From Catenovulum maritimum (GTDB lineage Bacteria; Pseudomonadota; Gammaproteobacteria; Enterobacterales; Alteromonadaceae): a stretch of DNA of 64,000 nt. The position numbers were made by a program, and so were the translations under genes. Below are positions 1 through 64,000 of the stretch, in pieces. Where the stretch lies: assembly GCF_001050375.1 (NCBI RefSeq), contig NZ_KQ130496.1:1-64000 (forward strand), given 5' to 3'. Below the pieces are notes generated by a model. It had not been told where the DNA came from. It worked only from the letters and a program-made list of their open reading frames with translations, and made no database searches. The first letter of the stretch is position 1. Each line of letters opens with the position of its first letter.

Positions 1-1
1 C

Positions 2-217
2 ACCTCATACAATAGTTTACAAGAATATGTTGATAGTTCTCAAATTAACATTAGTCAAATTGATGACTTAGAAACTGAAACATGGAATGAATTTGTGGCA
101 CAAACTTCGAGTTTCGATTCTTGGGAATCAATGAAGGCTCTAGCTTTAGGTGAACTGCGCTCTAAGCATAAAGAACAAGTTATTGAGGAGTTATGTAACA
201 TCAAACCAATACAGTGA
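2..217 (+). CDS. C-terminal end of an unidentified protein (5' truncated by window)
   Basis: The forward frame is open from the first bases to a TGA at 215-217, giving 71 visible residues rich in Glu, Ser and Leu with no recognisable motif. The sequence is soluble-looking, with no membrane segment, and ends in CNIKPIQ. A hairpin with a T run about 115 bp downstream is a plausible end of the transcript. The N-terminal part lies outside the window, so family and role cannot be assigned. That it is coding is inferred from the uninterrupted frame and the downstream terminator. Confidence 0.5.
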   Translation, partial: TSYNSLQEYVDSSQINISQIDDLETETWNEFVAQTSSFDSWESMKALALGELRSKHKEQVIEELCNIKPIQ

Positions 218-332
218 AGCTCAAGGGTAAAGTAACCTAAACGTTGGGGGGGCTAAAACTTGTAGTAACAGAGTGCTGTAACGAAAGCGAATTTGCAGAT
301 GTGTAGCTATAAATAAAGGTTATAAACCCTAC

Positions 333-358
333 CGCTAATTACATAGATTAGCGTTTTT
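333..358 (+). terminator. Rho-independent terminator
   Basis: A 7-bp stem CGCTAAT/ATTAGCG (333-339 and 347-353) with a 7-nt loop is followed by five T. It fits termination of the gene ending at 217. Confidence 0.6.
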
Positions 359-390
359 CGTCTTGGCCGTTTTGTTTATTTGGAGTAAGT

Positions 391-422
391 AAAAGCTAAG
401 CTCATTCATCGCTGAGCTTAGC
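391..422 (-). terminator. Hairpin terminator for the leftward barrel gene
   Basis: A perfect 10-bp stem GCTAAGCTCA/TGAGCTTAGC (395-404 and 413-422), 8-nt loop, is followed on the minus strand by TTTTACTT. It lies about 60 bp beyond the stop of the leftward gene at 484. Confidence 0.6.
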
Positions 423-483
423 CTAATTCAAATACCGGTTTTAAATTCGAGATATTACGGGCTCTAGTCAAATTTTAGCGAGC

Positions 484-1380
484 TTAAAAGTTGGCTTTTA
501 ATTGGATTGAGCTAATAGTTTCATTATAAGTTAATGAGGCTAGCGTCGAGTTATTATCCGCATATTCAACTTTATTCGTTAGGCTAAATTGAGGCGTAAA
601 TTTCAATTTCCACTCTAACCCAAGTACTTGGCGTTTATCTTCTCTTGTCTGATTCGATTCAAAGTCATCTGAATAATCTTTATGGCTTAACTTCCACCAA
701 GTTTGCACTGTATTGTCTAATTCCAGCCATTTAAAATTATGTGATAGCGCCAGCTGGCCTTGGAAACCTTGGTTGCTGAATTCTTTATGTTCCGCATCTT
801 CATTGCTGATCCCTAGGTTTATATGGACAAAGCTCGAGGTTTGATTAAAAAAGTAAAAACCATCGATCATTTGCTCCATTATTTTGGCATCTCTACTGTT
901 TAGATTAGCAAAATCTTTATCTTTAAAGTTGCTACTGAGTCTTAAATAGAAATCTTGATTTAGCAATTTAGACCAATAAAAGCTAAGTTGATTAAGTTTT
1001 AAAAAATCAGCTTTTGCCAGTTTTACTTGAGTAGAATAAAAGCTGGTGCCAATGGTTGATGCAGTTAAATCATAAGTTAGGTTGGTCGAAAACTGATTTA
1101 GCTTAAGATTATATTCATCTTCTTGCTGGTAATTTTTAGTGCTGTAGAGGTAGCTTGAACTCCAGTTTAAGTTATCGCTAATTTGCCAATCTGCTTTTAA
1201 CTTAGCTGATAGCTTGAGTGAGATGTCAGACTTTTCACTCACTTGGTCTAGTTCAACTACTTTTAGCTTACTGTCGTGCTCAACACCTGAGTTTAGTCCT
1301 AAGCCAAATTTAACTGGCTCAGCGTTAAGGGTTTGAATTGCACATAAGTTAAATAAAATAACAGGGAATAAAGCTTTCAT
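484..1380 (-). CDS. Putative outer-membrane beta-barrel protein
   Basis: The 298-aa product begins with a Sec signal peptide (about residues 1-20, ending LNA). The rest is made of alternating hydrophobic/polar stretches rich in Trp, Tyr, Asn and Lys, typical of amphipathic beta strands. It ends in Phe after a strand (QLKANF), the usual C-terminal signal for Bam-dependent insertion into the outer membrane. I do not recognise a named porin family; surface-lipoprotein assembly modifier-like or generic OMP barrels are possible. It follows the acidic secreted protein gene (1471-2385) by 90 bp on the same strand, with a hairpin between them, so the two are probably co-transcribed. Barrel nature is inferred from composition and termini. 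Confidence 0.65.
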   Translation of the reverse strand: MKALFPVILFNLCAIQTLNAEPVKFGLGLNSGVEHDSKLKVVELDQVSEKSDISLKLSAKLKADWQISDNLNWSSSYLYSTKNYQQEDEYNLKLNQFSTNLTYDLTASTIGTSFYSTQVKLAKADFLKLNQLSFYWSKLLNQDFYLRLSSNFKDKDFANLNSRDAKIMEQMIDGFYFFNQTSSFVHINLGISNEDAEHKEFSNQGFQGQLALSHNFKWLELDNTVQTWWKLSHKDYSDDFESNQTREDKRQVLGLEWKLKFTPQFSLTNKVEYADNNSTLASLTYNETISSIQLKANF

Positions 1381-1419
1381 TTTGATAGCTCCTTAGCGTT
1401 GGTGATAAATGGGAGTTTG

Positions 1420-1447
1420 ACCAATGTGCAGTAAACTACACATTGGT
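1420..1447 (-). other. Intercistronic hairpin
   Basis: A perfect 9-bp inverted repeat ACCAATGTG/CACATTGGT (1420-1428, 1439-1447) sits between the two leftward genes. There is no clear T run on the minus strand, so it is more likely an attenuator or mRNA-stabilising stem than a full terminator. Confidence 0.5.
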
Positions 1448-1470
1448 TTGGATTAAGGTTAGGCTTGAGG

Positions 1471-2385
1471 CTAGATAGAAGCCTTGATGCTTTCTGAGAT
1501 AGAGTTTTCGACAGTATTCTCTACGGTTAACTCAATCACGCTATCTACTTCTGAGTTGATTGCTTCAGTCACTTGGGTTGAAACCGTTTCTGTAACGCTA
1601 GTCGTTGCAGCTTCTTCAGCGAGTATCGATATGTTCTCAGTCACAGCCGTTTCAATTGTTTGTGAAACCGAGTCATTCGTTGTTGCAATTACTTCAGCGG
1701 ACAAATCTAGGCTGCTCTCAATTGATTGGTTTACACTGTTTTCAATATTGCTGCTCACTAGAGTTAATGCTTCAACACTGCTTTCAACTTGAGTTTCAGC
1801 AGTTTGTGTTAGTTCGGTCATAGTTGTTCCTGCAAGCGCAACATTTTCTGATACTTGGTCTTGAGTGTCTGCTTGCGCATCAAGACTGGTATCATTGGTT
1901 GATTTAAACCAAGCGGCGAACATGCTGAATAAGCTGGTGTCTGCTGTTTCTGTATTCTGTGTGGCATCACTTGATTCATCATTACTCGCAGTGGTCTCTG
2001 TGTTTGATTCTGATTCAGTTTCAGTTGGTTCATCTTGTGGCGCTGAATTGTCAGCTATTATTTCGCTATCGTCAGTCAGCGCTTCGTCTGTTTCTGCAAC
2101 CAGTTGCGAGTCTTCTGTCTCAGTCTCTTGATCGTCAGTCATAACCGTATCTTGGCTTGGTGTCGCAGGGCTACTTTCTGCTGCTACTTCAGCCTCTTTC
2201 GAGGTTTCAACATTTGAAGTTTGCTCAGCTTGGCTAGCTTGCGTAGATTCCTGCTCAATTTGAGTCGTAGCATCTGCTTGAGTGTGGTTGTTGTGGCTTG
2301 CCGTAATTGCTATGTCTGCATTTGCCGCAGAAGAAATTAAACAAGTTACGATTAGTGCAGTTTTAGTTAAGTTGAAGTTAGTCAT
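1471..2385 (-). CDS. Secreted acidic Thr/Ser/Glu-rich low-complexity protein
   Basis: The 304-aa product has a Sec signal peptide (MTNFNLTKTALIVTCLISSAANA, cut after Ala23). It continues as an acidic region rich in Thr, Ser, Glu, Gln and Asp up to about residue 150. A short hydrophobic/aromatic patch (SLFSMFAAWFK) follows, then a C-terminal half of repeated Val/Ile-Glu/Ser heptad-like segments that may form a helical, possibly coiled-coil, stalk. The mature part has no Cys. No known family is recognised. It is the first gene of a probable two-gene unit with the outer-membrane barrel downstream, which suggests a surface or periplasmic role. Open frames on the other strand inside it are by-products of its skewed composition. 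Confidence 0.7.
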   Translation of the reverse strand: MTNFNLTKTALIVTCLISSAANADIAITASHNNHTQADATTQIEQESTQASQAEQTSNVETSKEAEVAAESSPATPSQDTVMTDDQETETEDSQLVAETDEALTDDSEIIADNSAPQDEPTETESESNTETTASNDESSDATQNTETADTSLFSMFAAWFKSTNDTSLDAQADTQDQVSENVALAGTTMTELTQTAETQVESSVEALTLVSSNIENSVNQSIESSLDLSAEVIATTNDSVSQTIETAVTENISILAEEAATTSVTETVSTQVTEAINSEVDSVIELTVENTVENSISESIKASI

Positions 2386-2440
2386 AATTTTTTACCTATA
2401 TATTTGTTAATCTCACTTAGGTAACGTACTGACTGGCGAA

Positions 2441-2499
2441 TTTATTCCAGATAAATTTTAAACTTGGAATAAAATGAGAACTAGATCACGGAATAAAAT
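2441..2499. repeat. Repeated GGAATAAA motif upstream of the secreted-protein gene
   Basis: GGAATAAAAT occurs twice, at 2466-2475 and 2490-2499 (24-bp spacing), and TTTATTCC lies inverted at 2441-2448, all just upstream of the leftward gene starting at 2385. The arrangement could be an operator, but the motif is AT-rich and no regulator is identified. Confidence 0.3.
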
Positions 2500-2556
2500 C
2501 GATAAAAAAGAAATGGAATCGTAAGTGACTGATTTTTATGTTGTTGTGTTTTTTTA

Positions 2557-2757
2557 CTATTTTTTGTGTGCTGGCTTGTCGTTTTGTTCTGCTTTTTTTA
2601 ACCAAGATTTAATCACCCTAGCAATTTGTTGGTAATCATCTTCAGCGAAAGTTTTTAGCAGGGCTTGGCTATTAGCTGTAGGTTGATGTTTTTGCAGTTG
2701 GCGAGCAAATAGTTTGTGTAATGGTGATGATTTCTTATTGGGTTTTGTGTGCGTCAT
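2557..2757 (-). CDS. Small basic hypothetical protein (66 aa)
   Basis: A 66-aa, Lys-rich, soluble protein starting MTHTKPNKKS and ending with a basic tail (KPAHKK). The central part (NSQALLKTFAEDDYQQIARVIKSWL) looks like two amphipathic helices. It is divergent from the methyltransferase at 2810, with only 52 bp between the starts. No family is recognised. Coding status rests on length, start position and gene-like spacing; a small nucleic-acid or protein adaptor is possible but not shown. Confidence 0.55.
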   Translation of the reverse strand: MTHTKPNKKSSPLHKLFARQLQKHQPTANSQALLKTFAEDDYQQIARVIKSWLKKAEQNDKPAHKK

Positions 2758-2809
2758 AGTGCGTTTGCGTATAAACTATCGGCCAATTTTCTTTTAAGCA
2801 TAATAAGTC

Positions 2810-3736
2810 ATGTCGATAAATCCAGAAACCTTGTTTACTAATTTAATTATTCCTCAAAACGATGATTGCCAACGTTTGTTTCATGGCCGTGGGCATAGGT
2901 TTGCTGGATTTGAGCATATTTGTATTGATTGGTTTAAACCTGTGGTTTTGATTACTTTATATAAAGAAACCGCAACTGAGTTAGTCAATCAAATCTCTGA
3001 GTTTATCCAAGCTAATATAACGGCATGCCAATCTATTCAGGTGCAATCTAGACATTTGATGCAAGCGCCCATTGAAGTTGTTTGGGGTCAAGAGATAGAT
3101 GCATTAGAAGTGACAGAGGCTGGGCTTAAATATGGTTTAACTTTAGGCCGCTCTCAAAACCATGGTATTTTTCTGGATATCAAATATGGCCGAGACTGGG
3201 TTAGACAAAACAGCCAAGGCAAACGAGTGTTAAACTTATTTTCGTATACTTGTGCTTTTTCTATTGCGGCGCATGCGGGTGGCGCAAAGCAAATACTTAA
3301 TTTAGATATGAGCCGAGCGGCTTTAAATCGAGGTCGTGAAAATCATCACCTTAATCAGCAAGACACTAGCATAGTCAAATTTGAATCTGTTGATTTGTTT
3401 AAATCATTTGGTCGAGTTAGAAAGCATGGCCCTTATGATTTACTAATCTGTGATCCGCCTGCGTTTCAAAAAGGCAGTGTTAAGATAGAGCGAGATTACA
3501 AAAAAATAATACGACGCATACCTGAATTTATGGCAGACGGCGCTTTAATTATGTTGTGTTTAAATTCTCCAGATCTGGATGAAGCCTTCTTAACCGATAC
3601 AGTTACTGAATATTGCCCTGAATGTCAATTTGTTGAGCAAGTCTCTGCGCCTGAAGTATTTACAGATGCGATTGCCGGTAAAGGATTAAAAGTCTTTATT
3701 TATAAGTACTCGGCAGTAGTTTTATCTGAACAATAG
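2810..3736 (+). CDS. Class I SAM-dependent methyltransferase (RlmI/RlmK-type catalytic domain)
   Basis: The 308-aa protein contains a Rossmann methyltransferase fold. The SAM-binding motif I region is VLNLFSYTCAFSIAAHAGGA (about residues 136-155), followed by an acidic strand NLDMSRAAL and the catalytic DPPAFQKGS loop near residue 220, as in bacterial 23S rRNA C5-cytosine/guanine methyltransferases related to YccW. It lacks an N-terminal PUA domain, so it is not a full RlmI. Substrate is likely an RNA base, by family resemblance only. It stands alone with its own 5' region, divergent from the small gene at 2557. Confidence 0.8.
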   Translation: MSINPETLFTNLIIPQNDDCQRLFHGRGHRFAGFEHICIDWFKPVVLITLYKETATELVNQISEFIQANITACQSIQVQSRHLMQAPIEVVWGQEIDALEVTEAGLKYGLTLGRSQNHGIFLDIKYGRDWVRQNSQGKRVLNLFSYTCAFSIAAHAGGAKQILNLDMSRAALNRGRENHHLNQQDTSIVKFESVDLFKSFGRVRKHGPYDLLICDPPAFQKGSVKIERDYKKIIRRIPEFMADGALIMLCLNSPDLDEAFLTDTVTEYCPECQFVEQVSAPEVFTDAIAGKGLKVFIYKYSAVVLSEQ

Positions 3737-3864
3737 GATTACTTTGGTTAAAACATTGTTGTTTTAAAATTAGGCTGAATTTATTGCAAATAAAGTGTAA
3801 ATTTTAATCTATGCTTTAGATAATAATTATACTCCCAAGGGTATGGAAACTAATTAGAGGTGCT

Positions 3865-5208
3865 ATGTTTAAAACGGTTTTACTTGCAGCTTTTAGCCTA
3901 GCTTTAGGCTATTCAATTGCCTATTTACAGTTAAACTCTGATAAACCAACCCCAACCTCTAATTTAGCGGGCCAAACTAACTTGCCTGTCGAACAATCTG
4001 ATTCGATCTCGTTTTCTGATTTTTTTCAATCAAATCATATTGAAGACTCTAAGTCTGCTCTGCAATTGGAAGCAGTCGAGCAATTACCGACTGAGAAAAC
4101 CGCGGCAACAGATTGGCAAACAAGCGTAGAGGAATACGAGCAAGGTAATAGCAGCTATTTAGATTTATTAAAATTGGTCGCTTCTATTGCACAAAGCTCA
4201 CCTGAAGAGCAGCAAGCTTTCATCTTAGCTAACTTATCGGATGAAAAAAGCCATAATTTAAAAATGACGACAGGCTTGTTGCTGAATAGTTTTTCCGAGC
4301 AGCACCCTGAATTGGCGATTGGATTATTGGACATAATGCCGAAGGAACAAAGAGCTGATTTTGGTCGAAATGTGCTTGTTAGCCTATCGAGAACTGAACC
4401 AGAGTTTGCTTGGGATTGGTTGAAATCAGCCGATACCGAAGCTACGGGAGATTTTTTATCGAAACGTAATTCAGCCTTTGCGGTTTCGAGTGTTTTGCGT
4501 CAGGCTGCTAAAAATCCAGAGTTGCAGCAAGATGTTTATCAATTTGCAGCAAGTTCTAATTTACTGTCACGCAATTATGTTAATTACACTCAGAGAAAAA
4601 TTGCCGCACTCATGGCTGAAGAAGATGTTTACGCTGTATTAGATAAAGCATTAAATAACGATACAATTGATTCCATTTTATTTGAGAGTGCCGTTCAAAA
4701 AATTAGCGAAAATGATGCAACAGAAGCCGCAGAACTGATTCTTGATAATGAAGATATCGCCAGTAGCCGAACGGTTAATCAAGTATCCAAGCAGTATATT
4801 GAACAAGGTAAACAATCAGACTTAACCGAATTTTATGATGCGATTCAGGATGCTAGATTAAAAGATAATGTTGCAGTTAACCTAGTTTCGGAATTGGCAG
4901 AACAAGATTTGGAACAAGCCGGTGTTTGGCTAGCTCGGATTGAAGATAGTAGAAAAAAAGCCAACGCAGGTGTTGATATTATTCAGAGCGCCAGACAACA
5001 AAGCTATCATTCGTTAAGTCACGAAATTGATTTTATTAAAGATAATTTTCAAGGCAAGCGCAGTGCTCAAGTTAACTTATATGTTAACGCGTATAAGTAT
5101 TGGTCTAAAACGGATCAAGATTCCGCGTTAAAAGCTATCAACAATATCCCTGATGATGACGGTAAAATCCGCGACCAAGTCAAACGTAGATTAAAGATTC
5201 GCGAATGA
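3865..5208 (+). CDS. Membrane-anchored or exported protein of unknown function
   Basis: The 447-aa product starts with one hydrophobic segment (MFKTVLLAAFSLALGYSIAYL, residues 1-21), likely an uncleaved anchor or signal. A Ser/Thr/Gln-rich linker to about residue 70 and a long alpha-helical region rich in Ala, Glu, Asp and Leu follow. The helical part has a repeat-like look (AAELILDNEDIASSRTVNQVSKQYIEQG, EQDLEQAGVWLARIEDS), reminiscent of solenoid repeats. No catalytic motif is seen. An RBS (AGAGG) precedes the ATG and a strong terminator follows, so it is probably a single-gene transcript. Confidence 0.7.
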   Translation: MFKTVLLAAFSLALGYSIAYLQLNSDKPTPTSNLAGQTNLPVEQSDSISFSDFFQSNHIEDSKSALQLEAVEQLPTEKTAATDWQTSVEEYEQGNSSYLDLLKLVASIAQSSPEEQQAFILANLSDEKSHNLKMTTGLLLNSFSEQHPELAIGLLDIMPKEQRADFGRNVLVSLSRTEPEFAWDWLKSADTEATGDFLSKRNSAFAVSSVLRQAAKNPELQQDVYQFAASSNLLSRNYVNYTQRKIAALMAEEDVYAVLDKALNNDTIDSILFESAVQKISENDATEAAELILDNEDIASSRTVNQVSKQYIEQGKQSDLTEFYDAIQDARLKDNVAVNLVSELAEQDLEQAGVWLARIEDSRKKANAGVDIIQSARQQSYHSLSHEIDFIKDNFQGKRSAQVNLYVNAYKYWSKTDQDSALKAINNIPDDDGKIRDQVKRRLKIRE

Positions 5209-5224
5209 ATCACTACCTGAGTTA

Positions 5225-5255
5225 ACTTAAGCCATGTATCATGGCTTAAGTTTTT
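5225..5255 (+). terminator. Strong Rho-independent terminator
   Basis: A perfect stem CTTAAGCCATG/CATGGCTTAAG with a 3-nt loop (5226-5250) runs into five T. It closes the gene ending at 5208 and separates it from srkA. Confidence 0.9.
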
Positions 5256-5273
5256 ACCAAATGATTGATATTT

Positions 5274-6272
5274 ATGACTGCTGATAAAGCTTTAGATTTT
5301 TCTTTTAGCACGCTGACACCTGATTTAATTTTAGATTTAATTGAATCGGTTGGCATTTTCCCTTCTTCCGGTTTAATTCCACTAAATAGCTATGAAAATC
5401 GCGTTTATCAGTTTGTTGCCGACGACACTAAGCGTTATGTTGTTAAGTTTTATCGCCCTCAAAGATGGACAAAAGCACAAATTTTAGAAGAGCATGAGTT
5501 TGCCAAGCAACTCATGGATGACGAGATCCCTGTCGTTGCGCCATTAATATTAAATGGGACTAGCTTGCATGAAGCATCAGGTTATCTATTTACTATCTAT
5601 CCAAGTGTTGGCGGACGCTGTTTTGAAAATGATAATTTAGATCATTTGGAATGGATGGGACGCTTTATTGGCCGAATACATTTAATTGGCCAAAAACAAA
5701 GTTTTCAGCATAGACCTAGTATGCAACTGGCTGATTATTTAGATGGTGCTAGCGAACAATTGCTAGCGAGCGAGTTGCTCCCTATGTCATTAGAAACCCC
5801 ATTTATCACGATTCTTGAACAGCTATGTGCTGCGACTAAAACTTTTTACCAGACAGACGGTATTAAACAATTTAGATTACATGGCGACTGCCATGCCGGT
5901 AATATTTTATGGCGAGATGGTCCCAATTTTGTTGATTTAGACGATGCTAGAAATGGCCCTGCTATTCAAGATATTTGGATGATGTTATCTGGGGACAGAG
6001 AGCAGCAATTAATGCAGCTAGATACTATGATTGACGGCTACGAAGAATTTTGCAGTTTCAATCCAGCTGAATTAAAACTGATTGAACCGCTGAGAGCTAT
6101 GCGTATGGTGCATTATATGGGGTGGATTGCAAAACGCTGGTGTGACCCTGCATTTCCTCGTAGTTTTTCATGGTTTGCCGAAGGAAAATATTGGGAACAG
6201 CAAATACTAGCGTTTAAAGAGCAGTTATCTCAGTTACATGAGGAACCTTTACGCTTGATGTCTGGTCTATGA
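5274..6272 (+). CDS. srkA: Stress response kinase A (YihE/RdoA family)
   Basis: The 332-aa protein aligns along its length with E. coli SrkA, a Ser/Thr kinase of the APH/choline-kinase fold that counters programmed death under envelope and oxidative stress. Visible hallmarks are PLNSYENRVYQF near the N-terminus, VVKFYRP with the ATP-anchoring Lys, the catalytic loop HGDCHAGNILW and the metal-binding FVDLDDARNGPAIQD. The ATG at 5274 is chosen; a TTG three codons upstream is in frame but adds nothing conserved. dsbA follows 61 bp later, the same order as in E. coli, where both belong to the Cpx envelope-stress response. No CpxR box was confirmed here. Confidence 0.95.
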   Translation: MTADKALDFSFSTLTPDLILDLIESVGIFPSSGLIPLNSYENRVYQFVADDTKRYVVKFYRPQRWTKAQILEEHEFAKQLMDDEIPVVAPLILNGTSLHEASGYLFTIYPSVGGRCFENDNLDHLEWMGRFIGRIHLIGQKQSFQHRPSMQLADYLDGASEQLLASELLPMSLETPFITILEQLCAATKTFYQTDGIKQFRLHGDCHAGNILWRDGPNFVDLDDARNGPAIQDIWMMLSGDREQQLMQLDTMIDGYEEFCSFNPAELKLIEPLRAMRMVHYMGWIAKRWCDPAFPRSFSWFAEGKYWEQQILAFKEQLSQLHEEPLRLMSGL

Positions 6273-6333
6273 TAAGTTATTTTCGTTTCTAGAATGATGA
6301 ATTATTAATAAAAGATAAAAATTGGAATTTAGT

Positions 6334-6945
6334 ATGAAAAAAATCTTAGCTGTTGTTTTCTCTATTTTATTGCCTTTGACGGCATGTGCCGAGAAATTTG
6401 AAGAAGATAAGCATTACAAAGTATTACCGATAGCGGCGACTAAGACGCCAGAAGTTAAAGAGTTTTTCTCGTTTTATTGCCCACATTGTTTCGCTTTTGA
6501 ACCTTATATAGACACAATCAAAAAATCTTTACCGGCAGATGTAAAATTCAGTAAAAGCCATGTGGATTTTATGCCAAGAAACAATCGTGAGGTTGCACAA
6601 GGTTTATCTAAAACCATGGGCGCATTACAAATATTGAAACAAGAAGAAAAAGCGGTATCGGCTATTTTTAATCATATCCATACTGACAGAAAAAGCTTCT
6701 CTTCAATGACTGATGTTAGAGGCAAGGTTGTTGGTGCCGGTGTAGACCCGAAAAAATATGACGCGGCTTATAATAGTTTTGTTGTTTCTGGGATGGCTAA
6801 CCAAATGAAAAACGAACAGAAAAAGTTCAGAATCGACAGCGTACCAACGGTTGTTGTTAACGGTAAATATAAAGTGATTTTAGGTAGCGTTAAAACCGAA
6901 GCTGCTTACGCTGAGTTAGTGAATTACTTATTAACTAAAAAATAA
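6334..6945 (+). CDS. dsbA: Thiol:disulfide interchange protein DsbA
   Basis: This 203-aa periplasmic oxidase introduces disulfide bonds into exported proteins. It has a signal peptide ending near Ala19 and the CPHC active site at residues 49-52 in FFSFYCPHCFAFEP. The helical insertion and the cis-Pro loop (SVPTVVVNG) of the thioredoxin fold are also present. The ATG at 6334 is preferred over an upstream TTG because it directly begins MKKILAVVFS, a normal signal n-region, with a GGAA element upstream. It is placed behind srkA as in enterics and ends at a strong hairpin. Confidence 0.96.
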   Translation: MKKILAVVFSILLPLTACAEKFEEDKHYKVLPIAATKTPEVKEFFSFYCPHCFAFEPYIDTIKKSLPADVKFSKSHVDFMPRNNREVAQGLSKTMGALQILKQEEKAVSAIFNHIHTDRKSFSSMTDVRGKVVGAGVDPKKYDAAYNSFVVSGMANQMKNEQKKFRIDSVPTVVVNGKYKVILGSVKTEAAYAELVNYLLTKK

Positions 6946-6953
6946 ACTAAAGG

Positions 6954-7020
6954 TTATAGACTCTAAAGTCGCTTTTTAGCATCACTTTAGAGTCTATAAA
7001 TTATCTCTCTTTCTTTTTTC
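6954..7020 (+). terminator. Terminator after dsbA
   Basis: A 16-bp perfect stem beginning TTATAGACTC (6954-6969 with 6984-6999) and a 14-nt loop are followed by a pyrimidine-rich tract with several T runs (7003-7020). Confidence 0.85.
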
Positions 7021-7146
7021 TTCCCTTTTACATCATTTTTATTTCTAAACTTCTCAATTATCACCATATTGCACTAATCTAAAGATCTAAACATTTTTAC
7101 GGACTTTCCTTTTTTAATTAAAGGATTGAGCAATTTTAGGTTGGGT

Positions 7147-8862
7147 ATGAATTTAAGAAATCGATTGAGTATTTTTATGGCTTTAATTGGCCTACTCATT
7201 TTAGGTAGCTTATCAACTATTTTTAATTCCACTTCAGATGTGGGTGAGACAGCTGATCAGCAAAAAATTCAAGTGTTAAAACAAAATGAGTTGGTTGTTA
7301 CCTTGAAAGCTCAAGCTAGTAAAGTTGCACCAGCGGTTGATTTGATGAATCAAATCTCAAATATTCAGCGAGAGTTATTTTCTGTTCAGTACGCTTTTGC
7401 TAACGCGAGTTTAACTTTAACAAATACCGATCTGGTTGCTGCTAATAAAGCCATGAAGCAATTGGAACCAAAAGTTCTGAGCTTTTTAAATAAATTCCCA
7501 AGTATTTCTAACCAAATTCCTGCGGTAAAAGATGCATTTTATGCGGCTAATGTTTACGGCAATAAAATGAATGACTTTTTGTTGGATGATTTATCTGCCA
7601 TTGCAGGTGATATGGCAGTTGGTTTAAATCAGCAAGTCGGCATTATTTCTAAAGTGTTAGATGAATTAAGTCAGCAAAGCACCAAAGACGTAAATAATAA
7701 TATTAGAGATGTTGTCAGTGAGATTAACCAAGTAAACACCAGTGCTGATCTGGTTAGCCAAGGTGTAGATAAAATTATTGATAAGGTTGCTTCGGTTAGC
7801 CAGTTGGTATTTATTGTTGGTATTGTCGTGATTGGCATATCTATGTTGTTAGTTGTTTCCTTCACCCATTCACTCAAAAGTGCAACTAAGCAGGTTGCAT
7901 CAAACTTGACTGAAATTAGTCGGAATAAGAATTTGTCATTAAGAATTAATCGTTCTCAACAAGATGAATTTGGTTTAATTGCAAATGATGTTGACAATAT
8001 GATGGAAACCTTCCAGCAGGTCGTTATGCAAGTTACTTCGACAGCTGATGGTGTAGGACATGAAATTGAGCTAATGAGTAATCGCAGCGATAGTCTAAAT
8101 GATTTAATTCGATCACAGCAAAATTCGCTTGAAACTGTTTCTGCTTCTGTCACCCAAATGTCAGCTTCAGCAGAAGAGGTTTCAACTAATGCGGATGTCA
8201 CCGCCAAAACAACTGAAGATGCAAACGCTATTGGTCAACGAGGCTTAGATGTCGTGGCGCAAAGCATTAGTAACATTCAAGATTTAAGTCACCAGCTAAA
8301 CGTTTCCCAGCAAACTATTAACGATTTAGAAAAAGATGTTGCTAGCATAGGCGGGATCTTAGCTGTTATTGAAGGTATAGCAGAACAAACAAATTTACTT
8401 GCATTGAATGCAGCAATTGAAGCCGCAAGGGCTGGCGAGCAAGGTCGAGGCTTTGCAGTTGTTGCTGATGAAGTTCGTTCACTCGCTAGTCGAACTCAGG
8501 AAAGCACGGTGGAAATACGCCAAACGATTGAGGGGTTACAAAGTCGAACGACTACTGCTGTTTCGGCAATGAAAAAATCAATTAGTGTTAGTAGTAGTAG
8601 TGTTGAGCAAGCTCAAAGCACTTCTGATGCGATTAGCGATATTTGCCGCTCGTTGCATGAGATTATGGATTTAACTCAGTTAATTGCAACCGCTTCTAAA
8701 GAGCAGTCGATTGCATCTGCTGATATATCAACTCAGTTATCCAATCTTTCGAATTCTTCATTTGAGTTGTTACAGCTAGCAAATGAAAATAAAGATGGTG
8801 GGCATAGAATGTTTGATCAGGGCGAAGAGCTAAAATCGTCAATCTCAATATTTAAACTATAG
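7147..8862 (+). CDS. Methyl-accepting chemotaxis protein
   Basis: The 571-aa receptor has TM1 at about residues 8-29 and a helical periplasmic sensor of roughly 190 aa. TM2 ([18 protein letters not shown], about 221-241) leads into a HAMP domain and a long cytoplasmic coiled coil. The conserved hairpin tip is near 407-447 ([30 protein letters not shown]). It relays ligand binding to CheW/CheA. No CheR/CheB-tethering pentapeptide is seen at the C-terminus. The ATG at 7147 gives a standard MNLRNRL start; a TTG at 7126 is in frame but abuts an AAGGA without spacing. The next gene begins two bases after its stop and encodes a sugar-binding-like protein, which hints at binding-protein-assisted sensing. 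Confidence 0.93.
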
Positions 8863-8863
8863 A

Positions 8864-10069
8864 ATGAGTAAGGTTATGAAAAACAGAGCAATTTTCTTTT
8901 ACGTTTTACTCTTTATGTTTAGTTCTCACAGTTATGCTTGGGAAAAAAATGAATTATTAATTTGGACCAAACCGGAAAACTTTGGCAATCAAGGCTTTAT
9001 TAAGTTGGCCAAAAAATTTGAACGTGAAACGGGTAAAAAAATCACTATAGTTGAGCCAGAGTCTTTAGTGGATGATCAACCAACACGAGACTATAACCGT
9101 AAGGTGGTGTTAAACCGAGGTCCAGATATTTTTATTCGAACACATGATCGAATTGGCGAACTCGCACAAGCAGGTTTGATTGCCGAGGTTAAACCTAAGG
9201 CCTCTACGCTAAAAAATATCAATCAAAATTACTGGAATGCGGTTAGTTACGACAGTCGCTTATTTGGTTACCCAATTTCGGTTGAGGGAGTCACGCAAAT
9301 TTGCAATGCTAAATTGGTCGATAGGGCTTATCAGTCGATAAAAGAAGTAGAGCAAGATACGCCTAGGTTGAAGCGTCAAAATAAAAAAGCTTTTATTTGG
9401 GATTATATGAATAATTACTTTTCATATGGCTTCATCACATCAGAAGGGGGCTACACCTTTAAATTTAGTGATGGCGCTTATAACCCATCAAACACAGGCG
9501 TTAATAATCAAGGTGCAATTGCCGGTGTGTCTATGATAAAACGCTTATTGACGAATAAATTACTCCCTGCAGAAATCGGCTACTCTGTGGTTGATGATGC
9601 ATTTAAGAATGAAGAAGTTGCCTGTATTGTTAATGGTCCTTGGTCTTGGGAAGATTATAAAAAATCTGGGATAGATATACGTATTTCAGGTCTACCCAAA
9701 GTAGATAAAGGTCAGCCTAAGGTTTTCATTGGTGTACTTTCTGCAATGGTAAATCCAAGTTCTCCTAATTCTGCTTTAGTAAGTCAGTTTATTGAAGACT
9801 ATTTATTACAACCTTCTGGTCTTGCTATGATTAATGCCGATAAGCCCCTCGGTGCAGTGACTCATAATGGTTATATGCAGACGCTTTCAAAAGGAAATAC
9901 TCGATTAGCGAATGCGAGTAAGGTTTGGGAAAATGGTGAGCCTATGCCGAATATTCCTAAAATGGCTAGGTACTGGAATCATATGGACACGGCTTTATAT
10001 GAAGTACTACGTAATAACAAAGATGTACGAGAAGCACTTAAAGATGCTTCTGAACGGATAACTCGATAA
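8864..10069 (+). CDS. Maltose-binding-protein-like extracellular solute-binding protein
   Basis: The 401-aa product has a signal peptide (cut after about SYA, residue 25) and a class-1/2 sugar-binding fold. Regions similar to MalE include ELLIWTKPENFGNQGFIKLAKKFERETGKKI near the mature N-terminus, NRGPDIFIRTHDRIGELAQAGLI, and VNGPWSWEDYKKSGI. It likely binds maltodextrin or a related oligosaccharide, by family. No permease or ATPase genes are nearby. It is coupled to the chemoreceptor gene (stop 8862, ATG 8864), so a sensing role is more likely than transport. An internal ATG at 8876 would also leave a complete signal peptide. Confidence 0.85.
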   Translation: MSKVMKNRAIFFYVLLFMFSSHSYAWEKNELLIWTKPENFGNQGFIKLAKKFERETGKKITIVEPESLVDDQPTRDYNRKVVLNRGPDIFIRTHDRIGELAQAGLIAEVKPKASTLKNINQNYWNAVSYDSRLFGYPISVEGVTQICNAKLVDRAYQSIKEVEQDTPRLKRQNKKAFIWDYMNNYFSYGFITSEGGYTFKFSDGAYNPSNTGVNNQGAIAGVSMIKRLLTNKLLPAEIGYSVVDDAFKNEEVACIVNGPWSWEDYKKSGIDIRISGLPKVDKGQPKVFIGVLSAMVNPSSPNSALVSQFIEDYLLQPSGLAMINADKPLGAVTHNGYMQTLSKGNTRLANASKVWENGEPMPNIPKMARYWNHMDTALYEVLRNNKDVREALKDASERITR

Positions 10070-10100
10070 TAATTACGCGGGTTTATTCTCGCTTAAATAG

Positions 10101-10130
10101 CCTAATGTGGGAGGAAACAATCACATTAGG
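10101..10130. terminator. Hairpin between convergent genes
   Basis: Inverted repeat CCTAATGTG/CACATTAGG (10101-10109 and 10122-10130) abuts the metJ stop codon. T runs are weak on both strands, so it is a modest bidirectional terminator candidate. Confidence 0.45.
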
Positions 10131-10448
10131 TTAAATATCTTCTTCATCAATCTCGATACCCATAGCTTCCATAATTTCTTGTGCTTCTTTTGGAATGATA
10201 TGGGTTGAATCTTTGGCTAGATCTTCATCTGACGGAAGAGGCTGGCCAGTAAATGCATGCAAAAAAGCTTCGCAAAGTAATTCGCTATTAGTGGCGTGTT
10301 TTAAGTTGTTAACTTGTCTACGTGTGCGTTCGTCAGTTAAAACCTTTAGAACATTGGTTGGAATAGAAACGGTGACCTTTTTGACTAGTTCACTTTTTTT
10401 ACCATGTTGTGCGTAAGGGTGAATATATTGTCCGTTCCATTGTGCCAT
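10131..10448 (-). CDS. metJ: Methionine repressor MetJ
   Basis: The 105-aa protein matches E. coli MetJ almost throughout. The ribbon strand KKVTVSIP (about residues 23-30), helix [14 protein letters not shown] and the corepressor region [21 protein letters not shown] are all recognisable. As a dimer with S-adenosylmethionine it binds tandem Met boxes and represses methionine genes. It is divergent from metB, with Met boxes in the shared intergenic region. That arrangement predicts control of metB and possibly autorepression. Confidence 0.98.
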
Positions 10449-10489
10449 AATGAGTACTTCACTTTTTTAATATTTATTTTTCTGGCAAA

Positions 10490-10517
10490 ATTGTAACCCT
10501 TACACATGATTCGTCAA
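10490..10517 (-). promoter_or_regulatory. Predicted metJ promoter
   Basis: On the minus strand TTGACG (10512-10517) and TACAAT (10490-10495) are separated by 16 bp, a good sigma-70 match placed about 40 bp upstream of the metJ start. Confidence 0.55.
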
Positions 10518-10579
10518 TAAACTCTTGTATGCAAATACCTGCTATATGCTGGTTTATATAACGAATAAGTTGAAACAAC

Positions 10580-10608
10580 TTGACCAGAACGAATTCAATC
10601 GCTACATT
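10580..10608 (+). promoter_or_regulatory. Predicted metB promoter
   Basis: TTGACC (10580-10585) and TACATT (10603-10608) are separated by exactly 17 bp. The Met boxes begin 3 bp after the -10 element, where bound MetJ would block initiation. Confidence 0.6.
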
Positions 10609-10610
10609 TT

Positions 10611-10634
10611 AGCCGTATAGACGTCCATACTCAA
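10611..10634 (+). promoter_or_regulatory. Tandem Met boxes (MetJ operator)
   Basis: Consecutive 8-mers AGCCGTAT and AGACGTCC (10611-10626) match the Met-box consensus AGACGTCT at 6 and 7 of 8 positions. A third, weaker 8-mer follows in register. Tandem 8-bp units are how MetJ dimers bind cooperatively. The position just after the metB -10 element fits repression. Confidence 0.75.
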
Positions 10635-10691
10635 GCTATCTTAAGATTCTTATCTTTAAAGCAGTTTGAACCAACATAAAAGAAGCTAATT

Positions 10692-11849
10692 ATGACTAAA
10701 AAGAATCTTTCAACTATCGCTGTTCGCGGTGGTATCGAAAATGATGGCCAATATAACGCTGTTGTTCCACCAATTTATCTTTCAAGTACCTATGCGTTTG
10801 AAGGCTTTGACCAAAAAGGTCCATATGATTACAGCCGTTGTGGCAACCCATCTCGTGATATTTTAGCCAACACATTAGCTGAATTAGAGCAGGGCGAACA
10901 CGGTATTGTAACTGCAACCGGAACGGCTGCGATCCACCTTGTCTGCCAATTATTAAAGCCAGATGATTTATTAGTTGTGCCGCATGACTGTTATGGCGGA
11001 AGTTATCGTTTATTCGTTAACCTTGCAGAACGTGGTGCTTTTAAATTAAAAGTGATTAACCAGACAAACCCTGCGGAATTAGATGAAGCGTTTGCAGCTA
11101 AGCCTAAAGTTATTTGGGTCGAAACACCTAGCAACCCATTATTACGCATTACTGATGTTAAAAATATCAGCGCAAGAGCAAAAGCTTGTGGTGCTTATGT
11201 CGCTGTTGATAATACTTTCCTTTCGCCAGTATTCCAGCAACCTTTAACTTTAGGTGCTGATATTGTCGTGCATTCAACCACTAAATATATCAACGGTCAT
11301 AGTGACGTTGTTGGTGGTGTAGTTGTAACTGCATCAAAAGAGCTGGGTGAAGAATTGGCTTGGTGGGCAAACTGTATCGGAATTACAGGCTCAGCATTTG
11401 ACAGTTATCTAACCTTACGTGGTGTGCGCACGCTTGTTCCAAGAATGAAACAACATCAAGAAAACTCATTATTGTTAGTTGATGTGTTAAATGGACACGA
11501 AGCTGTTGATGTTGTTTATCACCCTAGTTTACCGACCCATCCTGGTCATGATATTGCTCGTGAACAGCAACTTGGTTTTGGTGCTATGTTAAGTTTCGAG
11601 CTTAAAGGCGGCACAGATCAAGTGATCAAATTTATCGACGCATTGCATCATTTCTCATTAGCTGAGTCTTTAGGTGGCGTTGAAAGTTTAGTGTGTCATC
11701 CTGCAACTATGACACACGCAGCAATGGATGAAGCGGCTCAATTAACGGCTGGTATTAAGCAGAACTTAGTACGCTTTTCTGTTGGTATCGAAGATGGCAA
11801 AGAATTAGCAACAGATGTTAAACAAGCTTTAGATTCATTATTGGATTAA
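10692..11849 (+). CDS. metB: Cystathionine gamma-synthase
   Basis: This 385-aa PLP enzyme joins O-succinylhomoserine and cysteine to cystathionine in methionine synthesis. The PLP lysine is K198 in VHSTTKYINGHSD, the position it has in E. coli MetB. Other fold-type-I motifs are SRCGNPSRDILANTLAELE and WVETPSNPLLRITD. Cystathionine gamma/beta-lyases share the fold, but the pairing with metJ and the length favour MetB. Unlike in E. coli, metL does not follow; the arginine operon does, so metB is transcribed alone. Confidence 0.93.
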   Translation: MTKKNLSTIAVRGGIENDGQYNAVVPPIYLSSTYAFEGFDQKGPYDYSRCGNPSRDILANTLAELEQGEHGIVTATGTAAIHLVCQLLKPDDLLVVPHDCYGGSYRLFVNLAERGAFKLKVINQTNPAELDEAFAAKPKVIWVETPSNPLLRITDVKNISARAKACGAYVAVDNTFLSPVFQQPLTLGADIVVHSTTKYINGHSDVVGGVVVTASKELGEELAWWANCIGITGSAFDSYLTLRGVRTLVPRMKQHQENSLLLVDVLNGHEAVDVVYHPSLPTHPGHDIAREQQLGFGAMLSFELKGGTDQVIKFIDALHHFSLAESLGGVESLVCHPATMTHAAMDEAAQLTAGIKQNLVRFSVGIEDGKELATDVKQALDSLLD

Positions 11850-11872
11850 CTTTTTGCTAATAATGCTAAATA

Positions 11873-11911
11873 GGTGTTTAAATATTCACTTTTTTTGAAT
11901 ATATATTCACT
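11873..11911 (+). promoter_or_regulatory. Tandem ARG boxes (ArgR operator)
   Basis: Two 18-bp boxes lie 3 bp apart, the standard ArgR spacing. The downstream box (11894-11911) matches the TNTGAATWWWWATTCANW consensus at every position; the upstream one (11873-11890) has an intact right half and a degenerate left half. They lie upstream of argC and predict arginine-dependent repression of the whole argCBFGH unit. Confidence 0.85.
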
Positions 11912-11918
11912 TTTTAGC

Positions 11919-11947
11919 TTGAGAATATCTAATTTGCTGGTTAATAT
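11919..11947 (+). promoter_or_regulatory. Candidate arg operon promoter
   Basis: TTGAGA (11919-11924) and TAATAT (11942-11947) are 17 bp apart, immediately downstream of the ARG boxes. The leader to argC would then be about 195 nt. The rest of the 300-bp gap (11850-12149) shows no gene; another weak -10 (TACAAT, 12100) is present nearer argC. Confidence 0.4.
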
Positions 11948-12149
11948 ATCAGCAATTGAAGTTTGCTATTTTCCTTGTTTGAAAACTTATTAAGCTCATT
12001 CAAGCCAAATTAGTCAATTTATACAAATTAGCGCATGGTTCAGGCATTTTTTTTCAATTTGTCCTCACCGTGCGCTTTATTTTTTAGCTAGCTGATTGTT
12101 ACAATACGCCTTTGGTTTTGCGCTCAGAAAAAAGAGAAGGGTAAAATAA

Positions 12150-13166
12150 ATGATTCGAGTTTCTATTGTTGGTGCAAGTGGTTACACAGGTGCTGAGCTT
12201 GCAGGCATTATTCATAAACATCCAGAGTTTGAAATAGCTGGTTTATACGTTTCTGAGAACAGTGCAGATGCCTATAAAGCGTTTTCTGCAATTCATGGTC
12301 AATTTGCTTACCAAATCGATCGTACATTAATCCCTATTTCTGAGAATCAAATCCCTAAAATCGTCGCAGAATGCGATGCTTTATTCTTATGTACACCACA
12401 CGAAGCGAGTGTTGAAATGGTGGCTAAAGTTATTGCTTCTGGTGGCGTTGTATTTGATTTATCTGGTGCTTATCGTCTTTCTGACTTAGCGGTTATCAAG
12501 CAATATTACGGTTTCTCTCATAAGCACCCTGATTTATTGACCCAAGCTGTTTACGGTTTAGCTGAGTGGAATAGCGCAAATATTGCAAAAACGAATTTAA
12601 TTTCTGTACCTGGTTGCTATCCAACTGCATCTTTATCTGCATTAAAACCATTAAAAGAAGCTAAATTAATCGATACTAATGTTTTACCTGTCATTAACGC
12701 GACTAGTGGTGTTACTGGTGCTGGCCGTAGTGCTAAATTAAGTTCAAGCTTTTGTGAAGTTAGCTTGAACCCATACGGTGTACTTAATCACAGACACCAG
12801 CCGGAAATTACCGAGCATTTAGGCAACCCAGTTATTTTTACGCCTCATTTAGGTAATTTTAAGCGCGGTATTTTAGCGACTATCACGCTTAAATTAGTGG
12901 ATGGCGCTAATTTAAATCAAGTTAATGCGGCTTATGCGACAGCTTACGAAGGTAAGAGTTTAGTTCGTTTACGTCAGGCTTGGCCTTCAATTAAAGATGT
13001 TGAGAATACGCCTTTTGTTGACCTACATTGGGAATTTGATCCAAATACAGGTTACTTAGTTGTGGTTTCTGCCATTGATAATTTATTGAAAGGGGCTGCG
13101 TCACAAGCTGTACAGTGCGCAAACTTAAGATTTGGCTTTGACTCAGGTCGAGGCTTAATCCAGTAA
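12150..13166 (+). CDS. argC: N-acetyl-gamma-glutamyl-phosphate reductase
   Basis: The 338-aa enzyme reduces N-acetylglutamyl-5-phosphate to the semialdehyde with NADPH, the third step of arginine synthesis. The N-terminal GASGYTGAEL nucleotide-binding motif (residues 8-17) and the catalytic Cys156 in SVPGCYPTA are present, as is the HRHQPEI segment with the active-site His. A GAAGGG RBS precedes the ATG. It is first in argC-B-F-G-H, behind the ARG boxes. Confidence 0.97.
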   Translation: MIRVSIVGASGYTGAELAGIIHKHPEFEIAGLYVSENSADAYKAFSAIHGQFAYQIDRTLIPISENQIPKIVAECDALFLCTPHEASVEMVAKVIASGGVVFDLSGAYRLSDLAVIKQYYGFSHKHPDLLTQAVYGLAEWNSANIAKTNLISVPGCYPTASLSALKPLKEAKLIDTNVLPVINATSGVTGAGRSAKLSSSFCEVSLNPYGVLNHRHQPEITEHLGNPVIFTPHLGNFKRGILATITLKLVDGANLNQVNAAYATAYEGKSLVRLRQAWPSIKDVENTPFVDLHWEFDPNTGYLVVVSAIDNLLKGAASQAVQCANLRFGFDSGRGLIQ

Positions 13167-13179
13167 GGCTTCGGCAGAA

Positions 13180-13242
13180 GCTTATTAAGCTAATAAGCAT
13201 GTATTATCAGTAAAAATTAATAAGGGCTAATGCAGCCCTTAT
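13180..13242 (+). other. Two intercistronic hairpins between argC and argB
   Basis: GCTTATT/AATAAGC (13180-13198) and ATAAGGGCT/AGCCCTTAT (13220-13242) form stems in the 101-bp argC-argB gap. The second is followed only by CTTATTT. They may modulate mRNA stability or relative expression rather than end the operon. Confidence 0.5.
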
Positions 13243-13267
13243 CTTATTTAAGGTTAGACCTCCAGAA

Positions 13268-14077
13268 ATGTCAGAAATTACGTCAGATGCATTAACGAAT
13301 TCTAAAACTCTAGTGATCAAAGTCGGTGGTGCTTTATTAGAAAGCGCTGAAAGCCTGACAGAGTTTTTTTCTGAATTAAAAAAAATCCGCCAACAACATA
13401 AAGTGGTTGTTGTTCATGGTGGTGGTGCGCTAGTTCAGCAGTTGTTAGCTGACTTAGGCATTAAAAGCGAAAAGAAAAATGGTTTACGTATTACGCCAGC
13501 TGAGCATATTCCTTATGTTGTTGGTGGATTAGCAGGTACTGCTAATAAGCAAATGGTTTCATCTGCAACTGCTATCGGCGATAAAGCCGTTGGTATTAGC
13601 TTAGCCGATGGTGCTGAAATTATTTGTACCGTTCCAGATGCAGACCTAGGTTGTGTTGGTCAAGTGGAATCAGGTAAAGCAGATTTAGTGAATACTTTGC
13701 TAGATGCCGGTTATTTACCTGTGATTAGTTCAATTGGAACCGATGCAAATGGCACCTTACTTAATGTAAATGCCGATCAAGCAGCAGAAGCTTTAGCTAA
13801 AATATTAAACGGTCAGTTAATCTTATTGTCTGATGTAGATGGCATTTTAGATGGCGAGAAAAAAGTTATCTCAACTATGACCAAGTCGCTAGCCGCTCAG
13901 TTAATTGAAGCGCAAGTGATTACCGATGGCATGGTAGTAAAAGTAAATACGGCAATCGAAACTGCGACGACATTAGGCGCGCCAATCGGTATTTTAAACT
14001 GGCGTTATCCGCAGTTAATTTCTCAATGGTTAGCAGACCAATCTTGCGGCACAACAGTTGTTCCAGCAAATAGTTAA
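13268..14077 (+). CDS. argB: Acetylglutamate kinase
   Basis: The 269-aa amino-acid kinase phosphorylates N-acetylglutamate using ATP. It shows the N-terminal VIKVGGALLE lysine motif, the substrate-binding VVVHGGGALVQQLL glycine loop and the C-terminal NVNADQAAEALAKIL and LSDVDGIL motifs. Its length is close to the 258 aa of the E. coli enzyme, with a slightly longer N-terminus. It follows argC in the operon. Confidence 0.96.
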   Translation: MSEITSDALTNSKTLVIKVGGALLESAESLTEFFSELKKIRQQHKVVVVHGGGALVQQLLADLGIKSEKKNGLRITPAEHIPYVVGGLAGTANKQMVSSATAIGDKAVGISLADGAEIICTVPDADLGCVGQVESGKADLVNTLLDAGYLPVISSIGTDANGTLLNVNADQAAEALAKILNGQLILLSDVDGILDGEKKVISTMTKSLAAQLIEAQVITDGMVVKVNTAIETATTLGAPIGILNWRYPQLISQWLADQSCGTTVVPANS

Positions 14078-14101
14078 CCTGAAAATGAATGGAGTTGTAT
14101 T

Positions 14102-15013
14102 GTGCAACATTTTTTAACGGTAAAAGATCGCTCTAAAGAAGAGCTGATGGATATCATCAAACTAGCTGTCGATTTTAAAGCAAATCCAGCTAAGTACAGC
14201 CAAGCATTAGCGGGCAAAAGTATCGCGACAATTTATGAGAAGCCTTCATTACGTACTCGTGTTAGCTTCGATGTTGGTATTGCTAAGTTAGGCGGCCATG
14301 CGGTTTATATGGATCAGCAAAATGGCGCTTTGGGTAAACGTGAATCAGTTAAAGATTTTGCACTAAATTTATCTTGCTGGGTTGATGGTATTGTTGCGCG
14401 CGTCTTTGATCATAATACCTTACTTGAGTTAGCTGAATTTGGTTCTGTGCCTGTGGTTAACTCATTATGTGATTTATACCACCCTTGCCAAGCAATGGCT
14501 GATTATCAAACTTTATACGAAGCACGTGGTAACTCTTTAGAAGGCGCATCAATCGCTTATATTGGTGATGGTAATAATGTAACCCATTCTTTAATGTTAG
14601 CTGGTGCTATCTTAGGGGTTAAAGTTGTTGTTATTACCCCAGTTGGCTATTCACCTGATGCTCATTTAGTATTAGAAGCTCAGAAATTAGCAGCTGAAAA
14701 TGGCGGAGAAATCATTCTGAGCCATAATGTAGACGATGCGAAAGGTGTCGAGGCTGTTTATAATGATACTTGGATTTCTATGGGTGACACTAAATCACTT
14801 GAAGAGATCAAAAAAATATTTGAACCTTACCAAACCAATGTAGAATTAATGGTTAAATTAGGCGCTAAATATTTCATGCACTGCCAACCTGTTTATCGTG
14901 GTATTGAAGCAACAGACGAAGTGGTAGATGGCGAAGATTCTTTGCTTATGCAACAAGCGGAAAACCGCATGCATGCGCAAAACGCTGTTTTAATGACCTT
15001 ACTTACTAAATAA
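14102..15013 (+). CDS. argF: Ornithine carbamoyltransferase
   Basis: The 303-aa enzyme forms citrulline from ornithine and carbamoyl phosphate. The phosphate-binding SLRTR motif is at residues 49-53, and DLYHPCQAMAD and the ornithine-loop region are recognisable. The usual HCLP signature reads HCQP here (FMHCQPVYRG), a Leu-to-Gln variant that I recall from some marine gammaproteobacterial ArgF proteins. The start is GTG at 14102, supported by GGAG seven bases upstream. It lies 24 bp after argB. Confidence 0.94.
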   Translation: MQHFLTVKDRSKEELMDIIKLAVDFKANPAKYSQALAGKSIATIYEKPSLRTRVSFDVGIAKLGGHAVYMDQQNGALGKRESVKDFALNLSCWVDGIVARVFDHNTLLELAEFGSVPVVNSLCDLYHPCQAMADYQTLYEARGNSLEGASIAYIGDGNNVTHSLMLAGAILGVKVVVITPVGYSPDAHLVLEAQKLAAENGGEIILSHNVDDAKGVEAVYNDTWISMGDTKSLEEIKKIFEPYQTNVELMVKLGAKYFMHCQPVYRGIEATDEVVDGEDSLLMQQAENRMHAQNAVLMTLLTK

Positions 15014-15098
15014 GTAGTCAAAACATTAATGTAGGTCAGGCTTAGCCTGAAAAACTGAAATGTCGGCTAAGCCCGATATACAAAGAGAGTAAATTTAC

Positions 15099-16325
15099 AT
15101 GTCAGATATCAAAAAAGTAGTATTAGCATACAGTGGCGGTTTAGATACGTCGGCTATCATTCCGTGGTTAAAAGAAACTTACAATGGATGTGAAGTTGTT
15201 GCTTTTTGTGCCGATGTTGGCCAAGGCGAAGAAGAACTTGAAGGTATTCAAGAAAAAGCTATCGCCTCTGGTGCTTCTGAATGTCATGTTGTTGACCTTA
15301 AAGAAGAATTTGTAAAAGACTACATTTACCCAATCGTTAAAACAGGCGCTGTTTACGAAGGTGAATACTTATTAGGTACGTCAATGGCGCGCCCTGTAAT
15401 CGCTAAAGCACACGTTGAAGTTGCTTTAAAAGTAGGTGCAGACGCGGTATGTCACGGTTGTACTGGTAAAGGTAATGACCAAGTTCGTTTCGAATCTTGT
15501 TTTGCTGCATTAGCGCCACAGTTAAAAGTAATTGCTCCTTGGCGTGAGTGGGAAATGCGTTCACGTGAAGACTTATTAAACTACTTAGCTGAGCGTGATA
15601 TTCCTTGTGCTGCATCTTTAACTAAGATTTATAGCCGCGACGCTAATGCATGGCACATTTCACACGAAGGTGGTGAAATTGAAGATCCATGGTGTGAGCC
15701 GTCTAAAGGCATTTGGACTATGACAGTTGATCCTATGGATGCACCTGACGAGTCTGAAACAATTCAATTAAGCTTTGATAAAGGTGAATTAGTTGCTGTT
15801 GATGGTAAAGAATTATCAGCTTATAACGCATTAGTTTACTTAAATGAAAAAGCAGCAGCACACGGTGTTGGTCGAATCGATATCGTTGAAAACCGTTTAG
15901 TTGGTATGAAATCTCGCGGTTGTTATGAAACACCAGGCGGTACAGTATTAATGAAAGCTTACAAAGCTTTAGAGTGTATGGTGCTGGACAAAAACTCACT
16001 TAAATTCCGTGAGCAAGTTGGCCTAGAGTTCTCTCATGTTATTTATGACGGTCGTTGGTTCACGCCATTATCTAAGTCTTTATTAGCAGCGGCAGCTTCT
16101 TTTGCTGAAGATATCACAGGTGATATCGTGGTACGTTTATACAAGGGTAACTGTACAGTTACACAACGTCGTTCAGTTAACAGCTTATACAACGAAGAAT
16201 TCTCAACTTTTGGTGAAGACGAAGTTTATAACCAAAAAGATGCTGAAGGCTTCATCCGTTTATTCAGCTTATCAAGCCGCATTGGTGCAATGAATAAAGC
16301 TGAGCAAGCAGCGGAGAAAAAATAA
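15099..16325 (+). CDS. argG: Argininosuccinate synthase
   Basis: The 408-aa enzyme condenses citrulline and aspartate with ATP. The PP-loop [11 protein letters not shown] (residues 9-19) and the citrulline/aspartate-binding segments [13 protein letters not shown] and [11 protein letters not shown] are intact. It belongs to the short bacterial ArgG class. Its TAA overlaps the argH ATG by one base (TAATG), so the two are translationally coupled. Confidence 0.97.
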
Positions 16326-17689
16326 TGGCACTTTGGGGCGGCCGTTTTACCGGTCAAACAAGTGATTTATTTAAAGCATTTAATGACTCTCTGCCTGTGG
16401 ATTACCGCATGGCAGAGCAAGATATTGTTGGCTCTATCTCTTGGGCGCGTGCATTAGCGACAGTTAATGTATTAACGGCACAAGAGCAACAAGATCTAGA
16501 AGCGGCATTAAATGCGCTTTTAGCTGAAGTTAAAGCAGATCCTGCGATCGTTTTATTATCTGATGCTGAAGATATTCACAGCTGGGTTGAAGGCAAGTTA
16601 ATCGATGCTGTTGGTGATTTAGGTAAAAAATTACATACAGGTCGTAGCCGAAATGACCAAGTGGCAACAGATTTAAAACTTTGGTGTAAAGAGCAAGTTG
16701 CGACTTTAGCGGGTTTACTAGAGAACTTAATTGAATCTTTAGTTGAATTAGCTAAGCGTGAACAAGATACGGTTTTACCGGGTTACACGCATTTGCAAAG
16801 AGCTCAACCTGTTACTTTTGCACACTGGTGTTTAGCTTATGTTGAAATGTTTGAACGTGATTTAATCCGTTTAAACAATGCCCTTAATCTATTAGACACT
16901 TCGCCTTTAGGTTGTGGTGCATTAGCTGGGACTGCATACGCAATTGACCGTGAAGCATTAGCTAAAGATTTAGGTTTTGCTCGTGCGACACGTAATAGCT
17001 TAGATTCAGTATCTGATCGTGACCATGTAATGGAATTATTATCAGTTGCTTCTATTTCAAGCGTACATTTATCTCGTATGGCAGAAGACATTATCTTCTA
17101 CAATTCGGGTGAAGCTGGTTTCTTAGAAATGGCTGACAATGTAACTTCTGGTTCATCTTTGATGCCACAGAAGAAAAACCCAGATGCAATGGAGTTAATC
17201 CGTGGTAAATGTGGTCGTGTTGTTGGTTCATTAACTGGCATGTTAACAACCATGAAAGCTTTGCCACTTGCATACAACAAAGACATGCAAGAAGACAAAG
17301 AAGGTTTGTTTGATGCAGTTGACACTTGGACAATTTGCTTACAAATGGCTGTACTTTGTATTGATGGGTTAAAAACTAATCCAGAACGTACTTACACAGC
17401 TGCACAGCAAGGTTATTCAAACGCAACTGAACTAGCAGATTACTTAGTGGCTAAAGGTATTCCTTTCCGTGAAGCACATCATATTGTTGGTGTTGCTGTT
17501 GTTGCTGCAATTGAGTTGAAGCAACCGCTTGAAGATTTACCAATTGAAAAGCTAAAAGAGTTTAGTGATGTTATTGAAGATGACGTATACCAACACTTAA
17601 CAATTGAAGCTTGCTTAGAAAAACGTGTTGCTTTAGGTGGAACATCTAAAGAACAAGTTAAAGCCGCGATAGCAGCTAAAGCTAAGTAA
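16325..17689 (+). CDS. argH: Argininosuccinate lyase
   Basis: The 454-aa lyase makes arginine and fumarate. The fumarase/aspartase superfamily signature [12 protein letters not shown] lies near residue 278, with [13 protein letters not shown] and [13 protein letters not shown] in the active-site regions. The length equals a plain ArgH. In several Vibrio and Shewanella relatives ArgH carries a fused C-terminal acetyltransferase, but here it stops and a separate argA follows. It ends at a strong terminator. Confidence 0.97.
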
Positions 17690-17725
17690 ACGAGGTTAAT
17701 GGGAACTTCTCCCATTAAGGTCAAT

Positions 17726-17753
17726 AAAAAGCGAGTCAATTGACTCGCTTTTT
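17726..17753 (+). terminator. Terminator of the argCBFGH operon
   Basis: A 28-bp perfect palindrome centred on AATT, stem AAAAAGCGAGTC/GACTCGCTTTTT, ends in five T. A smaller stem (AATGGGA/TCCCATT) precedes it. The symmetry would also stop minus-strand transcription. Confidence 0.9.
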
Positions 17754-17792
17754 GGTATAAGAAAGTAACAAAACTGTAAAGCAAGAATTTAT

Positions 17793-19127
17793 ATGTTAGA
17801 TAAACAAGTGCGTACCACCGAAATCGTTGCTGGCTTTCGCCAATCAGCGCCTTATGTAAATGCTCACAGGGGGAAAACCTTTGTTGTTGTATTGGGTGGT
17901 GAAACCATACAACAGGCTGAGTTTCATGAAATTATCAATGATATTGCTTTGTTGCATAGCCTAGGTATTAAAATTGTTTTGGTTTACGGTGCTCGTCCGC
18001 AAATATCGAGTGCACTTGAATCTAACCAGCTAACCTCTTCCTTTCATAAAAGTATACGCATAACCGACGACTCAACACTTGGGTTAATTAAACAGGTTGC
18101 CGGCGGCTTAATGCTAGATATTACCGCTAGGCTTTCAATGAGCCTAAGTAATACCCCAATGCAAGGTGCTCAAATCAACGTAGTCAGTGGTAACTTTGTC
18201 ATTGCTCAACCAATTGGGGTCGATGATGGCATTGATTATCATCACAGTGGTAAAGTGAGACGAATTGATGTCGCAGGTATTAAACGCCAGTTGGACAACA
18301 ATTGTATTGTGGTGATGGGACCGATTGCTGCGTCAATCACAGGTGAGAGCTTTAATTTGACCGCTGAAGAAGTCGCGACGCAAGTCGCAATTAAATTATC
18401 AGCCGATAAGATGATAGGTTTTAGCGAAGCTAATGGTGTGTTTAATAAAGACGGTAAAATTATAGCTGAGCTAATGCCAAATAAAGCGGAATCTATCTAC
18501 CATAAAATGGTCGATAATGAAGAAGGCTGCTCTAGCTTACGCGCTTTTTTAAGAGCATCCGTGACTGCCGCAAGGGCAGGCGTGCCAAGATGTCACCTTG
18601 TCAGTCATCAAATTAATGGTTCATTACTACAAGAGCTTTTCTCTCGTGATGGTATTGGTACGCAAATCGTTACTGAGCCTGCAGAGCGTTTACGTGCCGC
18701 TAGCATTAGTGACATTGGCGGTATTATCGATTTAATTCGCCCGCTAGAAGATCAAGGTTTATTGGTTCGTCGCTCGCGCGAACAATTAGAAATGGAAATC
18801 GATCACTTTATTTTGATTGAACGTGATGGCTTAGTTATCGCCTGTGCTGCTTTATATCCGTTTAATGAAGAATCTTGTGGTGAGATGTCATGCTTGGCGG
18901 TACATCCAGAATATAGAGACGCCGATCGCGGTCAAACTTTATTAAAGCATATTGTACTAAAAGCGCGTCAACGCAATTACGAAAAAGTATTTGCCTTAAC
19001 GACTCGTAGCATTCACTGGTTTTTAGAACATGGCTTTAAAATTGGGAAGGTTGAAGACTTACCACAGCAAAAACAAAAACTTTATAACTACCAAAGATTA
19101 TCAAAAATACTGACTTTAGAGCTCTAA
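17793..19127 (+). CDS. argA: N-acetylglutamate synthase (amino-acid N-acetyltransferase)
   Basis: The 444-aa two-domain enzyme makes N-acetylglutamate, the first step of arginine synthesis. An N-terminal amino-acid-kinase-like domain (about residues 20-285, with VVVLGGETIQ and LVYGARPQI) binds arginine for feedback inhibition. A C-terminal GNAT domain (about 295-444, with MSCLAVHPEYRDADRGQTLL) binds acetyl-CoA. It lies 103 bp after argH beyond a strong terminator, with no ARG box visible, so it probably has its own promoter. argE and argD are not in the window. Confidence 0.95.
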   Translation: MLDKQVRTTEIVAGFRQSAPYVNAHRGKTFVVVLGGETIQQAEFHEIINDIALLHSLGIKIVLVYGARPQISSALESNQLTSSFHKSIRITDDSTLGLIKQVAGGLMLDITARLSMSLSNTPMQGAQINVVSGNFVIAQPIGVDDGIDYHHSGKVRRIDVAGIKRQLDNNCIVVMGPIAASITGESFNLTAEEVATQVAIKLSADKMIGFSEANGVFNKDGKIIAELMPNKAESIYHKMVDNEEGCSSLRAFLRASVTAARAGVPRCHLVSHQINGSLLQELFSRDGIGTQIVTEPAERLRAASISDIGGIIDLIRPLEDQGLLVRRSREQLEMEIDHFILIERDGLVIACAALYPFNEESCGEMSCLAVHPEYRDADRGQTLLKHIVLKARQRNYEKVFALTTRSIHWFLEHGFKIGKVEDLPQQKQKLYNYQRLSKILTLEL

Positions 19128-19148
19128 AATCAATCTGAAAATCCAGTT

Positions 19149-19658
19149 TTAAGTGGCTTCATCAAGCTGAATTTGAGCTTGTATATCTTTAGTCTGGATC
19201 TGACCTATCTCTAAGATTGGTGCTGCATCGATAGACTCAGCATCCATCATGCTTGCGATACGCTGTACGCTCGACATCAACATCATTTGTTCCCATTCTT
19301 CTAATCCTTCAAAGCGAGTCACAAAGTGCGATTGGAGTGCTTTGGGGGCATTTTTTAATATAGCTTCGCCTTGCTCTGCTAAATATAAACCAACGCGTCG
19401 TTTGTCATCTTCAAATCGTTGACGTTTGATAAATTGTTTTTGTTCTAATCTATCTAAAATACTGGTTACTGTTGCTGAGCTTAAATTGATACTCTCAGCT
19501 AAGTTTTTCACCATAATGCCAGGTTGGACTGAAACCGCTTGCATTATGATGAGCTGCGAGCTGGTCAGTCCTGTTTCTTTACTGAGTTTTTTCGAATACA
19601 AATCGATGGCTCGGATAACTCGCCTAAGAGACGTTAGCAATACTTCGTAGTTTTCCAT
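19149..19658 (-). CDS. MarR-family transcriptional regulator
   Basis: The 169-aa protein has a winged-helix DNA-binding domain: LTSSQLIIMQAV, MVKNLAESINLSSATVTSILDRLEQKQFIKRQR (recognition helix) and the wing EDDKRRVGLYL, flanked by dimerisation helices. The ATG at 19658 is chosen because AAAAGG lies six bases upstream; a TTG directly before it is in frame. It is divergent from putP-proB, and its size and context resemble EctR-type regulators of osmolyte genes, an inference from position. Repeated GTAYTCTAATTAA elements in the intergenic region are candidate binding sites. Confidence 0.88.
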   Translation of the reverse strand: MENYEVLLTSLRRVIRAIDLYSKKLSKETGLTSSQLIIMQAVSVQPGIMVKNLAESINLSSATVTSILDRLEQKQFIKRQRFEDDKRRVGLYLAEQGEAILKNAPKALQSHFVTRFEGLEEWEQMMLMSSVQRIASMMDAESIDAAPILEIGQIQTKDIQAQIQLDEAT

Positions 19659-19694
19659 CAATAACCTTTTAAGAGGGGAATATAATAATTGTTA

Positions 19695-19804
19695 GTACTC
19701 TAATTAATTATTTGTCTGATTTCCAATCAATTCTGTCCTCGGTTAGCAAAAAACTTCAGCTTGTGCTAATATTCGCCCCGAATATTAGTTTGTATTCTAA
19801 TTAA
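19695..19804. promoter_or_regulatory. Candidate operators between marR-type gene and putP
   Basis: A 13-bp element occurs twice with one difference: GTACTCTAATTAA at 19695-19707 and GTATTCTAATTAA at 19792-19804, one near each divergent gene. Between them lies a 9-bp inverted repeat, CTAATATTC/GAATATTAG (19766-19788). The layout suits autoregulation plus control of putP-proB by the MarR-type protein. Confidence 0.5.
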
Positions 19805-19836
19805 ATGCCAAATCAGATGGAATAAATATTAATCAA

Positions 19837-21333
19837 ATGCATTATTATAGTTATATATCTTTATTTTTATATTTCGCCGTTATGCTCGCAATAGGATTGT
19901 TTGCATATCGAAAATCAACAGCAAATGTTTCAGATTACTTACTCGGTGGGCGTAAAGTCAGTCCCCAAGTTACCGCGCTTTCTGCAGGGGCTTCAGACAT
20001 GAGTGGCTGGATGCTAATGGGGTTGCCTGGTGCCATGTTTACCGTTGGCTTAGATATTATCTGGGTTGCATTTGGTTTATTAGTCGGTGCTTTTTTAAAT
20101 TACTTGTATGTCGCGCCCAAATTAAGAGGGTTTACCGAGTTTTTTGATGATGCTCTGACCATACCTGATTTTTTTGCCAAGCGTTTTAATAAGCCTGATA
20201 GTTCAATTAGGCTGATATCCGCAACCGTTATCATAATATTTTTCACCTTGTATACCTCTTCTGGTTTAGTCGCAGGCGGTAAATTGTTTGAGAGCTCTTT
20301 CGGTTTAGATTACCAACTAGGTTTGCTTGTGACAGCATCTATTGTAGTAGCCTACACTGTATTGGGTGGTTTTTTAGCGGTTAGCCTGACGGATTTTGTA
20401 CAAGGCTGCATTATGTTTGTTGCTTTAGTGCTAGTACCAGTTGTTGCCTTTTTCAATTTTGATAGCTTGGCTGATTTAAACCAAGCTGGGTTTAGTACTA
20501 TAGCTGGTTTTGATCAGTTTATTGCTAACGCGACCATACTGGGTGTTATTTCAAGTATGGCTTGGGGCTTAGGCTATTTTGGTCAACCCCATATAATTGT
20601 TAGGTTTATGGCAGTACGCTCTGTTAGTGACATCAAAACCACTCGACGAATTGGCATGAGTTGGATGTCGGTAACATTAATTGGTGCACTTGCGACAGGC
20701 TTTACTGGTGTAGCTTATATCAATAAATTTAATGTGAGTCTGACAGATCCAGAAACAATATTTATCTACTTTTCTCAGGTGTTGTTTCATCCGTTAATTA
20801 GTGGCTTTTTATTAGCTGCAATTTTGGCGGCCATTATGAGTACGATTTCGTCTCAATTATTAGTCTCTTCAAGTTCTCTAACTGAAGATGCACTTAAAAG
20901 ATTTAGTAAAAAAGAATTTACGCAATCTCAACTGGTTGTTTATGGTCGAGTTTGTGTCGCACTTGTTGCGCTTGTCGCAGCAGGTTTAGCTTGGGATGCA
21001 AGTAATAGCATTCTGAGTTTAGTGAGTAATGCTTGGGCAGGCTTTGGTGCAGCCTTTGGGCCGTTAGTTTTATTTAGTCTTTACTGGAAAAGCTTAACCC
21101 ACCGAGCCGCAATAGCGGGTATGTTATCAGGCGCAGCAACTGTGCTTATTTGGATATATCTACCTGTATTGGAAAATGAACAGACATTAAGTTCTGTTAT
21201 GTATGAAATTGTCCCAGGCTTTATCGTTAGTAGTCTAACGATTGTCTTAGTGAGTTTGTTTGATAGCAAGCAAACAGAAAACTATCGAGCGCTTTATCAA
21301 AGTGCTGAACAAAAAATGCAGGAAACTTATTAA
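19837..21333 (+). CDS. putP: Sodium/proline symporter
   Basis: The 498-aa inner-membrane protein has about 12-13 transmembrane segments of the SSS family. Its N-terminal part (YRKSTANVSDYLLGGRKVSPQVTALSAGASDMSGWMLMGLPG) carries the PutP Na+/proline signature. It takes up proline with Na+. proB follows after 3 bp, so uptake and synthesis of proline are co-transcribed, which points to osmoprotection rather than proline catabolism. No putA is nearby. Confidence 0.92.
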   Translation: MHYYSYISLFLYFAVMLAIGLFAYRKSTANVSDYLLGGRKVSPQVTALSAGASDMSGWMLMGLPGAMFTVGLDIIWVAFGLLVGAFLNYLYVAPKLRGFTEFFDDALTIPDFFAKRFNKPDSSIRLISATVIIIFFTLYTSSGLVAGGKLFESSFGLDYQLGLLVTASIVVAYTVLGGFLAVSLTDFVQGCIMFVALVLVPVVAFFNFDSLADLNQAGFSTIAGFDQFIANATILGVISSMAWGLGYFGQPHIIVRFMAVRSVSDIKTTRRIGMSWMSVTLIGALATGFTGVAYINKFNVSLTDPETIFIYFSQVLFHPLISGFLLAAILAAIMSTISSQLLVSSSSLTEDALKRFSKKEFTQSQLVVYGRVCVALVALVAAGLAWDASNSILSLVSNAWAGFGAAFGPLVLFSLYWKSLTHRAAIAGMLSGAATVLIWIYLPVLENEQTLSSVMYEIVPGFIVSSLTIVLVSLFDSKQTENYRALYQSAEQKMQETY

Positions 21334-21336
21334 ATT

Positions 21337-22443
21337 ATGCAAATTAGTAAATGGAAACGTATCGTTATTAAAGTTGGTAGTGCGTTAATTGCTCCACATG
21401 GTAATGGTTGTAGCTCTCATTATCTATTAAGCATTGCGCAGTTTATTGTTCGTTGTCGCGAACAAAATATTGAAGTCGTGTTGGTATCGTCAGGCTCTAT
21501 TGCCGCTGGCAGCCACTTATTCCCTGGCGAAGTGAAAAATATCGCAACCAAAAAAGCGATGGCCGCTGCAGGGCAAACTGAAATGATGGCAACTTGGGAT
21601 AAATTATTTGATTTCCCTACCGCGCAAATACTTTTAACTCATGCCGATTTAAAAGACAGAGAAAGATACACGAGTGTTCGAGAAACCTTATTCTCTTTAT
21701 TAGAGTATGGCTTATTACCTATAGTTAATGAAAATGACACTATAGTTACAGACAAGCTTAAAGTAGGTGACAATGACAATTTGTCAGCCATGATAGCAAC
21801 AGCTGCAGATGCTGACGCCTTGATTATTTGCTCTGATATTGATGGCCTATATACAGCCAACCCGCAAGTTGATAAAAAGGCTAAATTGATCCCTCAGGTT
21901 GCTGAAATCAATGATGAGATTTATGCAATGGCCGGCGGTGTAACTAGCTCTGTTGGTACTGGTGGTATGAAAACCAAGATACAGGCAGCAAAAAAAGCAG
22001 TCTCACACGGTATCACCACTTATATTGTAAATGGTTTTACTGAGCAATCGTTTAATACCCTATTGCAAGGTGGCAATCCTGGTACGGTTTTCTTACCGGA
22101 GCAAAATCCGTTAAAAGAAAATATTCACTGGATGACCCATACGGCTTCTGCTCAGGGAGAGGTTGTGATTGATTGTAATAGCTCACCAGAGCTTGCAGAT
22201 GATCCAAGTAAACTCAAATCAGAAGAAATCGTTTCTGTTAATGGTGAGTTTGCGATAGGTGATACTGTGTTGCTAACTAACAATGATGGAACTAAAGTGG
22301 CTAAAGCTGAGGTTAACTATAGTAGTTGCTTGTTGAGTTACTTAAGTGAGCAAACGCTTGATGTGGAAGCTCAGGAAAATTTAACGACTAAAGGTCCTAT
22401 TATTTCAGATAAAAATATCGCGATATTAAATAAATCTGAATAA
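21337..22443 (+). CDS. proB: Glutamate 5-kinase
   Basis: The 368-aa enzyme catalyses the first, committed step of proline synthesis. The amino-acid-kinase domain (residues 1-260) shows IVIKVGSALI, VLVSSGSIAAG, IVNENDTIVTDKLKVGDND and GTGGMKTKIQAAK. A C-terminal PUA domain follows (about 275-355). The usual partner proA is absent; the gene sits 3 bp behind putP under a probable MarR-type regulator. This may be a second, osmostress-dedicated ProB copy; only a genome-wide check for another proB-proA pair can tell. Confidence 0.94.
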   Translation: MQISKWKRIVIKVGSALIAPHGNGCSSHYLLSIAQFIVRCREQNIEVVLVSSGSIAAGSHLFPGEVKNIATKKAMAAAGQTEMMATWDKLFDFPTAQILLTHADLKDRERYTSVRETLFSLLEYGLLPIVNENDTIVTDKLKVGDNDNLSAMIATAADADALIICSDIDGLYTANPQVDKKAKLIPQVAEINDEIYAMAGGVTSSVGTGGMKTKIQAAKKAVSHGITTYIVNGFTEQSFNTLLQGGNPGTVFLPEQNPLKENIHWMTHTASAQGEVVIDCNSSPELADDPSKLKSEEIVSVNGEFAIGDTVLLTNNDGTKVAKAEVNYSSCLLSYLSEQTLDVEAQENLTTKGPIISDKNIAILNKSE

Positions 22444-22464
22444 CAGCCGAAACGATAGCAGCAA

Positions 22465-22707
22465 CTATCTTGTTAAAGAGGATATTTGCTGCTGTTTAAA
22501 CCAGCCTTTATGATTACCTTTCTCATCAATCAATAAATATTCTGGTGGGTATCCAGGTAGTTGAGCTGTTCTAAATACTGAAGCTTTTACTGTGTCACCA
22601 GTAATGGTTTTAGCGATTACATACGAGCCTATTTTCAACTTTGTCGGTACTATTTTGTACAGTAAAGCACGCCATGAATGAATTAAATATTCTTTTATAT
22701 ATGTCAC
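22465..22707 (-). CDS. Small hypothetical protein (80 aa)
   Basis: The 80-aa product starts at a GTG preceded by a strong GGAGG five bases upstream, good evidence that it is translated. It has an N-terminal amphipathic stretch and a C-terminal part like a small beta domain (GSYVIAKTITGDTVKASVFRTAQLPGYPPEYLLIDEKGNHKGWF). No family is recognised. It is convergent with proB. Confidence 0.65.
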   Translation of the reverse strand: MTYIKEYLIHSWRALLYKIVPTKLKIGSYVIAKTITGDTVKASVFRTAQLPGYPPEYLLIDEKGNHKGWFKQQQISSLTR

Positions 22708-22830
22708 GCTAACCTCCTTTTACGTATCATTAAATTATCCTAGAGATCTTTATTTCCACTTTTCTACGTTATTACTAGCTAGCTTCCAGCTAGTGTATAA
22801 AGCAAAGTTTGCTCTGCTCTGAAAGTTGTA

Positions 22831-23022
22831 TTAAATCTGAGTTGACTTAAGTTTGGACGCAACGGACCAAATGAAAATATTAGAAATAATGAATAAAAGT
22901 ACAAAACTGATAACCCAGTGCGATAACTCAGCGGGAAATAGGCTAATTTGGTTATAGGCTTTAAATCCCATTAAGGATACAAGGGCTGCCACAATCAGAA
23001 TTAAAATACTGGGTTTAAACAT
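22831..23022 (-). CDS. Small two-helix membrane protein under Fur control (63 aa)
   Basis: AAGGAG lies six bases before the ATG at 23022, which fixes the start. The 63-aa product has two hydrophobic segments (SILILIVAALVSLMGF, about 4-20, and WVISFVLLFIISNIFIW, about 36-52) and a short polar tail. No family is recognised. Upstream are a near-consensus Fur box and a sigma-70 promoter, so it is probably induced by iron limitation. A longer in-frame start at 23061 lacks an RBS. Confidence 0.7.
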   Translation of the reverse strand: MFKPSILILIVAALVSLMGFKAYNQISLFPAELSHWVISFVLLFIISNIFIWSVASKLKSTQI

Positions 23023-23052
23023 ATTCATCTCCTTAGGTCTCAGAATAAGGAT

Positions 23053-23080
23053 AGAATACACTTATTTTTATCTTTGTAAA
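23053..23080 (-). promoter_or_regulatory. Promoter of the small Fur-controlled gene
   Basis: Minus-strand TTTACA (23075-23080) and TATTCT (23053-23058) are 16 bp apart. The -35 element overlaps the Fur box. Confidence 0.55.
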
Positions 23081-23098
23081 TGATAATTGTTATCATTT
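23078..23098 (-). promoter_or_regulatory. Fur box
   Basis: Palindrome AAATGATAA-TTG-TTATCATTT. Its core TGATAATTGTTATCA matches the 7-1-7 Fur consensus at 14 of 15 positions. It overlaps the -35 region of the promoter for the small membrane protein, as expected for repression by Fe-Fur. Confidence 0.8.
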
Positions 23099-23175
23099 GT
23101 GTTTGTGGGTTGGAAATAGGTGGGTAATAGTCGCCCAATTCGTTAAATTGGGCGCAGACACTCAATTATCCGCTA

Positions 23176-23835
23176 TTAGGCCGGATTGAGAGACTGATAA
23201 CGTTGGACTAGCTCATCGTACAAATCAGTTTGATAGCTTGCCGATTTCACATCCAATGCCGCCATAGCTTCTACTAGGTGTTCATTGTCTTCGCGGCCAG
23301 CCCAGATTTTTACGTAAGTTCCTTCTTTATAGCCATTATCTTGGCGGAAAAAGTTGAGTACATTCTTACTTACATACTGAGCGTATAAGTCGTCCCAGTT
23401 CATTTGGCAGTCTGTTAATAAAGCTGAAAATAAGCCTAAGTCGTAACGTTTTGCTGCAGCTAAACCTATAGTGAGTTCTAACTTTTCTAATAGGTTTAAT
23501 TCGCTATAGGTGTATTCAACACCATCAAATGTCAGACTGGTTGAATCCAATTCAGCTAAAACATCATTTAATGCTTTAGCTTGGTCGCCTTCGTGCTTAA
23601 TCAAGATAGCGGATAAAATAAAGTGCCAAATATCAACAAGCTCCATTTGAAGTTGCTCAAGATCGCAATCTTGTTTTTTCCACCACTTCCAACCATGGTG
23701 CTCAATTGCCTCTGCAGCTTCAATGACAACAGCACGTAAAAATGGTGATTTTACTGCAATCCAGTCAGGATTTACTTTTGCATTCATTTTATCTTGTAAA
23801 GCCAGCATAGTAGCGGCTTGGGTTGACGCAAGCAT
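23176..23835 (-). CDS. Dimeric dUTP diphosphatase (dUTPase-2 family)
   Basis: The 219-aa all-alpha enzyme of the MazG-related superfamily hydrolyses dUTP to dUMP and PPi. The metal-binding motifs ExxE (E39/E42 in VIEAAEAIEHHGWKWWK) and ExxD (E65/D68 in ELVDIWHF) are present. The later NFFRQDNGYKEGTYVKIW segment is typical of dimeric dUTPases. GGAG five bases before the ATG supports the start. It is not the trimeric Dut type. Confidence 0.88.
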   Translation of the reverse strand: MLASTQAATMLALQDKMNAKVNPDWIAVKSPFLRAVVIEAAEAIEHHGWKWWKKQDCDLEQLQMELVDIWHFILSAILIKHEGDQAKALNDVLAELDSTSLTFDGVEYTYSELNLLEKLELTIGLAAAKRYDLGLFSALLTDCQMNWDDLYAQYVSKNVLNFFRQDNGYKEGTYVKIWAGREDNEHLVEAMAALDVKSASYQTDLYDELVQRYQSLNPA

Positions 23836-23980
23836 TGAAGCTCCTCTTATTCATGTATTTTTGCTAGTTAACCTGGGTGCTATGTATGGATTCCACCAAA
23901 GGAGCTCATACATAGAATTTAGGTTAGTTTAATCTACTGTGAGATTTAGTGCAGCGCTTTTTATTGATTAAGAGGGGAAT

Positions 23981-24310
23981 TTACTCAGCTTCAAAGTCAT
24001 ACTCCATTTCAACTTTTGCGATTTTTACTGAGTAAGCTTGATACCATTTCTCTCTACCTAGGGCTTGTGCTAGTTTATGATCTGCGTGGTTTTTCCATTG
24101 CTTTATTGTGTCTAAATCTCGCCAATATGAAACTGTAATACCAACGTCATTTCTCGCAGAATCTAGGCCTAAAAAGGCGGGATACTCGTTTGCGAGCTGA
24201 TGCATTCTATCTGCTGCATCAGCATAGCCAAATGGATCTTGTTTGGTTCTAATCGAAGTAAAAATGACCGCATAATAAGGCGGCGTGAGTTGGGGGTTTA
24301 ACTTAGTCAT
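23981..24310 (-). CDS. Antibiotic biosynthesis monooxygenase (ABM) family protein
   Basis: The 109-aa protein has the ferredoxin-like ABM fold: YYAVIFTSIRTKQ, YPAFLGLDSARNDVGITVSYWRDLDTIKQWKNHADHKLAQALGR. It resembles the YqjZ/EthD-like stress group with the conserved Trp and His. Catalytic activity is not established for this subgroup. It lies 11 bp downstream of the SDR gene and is likely co-transcribed with it. Confidence 0.8.
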   Translation of the reverse strand: MTKLNPQLTPPYYAVIFTSIRTKQDPFGYADAADRMHQLANEYPAFLGLDSARNDVGITVSYWRDLDTIKQWKNHADHKLAQALGREKWYQAYSVKIAKVEMEYDFEAE

Positions 24311-24321
24311 TTATTTTGTCA

Positions 24322-25071
24322 CTAATTCTTTCTTTCGACATTAAAGCCAGCAAAGGTTTGTCTGGTTGGCATTAACTCGAGTTTGTTTACATTCATGTGT
24401 GGTGGTAAAGATGCGCTCCAATATATAGATTCAGCAATATCATCTGCTGTTAGCGGCTCCATTCCTTGATAAAAGTTGCTGGCTTTATCAACATCGCCTT
24501 TAAACCTCACGACGGCAAACTCAGTTTCGCAGTATCCAGGTTCAATGCAAGTAACACGTATATTCTTACCTGTAATATCGGCTCTAAGTTCTAATGAGAA
24601 CATATTAACGAAAGCTTTAGTTGAGCCGTATACGTTAGAGCCGGGATATGGGTAAGTGCCAGCTGTCGAGCCTAGGTTGATGACATGACCCTGTTCTTGT
24701 TTAATAAACTTTGCCAGCACGGTTTTAGTTACGTACAGCAGGCCTTTTATATTCGTGTCTATCATGGTTTCCCAATCACTGATATCGCCTTCATCAAATT
24801 TATTTAAACCCAAGGCAAGTCCAGCATTATTCACTAGTGTATCTATTTTTTGCCATTGTTCAGGTAAAGATGAGATCGCTGATTCAACCGCTTTAAAGTC
24901 TCGTATATCAAATGCCAGTGGAAAAAAATTATCACCCAGTTCGGCTTGTAATGCTGATAATCTTTCCGCTCTTCGACCCGTTCCAATAACTTGCCAACCT
25001 TCTTTGATAAAGCGCTTTGCAGCCGCTTCGCCAAAACCTGCGGTTGCACCTGTGATTAATACAGTTTTCAT
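24322..25071 (-). CDS. Short-chain dehydrogenase/reductase, YdfG-like
   Basis: The 249-aa NAD(P)-dependent oxidoreductase has the cofactor motif TGATAGFGEA (residues 7-16), NNAG at 81-84 and the catalytic triad S135, Y148, K152. TGRR after the second strand suggests NADP preference. It closely resembles E. coli YdfG, which oxidises serine, allothreonine and 3-hydroxy acids. The start MKTVLITGA (25071, with upstream GGAAA) is preferred over an in-frame start 18 codons earlier, which would add a non-conserved leader. Confidence 0.88.
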   Translation of the reverse strand: MKTVLITGATAGFGEAAAKRFIKEGWQVIGTGRRAERLSALQAELGDNFFPLAFDIRDFKAVESAISSLPEQWQKIDTLVNNAGLALGLNKFDEGDISDWETMIDTNIKGLLYVTKTVLAKFIKQEQGHVINLGSTAGTYPYPGSNVYGSTKAFVNMFSLELRADITGKNIRVTCIEPGYCETEFAVVRFKGDVDKASNFYQGMEPLTADDIAESIYWSASLPPHMNVNKLELMPTRQTFAGFNVERKN

Positions 25072-25260
25072 GGTTTTCCTTACACTCAAAGTAAAATTGA
25101 TAAAGACAAAATATCGTAAAAACAATTCATTGAATAGTATTGTTCAGCCTCTTTGAAATTATATTCAATATTCTGGATAAGCCTTATTGTAAGCTTTAAT
25201 TGTGTTGTTGCGCATTTGGCGTATAGGCTGGTTTATTGAATCTTTATTTTATTTTTACTT

Positions 25261-25358
25261 CTTGAGAGATTTTTGATCTTAGAAAAAGCGAATTTTCTTA
25301 CTTAATAGCTGGCTATTACGTAAGAATTCAAAGCTGTAATCAGGAGGAATCTCTCAAG
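25261..25358. repeat. Nested long inverted-repeat element
   Basis: Outer 11-bp arms CTTGAGAGATT (25261-25271) and AATCTCTCAAG (25348-25358) enclose a second imperfect inverted repeat: GAATT..CTTAC.TAATAGC against GCTATTACGTAAGAATTC around 25291-25330. Transcribed, it would fold into a long stem. It lies in the 319-bp gap between the DUF21 gene and the SDR gene. It could be a structured 3' RNA, a small RNA or a miniature mobile relic. Confidence 0.5.
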
Positions 25359-25363
25359 AAACC

Positions 25364-25382
25364 AAGTTCTTATCTCGAACTT
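25364..25382 (-). terminator. Hairpin just after the DUF21 gene
   Basis: AAGTTC/GAACTT stem with a 7-nt loop, 8 bp beyond the stop codon at 25391. No strong T run follows, so it is a weak terminator or part of the adjacent structured element. Confidence 0.4.
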
Positions 25383-25390
25383 AGGTTAAA

Positions 25391-26479
25391 TTAGGTATGA
25401 GCAATAATCTCAGTAGCCTCTTTACTATTTGATAAATTGTTCTGAGGCGTTATACCTTTTAACAATCTACCTAAAATATCGGCACCAGTTATAATTCGTG
25501 GTTTGTCACTCCAAACTAACACCGCATCAAACTCTATAGCGGCATCATGGTGTTTATCGTGTTCCTCTTTTGCTTTTAAGTGCCAAATAACATCACCTAC
25601 GGTTAAGTTTGGATCTGTAATGACGAGTGGTCTGTGACAGTAATCATATAAATCAAAGGGTTCATCTAAATTATATAAAGCCGCTCTTAAGGCACCATCC
25701 GCATCCAAAATAAGATGAGGTTCATCACTTTCACTTGTTAATATAACCCAATTACGGCCACTTTTATTTATTTGCCTTAATAGCGGATCGTTAGAATCTC
25801 TCGTAATTTCTGGAAAAATAGGTAAGTCTACTTTTGTGGGTAGTTTAATAATTGACTCGGGATCAATTAATTCACCTTCTTGCGATACTTTGATGTCGTC
25901 AATTGCTAAAAAATTAAGGGCGCCAATACCTTCAACATGGTCTACATCAGCTTCGTCGGCTTCCACATGTTTTTTAATGACTCTTCGTAAATCTTTCTCA
26001 CGAAGATAATCTATACCCTCTTTACCTAGCCAACCGTCTAAAATTAGAGCGCAAGGCTTAGCGACTGGAAATAATAGTATTTGATAAAAAAATAAAACCG
26101 GCGATAAAATTGATGCCATTCTCAGTGCATTTCTTGAGAAATAAGCTTGGGGTAATATTTCACCAAATATAGTAATAAAGCCAGTTGAAAAGGCAAAGGC
26201 GACAAATCCTGCTAGCGCTGAATCAGATAATAGCGTTAATAAGACGTTTATACCGACGTTGCCCCATAATATAGTGGTTAATAAAAAATTAGAATCTTCG
26301 CGTAGTCTTAAAATCTTTTGCGCAGCTTTATCGCCATTAGTCGCTTCAACTTCAAGTTGTAATCTACTCAATGAAAAAAATGCTAGGTTTAAACCAGAAA
26401 ACATAGCTGACTGCGAAATACAAAAAATAATGCCAATCCAAATTAGCGCGTCAGTGCCTAATGAATTAAATATGTCCAA
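25391..26479 (-). CDS. CNNM/DUF21 transmembrane protein, putative Mg2+ or Co2+ exporter
   Basis: The 362-aa protein has an N-terminal DUF21 (CNNM) membrane domain with about three to four helices (ALIWIGIIFCISQSAMFSGLNLAFFSLSRLQLE, ILWGNVGINVLLTLL, FSTGFITIFGEILPQAYF) and a C-terminal cytoplasmic region with weak CBS-like character. SAMFSGLN corresponds to the usual SAxFSG(x)E motif, with the last position altered. Relatives export Mg2+. A GGAG lies six bases before the TTG at 26479, so this start is chosen over a TTG at 26497. It follows mgtE within 30 bp and is co-transcribed. Confidence 0.82.
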   Translation of the reverse strand: MDIFNSLGTDALIWIGIIFCISQSAMFSGLNLAFFSLSRLQLEVEATNGDKAAQKILRLREDSNFLLTTILWGNVGINVLLTLLSDSALAGFVAFAFSTGFITIFGEILPQAYFSRNALRMASILSPVLFFYQILLFPVAKPCALILDGWLGKEGIDYLREKDLRRVIKKHVEADEADVDHVEGIGALNFLAIDDIKVSQEGELIDPESIIKLPTKVDLPIFPEITRDSNDPLLRQINKSGRNWVILTSESDEPHLILDADGALRAALYNLDEPFDLYDYCHRPLVITDPNLTVGDVIWHLKAKEEHDKHHDAAIEFDAVLVWSDKPRIITGADILGRLLKGITPQNNLSNSKEATEIIAHT

Positions 26480-26506
26480 AGTGTTCTCCACAAACAAAAA
26501 TGACTA

Positions 26507-27850
26507 TTAAAGTAAAAAAATTGTGCCTAAGCCTAAAAATGCGACGAAGCCAACGATATCTGTGACTGTTGTTAAAATGACTGAACCAGACAAAGCGGGA
26601 TCTAGCTTAGCTTTATCTAAAATGACAGGAATAATTACACCAGCCAAAGCTGCTGATAATATATTCATTAAAATAGCAACAGCGATGACTAAACCAATTA
26701 AGCTAGAGTCAAACCATAAATAAGCGACTATGCCTATTACGATTGCCCAAACAATCCCGTTGAGCGCACCGACGCTTAGTTCTTTAATCAACAAGGCTCT
26801 ACAGTTAGCGCTATTTACTTGGTCTAGTGCTAATCCTCTAATAATGAGAGTTAAAGTTTGGCTACCTGCAATCCCTCCCATACTCGCAACAACAGGCATG
26901 AGCACAGCTAGCGCAACAACTTCTTGTAAGGTTGCTTCAAATAAGCCGATAAACCAGCTTGCCAAAAAGGCCGTTAATAAGTTGATGCCTAGCCATAAAG
27001 CTCGATTTTTAGCGCTTTTCTTTACGGGAGCGAATAAATCTTCATCTTCATCCATACCCGCACTTGCCATTAGTTGGTATTCGTAATATTCCTGAAGTAG
27101 ATCACCTGCAGTTGTTACATCTACTTTACCCATAAGTTTGCCTTGTTCGTCGACAACCGGTAAGGCCGCAAAACCTGATTTTAAGACGTTGGTTGCAGAT
27201 GAGCTACAATCTGCCGTTACTACTATGGTTGGTATGGTTTCTTCGGCAATATCTGACAATGGGATATGTTCTGGTGAACTGAGCAAATTAATGATTTTAA
27301 CCGCTTCAGAAAATTGCCCATTCCTGTTTATTAAAAATATAGTGTCAGTATGCACTGCTATTTCTCGGCGTGCGATACGCATACCATCACGCACTTTCGC
27401 ATTACTTGGCAGTACTAAAACGTCTTGACACATCCAGTGACCAATTTGTTCGTCTTCGTATTGATTTGCGTTTTGGAAGTATTGACGCTGTTGTTTATCC
27501 ATTACGGATAAGGCGTTCTCTAATAATTCTCTAGGTAAAGAGTCAGCTAATTCAAGCAAATCTTCAGCGTCTATATCTTCAAAAATTCGAGTCCAATTGG
27601 ATTCATCTGTTTCTGCTATTAATATTTCGCGCGGGTCAGCGCGCATTTGAACTAATACATCTAATTTTTTTCTATTAGGTACATTAACCCAAACTTTTAG
27701 TCTTTGATCCAGAGGCAAAGATTCTAGTAATAATGCTATTTCTTCTACATCTTGTGATGCAATTAAGTCTTCAATAGTTGAAGCAGAATCATTCTCAGCT
27801 TGCTCTGCTGCAACGACTTCCTCTATTAATTGAGGTAATTCATCTGCCAT
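26507..27850 (-). CDS. mgtE: Magnesium transporter MgtE
   Basis: The 447-aa protein has the full MgtE order: N-terminal helical superfamily domain (ESLPLDQRLKVWVNVPN), two CBS domains (about 130-250, with VDEQGKLMGKVDV), a connecting helix and five transmembrane helices. The pore signature VLMPVVASMGGIAGSQTLTLIIRGLAL is present. MgtE is a gated Mg2+ channel in the inner membrane. AGAGGG precedes the ATG. It is divergent from the crfX-cmpX-sigX-like module and has a TGTGAC-N17-CGTTAT element upstream on its own strand. Confidence 0.95.
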   Translation of the reverse strand: MADELPQLIEEVVAAEQAENDSASTIEDLIASQDVEEIALLLESLPLDQRLKVWVNVPNRKKLDVLVQMRADPREILIAETDESNWTRIFEDIDAEDLLELADSLPRELLENALSVMDKQQRQYFQNANQYEDEQIGHWMCQDVLVLPSNAKVRDGMRIARREIAVHTDTIFLINRNGQFSEAVKIINLLSSPEHIPLSDIAEETIPTIVVTADCSSSATNVLKSGFAALPVVDEQGKLMGKVDVTTAGDLLQEYYEYQLMASAGMDEDEDLFAPVKKSAKNRALWLGINLLTAFLASWFIGLFEATLQEVVALAVLMPVVASMGGIAGSQTLTLIIRGLALDQVNSANCRALLIKELSVGALNGIVWAIVIGIVAYLWFDSSLIGLVIAVAILMNILSAALAGVIIPVILDKAKLDPALSGSVILTTVTDIVGFVAFLGLGTIFLL

Positions 27851-27894
27851 ATTTAACCCTCTTAATTCTTTTATGTACGACTAACTTCGAATTA

Positions 27895-27923
27895 ATAACG
27901 TAATTAACTACTAAAGAGTCACA
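27895..27923 (-). promoter_or_regulatory. Putative ECF-type promoter for mgtE
   Basis: Read on the minus strand: TGTGAC (27918-27923), exactly 17 bp, then CGTTAT (27895-27900), about 45 bp before the mgtE start. It has the same architecture as the sites before crfX and rimK. Confidence 0.5.
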
Positions 27924-27940
27924 ATTTTTTTTATTATTTA

Positions 27941-27969
27941 TGTGACTTTAAGTCTAATCGCCTCGTTTC
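27941..27969 (+). promoter_or_regulatory. Putative ECF-type autoregulatory promoter before crfX-like gene
   Basis: TGTGAC (27941-27946), 17 bp, CGTTTC (27964-27969), ending 33 bp before the ATG at 28003. The -35/-10 pattern resembles SigX/SigW-class promoters (GTAAC or GAAAC with CGT). Confidence 0.55.
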
Positions 27970-28002
27970 TATAGTCAGGTTTGTAATTGCGAAGAACACT
28001 TT

Positions 28003-28254
28003 ATGAATGAACAAGAACAAAATTTAAAAAAATTATTAGAAAATGGGGCTCCACCAGAGCCTAAACAGCCTTCTTTAAATAATGTAATAAAGCGTGCGCA
28101 ACATATAAACAATGTTAAGGATATTGGAGGCTTATTTGTAAGTTGGTTTTGGGTGCTGTTACTTGGTTTAGGCTCAAATGCTTACACTCATTACCATAAA
28201 ATAAATCGCAATAAACAATCAAAACCAATCCATAAAAAGGAACTAACCAAATGA
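28003..28254 (+). CDS. Small membrane protein, CrfX-like position
   Basis: The 83-aa protein has a polar N-terminal half (MNEQEQNLKKLLENGAPPEPKQPSLNNVIKRAQHIN), one hydrophobic segment (LFVSWFWVLLLGLGSNAYT, about 45-63) and a basic tail. It overlaps the channel gene by four bases (ATGA). In Pseudomonas the order crfX-cmpX-sigX places a small protein of unknown role at this spot, and I assign it by that synteny and size only. A single-pass topology with a cytoplasmic N-terminal segment would suit a sigma-factor regulator, which is inference. Confidence 0.65.
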   Translation: MNEQEQNLKKLLENGAPPEPKQPSLNNVIKRAQHINNVKDIGGLFVSWFWVLLLGLGSNAYTHYHKINRNKQSKPIHKKELTK

Positions 28255-29084
28255 ATGTAACCTCTTGGTTTTCTGCTTTTACTGAGGCACTTAGTCAATT
28301 TTTATTACAGGTCGTTAATTACCTACCTCATATTTTAGCCACTTTGTTAATTGTTTTAGTTGGCTGGTTGCTTTCTAAATTATTAACTCAATGGTTAGCT
28401 AAACTACTGGCTAGAATCGGCTTTAATAAAGTAAGTGAGGGCATCGGCTTAAATAATTTATTGCAAAAAGTGGGTTTTCAACAAACTCCTTCAGAATTAT
28501 GTGGCAGTTTAATTCATATCTTTATCATTTTAGGTATTCTTGTTGCTGCAGCATCTAGCTTAGGTTTTGATTCAATAAGTAATGTGTTCGATGCATTTAT
28601 TTTATATGTGCCTAAAGTGGTTGGAGCGCTCATTATTACCTTATTAGGTTTGTTCATTGCTAATACAGTCAAAAGCCAATTAACCAAGACGTTAGATAAT
28701 TTAGGCGTCGAATATAGCACTACAGCAGCACGTCTGGCTCAGGTCGTTATTTTATTTGTGACATTTTCACTTGCGGTCTCCCAGCTGCAAATTGAAACCG
28801 GATTATTAAATACAGTTTTCGCTGTTGTACTTGGCTGTGTAGGGTTAGCTATTGCATTAGCACTCGGTTTTGGGAGTAAAGATATTGCGAGCAACATGGT
28901 TTCCGGTATCTACGCTCGTGAGCAGCTATTACCAGGTGATGAAATAGAAATAGATGGTTTCACGGGTAACATAGTCGCCATTACAAATGTCACCACCATA
29001 ATAGAAAATAAAAAAGGTCAACGTTTATCTGTGCCTAATAGTAGTTTAATTAATGGCCAATATAAATATAAGCCTTTAGCTTAA
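28251..29084 (+). CDS. cmpX: MscS-family mechanosensitive channel, CmpX-like
   Basis: The 277-aa inner-membrane protein begins with the conserved TM-helix module of small MscS-like channels (LPHILATLLIVLVGWLLSKLLTQWLAKLLARIG, about 25-57). Further helices follow, with AIALALGFGSKDIASNMVSGIYAREQLLPGDEIEIDGFTGNIVAI forming the pore-lining helix and MscS beta domain. It stops soon after that domain, shorter than full MscS-like paralogues. The order small protein, channel, ECF sigma factor matches Pseudomonas crfX-cmpX-sigX, where CmpX affects SigX activity. It is translationally coupled to the small upstream gene. Confidence 0.82.
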   Translation: MNVTSWFSAFTEALSQFLLQVVNYLPHILATLLIVLVGWLLSKLLTQWLAKLLARIGFNKVSEGIGLNNLLQKVGFQQTPSELCGSLIHIFIILGILVAAASSLGFDSISNVFDAFILYVPKVVGALIITLLGLFIANTVKSQLTKTLDNLGVEYSTTAARLAQVVILFVTFSLAVSQLQIETGLLNTVFAVVLGCVGLAIALALGFGSKDIASNMVSGIYAREQLLPGDEIEIDGFTGNIVAITNVTTIIENKKGQRLSVPNSSLINGQYKYKPLA

Positions 29085-29119
29085 TTCAAGCCTAAATTCA
29101 TCATATAGAGCATTGACTG

Positions 29120-29698
29120 ATGTCTTTTAACAGGCGAGGTGTGCCTGCTGCTTCGTTGAATCTATCAAAATTAGATGATGCAGAGTTAGTCAGGATCGCA
29201 CAATTACAGCTCCCTTATGTAACGAGTGCGTATGAAGAGCTGTTTAACCGTTATTTCAAACAGGTTTACCACGTCTGCTACCGCTACTTAAACTCGGTTG
29301 AAGAAGCGGAGGAATGCGCCAATGATACAATGCTTAAAGTGTTTAATAATTTAAAACGTTATGAGGAAAGGGCAAATTTCAAGACTTGGCTATTTCGCAT
29401 TGCACATAACTTATGTATGAGTTTGTTACGGAAAAAACAGCTAGATCAAGTCAGCATTGATGAAGCTATGGAGATAGAATCATCACCAATAGCGGAACAT
29501 GGGGCGCATTCATCTTCAATTGAATTGTTATTAAATCAACTTAGTATAGATGATAGATCTATCATTATTTTTAGAGTAATTAGCGAATTAGAGTTTCAAC
29601 AAATTTCTGATATTACTGGCTTAAAATTAAGTACCGTAAAAATGCGATGTAAGCGAGCATTGGAAAAACTTAATTTGATTTCAGAACAAAAAAATTAA
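29120..29698 (+). CDS. sigX: ECF sigma factor, SigX-like
   Basis: The 192-aa sigma-70-family protein has region 2 (YEELFNRYFKQVYHVCYRYLNSVEEAEECANDTMLKVFNNL and FKTWLFRIAHNLC) and region 4 (IIIFRVISELEFQQISDITGLKLSTVKMRCKRALEKL), with no region 1 or 3. No classical anti-sigma gene follows; the coupled channel and small membrane protein upstream may take that role. Synteny with Pseudomonas sigX supports the symbol. The three TGTGAC-N17-CGTT elements nearby are candidate targets, including one in front of its own operon. Confidence 0.85.
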   Translation: MSFNRRGVPAASLNLSKLDDAELVRIAQLQLPYVTSAYEELFNRYFKQVYHVCYRYLNSVEEAEECANDTMLKVFNNLKRYEERANFKTWLFRIAHNLCMSLLRKKQLDQVSIDEAMEIESSPIAEHGAHSSSIELLLNQLSIDDRSIIIFRVISELEFQQISDITGLKLSTVKMRCKRALEKLNLISEQKN

Positions 29699-29719
29699 TT
29701 TAAAATATCGAACATACTT

Positions 29720-29748
29720 TGTGACTTTTTATAGATTCTCTTCGTTTA
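29720..29748 (+). promoter_or_regulatory. Putative ECF-type promoter for rimK
   Basis: TGTGAC (29720-29725), 17 bp, CGTTTA (29743-29748), ending 34 bp before the rimK ATG, almost the same distance as in front of the crfX-like gene. Confidence 0.55.
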
Positions 29749-29782
29749 GGTTTGTATTAACTTAATTAATAAAGAGAATTCT

Positions 29783-30688
29783 ATGAAAATTGCAGTCTTA
29801 TCCCGTAACCCTAAGTTATATTCTACTCGTCGTTTAGTTGAAGCCGGACAAGCAAGGGGCCACGAAGTAGATGTTATTGATACACTTCACTGCTACATGG
29901 ATATAACAAGTAACAATCCTGCGGTTCGCTTTAAAGGCGAACCATTGCCAAAATACGATGCAATTATCCCGCGTATAGGCGCCTCTGTGACGTTTTATGG
30001 TACTTCAGTTGTACGCCAATTTGAAATGATGGGTAGCTTCAGTGTCAATGAATCTGTTGCGATTAGCCGCTCACGTGACAAATTACGCTCAATGCAGTTA
30101 CTTTCTCGTAAAGGTATCGGTTTGCCTCGTACAGGTTTTGCTCATAGCCCTGATAACATTAAAGACTTAATTAAGAACGTTGGTGGTGCCCCAGTTGTTA
30201 TTAAATTACTTGAGGGTACTCAAGGAATCGGGGTGGTATTAGCTGAAACCAATAAAACGGCTGAAAGCATAATTGAAGCATTCATGGGGGTAAAAGCTAA
30301 TATTCTAGTCCAAGAATTTATCAAAGAAGCAGATGGCGCTGATATCCGGTGCTTTGTTGTTGGAGATAAGGTTGTTGCGGCCATGAAACGCCAAGGTCAA
30401 GAAGGTGAATTCCGTTCTAACTTACATCGTGGTGGTACGGCGCAATTGATTAGATTAACTCGAGATGAACGTGCAACTGCAGTTGCAGCAGCTAAAGCTA
30501 TGGGCCTAAATGTATGCGGTGTTGACTTATTGAGATCTAACCGTGGACCTGTGGTTATGGAAGTAAACTCATCTCCAGGTTTAGAAGGAATTGAGGTTGC
30601 AACAGATAAAGATGTTGCAGGCTTAATTTTTGAATTTATTGAAAATAAAGCTAATTTAGCGAGTACTCGTACTAAAGGTAAGGGTTAA
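29783..30688 (+). CDS. rimK: Ribosomal protein S6--L-glutamate ligase RimK
   Basis: The 301-aa ATP-grasp enzyme adds glutamate residues to the C-terminus of ribosomal protein S6. It matches E. coli RimK from the N-terminal [22 protein letters not shown] through the ATP-binding [40 protein letters not shown] and the metal-binding [14 protein letters not shown]. It is followed after 4 bp by a zinc-hydrolase gene. A candidate ECF promoter lies upstream. Confidence 0.95.
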
Positions 30689-30692
30689 TACC

Positions 30693-31727
30693 ATGGCTGA
30701 CATCCTGCAAATTGGCGAACATAAGATAGGAATAGGCCAACGAGTAAAGCTTGAACTGCCGGTGGCTAGTTTATATTCAGATATTGATGTAACTATGCCG
30801 GTGGAAGTTATACGAGCACGTAAGCCTGGACCGACTTTATTTATTAGTGCAGCTATACATGGGGACGAACTCAATGGTATCGAGATCGTACGCCGCTTAT
30901 TGTTACAAAAATCGTTTAAATTAAGCAAAGGAACACTTATCGCAGTTCCTGTTGTAAACGTCCACGGGCTTTTAAACCAAAGTCGATATTTACCAGATAG
31001 GCGAGATTTGAATCGTAGCTTTCCTGGGTCTGCGAAGGGGTCATTAGCAGGACGTTTAGCTCATTTATTTTTAAATGAAATAGTACACAAGTGCGATTAT
31101 GGAATCGACTTACATACTGGAGCCATTCATCGTAGTAATTATCCGCAAGTTAGAGCTAATTTAGCGGATGAAGAGACTCAGATGCTAGCTCGCGCTTTTG
31201 GCGTTCCTGTATTACTTAATTCAGATTTACGAGATGGTTCGTTGCGTCAAATCGCGGCAGAAGAAGGCACTAAAATTCTGTTATACGAGGCTGGGCAAGC
31301 TTTGCGGTTTGATGAGTTATCAATTCGAGCTGGAATTAAAGGAATTATGAATGTAATGGTTCAACTTGGCATGTTACCACCTCGAAAAAGGTCTAAAACA
31401 GACAGAATAGAACCTTTTGTTGCTTACTCAAGCAGTTGGGTCAGAGCCAGTACCAGTGGAATGGTTCGTGATCTAAAAAAATTAGGGCAGCGCGTTAAAA
31501 AAGGAGAGGTCCTCGCTGAAATTTGTAGTCCAAATGGTAGTTTTATCGAGCCTATAGTCGCGACAAGAAGCGGCATTATTATAGGTAAGCAAAATATCCC
31601 ATTGGTACAAGAAGGCTCCGCTATGTATCACGTTGCAAACTTTGAGCAAGTTGGTGACGTGGTGGAACACATTGAGCAATTGAACGATGCGTTTCAAAGC
31701 GAAGGTGAAATGTTAGATATTGAATAG
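30693..31727 (+). CDS. Succinylglutamate desuccinylase/aspartoacylase-family zinc hydrolase
   Basis: The 344-aa M14-like metallohydrolase shows the zinc ligands in SAAIHGDELNG (H and E, about residue 53) and the later H in GIDLHTG, with the substrate-Arg region DRRDLNRSFPG. A C-terminal biotinyl-lipoyl-like beta domain (SGMVRDLKKLGQRVKKGEVLAEICSP) follows, as in the AstE/ASPA-like group. The natural substrate is unknown. It is tightly linked to rimK (4 bp), so it may act on glutamylated or N-acyl-glutamate-type substrates; this is inferred from context. Confidence 0.85.
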   Translation: MADILQIGEHKIGIGQRVKLELPVASLYSDIDVTMPVEVIRARKPGPTLFISAAIHGDELNGIEIVRRLLLQKSFKLSKGTLIAVPVVNVHGLLNQSRYLPDRRDLNRSFPGSAKGSLAGRLAHLFLNEIVHKCDYGIDLHTGAIHRSNYPQVRANLADEETQMLARAFGVPVLLNSDLRDGSLRQIAAEEGTKILLYEAGQALRFDELSIRAGIKGIMNVMVQLGMLPPRKRSKTDRIEPFVAYSSSWVRASTSGMVRDLKKLGQRVKKGEVLAEICSPNGSFIEPIVATRSGIIIGKQNIPLVQEGSAMYHVANFEQVGDVVEHIEQLNDAFQSEGEMLDIE

Positions 31728-31736
31728 GGGATAAAC

Positions 31737-32243
31737 ATGAAATTATTAAGAATTATATTTACTAGTTTTGTTTTATTTACTAGCAACCCAGTCCATTCGT
31801 TTGTTATTGAACTTAATGAAATTCAAATCAACAGCTTAATGTCGGTTTATTTTCCGCTTGCCTTTAATTATGAGCAAGCAGAGATACAATTGACGAACGC
31901 GAATGTAACTGTAAAAGGTGAAAACAAACGTCTACAAGTGACCGCACATTTTAAAATACAGCAAAGTGCTGATTTTATGATAGGCACAGTCACTGTCGAT
32001 GGCCAAGTCGCTTATGATAAAGCCTTACATAAGCTACAAATTATAGAGCCAAAATTAATCAATGCGGATATTACAGAGTCTAGTTTTAAGCGTAATGATA
32101 TTAACGATTGGCTGCAAAAAGCCTTTCATCACTCGTTACCTATTATTGTTCTGTTAGACTTTAAACAGCTCAATTTCAGAGGCTTAGCACTACAACCAGT
32201 TAGAGTCGAAGTACTAACGAAAAGTGTCTTAATTGAAATCTAG
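31737..32243 (+). CDS. Exported DUF1439-like protein (YceB-like)
   Basis: The 168-aa product has a signal peptide (about residues 1-21, ending VHS) and no lipobox. The mature part, alternating strands ending in a helix-rich stretch (DINDWLQKAFHHSLPIIVLLDF), resembles the DUF1439/YceB periplasmic family with a lipid-binding-like fold. The family call is by overall pattern and moderate. It starts 9 bp after the zinc hydrolase and is probably the last gene of the rimK unit. Confidence 0.6.
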   Translation: MKLLRIIFTSFVLFTSNPVHSFVIELNEIQINSLMSVYFPLAFNYEQAEIQLTNANVTVKGENKRLQVTAHFKIQQSADFMIGTVTVDGQVAYDKALHKLQIIEPKLINADITESSFKRNDINDWLQKAFHHSLPIIVLLDFKQLNFRGLALQPVRVEVLTKSVLIEI

Positions 32244-32250
32244 ATCTTAA

Positions 32251-32275
32251 AAGCTCAGGATGAACTCCTGAGCTT
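32251..32275. terminator. Hairpin between convergent genes
   Basis: A perfect 10-bp stem AAGCTCAGGA/TCCTGAGCTT with a 5-nt loop. The minus strand continues into TTAAGA, the plus strand has no T run. It probably serves the convergent pair. Confidence 0.6.
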
Positions 32276-32304
32276 ATCGGTTCTGATATTAGCTCAAATT
32301 TAAA

Positions 32305-35097
32305 TTAGTTTGCAGTAAAGACAGCTTCTATACTGACATCAGCAGAAGCATTGCTAACAGTATAGTTTGCTAGAGCACCTTTAGATTCTCCATTTACTAG
32401 GATATCTGATAATTTATAGCCAGTATCCGCTTTAAAGGTAAAGGTTTGCGATTTGCCCTCTAATATTTCCATACTGCCTTCTAGTGGTTTAATAGAGCCA
32501 TTATCAGAACTAGTTAAAGAAATAGTATGCAGTTGTGTTGAACAACCATGATAAACAATGTTTTCGGTTGTTGCTGAATCTACACTGTTATAGCTATCTT
32601 GGTTTGAATTATCTAAGCACTTACCGTCGATCGTGACGTTGTTAAAACTGACATCAGATATTTTATACATATCGCCATTATCTAGTATTGTGCCTTCAAT
32701 TAAACCTTTAGATGCCTTGGGTGTTTGTTGGTATCCACTGCCATCAAAAATAACCTGCTTACCAGTTACTGTGATATTTTCAAAATGAACACCTTGAACT
32801 TTACCTACGGTCGTGCGATTGGCGTGTTGATTATCAATTTTTAATTCGGCTTTATTTAACTGACTAGAGTTATTATGCAAATTAACTAAAGCTGGAATAT
32901 TACCGTCAATATGTAAATTACGAATTAAGACATTGGTACCAGACATATCAAAGTCGATTTGTGACATAACAATACCATTGTTATTGCCTAATCCTCGCCA
33001 CTCTGGATAAATAATATAGTTATTAATAAAAACGGAATTTTCAGTGTCATAACCACCATTCCAACCCAAAGTCACAATAGAGCCATTGCTGCCTTGCCAC
33101 ATGACAGTATCCGTAACGATAAGTGACTTGTTATAGAAAACGTCGTCAACGGCTTTAAAGAAACTTTTATCTATTATGTTTGGTTTGTTACCCCAAGGAC
33201 GAGCGCCATCGTTATTAGCATGCCAACCCCACAGTTTAAAATGTCGGTAGGTGCTTTCATTACCTAAATTCACACCGTGACCAGCAGAATCACAAACTGC
33301 AACGCCTTCAATAATATTTCTATCACCACTTAAGCCGATAAGTGAAGCGCCTTCCTTGTATGAGTCTACGCCTAGTACACCACCATTAGTATCTAGTTTC
33401 TTTGCCCATTTAAAATCACGCCCAGAAAGGACACCACGACCGAATATTTTTACATCATTTACACTTGTGTATATACGCCCATGCACATAAGCGCCACCAG
33501 CAAAATAGACTTGTTGGCCATCAGATAAAACAGGTCCCATATTACTTACTGTTTCGGTTTTCCAGACGTTAGAATCAGACAAGTCTGGGTTGGTATCTTT
33601 GAATAAACGACCGAGATCATGATAGCCAGGTGGGAAGTAAATAGTATCCGCAGCTGTCATTTCAGCTTTAGTTGAAGTTTCAGAATAAACATGCACGCCT
33701 GCGTCATTCATATCTGGTATATCTTTTTCTTCAGGATCAGCAAAGAGCATAAAAGCGTGTCTGACAACCCCATCACTGGTTTGTTTATTGTCATCCGTTT
33801 TAAAATTAACGGCGACATATTTTTGTTCATCCATAGTGAAAGTGACTGACATACCATCAGCTGAAACGTTTGGAGTAATACCATAAGGTGATGGGACTAT
33901 TTCAACATCTTGCGTGCCTGTTCCCCACAGCTTAGTAACCGTTACGTCGATAGGATCACAGAAACTAGAAGAAAAAGATGCCCTGTTAAATGTACGAATT
34001 TCCTCGGGCGTTATCGCTTTAAATTCTGAAACCCAAGAATCCGCTATTTCAATATCTTTAGAGATAGACTTAATGACTTGAGCAGGAATTGTTTTTCCGT
34101 TTTGGCTAAAGCTAACAGAGTACCTGTCAGATAGAAATGCTTCACTAGGTGCTGTCGGCCAGTCGTAAGTTTCGATACAAGTTGCTTTACCCGAGATTTC
34201 AATCTCACGAATACCCGCATCTATATCCATTAATACTTTGTCATCGGTTAACTTTATCATGGCGGTTAAGCCTGCGCCCGAAGCCGCTTTTGATTCAACA
34301 TCACTATCAATTGAATCATCCGCGCCTTGATTCGCAGTAACAAACTCTTTAGTTGCGGTTGGTGCAGCAAATTGAACTTGATAGCTACCTGCTGCTATTT
34401 TTTCAAATTGATATTCACCTTGGCTATTCGATTGCGTTTGTTTTTCGATTTGGCCATTAGCATTGAGTAGCCAGATGTTGGCGTTTGCCACCCCAGGCTC
34501 TTGATCATCTAGGTTGTTTTTATTGTTATCGTTAAAGTATCTACCTGAAATTCCAGCAAAGACAGATGAGACAACTTCCGATTTTGATAACTTGATTAAA
34601 TCAGTTTCACCTTGATTGTTGTTATTGGCTGTAACCACGTCACTATCTATAGTGTCGTTACCAATATTGGCCGAGACAAACGCATGATCAGAAATCGGAG
34701 CTGAAAACCTGACTTTATAGCTAGCGGCTTCAAGACGAGTAAAAGAAAATGTACCGTCTGAACTTGTTTTTGTCTGCTGAATGACTTGGTCAGAAGCATT
34801 TAATAGCCATACATCGGCTAAAGCTAGCCCAGATTCTACATCAAACTGATTATTGTTGTTTTCATCTATAAAGTAGCGCCCAGAAATAGACGCATTTGGG
34901 CTATTATCAATAGGTTCCGGTTGGCTATCTGAACCGCCGCCTCCGCCGCAACCAATTAAAGTACCTGCTAAGATCAAGCTAGAATACTTTACTGCAAAAA
35001 AATATTTTTCATTCTGTTTCCTATAATGCTTACTATGCGAATAATTTAAATATTTGAGCACCGTGAGGCGCGACATTAGTCGTGAATAAAGAATCAA
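32305..35097 (-). CDS. Exported beta-helix glycoside hydrolase-like lipoprotein (clan GH-N, GH49/GH28-like)
   Basis: The open frame (930 codons) encodes a lipoprotein signal with lipobox LIGC (Cys50). Two SdrD-B-like beta domains (about 68-165 and 183-290, each beginning ISGRYF) are followed by a beta-sandwich (about 300-450) and a right-handed beta-helix. The helix carries NNDGARPW (near 625) and VDDVFY (near 650), like the acidic catalytic sites of clan GH-N enzymes such as GH49 dextranases. A C-terminal InlB-type repeat (about 855-930) ends it. The frame overlaps the upstream GH27 gene by 65 bp. The expected start, ATG at 35012 behind AGGAAA, is one base out of frame, so initiation is unclear (see homopolymer entry). 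Substrate is unproven. Confidence 0.78.
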   Translation of the reverse strand: MILYSRLMSRLTVLKYLNYSHSKHYRKQNEKYFFAVKYSSLILAGTLIGCGGGGGSDSQPEPIDNSPNASISGRYFIDENNNNQFDVESGLALADVWLLNASDQVIQQTKTSSDGTFSFTRLEAASYKVRFSAPISDHAFVSANIGNDTIDSDVVTANNNNQGETDLIKLSKSEVVSSVFAGISGRYFNDNNKNNLDDQEPGVANANIWLLNANGQIEKQTQSNSQGEYQFEKIAAGSYQVQFAAPTATKEFVTANQGADDSIDSDVESKAASGAGLTAMIKLTDDKVLMDIDAGIREIEISGKATCIETYDWPTAPSEAFLSDRYSVSFSQNGKTIPAQVIKSISKDIEIADSWVSEFKAITPEEIRTFNRASFSSSFCDPIDVTVTKLWGTGTQDVEIVPSPYGITPNVSADGMSVTFTMDEQKYVAVNFKTDDNKQTSDGVVRHAFMLFADPEEKDIPDMNDAGVHVYSETSTKAEMTAADTIYFPPGYHDLGRLFKDTNPDLSDSNVWKTETVSNMGPVLSDGQQVYFAGGAYVHGRIYTSVNDVKIFGRGVLSGRDFKWAKKLDTNGGVLGVDSYKEGASLIGLSGDRNIIEGVAVCDSAGHGVNLGNESTYRHFKLWGWHANNDGARPWGNKPNIIDKSFFKAVDDVFYNKSLIVTDTVMWQGSNGSIVTLGWNGGYDTENSVFINNYIIYPEWRGLGNNNGIVMSQIDFDMSGTNVLIRNLHIDGNIPALVNLHNNSSQLNKAELKIDNQHANRTTVGKVQGVHFENITVTGKQVIFDGSGYQQTPKASKGLIEGTILDNGDMYKISDVSFNNVTIDGKCLDNSNQDSYNSVDSATTENIVYHGCSTQLHTISLTSSDNGSIKPLEGSMEILEGKSQTFTFKADTGYKLSDILVNGESKGALANYTVSNASADVSIEAVFTAN
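34996..35012 (-). other. Homopolymer frameshift site at the natural start of the beta-helix gene
   Basis: On the minus strand ATG (35010-35012) is followed by A5, TA and T7. As read, this ATG reaches a stop after seven codons. One extra A or T would join it to the long frame and give MKxxFFAVKYSSLILAGTLIGC, a textbook lipoprotein signal with AGGAAA upstream. A single-base deletion, slippage-based switching or a sequencing error all fit. Confidence 0.65.
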
Positions 35098-36499
35098 ACT
35101 TACCTAGATTACGTTTTTGCCATAAATCTCGAATGTTGGCGCCTTTGCCGAATGCAAACTGGGCTGGCGAAAATGAAATAGCTTGCTCATTGTCTGCTAG
35201 GTTAAATACGGCGACGAACTTTGCGCTTGATTGAGAATCTTCAGCAACCCAGATGATCTGCTCGTTTTGACGGCTAAATTGTTTCGGCTTTTGTCCAAAC
35301 TGATTAACGTATAAAATTTCGTTATTGCTCAGGAGTGACTTTACGAACTCTGAGTTTTCGGGCATATGCCCACCCATCATTAATGGCGATCTGAATATGC
35401 TCCATAGTGTCATATGTGTATATTGCTCGGCCTCATTAAAATTGCTTATCCTAGGTATGCCTACCGGGCCGCGTTTTGCTAATGAACCTAATGCCAGCAT
35501 ATCTGCATCTGGGCCATAGCCTGTGCCCACTTCGTCTTGCCATTGAAAACACCAATCAAACTGCTTTTTCAGCTTTCCCCAATCATCCCAAAAGTCAGAT
35601 GAAATACGCCATAGGTTGGCTGTTTGCTTTAGGTGCTCACGATCTTTATGCTTTAAAAACAGTGATAAACTCAAAACAATAGGTTTACCATTGTTATCAA
35701 TTGCGTTACGCATAGCTTCGGCTTCTGTTTTACGATACGGACGTTTGGGGTTACCACTGTCTAGGTCATCCATTTTGATGTAATCCACATTCCATTCGTT
35801 GTATAGCTCAACAATAGAATCGTAGTATTCTTGTGCGCCAGGCTTTGACATATCAATGGCATACATGCTGTTTAACCAGCCGCATTGCATTTCTTCTCTA
35901 GTATCCGCAATCATAGAGGCATCTATACCCGGAGCGCCTTTAATTGGCGTTTTTGCCCAAACAGCTTGACGAGGTACACCGCGCATTACATGAATACCAA
36001 ATTTTAACCCTAGGCTATGTATATAATCTGCTAATTCTTTAAAGCCATTACCTCGGGCTGCACTTGGAAATTTTTCAATAGCGGGCAGTAAACGGCCGTA
36101 TTCATCCATGCCAAACCATGGCACAGGTGCATCATCTTTTTTTAATCTAAATTGAGGGGGATTACTTTGAATAGATCCTGGTGGGTGCGGGTAATACCAA
36201 CAGTAATCGACGACTATGTACTCCCAGCCATATTTTTTCAGGTGCTTAGCCATGTAATCCGCATTGGCTCTTATTTCTGCTTCTTTGACAGCGGCACCAA
36301 AACAGTTGTAAGAATTCCAACCAAGTGGAGGGCGTTTCGCCCAGTCATGAAAATTGTCAGAATGAGGCTCATTACTTGATTGGTCATAGATTAAAGGCGT
36401 AGAGGCAGCAGCTAGATTATTTTTTGTCGTGCTACAACCAGCGAGTGCGGCACCTGCTGTACCAGCCACAACACCTGTCATAAACTCACGTCTGTTCAT
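35033..36499 (-). CDS. GH27 family glycoside hydrolase (alpha-galactosidase-like), Tat lipoprotein
   Basis: The 488-aa enzyme starts with a twin-arginine signal (MNRREFMTG) and a lipobox LAGC (Cys22), so it is exported folded and lipid-anchored. The barrel begins at RPPLGWNSYNCFG (57-69). The nucleophile region is DYIKMDDLD (D244 or D245) and the likely acid/base D302 in WRISSDFWDDW. Family GH27 includes alpha-galactosidases, alpha-N-acetylgalactosaminidases, beta-L-arabinopyranosidases and isomaltodextranases. The GH-N-like neighbour leaves an alpha-glucan or galactan target open. The ATG at 36499 has TGGAG eight bases upstream; a GTG four codons earlier is less likely. Confidence 0.88.
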   Translation of the reverse strand: MNRREFMTGVVAGTAGAALAGCSTTKNNLAAASTPLIYDQSSNEPHSDNFHDWAKRPPLGWNSYNCFGAAVKEAEIRANADYMAKHLKKYGWEYIVVDYCWYYPHPPGSIQSNPPQFRLKKDDAPVPWFGMDEYGRLLPAIEKFPSAARGNGFKELADYIHSLGLKFGIHVMRGVPRQAVWAKTPIKGAPGIDASMIADTREEMQCGWLNSMYAIDMSKPGAQEYYDSIVELYNEWNVDYIKMDDLDSGNPKRPYRKTEAEAMRNAIDNNGKPIVLSLSLFLKHKDREHLKQTANLWRISSDFWDDWGKLKKQFDWCFQWQDEVGTGYGPDADMLALGSLAKRGPVGIPRISNFNEAEQYTHMTLWSIFRSPLMMGGHMPENSEFVKSLLSNNEILYVNQFGQKPKQFSRQNEQIIWVAEDSQSSAKFVAVFNLADNEQAISFSPAQFAFGKGANIRDLWQKRNLGKFDSLFTTNVAPHGAQIFKLFA

Positions 36500-36717
36500 T
36501 TCAAACTCCACTTTGATTCATTAAATAATGAAGCGAGTCTATAACAATAAATAAACAAAATCGTTCATTTGTAATATATGTAACACTTTTTTACATTTTG
36601 ACTCTGATTGGAACTAATTCATAATGCAGTGCTCATATTTCAAACGCTTTATTAATCCAATTTCTGGTTTTTTAGAGCAGCAAATACTTATGAATTTTTT
36701 ATATTTAGGACTCAGGT

Positions 36718-39700
36718 ATGTTGGTTAGTAAATGGATGACGGGGCTGGTTTTATGTTTCAGCTGGATAGTTTTAGCTGGCTGTAATCAAGACGATGCTGC
36801 AGAAAATAGAAGTGAAAATGTTACAGAGCAAGCAAACCAAAGGCTGAACCAAGCTCAAATACACACTAAGCCTGATGTTTTACCAGAAGCGGTAGAGCTA
36901 AAACAACCTATTGTTAACTCGAAAACCAGCGCTAAAACGAGTGTGTTAGATTCGACTAGTTATCAAAAATGGCAAAGCTATTTATTATCACTACCCAAAT
37001 ACTGGGTTTCTGCTTATCAGCCTATAATCATACAATTTAGCCAAAACGTTTCTGCTGAACATGAGTTAAACCAGCCTATTGAAGGCCTGATATCTGCAGA
37101 GCCTCAAATTGATTTTATCACTCGATTTGACAGTCAAAACCAAATCTCGATTGAATTATTAGAGCCAATGCAGCGAAACACTGAATATACCTTTTGGCTA
37201 TCGAGTAAGCCTTTAGCAAACATACCGAGTAATTTGCCCGAGTTACCAGTTCGAGTGACAGCAATGGCGCAAGATTTCAGCATAAAGCTAGATGGCTTAA
37301 TGATAGAGGAATACGATAACAACTATATTTCAGGTGAGATAGTTACAGATGATGCTGAACTAGACGACAATATAGAAGATATACTGACTGCCAAGTTAGC
37401 CGATAAATCACTGGCGATTCAATGGCAGCATACATCTGCGACAGAGCATAAATTTAAAATTGAGAATATAGAACGTAAATCTGTCCCTTATCAAATCGAA
37501 CTTGCTTGGTCGGGCAAGGCGATAACAGTTGATAAGTTTGGCTCTGAGATTATAGACATTCCTAGCTTGGATGAATTTGTTGTAACTGCCAGTTCAGTTC
37601 AGCAAGTTGATGGTCAATATATTTCAGTTTTGTTCTCAAAAGCCTTAGCTAACAAACAATCGGTTAAAGGTTTAGTTTTAGTTAACGGCCGGGCGCCAAG
37701 AAGAGTGCTGATTAAAGGCAATAGCTTAAAAGTTTTCCCATCAGATACCTTAAGCGGAGAAGTTGAACTAACCGTGTTGGCGGGCATAAAGAGTAATAAA
37801 GGCCAAGCTTTAACCCAAGCATTCGACAGTAAATTAACTCTGTTGAACACTAAACCAGGTGTACGTTTTGTCGGTAAACACAATATATTGGCTCGCTCAG
37901 GGAAAAAAACGGTCAGTATCAGCGCAGCTAATGTCGATTCAATACAAATTAAAGCCTATCAGGTTCAGACACAAAACTTACCCCAATTTATACAACATAA
38001 TCCATTGTCGAGTAATCGAATAGATAAAAAAACTAGCCAGGTACTGTGGCAAAAAACCTATGTTTTACCAGAGGTTGCTAAAGACCAATGGCGAAATTAT
38101 GAATTAGATTTAACCGAGTTAATGCCGCAAACCTCTTCAGATTTACTCGCACTAGAGCTGAGTATAGATCAAAGTAATAGCATTTTAGATTGCGGCGAAG
38201 CTAGGCCTTTGCACGATAACCAATTGGAGCAAGCTAGCTGGGCGGTTGATCAAATTAAAACAGAACCTTCTTGGGTAAGGCGTTATTACCGGTCTCAAGG
38301 TTATGGCTCATGGCGTGATAGGAATAATCCATGTAAAACACGTTATTACAATTACTATAATAATCCAACCAAGGCGGTTAAATACTTCTCAAGCTCAAAT
38401 TTAGGCTTAATTGCTAAAATGGCAATGAAGCATCAGCTTCATGTTGTGGTTAATCAGCTAGATACAGCAAAGCCAGCTAAAAATGTAGATGTGGCTGTTT
38501 ATAATTATCAACATCAATTGCTTACATCAGCAAAAACCGATGAATTCGGTATGGTGCATTTAAACCCAGCGACTGCCCCTTATTACATTATTGCTCGACA
38601 AGGGGCTGATATCAGCTTTTTACGCTTAAGCCGAAATGCAGCACTGTCGACCAATGTATTTGATACAAGTGGTGAGCTCAATACTAATGGTATTAAAGGC
38701 TATTTTTATGCAGAACGTGCAATTTGGCGACCGGGAGATGATATATATCTAACTTTCATTATGTTAGATAAAAGCAAAAGCTTACCTGAAAATTATCCAC
38801 TTTCGCTCGACTTCTTTGATCCTAAAGGCGCTAAGGTTTCAGTAACAACCCAATCCGAACCTGTAAATGGATTTTATCGATTTAATTTAAAAACCACAGA
38901 GCAAGCGATAACAGGGAATTGGAAAGCTATTATTAAACTGGGACAAACCTATTTTTCAAAAACTATCCCAGTAGAAACGATAACGCCTAATCGTCTTAAA
39001 ATGGCGCTGGAAATATCGGGTCAGCAAGCAAATCAGCCCCTCACTTTTGATCAACCCCCATATTCAGTAAATTTAACCGCTCAGTGGCTACATGGTGCAA
39101 TTGCAAAGGCGCTAAAAGCAGATGTCAGTGTTAGTGCTATACCGACTAAAACACAATTTAAAACCTATAATCAGTTTGTTTTTGATGATCCTAGCAGACA
39201 GTTGCAATCTAAAAGTCAGCTGATTTTTGAAGGTAAATTAGATGATAAAGGCCAAGCCAATTTTAAATACCAACCTATTTTTGCGTCGTCACCTGGGCAA
39301 GTAAAACTTAATTTTACGACTCGGGTATTTGAACAAGGCGGTCAATTTAGCACTCAGTATTCGCATCTAAATTTTATGCCGTATCAAAAACTGGCTGGGC
39401 TTAATGTGCCTAAAGGCAGCGGTTGGAACGACTCTATATCAAAAGACGAAGATCATAATATTCAGTTCGTTACTCTTGATGGCAAAGGGCTTGCTGAGCC
39501 AAATCAAAATTTAGAGTTAACCTTACATAAACTAAGTTGGCGCTGGTGGTGGGACTACTCTCGCGATAATTTAGGTGCTTACTTAAATAGTGCTCATGCG
39601 GATTTGCAACTGAGAAAGAAATTAAAAACTAACGACCAAGGCTTAGCTAACTGGCAGCTCAAAGGAAATGAATATGATTGGGGACGTTATTTAATTCGTG

Positions 39701-42507
39701 TTTGTCATCAAGCTAGCCAACATTGCTCAGGCAAAATTGTTTATCTAGGTTGGAGCTATCAAGATAGCAAAAATCCATCAGCAGAAACTCAGTTAATGCT
39801 GACTCTGGATAAAGCTGAATACCAAGTTGGAGATACGGCTTACTTAACAATACCGCAAAGTTTACCAAGCGCGACTAAAGCGCAATATTTACTCTCGTTA
39901 GAAAACGGCAGCGAAGTTATTTCGCTTTCTTGGGTGAGCGAACAAATCAGTGGCAATCGTTTAGCTATTCCTATCACAGCAGAAATGGCACCTAATGTTT
40001 ATGCTCACATTAGCTTGATTCAAGCGGTTGAAAGTAAAACGAATGATGCACCCGTGCGCTTGTATGGTGTTGTACCTATCCTAGTTAATAACCCTAACAA
40101 TCAATTACACCCAGTGATTAATGCGGCGAAGAAAGTGCGGCCTAAATCAAAATTTGATGTGCAAGTGAGCGAGCAGTCAGGCCAAGCAATGACTTACACA
40201 CTCGCGGTTGTGGACGAAGGTTTACTCGGTATTACGAATTTTAAAACGCCTAACCCAAGCCATGCTTTTTATCAAAAAGAGGCTCTAGGTGTACTCACTT
40301 GGGATATGTATGATTTGTTGGCCAAGAATAACAATCATTCAATATCTGGGTTAATTTCCTTAGGAGGAAGTGATGAGGCTAAAAAAGACGCAGAGCTAGC
40401 TAACCAAAGGCGATTTCCGCCTGTGGTTAAATTTTTAGGTCCATTTGAGCTGGCTGCAGGAAAGGTTCAAAACCATCAAATTCAACTCGAAGAATATTTG
40501 GGCGAAGTGAGACTGATGCTAGTTGCTGCCAATATATCAAAACCTAATGCAGCGGCTTTTGGTGCGGCAGAGAAAAGTGTCGTGGTGAGCCAGCCATTAG
40601 GCGTACTTAGTACGGCACCTAGAGTGGTAGCCCCAAATGAAACTTTCAGTTTGCCGGTTAATATTTTTGTTAGTGATCATAAATTAGGTCCGGTTAAAGT
40701 CGCGGTTAAAACGAATGAGTTATTAGCAGCAGAAGTTGACAGTGCAGAACTGAGCTTTGATCTGGTTGAAGGTGAAAGGGGAGATGAAATTGTCGAACTA
40801 AAGTTAAAGAGTTTAAATCAAGTTGGCCAAGCTAAAATTACTGTAACAGCCACCAGCGCGAATCAGGTTGCCAGCCAAACAATTTATCTTCAAGTGCGCT
40901 CAGTGAATAGTCCTCAAAGCATTTCTCAAGTTAAGTTGGTTAAACCCGGCGAAACCGCGAGTTTGAATTTAACCCCAAATGGTTTAGTGAATACTAACCA
41001 AACTCAATTTAACGTGAGCCGTTTCCCTGCGATTAACCTTGCTGAACAGCTAGACTACTTAATTAAGTATCCGCATGGTTGTTTAGAACAAACTAGCTCA
41101 AAGTTATTTGCCCAGCTGTATTTGAATCGTTTCACTCAGTTGAGTGATTGGCAGCAAGCCGAGGTCGAAGATAATATTAAAATCGGTATAGATAAGCTTA
41201 AACAATTTCAGTTAAGTTCTGGGGCCTTTAGTTATTGGCAAGGGGGCAATTATGCCAACCTTTGGGCGAATAGCTACGCTGGACATTTTTTATTAGAAGC
41301 TAAAAAACTGGGTTACTTTGTACCAGCTGAACTCGTTTCTAGTTGGCTCGCAGAGCAACAAAGATATGTTGAAAAAAGATTTAGAAATCAAGCTAATAAT
41401 AGTTCGATTGCCTACGCAATTTATACCCTAGCTTTGGCTGATAAACCAAACTTTAATGCTATGAACCGGCTCAAAGCCAAGTTAGAAGTTAACTTGAACT
41501 CAAATAACCAAGAGCAGCAAACCCAACATCAGCAGCAAGATCTAAAACTTTCAGCTTGGTTACTTGCTATGAGTTATGCTGAAGCAGGAGCGATAGATGC
41601 AGCTCAGCAAGTATTTAGCTTCACCGACAAGCAAGTAGAAGCTTACCCATATTCAGGTTATAACTATGGCTCCAAAACCCGAGATTTAGCGATAAGATTG
41701 ATGACGGAAAGCGCGATACAAGATCGCGCAGCAAGCTGGGAAAGTGCAACTCAGTTAAGCCAAAGCTTATCGAGTCAAGATTACCTTTCAACTCAATCCA
41801 GAGCTTGGAGTTTAGTTGCATTAGCTGCAGCATTTAATTATGAAAAATCCGATAGCCAATTTAGCTACAGGCTGAATCAAGCAGCTGAACACCAGGTGAA
41901 TACTCAAGATGCGATTTATCAGTTGCCAATTGCTAGCCAAGTCGATCCTAAGCTAAACAAAGCAAGCGAGGTGGCGATCCATTTCACAAATCAGAGTGAC
42001 GTAAATTTATACACAGAATTAACTAATATCGGTATTCCTGAAAGTGGTGATGAGATTGCAGGGGAATCAAAACTAAGTTTATCTGTGGTATTTACTGACC
42101 TAGACGATAACCCAATCAGTGTTGATAAAATTAAACAGGGAACAGATTTTAAAGCGATAACTGAGATCCGCGCTTTAGATAAGTCGGCTAGGTTAGAAAA
42201 TTTAGCATTAACCATGACTTTGCCTAGCGGTTGGCAGTTAAAGAACAGCCGACTTTCGGGAGCCAAAATTGCTAAAGGGTTAGATTACCAAGATATACGA
42301 GATGATCAGTTATTGAGTTATTTTAGTTTAGGTAAATACTTAAGTTATCAAGATATTAATCAAACATCTGTCAGGATAGAAACTGAGTTTAACGCGTCGT
42401 TTAAAGGTGAGTTTTATTTACCTGGTTGGCATGTAAAAGGCATGTACGATCATAATGTTTGGGCAAGATTAAAAGGTAAATGGATTCAGGTCGTTTCAGA
42501 GCCTTAA
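36718..42507 (+). CDS. Bacterial alpha-2-macroglobulin family lipoprotein (YfhM-like)
   Basis: The 1929-aa lipoprotein (lipobox LAGC, Cys22) traps proteases in the periplasm. After a Q/E-rich linker come macroglobulin domains; the MG2-type segment GYFYAERAIWRPGDDIYLTFIMLDKS is near 660-690, and the central VVDEGLLGITNFKTP is near 1163. The A2M domain follows from about 1230, and the thioester motif CLEQ at Cys1455 is intact. It is longer than E. coli YfhM (1653 aa). pbpC follows after 3 bp, the common bacterial pairing in which A2M guards the periplasm while PBP1C repairs peptidoglycan. Confidence 0.93.
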   Translation: MLVSKWMTGLVLCFSWIVLAGCNQDDAAENRSENVTEQANQRLNQAQIHTKPDVLPEAVELKQPIVNSKTSAKTSVLDSTSYQKWQSYLLSLPKYWVSAYQPIIIQFSQNVSAEHELNQPIEGLISAEPQIDFITRFDSQNQISIELLEPMQRNTEYTFWLSSKPLANIPSNLPELPVRVTAMAQDFSIKLDGLMIEEYDNNYISGEIVTDDAELDDNIEDILTAKLADKSLAIQWQHTSATEHKFKIENIERKSVPYQIELAWSGKAITVDKFGSEIIDIPSLDEFVVTASSVQQVDGQYISVLFSKALANKQSVKGLVLVNGRAPRRVLIKGNSLKVFPSDTLSGEVELTVLAGIKSNKGQALTQAFDSKLTLLNTKPGVRFVGKHNILARSGKKTVSISAANVDSIQIKAYQVQTQNLPQFIQHNPLSSNRIDKKTSQVLWQKTYVLPEVAKDQWRNYELDLTELMPQTSSDLLALELSIDQSNSILDCGEARPLHDNQLEQASWAVDQIKTEPSWVRRYYRSQGYGSWRDRNNPCKTRYYNYYNNPTKAVKYFSSSNLGLIAKMAMKHQLHVVVNQLDTAKPAKNVDVAVYNYQHQLLTSAKTDEFGMVHLNPATAPYYIIARQGADISFLRLSRNAALSTNVFDTSGELNTNGIKGYFYAERAIWRPGDDIYLTFIMLDKSKSLPENYPLSLDFFDPKGAKVSVTTQSEPVNGFYRFNLKTTEQAITGNWKAIIKLGQTYFSKTIPVETITPNRLKMALEISGQQANQPLTFDQPPYSVNLTAQWLHGAIAKALKADVSVSAIPTKTQFKTYNQFVFDDPSRQLQSKSQLIFEGKLDDKGQANFKYQPIFASSPGQVKLNFTTRVFEQGGQFSTQYSHLNFMPYQKLAGLNVPKGSGWNDSISKDEDHNIQFVTLDGKGLAEPNQNLELTLHKLSWRWWWDYSRDNLGAYLNSAHADLQLRKKLKTNDQGLANWQLKGNEYDWGRYLIRVCHQASQHCSGKIVYLGWSYQDSKNPSAETQLMLTLDKAEYQVGDTAYLTIPQSLPSATKAQYLLSLENGSEVISLSWVSEQISGNRLAIPITAEMAPNVYAHISLIQAVESKTNDAPVRLYGVVPILVNNPNNQLHPVINAAKKVRPKSKFDVQVSEQSGQAMTYTLAVVDEGLLGITNFKTPNPSHAFYQKEALGVLTWDMYDLLAKNNNHSISGLISLGGSDEAKKDAELANQRRFPPVVKFLGPFELAAGKVQNHQIQLEEYLGEVRLMLVAANISKPNAAAFGAAEKSVVVSQPLGVLSTAPRVVAPNETFSLPVNIFVSDHKLGPVKVAVKTNELLAAEVDSAELSFDLVEGERGDEIVELKLKSLNQVGQAKITVTATSANQVASQTIYLQVRSVNSPQSISQVKLVKPGETASLNLTPNGLVNTNQTQFNVSRFPAINLAEQLDYLIKYPHGCLEQTSSKLFAQLYLNRFTQLSDWQQAEVEDNIKIGIDKLKQFQLSSGAFSYWQGGNYANLWANSYAGHFLLEAKKLGYFVPAELVSSWLAEQQRYVEKRFRNQANNSSIAYAIYTLALADKPNFNAMNRLKAKLEVNLNSNNQEQQTQHQQQDLKLSAWLLAMSYAEAGAIDAAQQVFSFTDKQVEAYPYSGYNYGSKTRDLAIRLMTESAIQDRAASWESATQLSQSLSSQDYLSTQSRAWSLVALAAAFNYEKSDSQFSYRLNQAAEHQVNTQDAIYQLPIASQVDPKLNKASEVAIHFTNQSDVNLYTELTNIGIPESGDEIAGESKLSLSVVFTDLDDNPISVDKIKQGTDFKAITEIRALDKSARLENLALTMTLPSGWQLKNSRLSGAKIAKGLDYQDIRDDQLLSYFSLGKYLSYQDINQTSVRIETEFNASFKGEFYLPGWHVKGMYDHNVWARLKGKWIQVVSEP

Positions 42508-42510
42508 GTT

Positions 42511-44865
42511 ATGTTTACAAGTAAAAATATACGCCAAACTCTACTCCGGCTGATGCGAATATTTGCGATTTGCTTGTGCTTACTGAGTTTGGGCTTGTTT
42601 GGCTATATTAATACGCCTGTCGACGCTACATTATTTAAGCAGCCCTATAGTTGGGTATTATTCGCCGAAGATAAAAGCTTGTTAGCCGCCAGCATAGCTG
42701 AAGATGAGCAGTGGCGTTTTCCAGCCAGTGAAGCACTGCCAGAAAAATATGTTGAAGCCTTACTTACCTTTGAAGATAAAAGGTTTTATCAGCATATAGG
42801 AATTGATTTTTTGGCACTTGCCAGAGCCATCAAGCTTAACCTTAATCAAGGTAGAATCGTCTCAGGCGCTAGCACAATTAGCATGCAGCTGGCGCGGTTA
42901 TTAAAAAAACATAACGAACGCAGCTTTTCCGCCAAATTGAGCGAGGTTTTACTCGCACTTAAACTTGAATATCAACTGAGCAAAGAGCAGATTCTAATTG
43001 AGTACACAGCGCGTGCACCATACGGCGGTAATATTTTGGGAATTAGCGCTGCAAGCTGGCGTTATTTTAATCATGGTTTAGCTGAGTTAAGCTGGGCAGA
43101 AGCGGCCATGTTAGCGGTTTTACCCAATAACCCAGCTATGATTCACTTAGCAAAAAATCGAACTCAACTTAAACAAAAGCGCGATAAGCTGCTGGATAAC
43201 CTAGCTCAACGCGGTTTTATTTCTGAGCTTGATTTAAAGCTCGCTAAGTTAGAAGCTTTACCTAGTCGACCTAAACCCATACCCCAGCATGCAAGTCATT
43301 TACTAACTAGCCTAAAACAAAAGTATCCGCAGCAACACTTGTTCCATTCTCATATTCATTTTCAAACCCAGCTAGCCATTAACCAGCTATTGTCTGGTGC
43401 AAGCTTGGGGCTGTCGCATGATAACATTCATAATTTGTCGGCAGTCGTAATAGATAATGCTAATCAGCAAGTACTTGCTTACATAGGAAATCAAACGCTA
43501 AGTGAAAATGTTAATTATGCGAAAAGTCTAGATATAGCGCAAAGGCCCAGATCGTCAGGTAGCTTATTAAAGCCTTTTTTGTTTGCTATGGCTTTTCAGC
43601 AAGGCATGATTTTACCCAGTAGTTTGCTGCCAGACATTCCAAGTTATTACCAAGGTTATCAGCCAAAAAATTATGATAGAGAATATCGAGGTTTGGTTTC
43701 AGCAGAGCAAGCGCTGATACAGTCGCTTAATGTACCAGCTGTTAATTTACTGGCAGATTATGGCGTGCCCTTTTTTTATCAGAACTTACAAGACATAGGC
43801 TTAAGTACACTTTGGCGTCAACCAGATGAATATGGATTGTCTTTGATTTTGGGTGGCGCAGAAACGAACCTAGTTGAAATGACGCAAGCGTATTCGCGTT
43901 TAATGTTAAGTGCCCAAGGCCAGTTAGAAAGTCAGCTAATGCCAAGTTATTTGGTCAATCAAGTTTCACAAGTAAAACCTTTCCCAATAAATCAAGCTGC
44001 AGCTTGGTTAACCTTAGAGGTACTAACTGGATTAAATAGACCTGGTATTAATAGTTTATGGAAAAGTTTTGCTAGCCAGCAAAAAATTGCGTGGAAAACA
44101 GGCACAAGTTATGGCTGGCACGACGCTTGGGCAGTTGGTACTAATGGCCGTTATACAGTTGGCGTTTGGGCTGGTAATGCTAATGGCGAAGAAGCAAGAA
44201 AGCTCTCAGGCAGCTTAACCTCAGCCCCGCTTATGTTGGATATTTTTAATATATTGCCTAAAGGCACTTGGCCAGAAAAACCGCTAAGGCAGCTAAAAAG
44301 CTATCAGGTTTGTCAGGCGGATGGTTATCTCGCTGCGGGTGGCTGCAAAACCACAACAGCTTTAGCGCCGATTGAAGCTGAATTTACTCAACTTTCGCCT
44401 TATCACAAGCAAGTCAATTTGGATCCTGTATCTTTAAAGCGTGTTCATGGGTTGTGCTTTAGCCCAGCTAAAATGTGGCAAAAAAGCTACTTAATTTTAC
44501 CAGCTGTAACGGCTTATTATTATCGGCAAACTAACCCGAATTGGCGCACGCCACCAGAGTGGCGAACTGACTGTACGAAACAGGCTGTTGACGCAATGGA
44601 GCAATTGAACTTTGCGTTTGAATATCCACCCAAAGGAGCCAAAATTAAACTACCAGTTGAGTTAGATGGAAAGCTAGGCCGACTGGTAGCCAAAGCGCAT
44701 CACATTAATCAAAATGAAGTGCTCTATTGGCATTTAGACAATGAATTTATTGGCACTAGCCAGCACATACACGATCAAGAAATAGCGGTTAATTCAGGCT
44801 GGCACCTACTCACGATAACAAATCAACAAGGCGAAAAAATAGAGCGTTGGTTTAAAGTTATCTAA
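42511..44865 (+). CDS. pbpC: Penicillin-binding protein 1C
   Basis: The 784-aa bifunctional peptidoglycan synthase has an N-terminal TM (about 13-32). A GT51 glycosyltransferase domain follows, with catalytic E88 in LLTFEDKRFYQH and ISMQLARLLK. The transpeptidase domain has SLLK (S351/K354), SLN in LIQSLNVPAVN and KTG (about 529-531), so it is complete. A C-terminal BiPBP_C domain (about 700-784) is typical of PBP1C. It is translationally adjacent to the A2M-like gene. Confidence 0.95.
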   Translation: MFTSKNIRQTLLRLMRIFAICLCLLSLGLFGYINTPVDATLFKQPYSWVLFAEDKSLLAASIAEDEQWRFPASEALPEKYVEALLTFEDKRFYQHIGIDFLALARAIKLNLNQGRIVSGASTISMQLARLLKKHNERSFSAKLSEVLLALKLEYQLSKEQILIEYTARAPYGGNILGISAASWRYFNHGLAELSWAEAAMLAVLPNNPAMIHLAKNRTQLKQKRDKLLDNLAQRGFISELDLKLAKLEALPSRPKPIPQHASHLLTSLKQKYPQQHLFHSHIHFQTQLAINQLLSGASLGLSHDNIHNLSAVVIDNANQQVLAYIGNQTLSENVNYAKSLDIAQRPRSSGSLLKPFLFAMAFQQGMILPSSLLPDIPSYYQGYQPKNYDREYRGLVSAEQALIQSLNVPAVNLLADYGVPFFYQNLQDIGLSTLWRQPDEYGLSLILGGAETNLVEMTQAYSRLMLSAQGQLESQLMPSYLVNQVSQVKPFPINQAAAWLTLEVLTGLNRPGINSLWKSFASQQKIAWKTGTSYGWHDAWAVGTNGRYTVGVWAGNANGEEARKLSGSLTSAPLMLDIFNILPKGTWPEKPLRQLKSYQVCQADGYLAAGGCKTTTALAPIEAEFTQLSPYHKQVNLDPVSLKRVHGLCFSPAKMWQKSYLILPAVTAYYYRQTNPNWRTPPEWRTDCTKQAVDAMEQLNFAFEYPPKGAKIKLPVELDGKLGRLVAKAHHINQNEVLYWHLDNEFIGTSQHIHDQEIAVNSGWHLLTITNQQGEKIERWFKVI

Positions 44866-44989
44866 CCACACATAATTGGTTTAAAAATAGCGTACAGTGA
44901 TCGGATAAAAAGCTTGAGTATCCGGTAATTTAGGTCATATTATGCTAAATCCTTAAAGGGACATTTTCCATTTTCTTGAGCAGGTATAT

Positions 44990-46540
44990 ATGAGCTTAAA
45001 TGATCTTCACCTTAGTTTAATTAACTTACAGCCAGAGCATTACCCACAAGTACAAAAATTGATGGATCTGGTTTACGCCGATATTGGCGGCGCTTGGCCA
45101 GAAAAAACAATTAGCCAGATGATTAAAGATTTTCCTGAAGGTCAGCTCGGTTTAATGGATGATGACAAATTGGTTGGTATTGCCTTATCTGTTCGAGTTG
45201 ATTATCTAAAATTTAGTAACCCGCATACCTATGATGACTTAATTGGCCCACAAAGCATCATTTTAAATAACGATAAAGGTGACGCGGTTTATGGTTTAGA
45301 TATGCTGATTCACCCAAAATATAGAGGGTTTAGATTAGGCCGACGCTTATATGATGCGCGTAAAGAGTTGTGTCGCCAATATAATTTAAAAGCAATACTC
45401 GCGGGTGGTCGAATCACTGAATATCACAAACATAGTGATACGGTATCGCCTTCTGAATATATTAATAAAGTAGGGCGAAAAGAAATTTACGATCCTATTT
45501 TAAGCTTTCAGTTGTCGAATGATTTTCAAGTAAAAAGACTTTTAAAGCAGTATTTGCCCGAAGACGAAAAATCAGCAGGCTACGCTACCTTACTAGAGTG
45601 GAACAATATTTTGTATGAGCCAGATGCTTTAGTGGTTGATACGCGTCCAACACAGGTTCGCTTAGGGGTTGTTCAGTGGCAAATGCGAGAAGTGAAAAGC
45701 GTTGAAGAATTAATGCAACAGGTCGAATTTTTTGTTGATGCTTTATCCGAATATGAAAGTGACTTTGCGTTATTTCCTGAGTTTTTTAATGCACCTTTAA
45801 TGGGACTTTCACCGGATAAATCACGCACAGGATCTATTCGTTTTTTAGCTAGTTTCACCGAAGAGTTTTGCACTCAAATGTCTGGTATGGCAGTGAGTTA
45901 TAACATCAATATTATTACCGGCTCAATGCCGTTAGTTGAGGACGAGCGCTTATATAATGTCAGCTACTTATGTCGGAGAGACGGTACGGTAGAAGAGCAA
46001 AGAAAACTGCATATAACCCCGCATGAAAAATGGGACTGGGTGATTGAAGGCGGTAATCAACTGAAGGTGTTTGATACAGATGCTGGTAAAATTGGCATAC
46101 TGATTTGTTATGACGTTGAATTTCCAGAGTTAGGTAGATTACTTGCCGAGCAAGGGTTAGAAATTTTATTTGTACCGTTTTGGGTTGATACCAAAAATGC
46201 TTACCTAAGAGTTAGACACTGTGCTCAGGCTAGGGCGATTGAAAATGAATGTTATGTAGCGATTGCAGGCAGTGTTGGTAATTTACCTAGTGTTGATAGT
46301 TTAGATGTGCAATACGCGCAATCGGCCGTATTTACGCCTTCTGATTTCTCATTTCCACACGATGCAGTGTTATCAGAAACAACACCAAATACAGAAATGC
46401 TGATGTTTGCGAATGTGAATTTAGAAGCGTTAAAAATATTAAAAGCGGAAGGGGCGGTTACTAACTCGAAAGATAAGAGGCGAGATTTGTATCAAACCGT
46501 TTGGCTAAATCAAGATAAACCTCAAGACAAAGCAGATTAA
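44990..46540 (+). CDS. GNAT acetyltransferase fused to a nitrilase-family amidohydrolase
   Basis: The 516-aa fusion has an N-terminal GNAT domain (about 10-200, acetyl-CoA site in LDMLIHPKYRGFRLGRRLYDARKEL) and a C-terminal carbon-nitrogen hydrolase domain (about 218-510). The nitrilase Glu-Lys-Cys triad is visible: E264 in FPEFFNAP, K339 in RKLHITPHE and C373 in ILICYDVEFPE. Natural substrates of this fused architecture are not known to me. GAGCAGGT precedes the ATG. It is transcribed alone and ends at a bidirectional hairpin. Confidence 0.88.
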   Translation: MSLNDLHLSLINLQPEHYPQVQKLMDLVYADIGGAWPEKTISQMIKDFPEGQLGLMDDDKLVGIALSVRVDYLKFSNPHTYDDLIGPQSIILNNDKGDAVYGLDMLIHPKYRGFRLGRRLYDARKELCRQYNLKAILAGGRITEYHKHSDTVSPSEYINKVGRKEIYDPILSFQLSNDFQVKRLLKQYLPEDEKSAGYATLLEWNNILYEPDALVVDTRPTQVRLGVVQWQMREVKSVEELMQQVEFFVDALSEYESDFALFPEFFNAPLMGLSPDKSRTGSIRFLASFTEEFCTQMSGMAVSYNINIITGSMPLVEDERLYNVSYLCRRDGTVEEQRKLHITPHEKWDWVIEGGNQLKVFDTDAGKIGILICYDVEFPELGRLLAEQGLEILFVPFWVDTKNAYLRVRHCAQARAIENECYVAIAGSVGNLPSVDSLDVQYAQSAVFTPSDFSFPHDAVLSETTPNTEMLMFANVNLEALKILKAEGAVTNSKDKRRDLYQTVWLNQDKPQDKAD

Positions 46541-46571
46541 TATCTGCTTTACACAGCTAAACTACAAAGCA

Positions 46572-46595
46572 AAAAGGCGCTAAATAGCGCCTTTT
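46572..46595. terminator. Bidirectional terminator
   Basis: An 11-bp stem AAAAGGCGCTA/TAGCGCCTTTT with a 2-nt spacer, with T runs on both strands, between the convergent GNAT-nitrilase and ompW genes. Confidence 0.85.
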
Positions 46596-46625
46596 AAATC
46601 TATTAAACTTTAACTCGGCCTAATC

Positions 46626-47327
46626 TTAAAAATAATACTTAGCCGCTAGCATCCAAACCATAGGATCAATTTCAACTGCTACTGCTTGCGCTGTCGTACC
46701 ATTTACTTTTACTTCAGCATCCGTATCTATATCCATAAAGCTAACCATGGCATGTAAACCCCAGTTATCATTTAGTTTATAGTTAGCACCAAATTGCATT
46801 GCAATGCCAAACGAATCATCTAGGTCCAATTCAACTTTATCACTTGCTGTGGCTACGTTTAAAGCCTGTAAAGTGCTAACGAGTTCAGGTGCAGCAGATT
46901 CATCAAAAAAGACCGTGTAATTTAAACCAGCACCAGCAAAAAATCTTAAATCATCACTTGGGTTACCAAAGTGATATTGCATCAGTAATGTTGGTGGTAA
47001 ATGTTTAGTTTCACCAATCTTTAAACCATCAACGGCAGACCCTTTAACACTAATTTGGTGAGTAAATGGAGTTGCAGCAATTAGCTCAACAGTCCAATTT
47101 GGGTTTAGTTGATAATCTATCGTAATACCGATTTGAGTATTGGTGCCAACTGCTGCTTGGGTTGAGTCTGTTTCTAATCCAGCTAAAGATTCAACTACCG
47201 ATAAGTGCGTGCTGTTGTCTGACGGCTCAGCGGTAATAACCCCTAAATTAACAGATAGATTTGCAAATGCAGGAAAGCAAACTGCGAAAATTGAGCTTAA
47301 ACTAACTAGTTTGATGAATGATTTCAT
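46626..47327 (-). CDS. ompW: OmpW family outer-membrane protein
   Basis: The 233-aa protein has a signal peptide (ending FANL, about residue 22) and an eight-stranded barrel pattern. OmpW-family segments are visible: VNLGVITAEPSDNST near the mature start, NWTVELIAATPFTHQI, KHLPPTLLMQYHFG and the C-terminal DPMVWMLAAKYYF ending in Phe. OmpW forms a narrow hydrophobic channel for small apolar compounds. A weak FNR-like sequence lies upstream. Confidence 0.9.
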   Translation of the reverse strand: MKSFIKLVSLSSIFAVCFPAFANLSVNLGVITAEPSDNSTHLSVVESLAGLETDSTQAAVGTNTQIGITIDYQLNPNWTVELIAATPFTHQISVKGSAVDGLKIGETKHLPPTLLMQYHFGNPSDDLRFFAGAGLNYTVFFDESAAPELVSTLQALNVATASDKVELDLDDSFGIAMQFGANYKLNDNWGLHAMVSFMDIDTDAEVKVNGTTAQAVAVEIDPMVWMLAAKYYF

Positions 47328-47431
47328 AATAACCTCTTAAAATTAACTGAGGTCATTCTCGCAAACTGTTACGGAATAAAGTTGTTTCAGATCAATTATC
47401 TATTTAGGCGTGCCTCTATATGCATTAGGCT

Positions 47432-47445
47432 TTGATCTAGATTAT
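47432..47445. promoter_or_regulatory. Weak FNR-like site upstream of ompW
   Basis: TTGAT-CTAG-ATTAT matches the FNR/Anr pattern TTGATnnnnATCAA at 8 of 10 fixed positions. E. coli ompW is controlled by FNR, but two mismatches in the right half make this tentative. Confidence 0.3.
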
Positions 47446-47461
47446 AAAGTGATTAAAATTT

Positions 47462-47507
47462 GTACTCAGTTTAAACCCAAAGAGTGTTTAGTTATTAAAC
47501 TGAGTAC
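47462..47507 (-). terminator. Hairpin after the binding-like protein gene
   Basis: A perfect 13-bp stem starting GTACTCAG (47462-47474 and 47495-47507) with a 20-nt loop lies 23 bp past the stop at 47530. Minus-strand sequence continues AAATTTTAA, so termination is plausible but not strong. Confidence 0.5.
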
Positions 47508-47529
47508 GGCGTGGTGGCTAGCTTAGGTT

Positions 47530-48414
47530 TTAAAGCGATGACAATAAAATTTCTTTATTGCTCGCTTTAATCCAAAGTTTAGATTGAGATAGCGGTGTTT
47601 TTTTCGGTAAATGAATGTTGGCAACCTCTATTATTTTATTACTTTCACTGGAAAGCTCTGGCAAGCTACTTAAAGCGAGATTACTTGCTTTAAAATAAGC
47701 ATCAAATTGTCCCGACTCTAACATTTGAGTCAAGCCTTTGGTTATCAGTTGCGCTAGCTCTGGGTTATCAATATTTACAAAAAAATAGGTTGGATCGGCC
47801 CAAGTAAAGACTAAGTTTGGCACTACCTCTAATTCTGGATGATTAGATAGAATGTCTGATACAGAAGCAATTGGAATTGGCATGGCATCAAACCGACCGC
47901 CTTCAAGCATGGAAAGTAAATTAATCGCTTTTACTGTGCTGACCAAGTTCATTTGTTGAGTTTGCAAAATACTGCTGTGATTACTGTATCTAACCACGCC
48001 CAGTTTAAGTTTTCTTAATGTCTCAAATTGGTCTACATCCGCTAGAGTCGCCGTTAAACCACTATTTTTATTAACCAATAATTTTTGGTAACTCATTAGG
48101 TTTTTGTAGATAGGGATCCTAACTGGGATAAAGCTATCTTCTAGCTCTGTTGAGGTTGCTAACCATAAGACATCTAACTCTTTATCCTCAAGCATATGAA
48201 TGGCTCTTTGGTTATTAGCTGCAATTTCAGACTCTGATAATATTAATGATGCATTGGCGGTTTGAATCGCTTTTTTCAATAATCCTGCAGCGTATTTATC
48301 AGATTCTGTTGATATTGTCGGATGTTGAATCGTCTCTGCGTGAAGAAAGCTAGCGGAAAAAAATAAGCTGCAAGCTAAGACTGAATGTCGAGCGAAAAAT
48401 TTAACAGTAAACAT
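47530..48414 (-). CDS. Periplasmic substrate-binding-like protein (SBP_bac_3-like)
   Basis: The 294-aa product has a signal peptide (ending FLHA, about residue 26) and a bilobed binding-protein pattern: IHMLEDKELDVLWLATSTE, LRKLKLGVVRYSNHSSILQ, NLLSMLEGGRFDAMPIP. Similar orphan proteins occur in marine gammaproteobacteria without transporter genes and may act in sensing. No permease or receptor is adjacent. The ligand is unknown. GGGAGAG five bases before the ATG supports the start. Confidence 0.7.
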   Translation of the reverse strand: MFTVKFFARHSVLACSLFFSASFLHAETIQHPTISTESDKYAAGLLKKAIQTANASLILSESEIAANNQRAIHMLEDKELDVLWLATSTELEDSFIPVRIPIYKNLMSYQKLLVNKNSGLTATLADVDQFETLRKLKLGVVRYSNHSSILQTQQMNLVSTVKAINLLSMLEGGRFDAMPIPIASVSDILSNHPELEVVPNLVFTWADPTYFFVNIDNPELAQLITKGLTQMLESGQFDAYFKASNLALSSLPELSSESNKIIEVANIHLPKKTPLSQSKLWIKASNKEILLSSL

Positions 48415-48739
48415 ATAACTCTCCCTAGTGGCACACCTATAAGTGTTTTACTCGAATTATTTCAAGTTCTACTTTAGCGAGAGGAAAGGGCGATATGGTG
48501 ATAGTTAATATAATACTTTTTTAAGTTTGCTAATTTTACGCTATAAGAATTTTCATCTAATTGAATTTAAAAAGATAAAGTTAAATTGGAATAGATATTT
48601 CACTATCTAAATCGGTTAATTATTAAGCATTAAAGTGAGAATAACTTACAGCTTTGTGAGAAATATCTGAAAGGCCAAAGTGTAGAAGAAATGACAGTCG
48701 GAAATGGAAATTAGGGAAATAGAATAAGAGGAGACCCTC
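48415..48739. other. Intergenic region without a recognised gene
   Basis: The 325 bp between the binding-like gene and gpsA are AT-rich. I see the RBS and presumed promoter zone of the leftward gene at the left end and the gpsA terminator at the right end. There is no convincing ORF or RNA gene between them. Confidence 0.5.
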
Positions 48740-48745
48740 TTATTC
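48722..48745 (-). terminator. gpsA terminator overlapping its stop codon
   Basis: Stem GAATAAGAGG/CCTCTTATTC (48722-48731 and 48736-48745) with a 4-nt loop includes the gpsA TAA. The minus strand then reads TATTTCCC. Confidence 0.65.
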
Positions 48746-49744
48746 AAATTTTTGCTCTCTGCTTAACAATGCAATAGAAGCTTCTTTTGGCGATTTACCT
48801 TGATATAAAACCTGATAAATCTGATCCACAATTGGCATTTCAACTTTCATGCGTTGTGCCAGCATGTAGACTTCTTTCGTATTTCGGTAACCTTCGACAA
48901 CCTGACCTATGTCTGTCATCGCTTGCTCAACTGATTTACCTTGACCAAGTGCTAAACCAAAACGACGGTTACGAGATTGATTATCAGTACAAGTTAATAC
49001 TAAATCGCCTAAACCAGCCATACCCATAAAGGTCTCTGTTTTAGCGCCTAATGCTTCGCCTAGTCTACAAAGCTCAGTTAAACCTCGAGTAATTAACGCT
49101 GTTCTAGCATTTGCGCCAAAACCAATACCATCCGCAATACCAGAGCCAATCGCAATGACATTTTTAACCGCGCCACCTAACTGTACACCAGTAAAGTCAT
49201 TGTTTTTATAAACTCTGAATTTACGCTCGCAGTGCATGAGATCAGACAAGGTTTGAATAAATTCACTGTTTGTCGAAGAGACTGAAATTGCAGTAGGCAT
49301 ACCGGCTGCCATTTCTTTCGCAAATGTAGGGCCGCTAACAACCGCTAACGTTACCTCATCGCCTAGGGCTTCACGAGCAACGTCTTGCAACAAACGACCT
49401 GTTTCTGGTTCCAAACCTTTAGTTGCCCAAGCAACATTTGCATCTGGTGCTAAAAATGGTTTTATTTGCTTTAACGTTTCCGAAAATGCATGGCTAGGGA
49501 CAACAATTAAAATGTTTTTACTAGCCTTAACAACTTGTTCTAAATCAGAATCAAGGTCAAGAGATTCAGGAAAAGGTATACCGGCAAGATAACGTTTGTT
49601 TTCGTTTTCTTGCTGCATTAACGCAACTTGCTCCGCATTGCGAGCCCACATTAAAGTATTGTGGCCGTTTCGGGCAATGCAAATTGCTAATGCGGTGCCG
49701 TATGAACCAGCACCAATTACGCTAATATCGTATTGTTTTTGCAT
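48740..49744 (-). CDS. gpsA: Glycerol-3-phosphate dehydrogenase [NAD(P)+]
   Basis: The 334-aa enzyme reduces dihydroxyacetone phosphate to sn-glycerol-3-phosphate for phospholipid synthesis. The N-terminal [20 protein letters not shown] binds NAD(P). [29 protein letters not shown] and [21 protein letters not shown] with the catalytic Lys complete the signature. It is last in the order rhodanese-grxC-secB-gpsA, as in E. coli. Confidence 0.97.
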
Positions 49745-49753
49745 AAATTTAGC

Positions 49754-50257
49754 TTAAGAGTCTAATTTTTGCGGCGCATCATCGCCTTCTTCAGCTTGTT
49801 GCTGTGCAACTTGCTGCATGTAGCTTGCAAATAACGCATCAAAGTTAACTGGTGCTAAGTTTAACGGCGGGAAAGTACCACGGTTAACTAAGTTAGAAAT
49901 AGCTTCACGAGCATAAGGGAATAAAATACCAGGACACATAGAGCCGATAGTATGAGCCATTTGCTGCGGAGGTAAGTTCGTAATAGTGAAAATACCAGCT
50001 TGCTCAACTTCTACTAAAAATGCAGTTTTGTCTTCAACTTTAGCCGTTACTGTAATTGATAAAACGACTTCGTAGTTATCGCCTTCAAGCTTTTGGCTTT
50101 TAGTATCGATATCCATTTGCACTTCTGGTTTCCACTGAATTTTGAAGATATCAGGAGAGTTAGGCGTTTCAAAAGAGATGTTCTTAGAGAAAATGCGTTG
50201 AATGTTAAACTGTGGTGCAGCTTGATCTGCGCCTGCTTCTGGAGTTTGTTCTGACAT
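49754..50257 (-). CDS. secB: Protein-export chaperone SecB
   Basis: The 167-aa cytosolic chaperone forms a tetramer that keeps preproteins unfolded and hands them to Sec[23 protein letters not shown] at the N-terminus, [11 protein letters not shown], and [33 protein letters not shown] are diagnostic. It lies 9 bp upstream of gpsA and 25 bp after grxC in one leftward operon. Confidence 0.97.
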
Positions 50258-50282
50258 AATAGTGTCCCCTCTGTTAGGTATA

Positions 50283-50537
50283 TTATTTAAGTAAACGGTC
50301 TAAAGTGCCGTTTGCTTCGGCAGCGTATAAATCATCACAGCCGCCTACATGTTGTTCGTTGATAAAAATCTGTGGCACAGTGTAACTACCGTTACTTTTA
50401 TTGATCATCTCTTGGCGAAGTTGAGCATCTGAATCAATTTTTAATTCAGTAAATTCAACGCCTTTATGACTTAGTAGCGACTTAGCGCGAACGCAAAAAG
50501 GACACCAAGCTTTAGTATAAATAATTACATTTGCCAT
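50283..50537 (-). CDS. grxC: Glutaredoxin 3
   Basis: The 84-aa thioredoxin-fold protein has the dithiol active site CPFC (C12, C15) and the glutathione-site elements [18 protein letters not shown]. It reduces disulfides using glutathione. It is 4 bp after the rhodanese gene, matching E. coli yibN-grxC. Confidence 0.96.
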
Positions 50538-50541
50538 ATTA

Positions 50542-50967
50542 TTAACCTTTTGCGACAGGTAAGTTAGCGCCAGACCAAGAATTCATACCGCCATCAAGTA
50601 CATCAACTTGCTCATAGCCAGCGTCAACTAATTGATTTGCGGTTTTTGTTGCTGTCATTCCTGCTTGGCAAACTACAATAATGGGTTTGCTTTTATTTTT
50701 TTCAAGGTTTTTATGACCACTAGCCGCTTGCTCTGGTGTTAAATTAATTGCACCAGCGATATGACCCTTGTTGAAGTCTGCTGCTGCTCTAATATCAAGT
50801 ACAACAGCGTCTTCTCTGTTTACTTTTATCGTTAACTGTTGCGCATTTATTTTAGTGAATTTACTAAACTTTGACTGGAATATTGTATAAATAACCGCAA
50901 AAAATAGAACAAACCAAATTGCGCTTAAAAAAGGATGGCGAGCAAAAAACTCAATGTACTCTTGCAT
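50542..50967 (-). CDS. yibN: Membrane-anchored rhodanese-like protein (YibN)
   Basis: The 141-aa protein has one N-terminal transmembrane segment (SAIWFVLFFAVIYTIF, 15-30) and a rhodanese domain (about 42-138) with catalytic C100 in VVCQAGMTATKTA and the DIRAAADFNKGHIAGAINL substrate region. It may transfer sulfur or act in redox control at the inner membrane. It is the first gene of the secB-gpsA operon, divergent from gpmI. Confidence 0.9.
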   Translation of the reverse strand: MQEYIEFFARHPFLSAIWFVLFFAVIYTIFQSKFSKFTKINAQQLTIKVNREDAVVLDIRAAADFNKGHIAGAINLTPEQAASGHKNLEKNKSKPIIVVCQAGMTATKTANQLVDAGYEQVDVLDGGMNSWSGANLPVAKG

Positions 50968-51210
50968 GTTTTAACCTAGACGAATAAAAAATTGCTGTGA
51001 TTATACCCAAACTACCTCAAATTACGATATTCCAATCAGCGTAATTTTGCTTAATAAAGCATAATTATCTGCAAAATAAGGTAAATACACAGATTGACTC
51101 TGGTTTGTCATCAAAAACAAGGTAAAATCAGCTTAACTGAATTTGAAATAAGCCAAGCGCGGATATCTAATTGACGGATATCAGCCTGAAAAGCAAAATT
51201 AGGAATTATT

Positions 51211-52758
51211 ATGAGTAATAAAAAACCTTTAGTTCTAATCATTATGGATGGTTGGGGTTACAGCGAAAACCCAGAAAACAATGCAGTATTAGCTGCTAAT
51301 ACACCAAACTTAGATCGTTTAACTAAAGATTATCCAAGCACTCTCATTTCTGGTTCTGGCCTAGATGTTGGTTTACCTGATGGTCAAATGGGTAACAGTG
51401 AAGTAGGGCATGTAAACCTAGGTGCAGGCCGAGTGGTTTACCAAGACTTTACTCGTATCACTAAAGACATTAAAGAAAAAACTTTCTTTGAAAACCCTGC
51501 TTTAACTAAAGCCGTAGATGCAGCAGTTAGCCAAGGCAAAGCGGTTCACATTATGGGCTTAGCTTCACCAGGTGGCGTACACAGCCATGACGAACACATC
51601 TCTGCAATGATAGATTTAGCCGCACAGCGCGGTGCAGACAAAATTTACTTACACGCATTTTTAGATGGTCGTGATACACCGCCACGTAGCGCAAAGGCAA
51701 CATTAGAAACGTTTGAAAAGCAATTTGCTGAAAATGGCAAAGGCCGAGTAGCGAGCTTAATTGGTCGTTACTACGCACTCGATCGCGACCAAAGATGGAA
51801 TCGTGTTGAAGCGGCTTACAACTTAATGACTTTAGGTGAAGCTGAATACACAGCAACTAATTCTTTAGAGGGTTTAGCTGCCGCTTACGAACGTGATGAA
51901 AATGATGAATTCGTTGCTGCTACTGCTATTTTAGATGACGCTGGTAATGCAGCGACAGTTGACGATGGCGACGCGCTTATCTTTATGAATTTCCGTGCTG
52001 ACCGTGCGCGTGAAATTACTCGTGCATTCGTAGATGCTGACTTCTCTGGTTTCGAAAAGAAAAAAGCACCTAAATTAGCTGACTTTGTTATGTTGACTCA
52101 ATACGCAGCAGACATTAAAGCAAGTATTGCATTCCCATCTACTGACTTAGTGAACGTATTCGGTGAATGGTTAGAAAAACACGATAAAACCCAATTACGT
52201 ATTTCAGAAACTGAAAAATATGCTCACGTTACTTTCTTCTTTAGCGGCGGCCGCGAAGACGAATTTAAAGGTGAAAAACGCGTATTGGTTCCGTCTCCAC
52301 AAGTCGCAACATACGACTTACAACCTGAAATGAACTCTGTGATATTAACTGACAAGTTAGTAGAAGCTATCGAAAGCCAAGAGTTTGATGCCATTATTTG
52401 TAACTATCCAAATGGTGACATGGTTGGTCACACAGGTATTTTTGAAGCCGCAGTTAAAGCTTGTGAAGCGGTTGACGTTGCTATTGGTCGTGTATGTGAA
52501 GCATTAGATAAAGTTGGCGGCGAATGTTTAATTACAGCTGACCACGGTAATGCAGAGCAAATGGTTAATCCTAAAACGGGTCAAGCACATACAGCGCATA
52601 CTTCTGAGCCAGTTCCATTTATTTACTATGGTGGAAACAAAACTGAAGTTGCTAAGCAAAACGGTGTACTAAGCGACGTAGCGCCAACTATGTTACACCT
52701 AATGGGTATGGAACAACCTGAAGAAATGACAGGTACACCAATTATCAAATTGAGCTAA
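51211..52758 (+). CDS. gpmI: 2,3-bisphosphoglycerate-independent phosphoglycerate mutase
   Basis: The 515-aa Mn-dependent enzyme interconverts 3- and 2-phosphoglycerate in glycolysis. The alkaline-phosphatase-fold metal site is at [14 protein letters not shown], with the phosphorylated Ser63 in [31 protein letters not shown] and the C-terminal [10 protein letters not shown] and [11 protein letters not shown] metal ligands are also present. Codon use looks typical of a highly expressed gene. envC follows 13 bp after its stop, as in E. coli. Confidence 0.97.
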
Positions 52759-52771
52759 TCGCTCAGTGATA

Positions 52772-53947
52772 ATGGATTATACCCAACAAAAAATAGCCAG
52801 ACTTATGTCTGGCTGTTTGCTATTCGTTACCAGTATATTATTACTGGTTGCGAGTTTTACTTTACATGCTGATTCCGAACAAAAGCAGCAAACCTTAAAA
52901 AAACTAGAACAAGTTCAACAAGCTATATTAGATAAGCAATCCCAGCTCGAAAAAAAACAATCAGAACAAAATAAAATTGAACAAAGCATTCGCCAGACAG
53001 ATAAAAAAATTGGTGATGTGAGTAAAACCCTCAGACAAATTGAAAACAAACTGCAACAAGTTACTCAACAAATAAAACGACTTGAAAAACAACAAGAAAC
53101 CTTAGAGCAAGATCGCCAAGCCCAAGTTAAAATTTTAGCCGAACAAGTAAAAAGCATTTACCAAGTCGGCCAGCACGACTTTATGAAAATGATGCTGAAC
53201 CAAGACTCGCCAGCCAAACTAGAGCGGGTACTCAGCTACTACCAATTTTTAAATAAAGCGCGCACTGAAGCGATAGAAAAGCTAAAACAAACACTCGCTA
53301 AACTAGAAGAAACGGTTACTCAGCTTAACCAACAAAGACTAGCGCTAGCCGAATTACAGCAAGAAGAAAAAACTAAGCAAGCCGAGTTAGTCAGCTTAAA
53401 AACAAAACAAAAAGCAAACCTTGCCAGTATAGAAAAATTTATTAAAACAGAATCACAACGAATAGAAACGCTAAAGCAAGACGAAACAGCACTAACCCAA
53501 GCGTTAGAAGCGTTAGCCGAAGCAATTGAAGAACTGCCAAACCAACTTGATTTTAACGGTTTAGGTGACATAAAAGGCAAAATTTTATGGCCAACCCAAG
53601 GCTCAATTAAAAAGAATTTTGGCCGCCGAAAATCAGGCCAACTCCGCTGGAAAGGTGTTGTCATACAAGCGAACTCAGGAGAGGTTGTACATAACATACA
53701 CGCTGGCCAAGTGATTTTTTCTGACTGGTTAAAAGGGTATGGATTGGTACTGGTCGTTGAACACGGCAATGGTTACATGAGTTTATATGGCCACAACCAA
53801 GCATTACTAAAAGATGTTGGCGATGTTGTGCAATCGGGCGAACCAATCGCTTTAGTTGGACAATCTGGCGGACAAGCAAAACCCGGATTATATTTTGAAA
53901 TTCGACATCAAGGTCAACCGGTGAATCCGGTCGACTGGTGTCGATAA
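52772..53947 (+). CDS. envC: Murein hydrolase activator EnvC
   Basis: The 391-aa periplasmic protein has a signal sequence (hydrophobic LMSGCLLFVTSILLLVASFTLHA). A long coiled coil follows (about 35-250), then a C-terminal LytM (M23) domain from about 285 (GVVIQANSGEVVHNIHAGQVIFSDWLKGYGLVLVVEHGNGYMSLYGHN). The usual HxxxD and HxH zinc ligands are not intact (YFEIRHQG in place of HLHFE), as in EnvC proteins that activate amidases AmiA/AmiB rather than cut themselves. It acts at the division septum with FtsEX. ATG 52772 is used; a GTG two codons upstream is also possible. Confidence 0.93.
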   Translation: MDYTQQKIARLMSGCLLFVTSILLLVASFTLHADSEQKQQTLKKLEQVQQAILDKQSQLEKKQSEQNKIEQSIRQTDKKIGDVSKTLRQIENKLQQVTQQIKRLEKQQETLEQDRQAQVKILAEQVKSIYQVGQHDFMKMMLNQDSPAKLERVLSYYQFLNKARTEAIEKLKQTLAKLEETVTQLNQQRLALAELQQEEKTKQAELVSLKTKQKANLASIEKFIKTESQRIETLKQDETALTQALEALAEAIEELPNQLDFNGLGDIKGKILWPTQGSIKKNFGRRKSGQLRWKGVVIQANSGEVVHNIHAGQVIFSDWLKGYGLVLVVEHGNGYMSLYGHNQALLKDVGDVVQSGEPIALVGQSGGQAKPGLYFEIRHQGQPVNPVDWCR

Positions 53948-54036
53948 GTTTTATTAAAAGTGAGTTGGAGTTGTTGCTAAAATTTTGCCAAGCAAAGTAT
54001 TAGCAGATTCAACCACACCCGTGATTAAGGTTAAAA

Positions 54037-56394
54037 ATGACAGATATTGTAAATATCATCGCAGCAGAACTAAATGCGAAAGATAGCCAAGTTACCGCAG
54101 CGGTAAAATTATTAGACGAAGGCGCAACTGTGCCATTTATTGCGCGTTATCGTAAAGAAATTACAGGCGGGTTAGATGACACTCAGCTGCGTAACTTAGA
54201 ATCTCGCCTTAACTATTTACGCGAGTTAGGTGAGCGCCGAGCAGTTATCGTTAAAAATATCGATGAACAAGGCAAGTTAACACCAGAGCTAAGCCTAGCG
54301 ATTAGCCAAGCGCTGACCAAAACAGATTTAGAAGAAATTTACCTACCGTACAAGCCAAAGCGCCGCACCAAAGGTCAAATCGCGATTGAAGCTGGTTTAG
54401 AGTCATTAGCGGACGCTTTATTTAATGATTTTTCGCTTGTACCAGAAACACTAGCTGCTGAGTATGTTAGCGCTGACAAAGGTGTAGCAGACGTTAAAGC
54501 TGCACTTGAAGGTGCACGCTTTATTTTAATGGAGCGTTTTGCGGTTGATGCTAAGTTACTTAAAAAAGTGCGCCAGTATTTATCTGAAAATGCGACCATA
54601 GATGCCAAGGTGATTAAAGGCCAAGAAAAAGCTGCGCAAAAATTCTCGGATTACTTCGAATTTAGCGAAGCGGTTAAAAGCATACCATCACATCGTGCCT
54701 TAGCTATTTTTAGAGGCAGAAACGAAGGCTTTTTAAGCTTAAACTTAAATGCTGATCCAGAAAAACCTGAAGAGCAAACCGGCTCTATTGTTGAAGTTAT
54801 GATAGCTCAACACTTTGGCATTGAATGGCAAGGCAGACCAGCGGAAGATTTTATAAAACAAGTGATTAGCTGGGCATGGAAAGTAAAATTACTGACCCAT
54901 ATGGAAACTGAAATTTTCTCTGAAATAAGAGAAAAAGCCGAAGCTGGTGCTATTTCTGTATTTGCGACTAACTTAAAAGACCTAATTATGGCTGCACCAG
55001 CCGGTGCGAAAGTCACTATGGGGCTAGATCCGGGTATTCGTACTGGGGTTAAAATTGCGATAGTGGATGCCACAGGTAAACTACTCAACCATGCAACTAT
55101 TTTTCCGCATCCACCACAAAATGCATGGGATAAAAGTAAGAAAACCCTGATCAATATGATTCGCCAATACAAGGTTGAGCTTATCAGCATTGGTAATGGC
55201 ACTGCATCGCGCGAAACCGACAAATTAGTTGCCGAACTAATGAAAGCCGAGCCAGAGCTTAAATTAAATAAAATTATGGTTAGTGAAGCGGGCGCTTCTG
55301 TTTATTCAGCTTCTGAAGTGGCAGCTAACGAATTCCCAGATTTAGACGTATCGATTCGTGGCGCAGTTTCAATTGCTCGTCGCTTACAAGATCCACTTGC
55401 TGAACTGGTTAAAATAGAGCCAAAATCAATTGGTGTTGGCCAATACCAGCACGATGTAAACCAAAGCGATCTTTCTAAATCACTGACATCTGTTATTGAA
55501 GACTGTGTAAACGCAGTTGGTGTCGACTTAAATACAGCCTCTGTGCCTTTGTTAACCCGAGTATCTGGATTAACCAAAGTGATGGCGCAAAACGTGGTTG
55601 AATACCGGGAACAACAAGGCCGTTTTGAAAGCCGAACTGAGCTGAAAAAAGTGGCGCGTTTAGGGCCAAAAGCGTTTGAACAATGTGCAGGTTTCTTAAA
55701 AATTCGAGATGGCAAAAACCCACTAGATGCTTCATCTGTTCATCCAGAAGCTTACCCTGTGGTTAAAAATATTTTAGCCGCGAACGACTGTGACGTGACT
55801 AGCTTAATAGGCAATACAGAAACACTTGCTAAATTAAAAGCAGAAGATTACACAGATGAAAAATTCGGCTTGCCAACAGTTAAAGACATTATTACTGAAT
55901 TAGAGAAGCCAGGTCGAGATCCGCGACCAGAGTTTAAAACCGCAACCTTTAAAGAAGGTGTAGACACGATTAACGACCTAAAAGTGGGCATGACGTTAGA
56001 AGGTGTTGTTAGTAACGTTACTAACTTTGGTGCATTTGTCGACGTGGGCGTTCATCAAGATGGTTTAGTTCACATTTCAGCTATGTCGGATACTTTTATC
56101 GACGACCCGCGTAAAGTCGTCAAAGCAGGTGACATAGTTAAAGTAAAAGTGATTGAAGTAGACGTTGAACGTAAACGTATCGCCTTTACTATGCGCTTAA
56201 ATGACGAAGTTGATTTACACGCTAACAAAGCGGATAAATCAGCAAATGGCCGTAATCAAGCAAACCGTAAACCGCAAAACAACAAACCTCGTGGTCAAAA
56301 GCCAACGGGTAACAAAAGTTTTGGTGGCTCGCAAGGTGGCGGTATGATGAACAGCGCTTTTGCTGATGCATTTGCAAAAGCGAAGAAGAAGTAA
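54037..56394 (+). CDS. tex: Tex family RNA-binding transcription accessory protein
   Basis: The 785-aa protein matches Tex along its length. The N-terminal helix-turn-helix region carries [23 protein letters not shown]. The YqgF-like RNase H fold follows ([17 protein letters not shown], about 330), then helix-hairpin-helix motifs (about 500-560) and an S1 domain (about 650-725, [30 protein letters not shown]). The tail is basic and Asn/Lys-rich. Tex binds nucleic acids and RNA polymerase. It is monocistronic, with a hairpin 33 bp downstream. Confidence 0.96.
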
Positions 56395-56720
56395 CTTCTA
56401 CCACTAAATTATCTCGCCATTAGATAGCGCCAATCAATTCTGGATTGGCGCACATATTCTTGCCTCTGCCAATATCTTCTAAAGTTAGTCTCTCTATTAG
56501 TTGCTTATTATCACTCTTAACTCTGTTTGTTGGGTGGTACTTGCTGCGACTTTATTCCGCATATTTCCTTATTAAGCTCATGTTTCATCCAGAGTAGAAG
56601 TTAATTTAATCAATAATTGTATTCAAAATAGTAAATTTTATACAAGCTTGAGCATATTTAGCTCTATCTCCCTAATGTGTTTTTGTATACAGTTAACAAA
56701 AATATTTTGGGAGCCTAACT
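56395..56720. other. Intergenic region with a tex hairpin
   Basis: The 326-bp gap contains the tex terminator candidate GCGCCAATC/GATTGGCGC (56427-56451, 7-nt loop, weak T run) and AT-rich sequence presumed to hold the promoter of the cytochrome gene, whose RBS is TGGGAG. I see no ORF or RNA gene in it. Confidence 0.5.
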
Positions 56721-58076
56721 ATGAATGTATTGTTTAAGCGCCGAGCTAGATACTATGTGCTGGTGGTTACTCTACTTACAAGCTTAACTACACAAATGGT
56801 AGTGGCTGCAACTCAGCCTAGCCAGCAAGGCCAAGAAGTCTTTGCCAGCCTGTGTTCATCTTGTCATGGTAAAGATTTAACTGGTGGGGTGGGGTTTAAT
56901 TTAATTGATGCAGAATGGATTCATGGTAATAAGCCTGAGCAAATCGTTAAAAACATTCAGCGCGGTTTTGCCCAAGCAGGTATGCCTGCTTTTAAAGGTA
57001 TTTTGACGGATTCACAAATTAATGATGTGGTGAGCTTTATTTTGTCGAAACAGCTTGGGTTTAGAGATCTGAGCTACACAATTTATCAATTGCCTGAGAA
57101 AGCCAAAAAGAGTTTTGACGCAATTGATACTTTGCCTATCGCAAGCCAAGGTAAATACAAAAATGGCTTAATCAATTTTGATTTACCTGAGATTAAAAGC
57201 TTTATTATTGAAACGACAGGCGATTTTTATGCGCCAACCGATCAAGACACCCATTTTAAAATTCAATTTTTACCGCCGCATATGCTAGTCGAATTATGGA
57301 TTGATGGTGAAAAAATTAAGTATACCAAGCCTGTTTGGGGTGAACGAGCATGGCCGCTTAAACGTGGCAAACAAGCTATTACGATACGCTATAACTCAGT
57401 CGGACGACCTAACTGGCAAGGCAATGGATTACATTTCTTTGTTACGGACCAAGCTCAGACAGTTAAGTTATTCGCCACTAGTGTGCAGGCTAAGGCTTAT
57501 TTAGCGGATTCTAAACACGAGGTTTTAGTTAAAGACAAAGCTAGGATACAGCGGAAAAAAGCGGTTAATTTACCAAGCCACTCAATTTTAGTCGGCTTAC
57601 CACAAAAGGTTAATTATGCTTTTAACAGTCGTAGCTGCGCGATTGTTGGGGTATGGCAAGGTGAATTTTTAGATGTTGGACCAAACATTCAAGGCCGAGG
57701 TAAAGATGGTAGTTTGGCAATGGGCAATTGGGTATTTCATCAACCTAATAGCATAAAAGCGGTTAACGACACTAAGACTTGTCGATTTATAAAATACACG
57801 ACAACAGATGATCCTACTTTTTATTATCAACAACAGGGTTATGAATTCGCAGTGACAGGGACCACCCAGAGTAATAATCAGCTCAGCTTAAATTACCAAG
57901 CAACTAAGTTACCAGCGCAAGCAAGGCATTCGCATATAGTTGAATTTGCATTGCCTCAAGTGGATAAGTTAACGATTCAGAGTCCACAAGCTGCTATTTG
58001 TAACGGAAAGTTAACTTTCGATTTGTCGAAACACCCAAGCTTTAGTTTGCAACTCAAACTAGCCAAAATGCAATAA
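56721..58076 (+). CDS. Exported c-type cytochrome with C-terminal beta domains
   Basis: The 451-aa product has a signal peptide (ending MVVAA, about residue 30) and a mono-haem cytochrome c domain (about 35-110) with CSSCH at 45-49 and a probable axial Met88 in AQAGMPAF. Two regions without named family follow: a lectin-like/PA14-like beta domain (IETTGDFYAPTDQDTHFKIQFLPPHMLVELWIDGEKI) and a C-terminal half (RSCAIVGVWQGEFLDVGPNIQGRGKDGSLAMGNWVF). The following gene encodes a sugar-dehydrogenase-like propeller, so this cytochrome may accept its electrons. That coupling is inferred from order (11-bp gap). Confidence 0.8.
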   Translation: MNVLFKRRARYYVLVVTLLTSLTTQMVVAATQPSQQGQEVFASLCSSCHGKDLTGGVGFNLIDAEWIHGNKPEQIVKNIQRGFAQAGMPAFKGILTDSQINDVVSFILSKQLGFRDLSYTIYQLPEKAKKSFDAIDTLPIASQGKYKNGLINFDLPEIKSFIIETTGDFYAPTDQDTHFKIQFLPPHMLVELWIDGEKIKYTKPVWGERAWPLKRGKQAITIRYNSVGRPNWQGNGLHFFVTDQAQTVKLFATSVQAKAYLADSKHEVLVKDKARIQRKKAVNLPSHSILVGLPQKVNYAFNSRSCAIVGVWQGEFLDVGPNIQGRGKDGSLAMGNWVFHQPNSIKAVNDTKTCRFIKYTTTDDPTFYYQQQGYEFAVTGTTQSNNQLSLNYQATKLPAQARHSHIVEFALPQVDKLTIQSPQAAICNGKLTFDLSKHPSFSLQLKLAKMQ

Positions 58077-58087
58077 AGGCGCAATAA

Positions 58088-59521
58088 ATGAAATTACTTA
58101 CTGTAAAAACACTAGTATTAGCTTGTTTATTTAGCCCAATAAACCTATTAGCAAACAGCTATATACCTAAAGGTTATTCAATAGAAACTATTAAAACGCC
58201 AGATAAAGTTGAGTTTCAAATCGCTGGGCTAGACGCGAATGCACAAGGCGAAATTTATGTTGCTACGCGTTTAGGCGAAGTTTGGCGATACCATAATAAT
58301 CAATGGTCGCAATTTGCTGAAGGCTTACATGAACCCGCAGGGTTATTGTTAGAAGGCAATTCAGTCTTAATAGCGCAAAAGCCTGAGTTAACCCGTTTGG
58401 TCGATAGCAATGGCGACCAACAAGCGGATGAATATATTCACCTAGCGTCGGGGTGGGAGTTTCACGATAACTATCACGAATTTAATTTTGGTCCAGTTAA
58501 AGATAAGCAGGGCAATTATTATGGCACGCTCAATTTAGGACATGGTACTCCGGGCGGATTTTCGTTAGGCGCCATGGACACTGCTGGTGGCTATCGAGGT
58601 TGGGCGTATCAAGTGACTCCATCGGGTGAATTTATCCCTTTTGCGAGTGGCTTGCGCTCTCCAGCTGGCATTGGAATTAGCCCGCAAAATGACGTGTTTT
58701 TTACCGACAATCAAGGTGATTGGGTAGAAACTTCAAAACTACATTTACTCAAAAAAGATGCCTTTTATGGTCATCCAACTTCACTGAGAGATAAACTAGG
58801 TTGGAGCCTTGAAAAAATTAAACAAACAGCCACAACAGAGTTTGAAAAAATGCGCGAGTTACCTGTAGTTTGGATACCGCACAGAGAAGTTGCTAATTCA
58901 CCCGGTAATCCTGAGTGGGATACCAGCGCTGGAAAATTTGGTCCGTTTAGTGGGCAAATATTTATAGGTGATCAAACCCAATCCAATATATTTAGAGTGG
59001 TATTAGATAAGGTAAACGGCCAGTACCAAGGCGCTGTGATTAATTTTATTAATGGTTTTCAAAGTGGCAATATTCGCACTAAATTCGATAATCAAGGGCA
59101 GCTCTGGGTTGCACAAACAACCCGAGGTTGGTCGGCGCAAGGTGATAAACCATATGGCTTACAAAAAGTAACTTGGGATGGAACAACACCTTTCGAACTA
59201 TTGGATATTAAGCTGACCAAAGCCGGTTTTAAACTAAACTTTACCCAGCCAGTTAGTAACCCGCATGCACTTGAGCAGCAAATAAAAGTGCAGCAATGGC
59301 ATTATTTGTATAGCAGTAATTATGGCTCAGCTAAACAAGATTTAACCCAGTTGGCAATAAAATCAATAAATTGGAATCACACTCACACAAGTGCTGATGT
59401 AGCGCTGGATTTAACGGCAGGCAAAATAGTGCAAATAGACTTTCCTAATTTAATGAATAAATCAGGTGAAAAAATGTCAGTATCAAGCGTTTATTACACT
59501 CTGAATCAATTGCTTGAATAG
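58088..59521 (+). CDS. Periplasmic beta-propeller protein, PQQ sugar dehydrogenase/PVC-type dehydrogenase-like
   Basis: The 477-aa product has a signal peptide (ending LLANS, about residue 23) and a six-bladed propeller pattern: IAGLDANAQGEIYVATRLGEVWRY, LRSPAGIGISPQNDVFFTDNQGDWVETSKLHLL, FIGDQTQSNIFRVVLD. Such proteins resemble soluble PQQ glucose/sorbosone dehydrogenases and the membrane-bound dehydrogenase domains often found with cytochromes in marine bacteria. PQQ binding is not proven, and the substrate is unknown. It follows the cytochrome gene by 11 bp. Confidence 0.75.
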   Translation: MKLLTVKTLVLACLFSPINLLANSYIPKGYSIETIKTPDKVEFQIAGLDANAQGEIYVATRLGEVWRYHNNQWSQFAEGLHEPAGLLLEGNSVLIAQKPELTRLVDSNGDQQADEYIHLASGWEFHDNYHEFNFGPVKDKQGNYYGTLNLGHGTPGGFSLGAMDTAGGYRGWAYQVTPSGEFIPFASGLRSPAGIGISPQNDVFFTDNQGDWVETSKLHLLKKDAFYGHPTSLRDKLGWSLEKIKQTATTEFEKMRELPVVWIPHREVANSPGNPEWDTSAGKFGPFSGQIFIGDQTQSNIFRVVLDKVNGQYQGAVINFINGFQSGNIRTKFDNQGQLWVAQTTRGWSAQGDKPYGLQKVTWDGTTPFELLDIKLTKAGFKLNFTQPVSNPHALEQQIKVQQWHYLYSSNYGSAKQDLTQLAIKSINWNHTHTSADVALDLTAGKIVQIDFPNLMNKSGEKMSVSSVYYTLNQLLE

Positions 59522-59627
59522 GGGTTTAGCGAAAATCAAGGAAGGTGAAAGTTCAAAGCTTATAAAGAGGAAAGGGTGTATAGATACCGCTTAATTTATA
59601 CATAACTTTCTTCAATTTCGCTTTCTC

Positions 59628-62600
59628 CTGTCCAGCCCCGTGGGTACGGGGAACACGCGTCATTCATTGCGTCAAACGCGGATTGAATCGGTTCAGCCCC
59701 GTGGATACGGGGAACACTTAAGCACACTCACTTGGCCCTGTGCATAGCTCGGTTCAGCCCCGTGGGTACGGGGAACACTTTTACGCCCCTCTTTTTTTGC
59801 GTTTAATAATCGGTTCAGCCCCGTGGGTACGGGGAACACTCAATCATTAATTCATCAATAGCTTTTTCTTTCGGTTCAGCCCCGTGGGTACGGGGAACAC
59901 CCACTTAATTTTAATCAAAATTTAAATTACAACGGTTCAGCCCCGTGGGTACGGGGAACACCCACCAGTTTTTGTTCCGCATTCCGGCCATTCCGGTTCA
60001 GCCCCGTGGGTACGGGGAACACTGCCATTTATGTATATTCATCGAACTCGTTGTCGGTTCAGCCCCGTGGGTACGGGGAACACATATTCAGATTCTAATT
60101 CTGTCATTTCAAAGCCGGTTCAGCCCCGTGGGTACGGGGAACACCCAATGGAAGAAACGAGCAAATTTTTTGCGGCCGGTTCAGCCCCGTGGGTACGGGG
60201 AACACACAAATGAAATTATAATCAAGCATTTTCCAATCGGTTCAGCCCCGTGGGTACGGGGAACACCAATGATGAGAACGTACAAGGTAGTTTTGTTTCG
60301 GTTCAGCCCCGTGGGTACGGGGAACACCAACCGAGGTTGTTCTGAGTGATATGCAAATGCGGTTCAGCCCCGTGGGTACGGGGAACACGGCTGGACTCCA
60401 TACCACGGCATAGACTGGGGCGGTTCAGCCCCGTGGGTACGGGGAACACCAAGGTTTACAAGGTTTTCAAGGTCTCCAAGGCGGTTCAGCCCCGTGGGTA
60501 CGGGGAACACATTAATTAGTTTCGTTAAGATTAGTTTCCGCACGGTTCAGCCCCGTGGGTACGGGGAACACGGCTGTATGTGATTTAAACCCTAATTCTG
60601 TTTCGGTTCAGCCCCGTGGGTACGGGGAACACCCGCTTAATTTTAATCAAAATTTAAATCACAACGGTTCAGCCCCGTGGGTACGGGGAACACTAAACCA
60701 GTATGGTCAGATGATGAATTACCCGCGGTTCAGCCCCGTGGGTACGGGGAACACGTTTTGGTCAACTGACTGGGTGTATCAAAATGCGGTTCAGCCCCGT
60801 GGGTACGGGGAACACATTGTTTTCATGAAAAATGCGCTGTCTACTAACGGTTCAGCCCCGTGGGTACGGGGAACACATTAACCGAAGCTGGATTTGGCAG
60901 CTCAAAGTCGGTTCAGCCCCGTGGGTACGGGGAACACGTAAAAATATTGTTTTTTATGGGTTGGTCGATGCGGTTCAGCCCCGTGGGTACGGGGAACACA
61001 CTCTAATAGCTCTTTTCTGTAACGATAGAAACGGTTCAGCCCCGTGGGTACGGGGAACACTTTTGAGTTCTTACCATAATATAAGGTATTGCCGGTTCAG
61101 CCCCGTGGGTACGGGGAACACATCACCTTTATCACCCTGTATACCGGTTCAGCCCCGTGGGTACGGGGAACACTCAACCTAATGTACAAGAAATTAATTT
61201 AGATCCGGTTCAGCCCCGTGGGTACGGGGAACACTCGTACTAATGGGATAACATTATTCATAGCGGCGGTTCAGCCCCGTGGGTACGGGGAACACCGCAG
61301 TGGCGTTCTAACTTAATCAACGAAACGCGGTTCAGCCCCGTGGGTACGGGGAACACTCGTAAACTTCAATCAATTGCCCATTGTGCGGCGGTTCAGCCCC
61401 GTGGGTACGGGGAACACTTTCTTCAATACAGTCAACAATGTCACCTGAGCGGTTCAGCCCCGTGGGTACGGGGAACACATAAATTCACCATCATTATATT
61501 TAGCCATCATCGGTTCAGCCCCGTGGGTACGGGGAACACTTTTGGTTTTTTCTGAGGTACTCACAATACGCCGGTTCAGCCCCGTGGGTACGGGGAACAC
61601 TAGAAGCTGACAAAAATAATTCATCATATCTACGGTTCAGCCCCGTGGGTACGGGGAACACTTCTCCAGTTACATAACATGAAGGTATTTCGGCGGTTCA
61701 GCCCCGTGGGTACGGGGAACACTTTTTATTTTTTGATTTTTCGTAATCATAAATCGGTTCAGCCCCGTGGGTACGGGGAACACAATAATGTGCTAAATCT
61801 GCGCTCATACTTCCGCGGTTCAGCCCCGTGGGTACGGGGAACACTTTTGCCGCAAGCTCTGGGATAACTGCAGAAACGGTTCAGCCCCGTGGGTACGGGG
61901 AACACCTAAATCCACGTTAACCCCCTTGCTTATGCAGCGGTTCAGCCCCGTGGGTACGGGGAACACTGGTGTAATAGCGTCTGCATGGGTTGTCGTTGCG
62001 GTTCAGCCCCGTGGGTACGGGGAACACTTCTTCAAATTCTCGGTCGCGGTTGTCGATCGCGGTTCAGCCCCGTGGGTACGGGGAACACAGCACGAAACCC
62101 CATGACTGGGTTTTTGAATTCGGTTCAGCCCCGTGGGTACGGGGAACACCGTTAACATCGGCTGCTAGCTCTATTGATTCGCGGTTCAGCCCCGTGGGTA
62201 CGGGGAACACCCCGTTTTCTGTCATTGCAAGGCATAAAACAGCGGTTCAGCCCCGTGGGTACGGGGAACACCAGTGCCAAACCTGCACCGCCATACATTA
62301 AGGCGGTTCAGCCCCGTGGGTACGGGGAACACGTGATATGGATTCGCCAAAATCTAGCACCTCGCGGTTCAGCCCCGTGGGTACGGGGAACACGTTATTT
62401 CCTGCGCCCTGCATTATTTTTTCACCGGTTCAGCCCCGTGGGTACGGGGAACACGCCTTTGGGTGAAAGCCCTATAGGTTATCCGCCGGTTCAGCCCCGT
62501 GGGTACGGGGAACACACCTGCAACGCCATATAGAGTTTTTGCTGATGCGGTTCAGCCCCGTGGGTACGGGGAACACGTTTTTTCACGTTAGAACAACGAG

Positions 62601-62759
62601 ACGAATGCCGGTTCAGCCCCGTGGGTACGGGGAACACCTGCAGCGGAGCAATTAACCAGTGCAGAGCAACGGTTCAGCCCCGTGGGTACGGGGAACACCG
62701 TTGTTGTATCGTCTGCCGAATAAACCCCGTCGGTTCAGCCCCGTGGGTACGGGGAACAC
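59628..62759 (-). CRISPR. Type I-E CRISPR array, 52 repeats and 51 spacers
   Basis: A 29-bp repeat recurs 52 times. Read on the minus strand it starts GTGTTCCCCGTACCC and ends ACGGGGCTGAACCG, with a CCCCGT/ACGGGG stem, matching the E. coli type I-E repeat in layout. By my count 49 spacers are 32 nt, one is 33 nt (60938-60970) and one is 23 nt (61122-61144). The newest repeat is next to the leader at 62731-62759. The far-end repeat (59628-59656) has two changes and the next one (59689) one change, as expected for old, degenerating units. Spacers 59901-59932 and 60633-60664 differ at only two positions. Confidence 0.98.
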
Positions 62760-62835
62760 TCCAAATGTATATAGCTGTTTTATATATCATTTTAAAAGCA
62801 CTAAAATTCTACCAAAATTTTAAAGAGCAAATAAG
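62760..62835 (-). promoter_or_regulatory. CRISPR leader
   Basis: This 76-bp AT-rich stretch lies between cas2 and the first repeat. On the minus strand it contains TTTTGGTAGAATTTTAGTG and later AAAACAGCTATATAC, resembling the E. coli I-E leader (TTGGTAGATTG...). It is expected to hold the array promoter and the integration signal. A TATCA-containing AT tract could be an IHF site but does not fully match the consensus. Confidence 0.75.

Positions 62836-64000
<1,165 letters not shown>

Follow-up and report, generated by a model that had tools for sequence, protein, structure and literature searches.

Three matching promoter-like elements around a SigX-like ECF sigma factor gene in Catenovulum maritimum and a candidate regulon of a mechanosensitive channel, Mg2+ transport and RimK

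The window analyzed here is a 64,000-nt (64 kb) stretch of DNA from Catenovulum maritimum. Eight genes in the region 25391-32243, together with three short elements situated between them, were assigned as follows, with the evidence for each given in brackets.

25391..26497, minus strand: CNNM-domain membrane protein (Pfam CNNM; by ORF spacing, 9 nt behind mgtE)
26507..27850, minus strand: mgtE, Mg2+ transporter (Pfam MgtE and MgtE_N; NCBIfam mgtE at 217.1 bits, below the cut-off of 232.75)
27897..27923, minus strand: predicted SigX-type promoter of mgtE, TGTGAC-N17-CGTT (exact; 46 nt from the end of the -10 to the ATG)
27941..27967, plus strand: predicted SigX-type promoter of cfrX-cmpX-sigX, TGTGAC-N17-CGTT (exact; 35 nt to the ATG)
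28003..28254, plus strand: cfrX-like small protein, candidate SigX regulator (BLAST, 34-35% to the cfrX-like genes of loci L051 and L052)
28251..29084, plus strand: cmpX-like mechanosensitive channel of the MscS family (Pfam MS_channel_1st_1 and MS_channel_2nd; 4-nt overlap with cfrX)
29120..29698, plus strand: SigX-like ECF sigma factor (Pfam Sigma70_r2 and Sigma70_r4_2; NCBIfam; tree)
29720..29746, plus strand: predicted SigX-type promoter of rimK-astE-DUF1439, TGTGAC-N17-CGTT (exact; 36 nt to the ATG)
29783..30688, plus strand: rimK, ribosomal protein S6--L-glutamate ligase (NCBIfam PRK10446 at 458 bits, cut-off 331)
30693..31727, plus strand: AstE/AspA-family deacylase (Pfam AstE_AspA_cat; 4 nt behind rimK)
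31737..32243, plus strand: DUF1439-like protein (weak Pfam DUF1439 match, 20.1 bits, below the cut-off of 25.9; 9 nt behind astE)

The mgtE and CNNM genes probably form one operon. The sigma factor is a protein of 192 amino acids in which Pfam identified sigma regions 2 and 4 only, the make-up of an ECF sigma factor (about 190 amino acids). The top NCBIfam model among 85 families was that of SigX, PRK09640, with a score of 148.7 bits; as this score is under the cut-off of 194, the protein is called SigX-like rather than SigX. The genes for CfrX and for CmpX, the MscS-type channel, lie directly upstream of the sigma factor gene, which is the gene order of SigX / ECF102 systems. No match to the cfrX-like protein (28003..28254) was obtained in Pfam or NCBIfam, and no OmpA/OprF porin was found by Pfam beside sigX among the eight proteins encoded at 25391-32243.

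The initial annotation of this DNA had reported one two-part element with an identical 17-bp spacer in front of mgtE, the cfrX-like gene and rimK, and all three were recovered as exact matches. The sites were correctly placed, except that their ends had been set about 2 bp too far and that the distance to the ATG, for this reason given as 33-34 bp, is 35 nt for cfrX and 36 nt for rimK. The elements of mgtE and cfrX stand back to back, in divergent orientation, in a shared intergenic region. The pattern TGTGAC-N16..18-CGTT was matched at these three sites and at no others in the 64 kb window; 100 dinucleotide-shuffled versions of the window had 0.18 matches on average and two at most, none reaching three. 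A scan of positions 26400-32400 for the sigma-70 consensus gave 13 matches, none of which fell in the mgtE/cfrX or sigX/rimK intergenic regions. The unusual feature of the window is the occurrence of three matches with identical spacers at promoter positions within 1.9 kb around a sigma factor gene.

A contig scan with six SigX proteins yielded at least 80 loci, 38 of which (L056-L093) were read gene by gene; the loci are partly redundant, L059 being the L052 record and some loci under genome (G) handles duplicating named records. The genes cfrX, cmpX and sigX occur together in 24 of the 38, with the sigma factor gene first in L080 and L083. Across the 24, TGTGAC-N16/17-CGTY had 44 matches as against 6 for the reversed pattern, compared with 1 and 0 in the other 14 loci and 3 and 2 in a further 42 (L094-L135). 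An exact element precedes cfrX, an ompA-family gene, mgtE, astE or rimK in 21 of the 24 cluster loci, counting elements that start about 30-210 nt ahead of the ORF start used; the other three, L058, L072 and L083, gave an ambiguous picture.

A similar element was observed in the family of genome G220, which was taken as Pseudomonadaceae from its high-scoring SigX, CmaX and OprF. A SigX match was found in 35 of the 39 genomes of this family, and TGTGAC-N17/18-CGTC lies upstream of cfrX in 24 of 29 loci (L240-L268; 23 with N17 and one with N18), whereas the reversed pattern gave 2 matches in the same DNA. The element was absent before cfrX in five of the 29 (L263-L266 and L268), and the locus of G220 itself (L235, outside the 29) has it with N16. 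A CorA-like cmaX gene adjoins in 17 of the 29 loci, whose sequence stops inside this neighbourhood. The window has its element before cfrX as in this family, with T instead of C as the last base of the -10. According to the portions of the P. aeruginosa literature drawn on here, cfrX and cmpX are lower in a sigX mutant (PMC3832394) and the promoter region of cfrX depends on SigX (PMC7641640); the SigX promoter consensus was called not precisely defined in 2020 (PMC7641640), and a de novo logo for SigX exists (PMC4362757). The 5' UTR published for cfrX, in the same portion of PMC7641640, is 13 nt. In the G220 family, about 26-29 nt separate the end of the site from the likely cfrX ATG, and a 13-nt 5' UTR would place the start at least 13 nt past CGTC. 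Such a start is further from the -10 than is usual for an ECF promoter. The 13-nt value neither favors nor clearly opposes the element, and may hinge on the choice of start codon.

What was observed is the elements themselves, their conservation, their link to the sigma factor clade and the return of both kinds of target in relatives. RNA polymerase with the SigX-like factor (29120-29698) very probably uses the three elements as promoters of cfrX-cmpX-sigX, mgtE-CNNM and rimK-astE-DUF1439. The initial annotation had predicted activation of the sigma factor's own operon, the Mg2+ transport pair and rimK, and conservation, the clade-linked code and target recurrence lend the prediction support at the level of sequence. 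The -35 would be TGTGAC(TTT) and the -10 CGTT, separated by a fixed spacer of 17 bp. From these sites the SigX-like factor would transcribe its own operon, the divergent Mg2+ pair and the downstream rimK-astE-DUF1439 operon; here we infer transcription from the elements, its SigX dependence and the signal alike. SigX of P. aeruginosa has been proposed as a mechanosensing sigma system, and the model in the sections of PMC8999054 drawn on here has CfrX, CmpX and OprF as a mechanosensing complex controlling SigX. CfrX and the CmpX channel would probably tune SigX by envelope tension in the window system, as proposed for P. aeruginosa, and an envelope change that frees SigX would lead to more of its own operon, of Mg2+ transport and of the RimK operon. 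Thus one envelope-stress switch probably governs a mechanosensitive channel, Mg2+ transport and a ribosome-modifying enzyme. Such a small regulon would link membrane stress to Mg2+ transport and to glutamylation of ribosomal protein S6, and one envelope signal is predicted to act on both processes.

Exact sites precede mgtE in L057 (Pseudocolwellia agarivorans), in L085 (Pseudoalteromonas luteoviolacea, where the mgtE start, 8769, was chosen by the analyst) and in L352 (genome G572), and a site with one mismatch precedes it in L056 (Aestuariibacter GS-14). The G572 site is of the N17/CGTC type and ends 20 nt before mgtE. For rimK, L061 (P. arctica) has an exact site 34 nt before the ATG, at a distance of about 9 kb from sigX, and L347 (G572) has one with a single mismatch (AGTC) 35 nt before the ATG; astE carries the element in L085. 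G572 groups at genus level with the Paraglaciecola records, and a further exact site near its rimK is oriented away from that gene. An oriented upstream check covered 11 rimK and 15 mgtE genes. The rimK element was absent in seven of seven same-genus genomes without sigX and in all four SigX genomes checked (G009, G030, G014 and G020); no element was found at the mgtE gene of G009, a 65% ortholog, or at 14 more distant mgtE genes. The rimK gene of L056 has no element. MgtE and RimK are predicted to be lineage-specific members of the regulon. The conservation in relatives that the initial annotation had set as a check is present at cfrX and the other genes counted above (21 of 24 loci, and 24 of 29 in the G220 family), but at rimK and mgtE it is missing from some SigX genomes.

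Near the cluster, mgtE was found in 6 of 37 loci and rimK in 2 of 37. Of the 37 cluster loci (626 kb), 8 contain a gene for an MgtE or CNNM protein, versus none among 49 control loci (661 kb), a comparison between related loci that are not independent events. The recurrence of Mg2+ genes of unrelated families (CorA, MgtE and CNNM) beside SigX suggests a part for Mg2+ in either the signal or the response. It could be argued that SigX reads the cfrX promoter only and that the elements of mgtE and rimK are passive (a divergent mirror site, and read-through from sigX), given that both genes directly adjoin the cluster in the window, that they are so seldom near it in the fetched loci, and that several SigX genomes have no element at mgtE or rimK. 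This is unlikely in view of G572, where mgtE with its exact site (2.52 Mb) and sigX (5.23 Mb) lie far apart on a single contig of 5.41 Mb. Likewise, roughly 9 kb separate the L061 rimK site from sigX, and the element stands 34-36 nt before the rimK ATG in all three cases (window, L061 and L347).

In a tree of 48 rows, the window SigX was placed in a group of 15 rows, clade A (100/100), on a long branch of 1.4. Clade A joins L063 and L064 to make 17 rows (99/92), and this group, a second group (clade B) and the G220 family together make 39 rows (97/83), the order among the three being weak (94/61). Around clade B SigX genes, 34 sites were found within 4.5 kb, spread over 15 loci; the -10 was CGTT in 34 of 34 and the spacer N16 in 31 of 34. 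Around those of clade A, L063 and L064, the same distance yielded 17 sites from nine loci, every one of them N17/CGTC; the search pattern admitted only C or T as the last -10 base, other bases being excluded by construction. L061 has no site within 4.5 kb of sigX, and the more distant loci L072, L079, L080 and L083, with one CGTC site each and spacers of N16 to N18, were included in neither clade count. Four genomes (G454, G487, G528 and G540) carry A and B paralogs together; their A loci, with that of G528 read as L060, have one N17/CGTC site each, and their B loci have eight N16/CGTT sites in total. Spacer and last -10 base thus track the SigX clade, and not the species, among the predicted sites. 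Two further genomes, G569 and G580, have two SigX matches each, both at the level of clade B.

Alternatively, the element might be bound by a conventional transcriptional regulator, such as a CRP/FNR-like protein, or read by a different ECF sigma factor of the genome. TGTGA resembles a CRP half site, and the genome contains 13 matches to the window sigma factor at an E value of 0.001 or better, the factor itself included. Such a reader is nevertheless highly improbable, as the element is in two parts, one of them -10-like, with a spacer mostly of 16 or 17 bp, its spacer and last -10 base go with the SigX clade even in the four two-paralog genomes, and the rimK genes of the seven same-genus genomes without sigX are also without the element. 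The window SigX has the N17 spacer of clade A, yet all three promoters end in T (CGTT), and this shared C-to-T change would be best explained by one common reader. The specificity loop of the window SigX is YEERANF, as opposed to F-x-x-R-[AS]-S-F in the clade A proteins compared, and its Asn86 stands four residues before the invariant Trp90. In Mycobacterium SigH, which a PDB search placed (5zx2) among the relatives, Asn77, four residues before Trp81, contacts the flipped T(-9) of a GTT -10, as described in the part of PMC6411747 drawn on here; the equivalence of Asn86 and Asn77 was mapped by spacing from the Trp. A rule by which this one residue sets the last -10 base was abandoned: most clade B proteins have Ser at that position, yet their promoters have T. 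It is conceivable, and is put forward tentatively, that a two-part code (spacer of 16 or 17 and last -10 base T or C) insulates SigX paralogs within one cell, and that the window lineage rewrote this code, with the loop going from RASF to RANF and the three promoters from CGTC to CGTT together. How ECF promoters are kept insulated could be tested in the genomes that naturally carry two SigX paralogs.

The initial annotation had named a background frequency of the motif genome-wide as grounds for refuting its prediction, and the bare pattern TGTGAC-N16..18-CGTT is indeed at background: the 4.55 Mb genome has 20 matches, and 25 to the reversed pattern. The count of the bare pattern was rejected as proof of a regulon for this reason, and the case depends on position and conservation. 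A tighter N17 pattern, TGTGACTT-N15-CGTY, which by its form cannot catch N16 sites or the mgtE site of the window, had 21 matches in 24 genomes of the family and 44 when reversed. Two scoring models were also used. Since the first, R1, was built from 31 sites with the three window sites among them and is circular in this respect, a second, R2, was built from 28 sites, all from other organisms. With R1, the rimK, mgtE and cfrX sites of the window ranked first, second and third over 4.55 Mb (22.9, 21.7 and 18.3 bits), the next match scoring 15.8. With R2, they ranked first (rimK, 19.0 bits), fourth (cfrX, 14.6 bits) and fifth (mgtE, 14.4 bits) in the whole genome; the match at rank 2 (C13) is intragenic, in a 424-aa ORF, and that at rank 3 (C2) has the -35 half only. 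In same-genus genomes without sigX, R2 scores reached 22.6 bits, so no single site is significant from its score alone; the two best of these matches were inspected and both lie inside ORFs. Conservation of the element at the same genes in relatives, together with the window shuffles in which three matches never arose, makes three coincidental matches in AT-rich intergenic DNA exceedingly unlikely, even with the pattern at background genome-wide.

At an E value of 0.05 or better, R2 gave 35 matches in 16 SigX genomes, 29 of them no more than about 5 kb away from a sigX gene; many of these sites belong to the R2 training set. The mgtE site of G572, which is outside that set, surfaced in the R2 scan (E 0.041, 16.7 bits), and the clade A genomes G594 and G604 had no R2 match at this threshold. 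These scans suggest that the SigX regulon outside Pseudomonas would be small and local.

The window system would best be read as a variant of the known SigX-CfrX-CmpX system of Pseudomonas. The statement of the initial annotation that no such regulon was described is only partly right, in that control of cfrX-cmpX by SigX, with a CorA-type gene adjoining, is published for P. aeruginosa (PMC7641640, in the portion drawn on here). A literature search returned no paper joining SigX with TGTGAC, a consensus possibly being given in the original SigX regulon or ECF classification papers; it returned no relevant paper on SigX and rimK, and none on mgtE with an ECF sigma factor and a mechanosensitive channel. 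The predicted consensus common to the Pseudomonas-type family and the Alteromonadales, TGTGAC-N16/17-CGTY, is sharp and testable. Several differences separate the two systems. The Mg2+ gene beside P. aeruginosa SigX (ECF102) is the CorA-like cmaX, with an AlgU-dependent promoter region according to the same portion of PMC7641640, whereas the window has MgtE and CNNM with a SigX-type site of their own. In the P. aeruginosa type the -10 is CGTC and oprF follows sigX, while in the window the -10 is CGTT and rimK-astE follows. The published P. aeruginosa SigX regulons comprise hundreds of genes, as given in the part of PMC4362757 drawn on here, in contrast to only three convincing promoters in the window genome.

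The Colwellia-type SigX systems of clade B share genes, -35 and the CGTT -10 with the window, but differ in their mostly N16 spacer (31 of 34), in the sigma factor clade and in their main partner, a divergent OmpA-family porin. The closest to the target set of the window is the clade B locus of Pseudoalteromonas luteoviolacea (L085), with CNNM-mgtE, cfrX-cmpX-sigX and astE, each unit having the element. It differs in that its sigma factor is basal in clade B, that astE rather than rimK comes first after the downstream promoter, and that two of its three spacers are N16. The astE gene recurs close to rimK or sigX in L056, L085 and L347, and proteins weakly similar (20-28%) to the DUF1439-like protein of the window are encoded near sigX in other loci.

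Orthologs of sigX and cmpX, the latter coding for an MscS-family channel, were found in none of seven other genomes of the window's genus (0/7 for each gene), and a close mgtE ortholog was likewise absent from all seven, the best identity there being 36-37%. This pattern points to either a loss of the sigX cluster in these seven genomes or its gain in the window's lineage.

In genome G014, the OmpA-family gene at locus L054 is preceded by three near-identical copies of a sequence spaced 92-93 bp apart. Every one of the three contains the full SigX-type promoter element. A further exact site, with a 17-bp spacer and a CGTC -10, was located in Pseudocolwellia agarivorans (G379, locus L346), about 12 kb from sigX.

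L054 4992, minus strand, copy upstream of the OmpA-family gene
L054 5084, minus strand, copy upstream of the OmpA-family gene
L054 5177, minus strand, copy upstream of the OmpA-family gene
L346 5836, minus strand, exact N17/CGTC site

The gene downstream of the L346 site codes for a small hydrophobic protein (63 aa counted from its ATG) and is a candidate additional SigX target. In Paraglaciecola sp. MB-3u-78 (L058 8516-8792), a small piece of the OmpA-like gene (56 aa, 88% identical) lies upstream of cfrX, and a TGTGAC-N17-AGTC element was located upstream; this is perhaps a decayed porin gene. In the verrucomicrobial Roseibacillus (L084 9884-15106), rimK (71%) and astE (40%) lie within 5 kb of a SigX-like gene, and the exact SigX-type element was absent from this region.

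CfrX, a candidate SigX regulator, is described as soluble in a review (PMC8999054). A single hydrophobic stretch was observed in the CfrX of the window (28003-28254) and of 13 other loci. Kyte-Doolittle values over a 19-residue window reached at least 1.6 in 11 of these 14 proteins; two from genomes taken as Pseudomonadaceae and the Ketobacter protein scored below 1.6. Alteromonadales CfrX may be a membrane protein.
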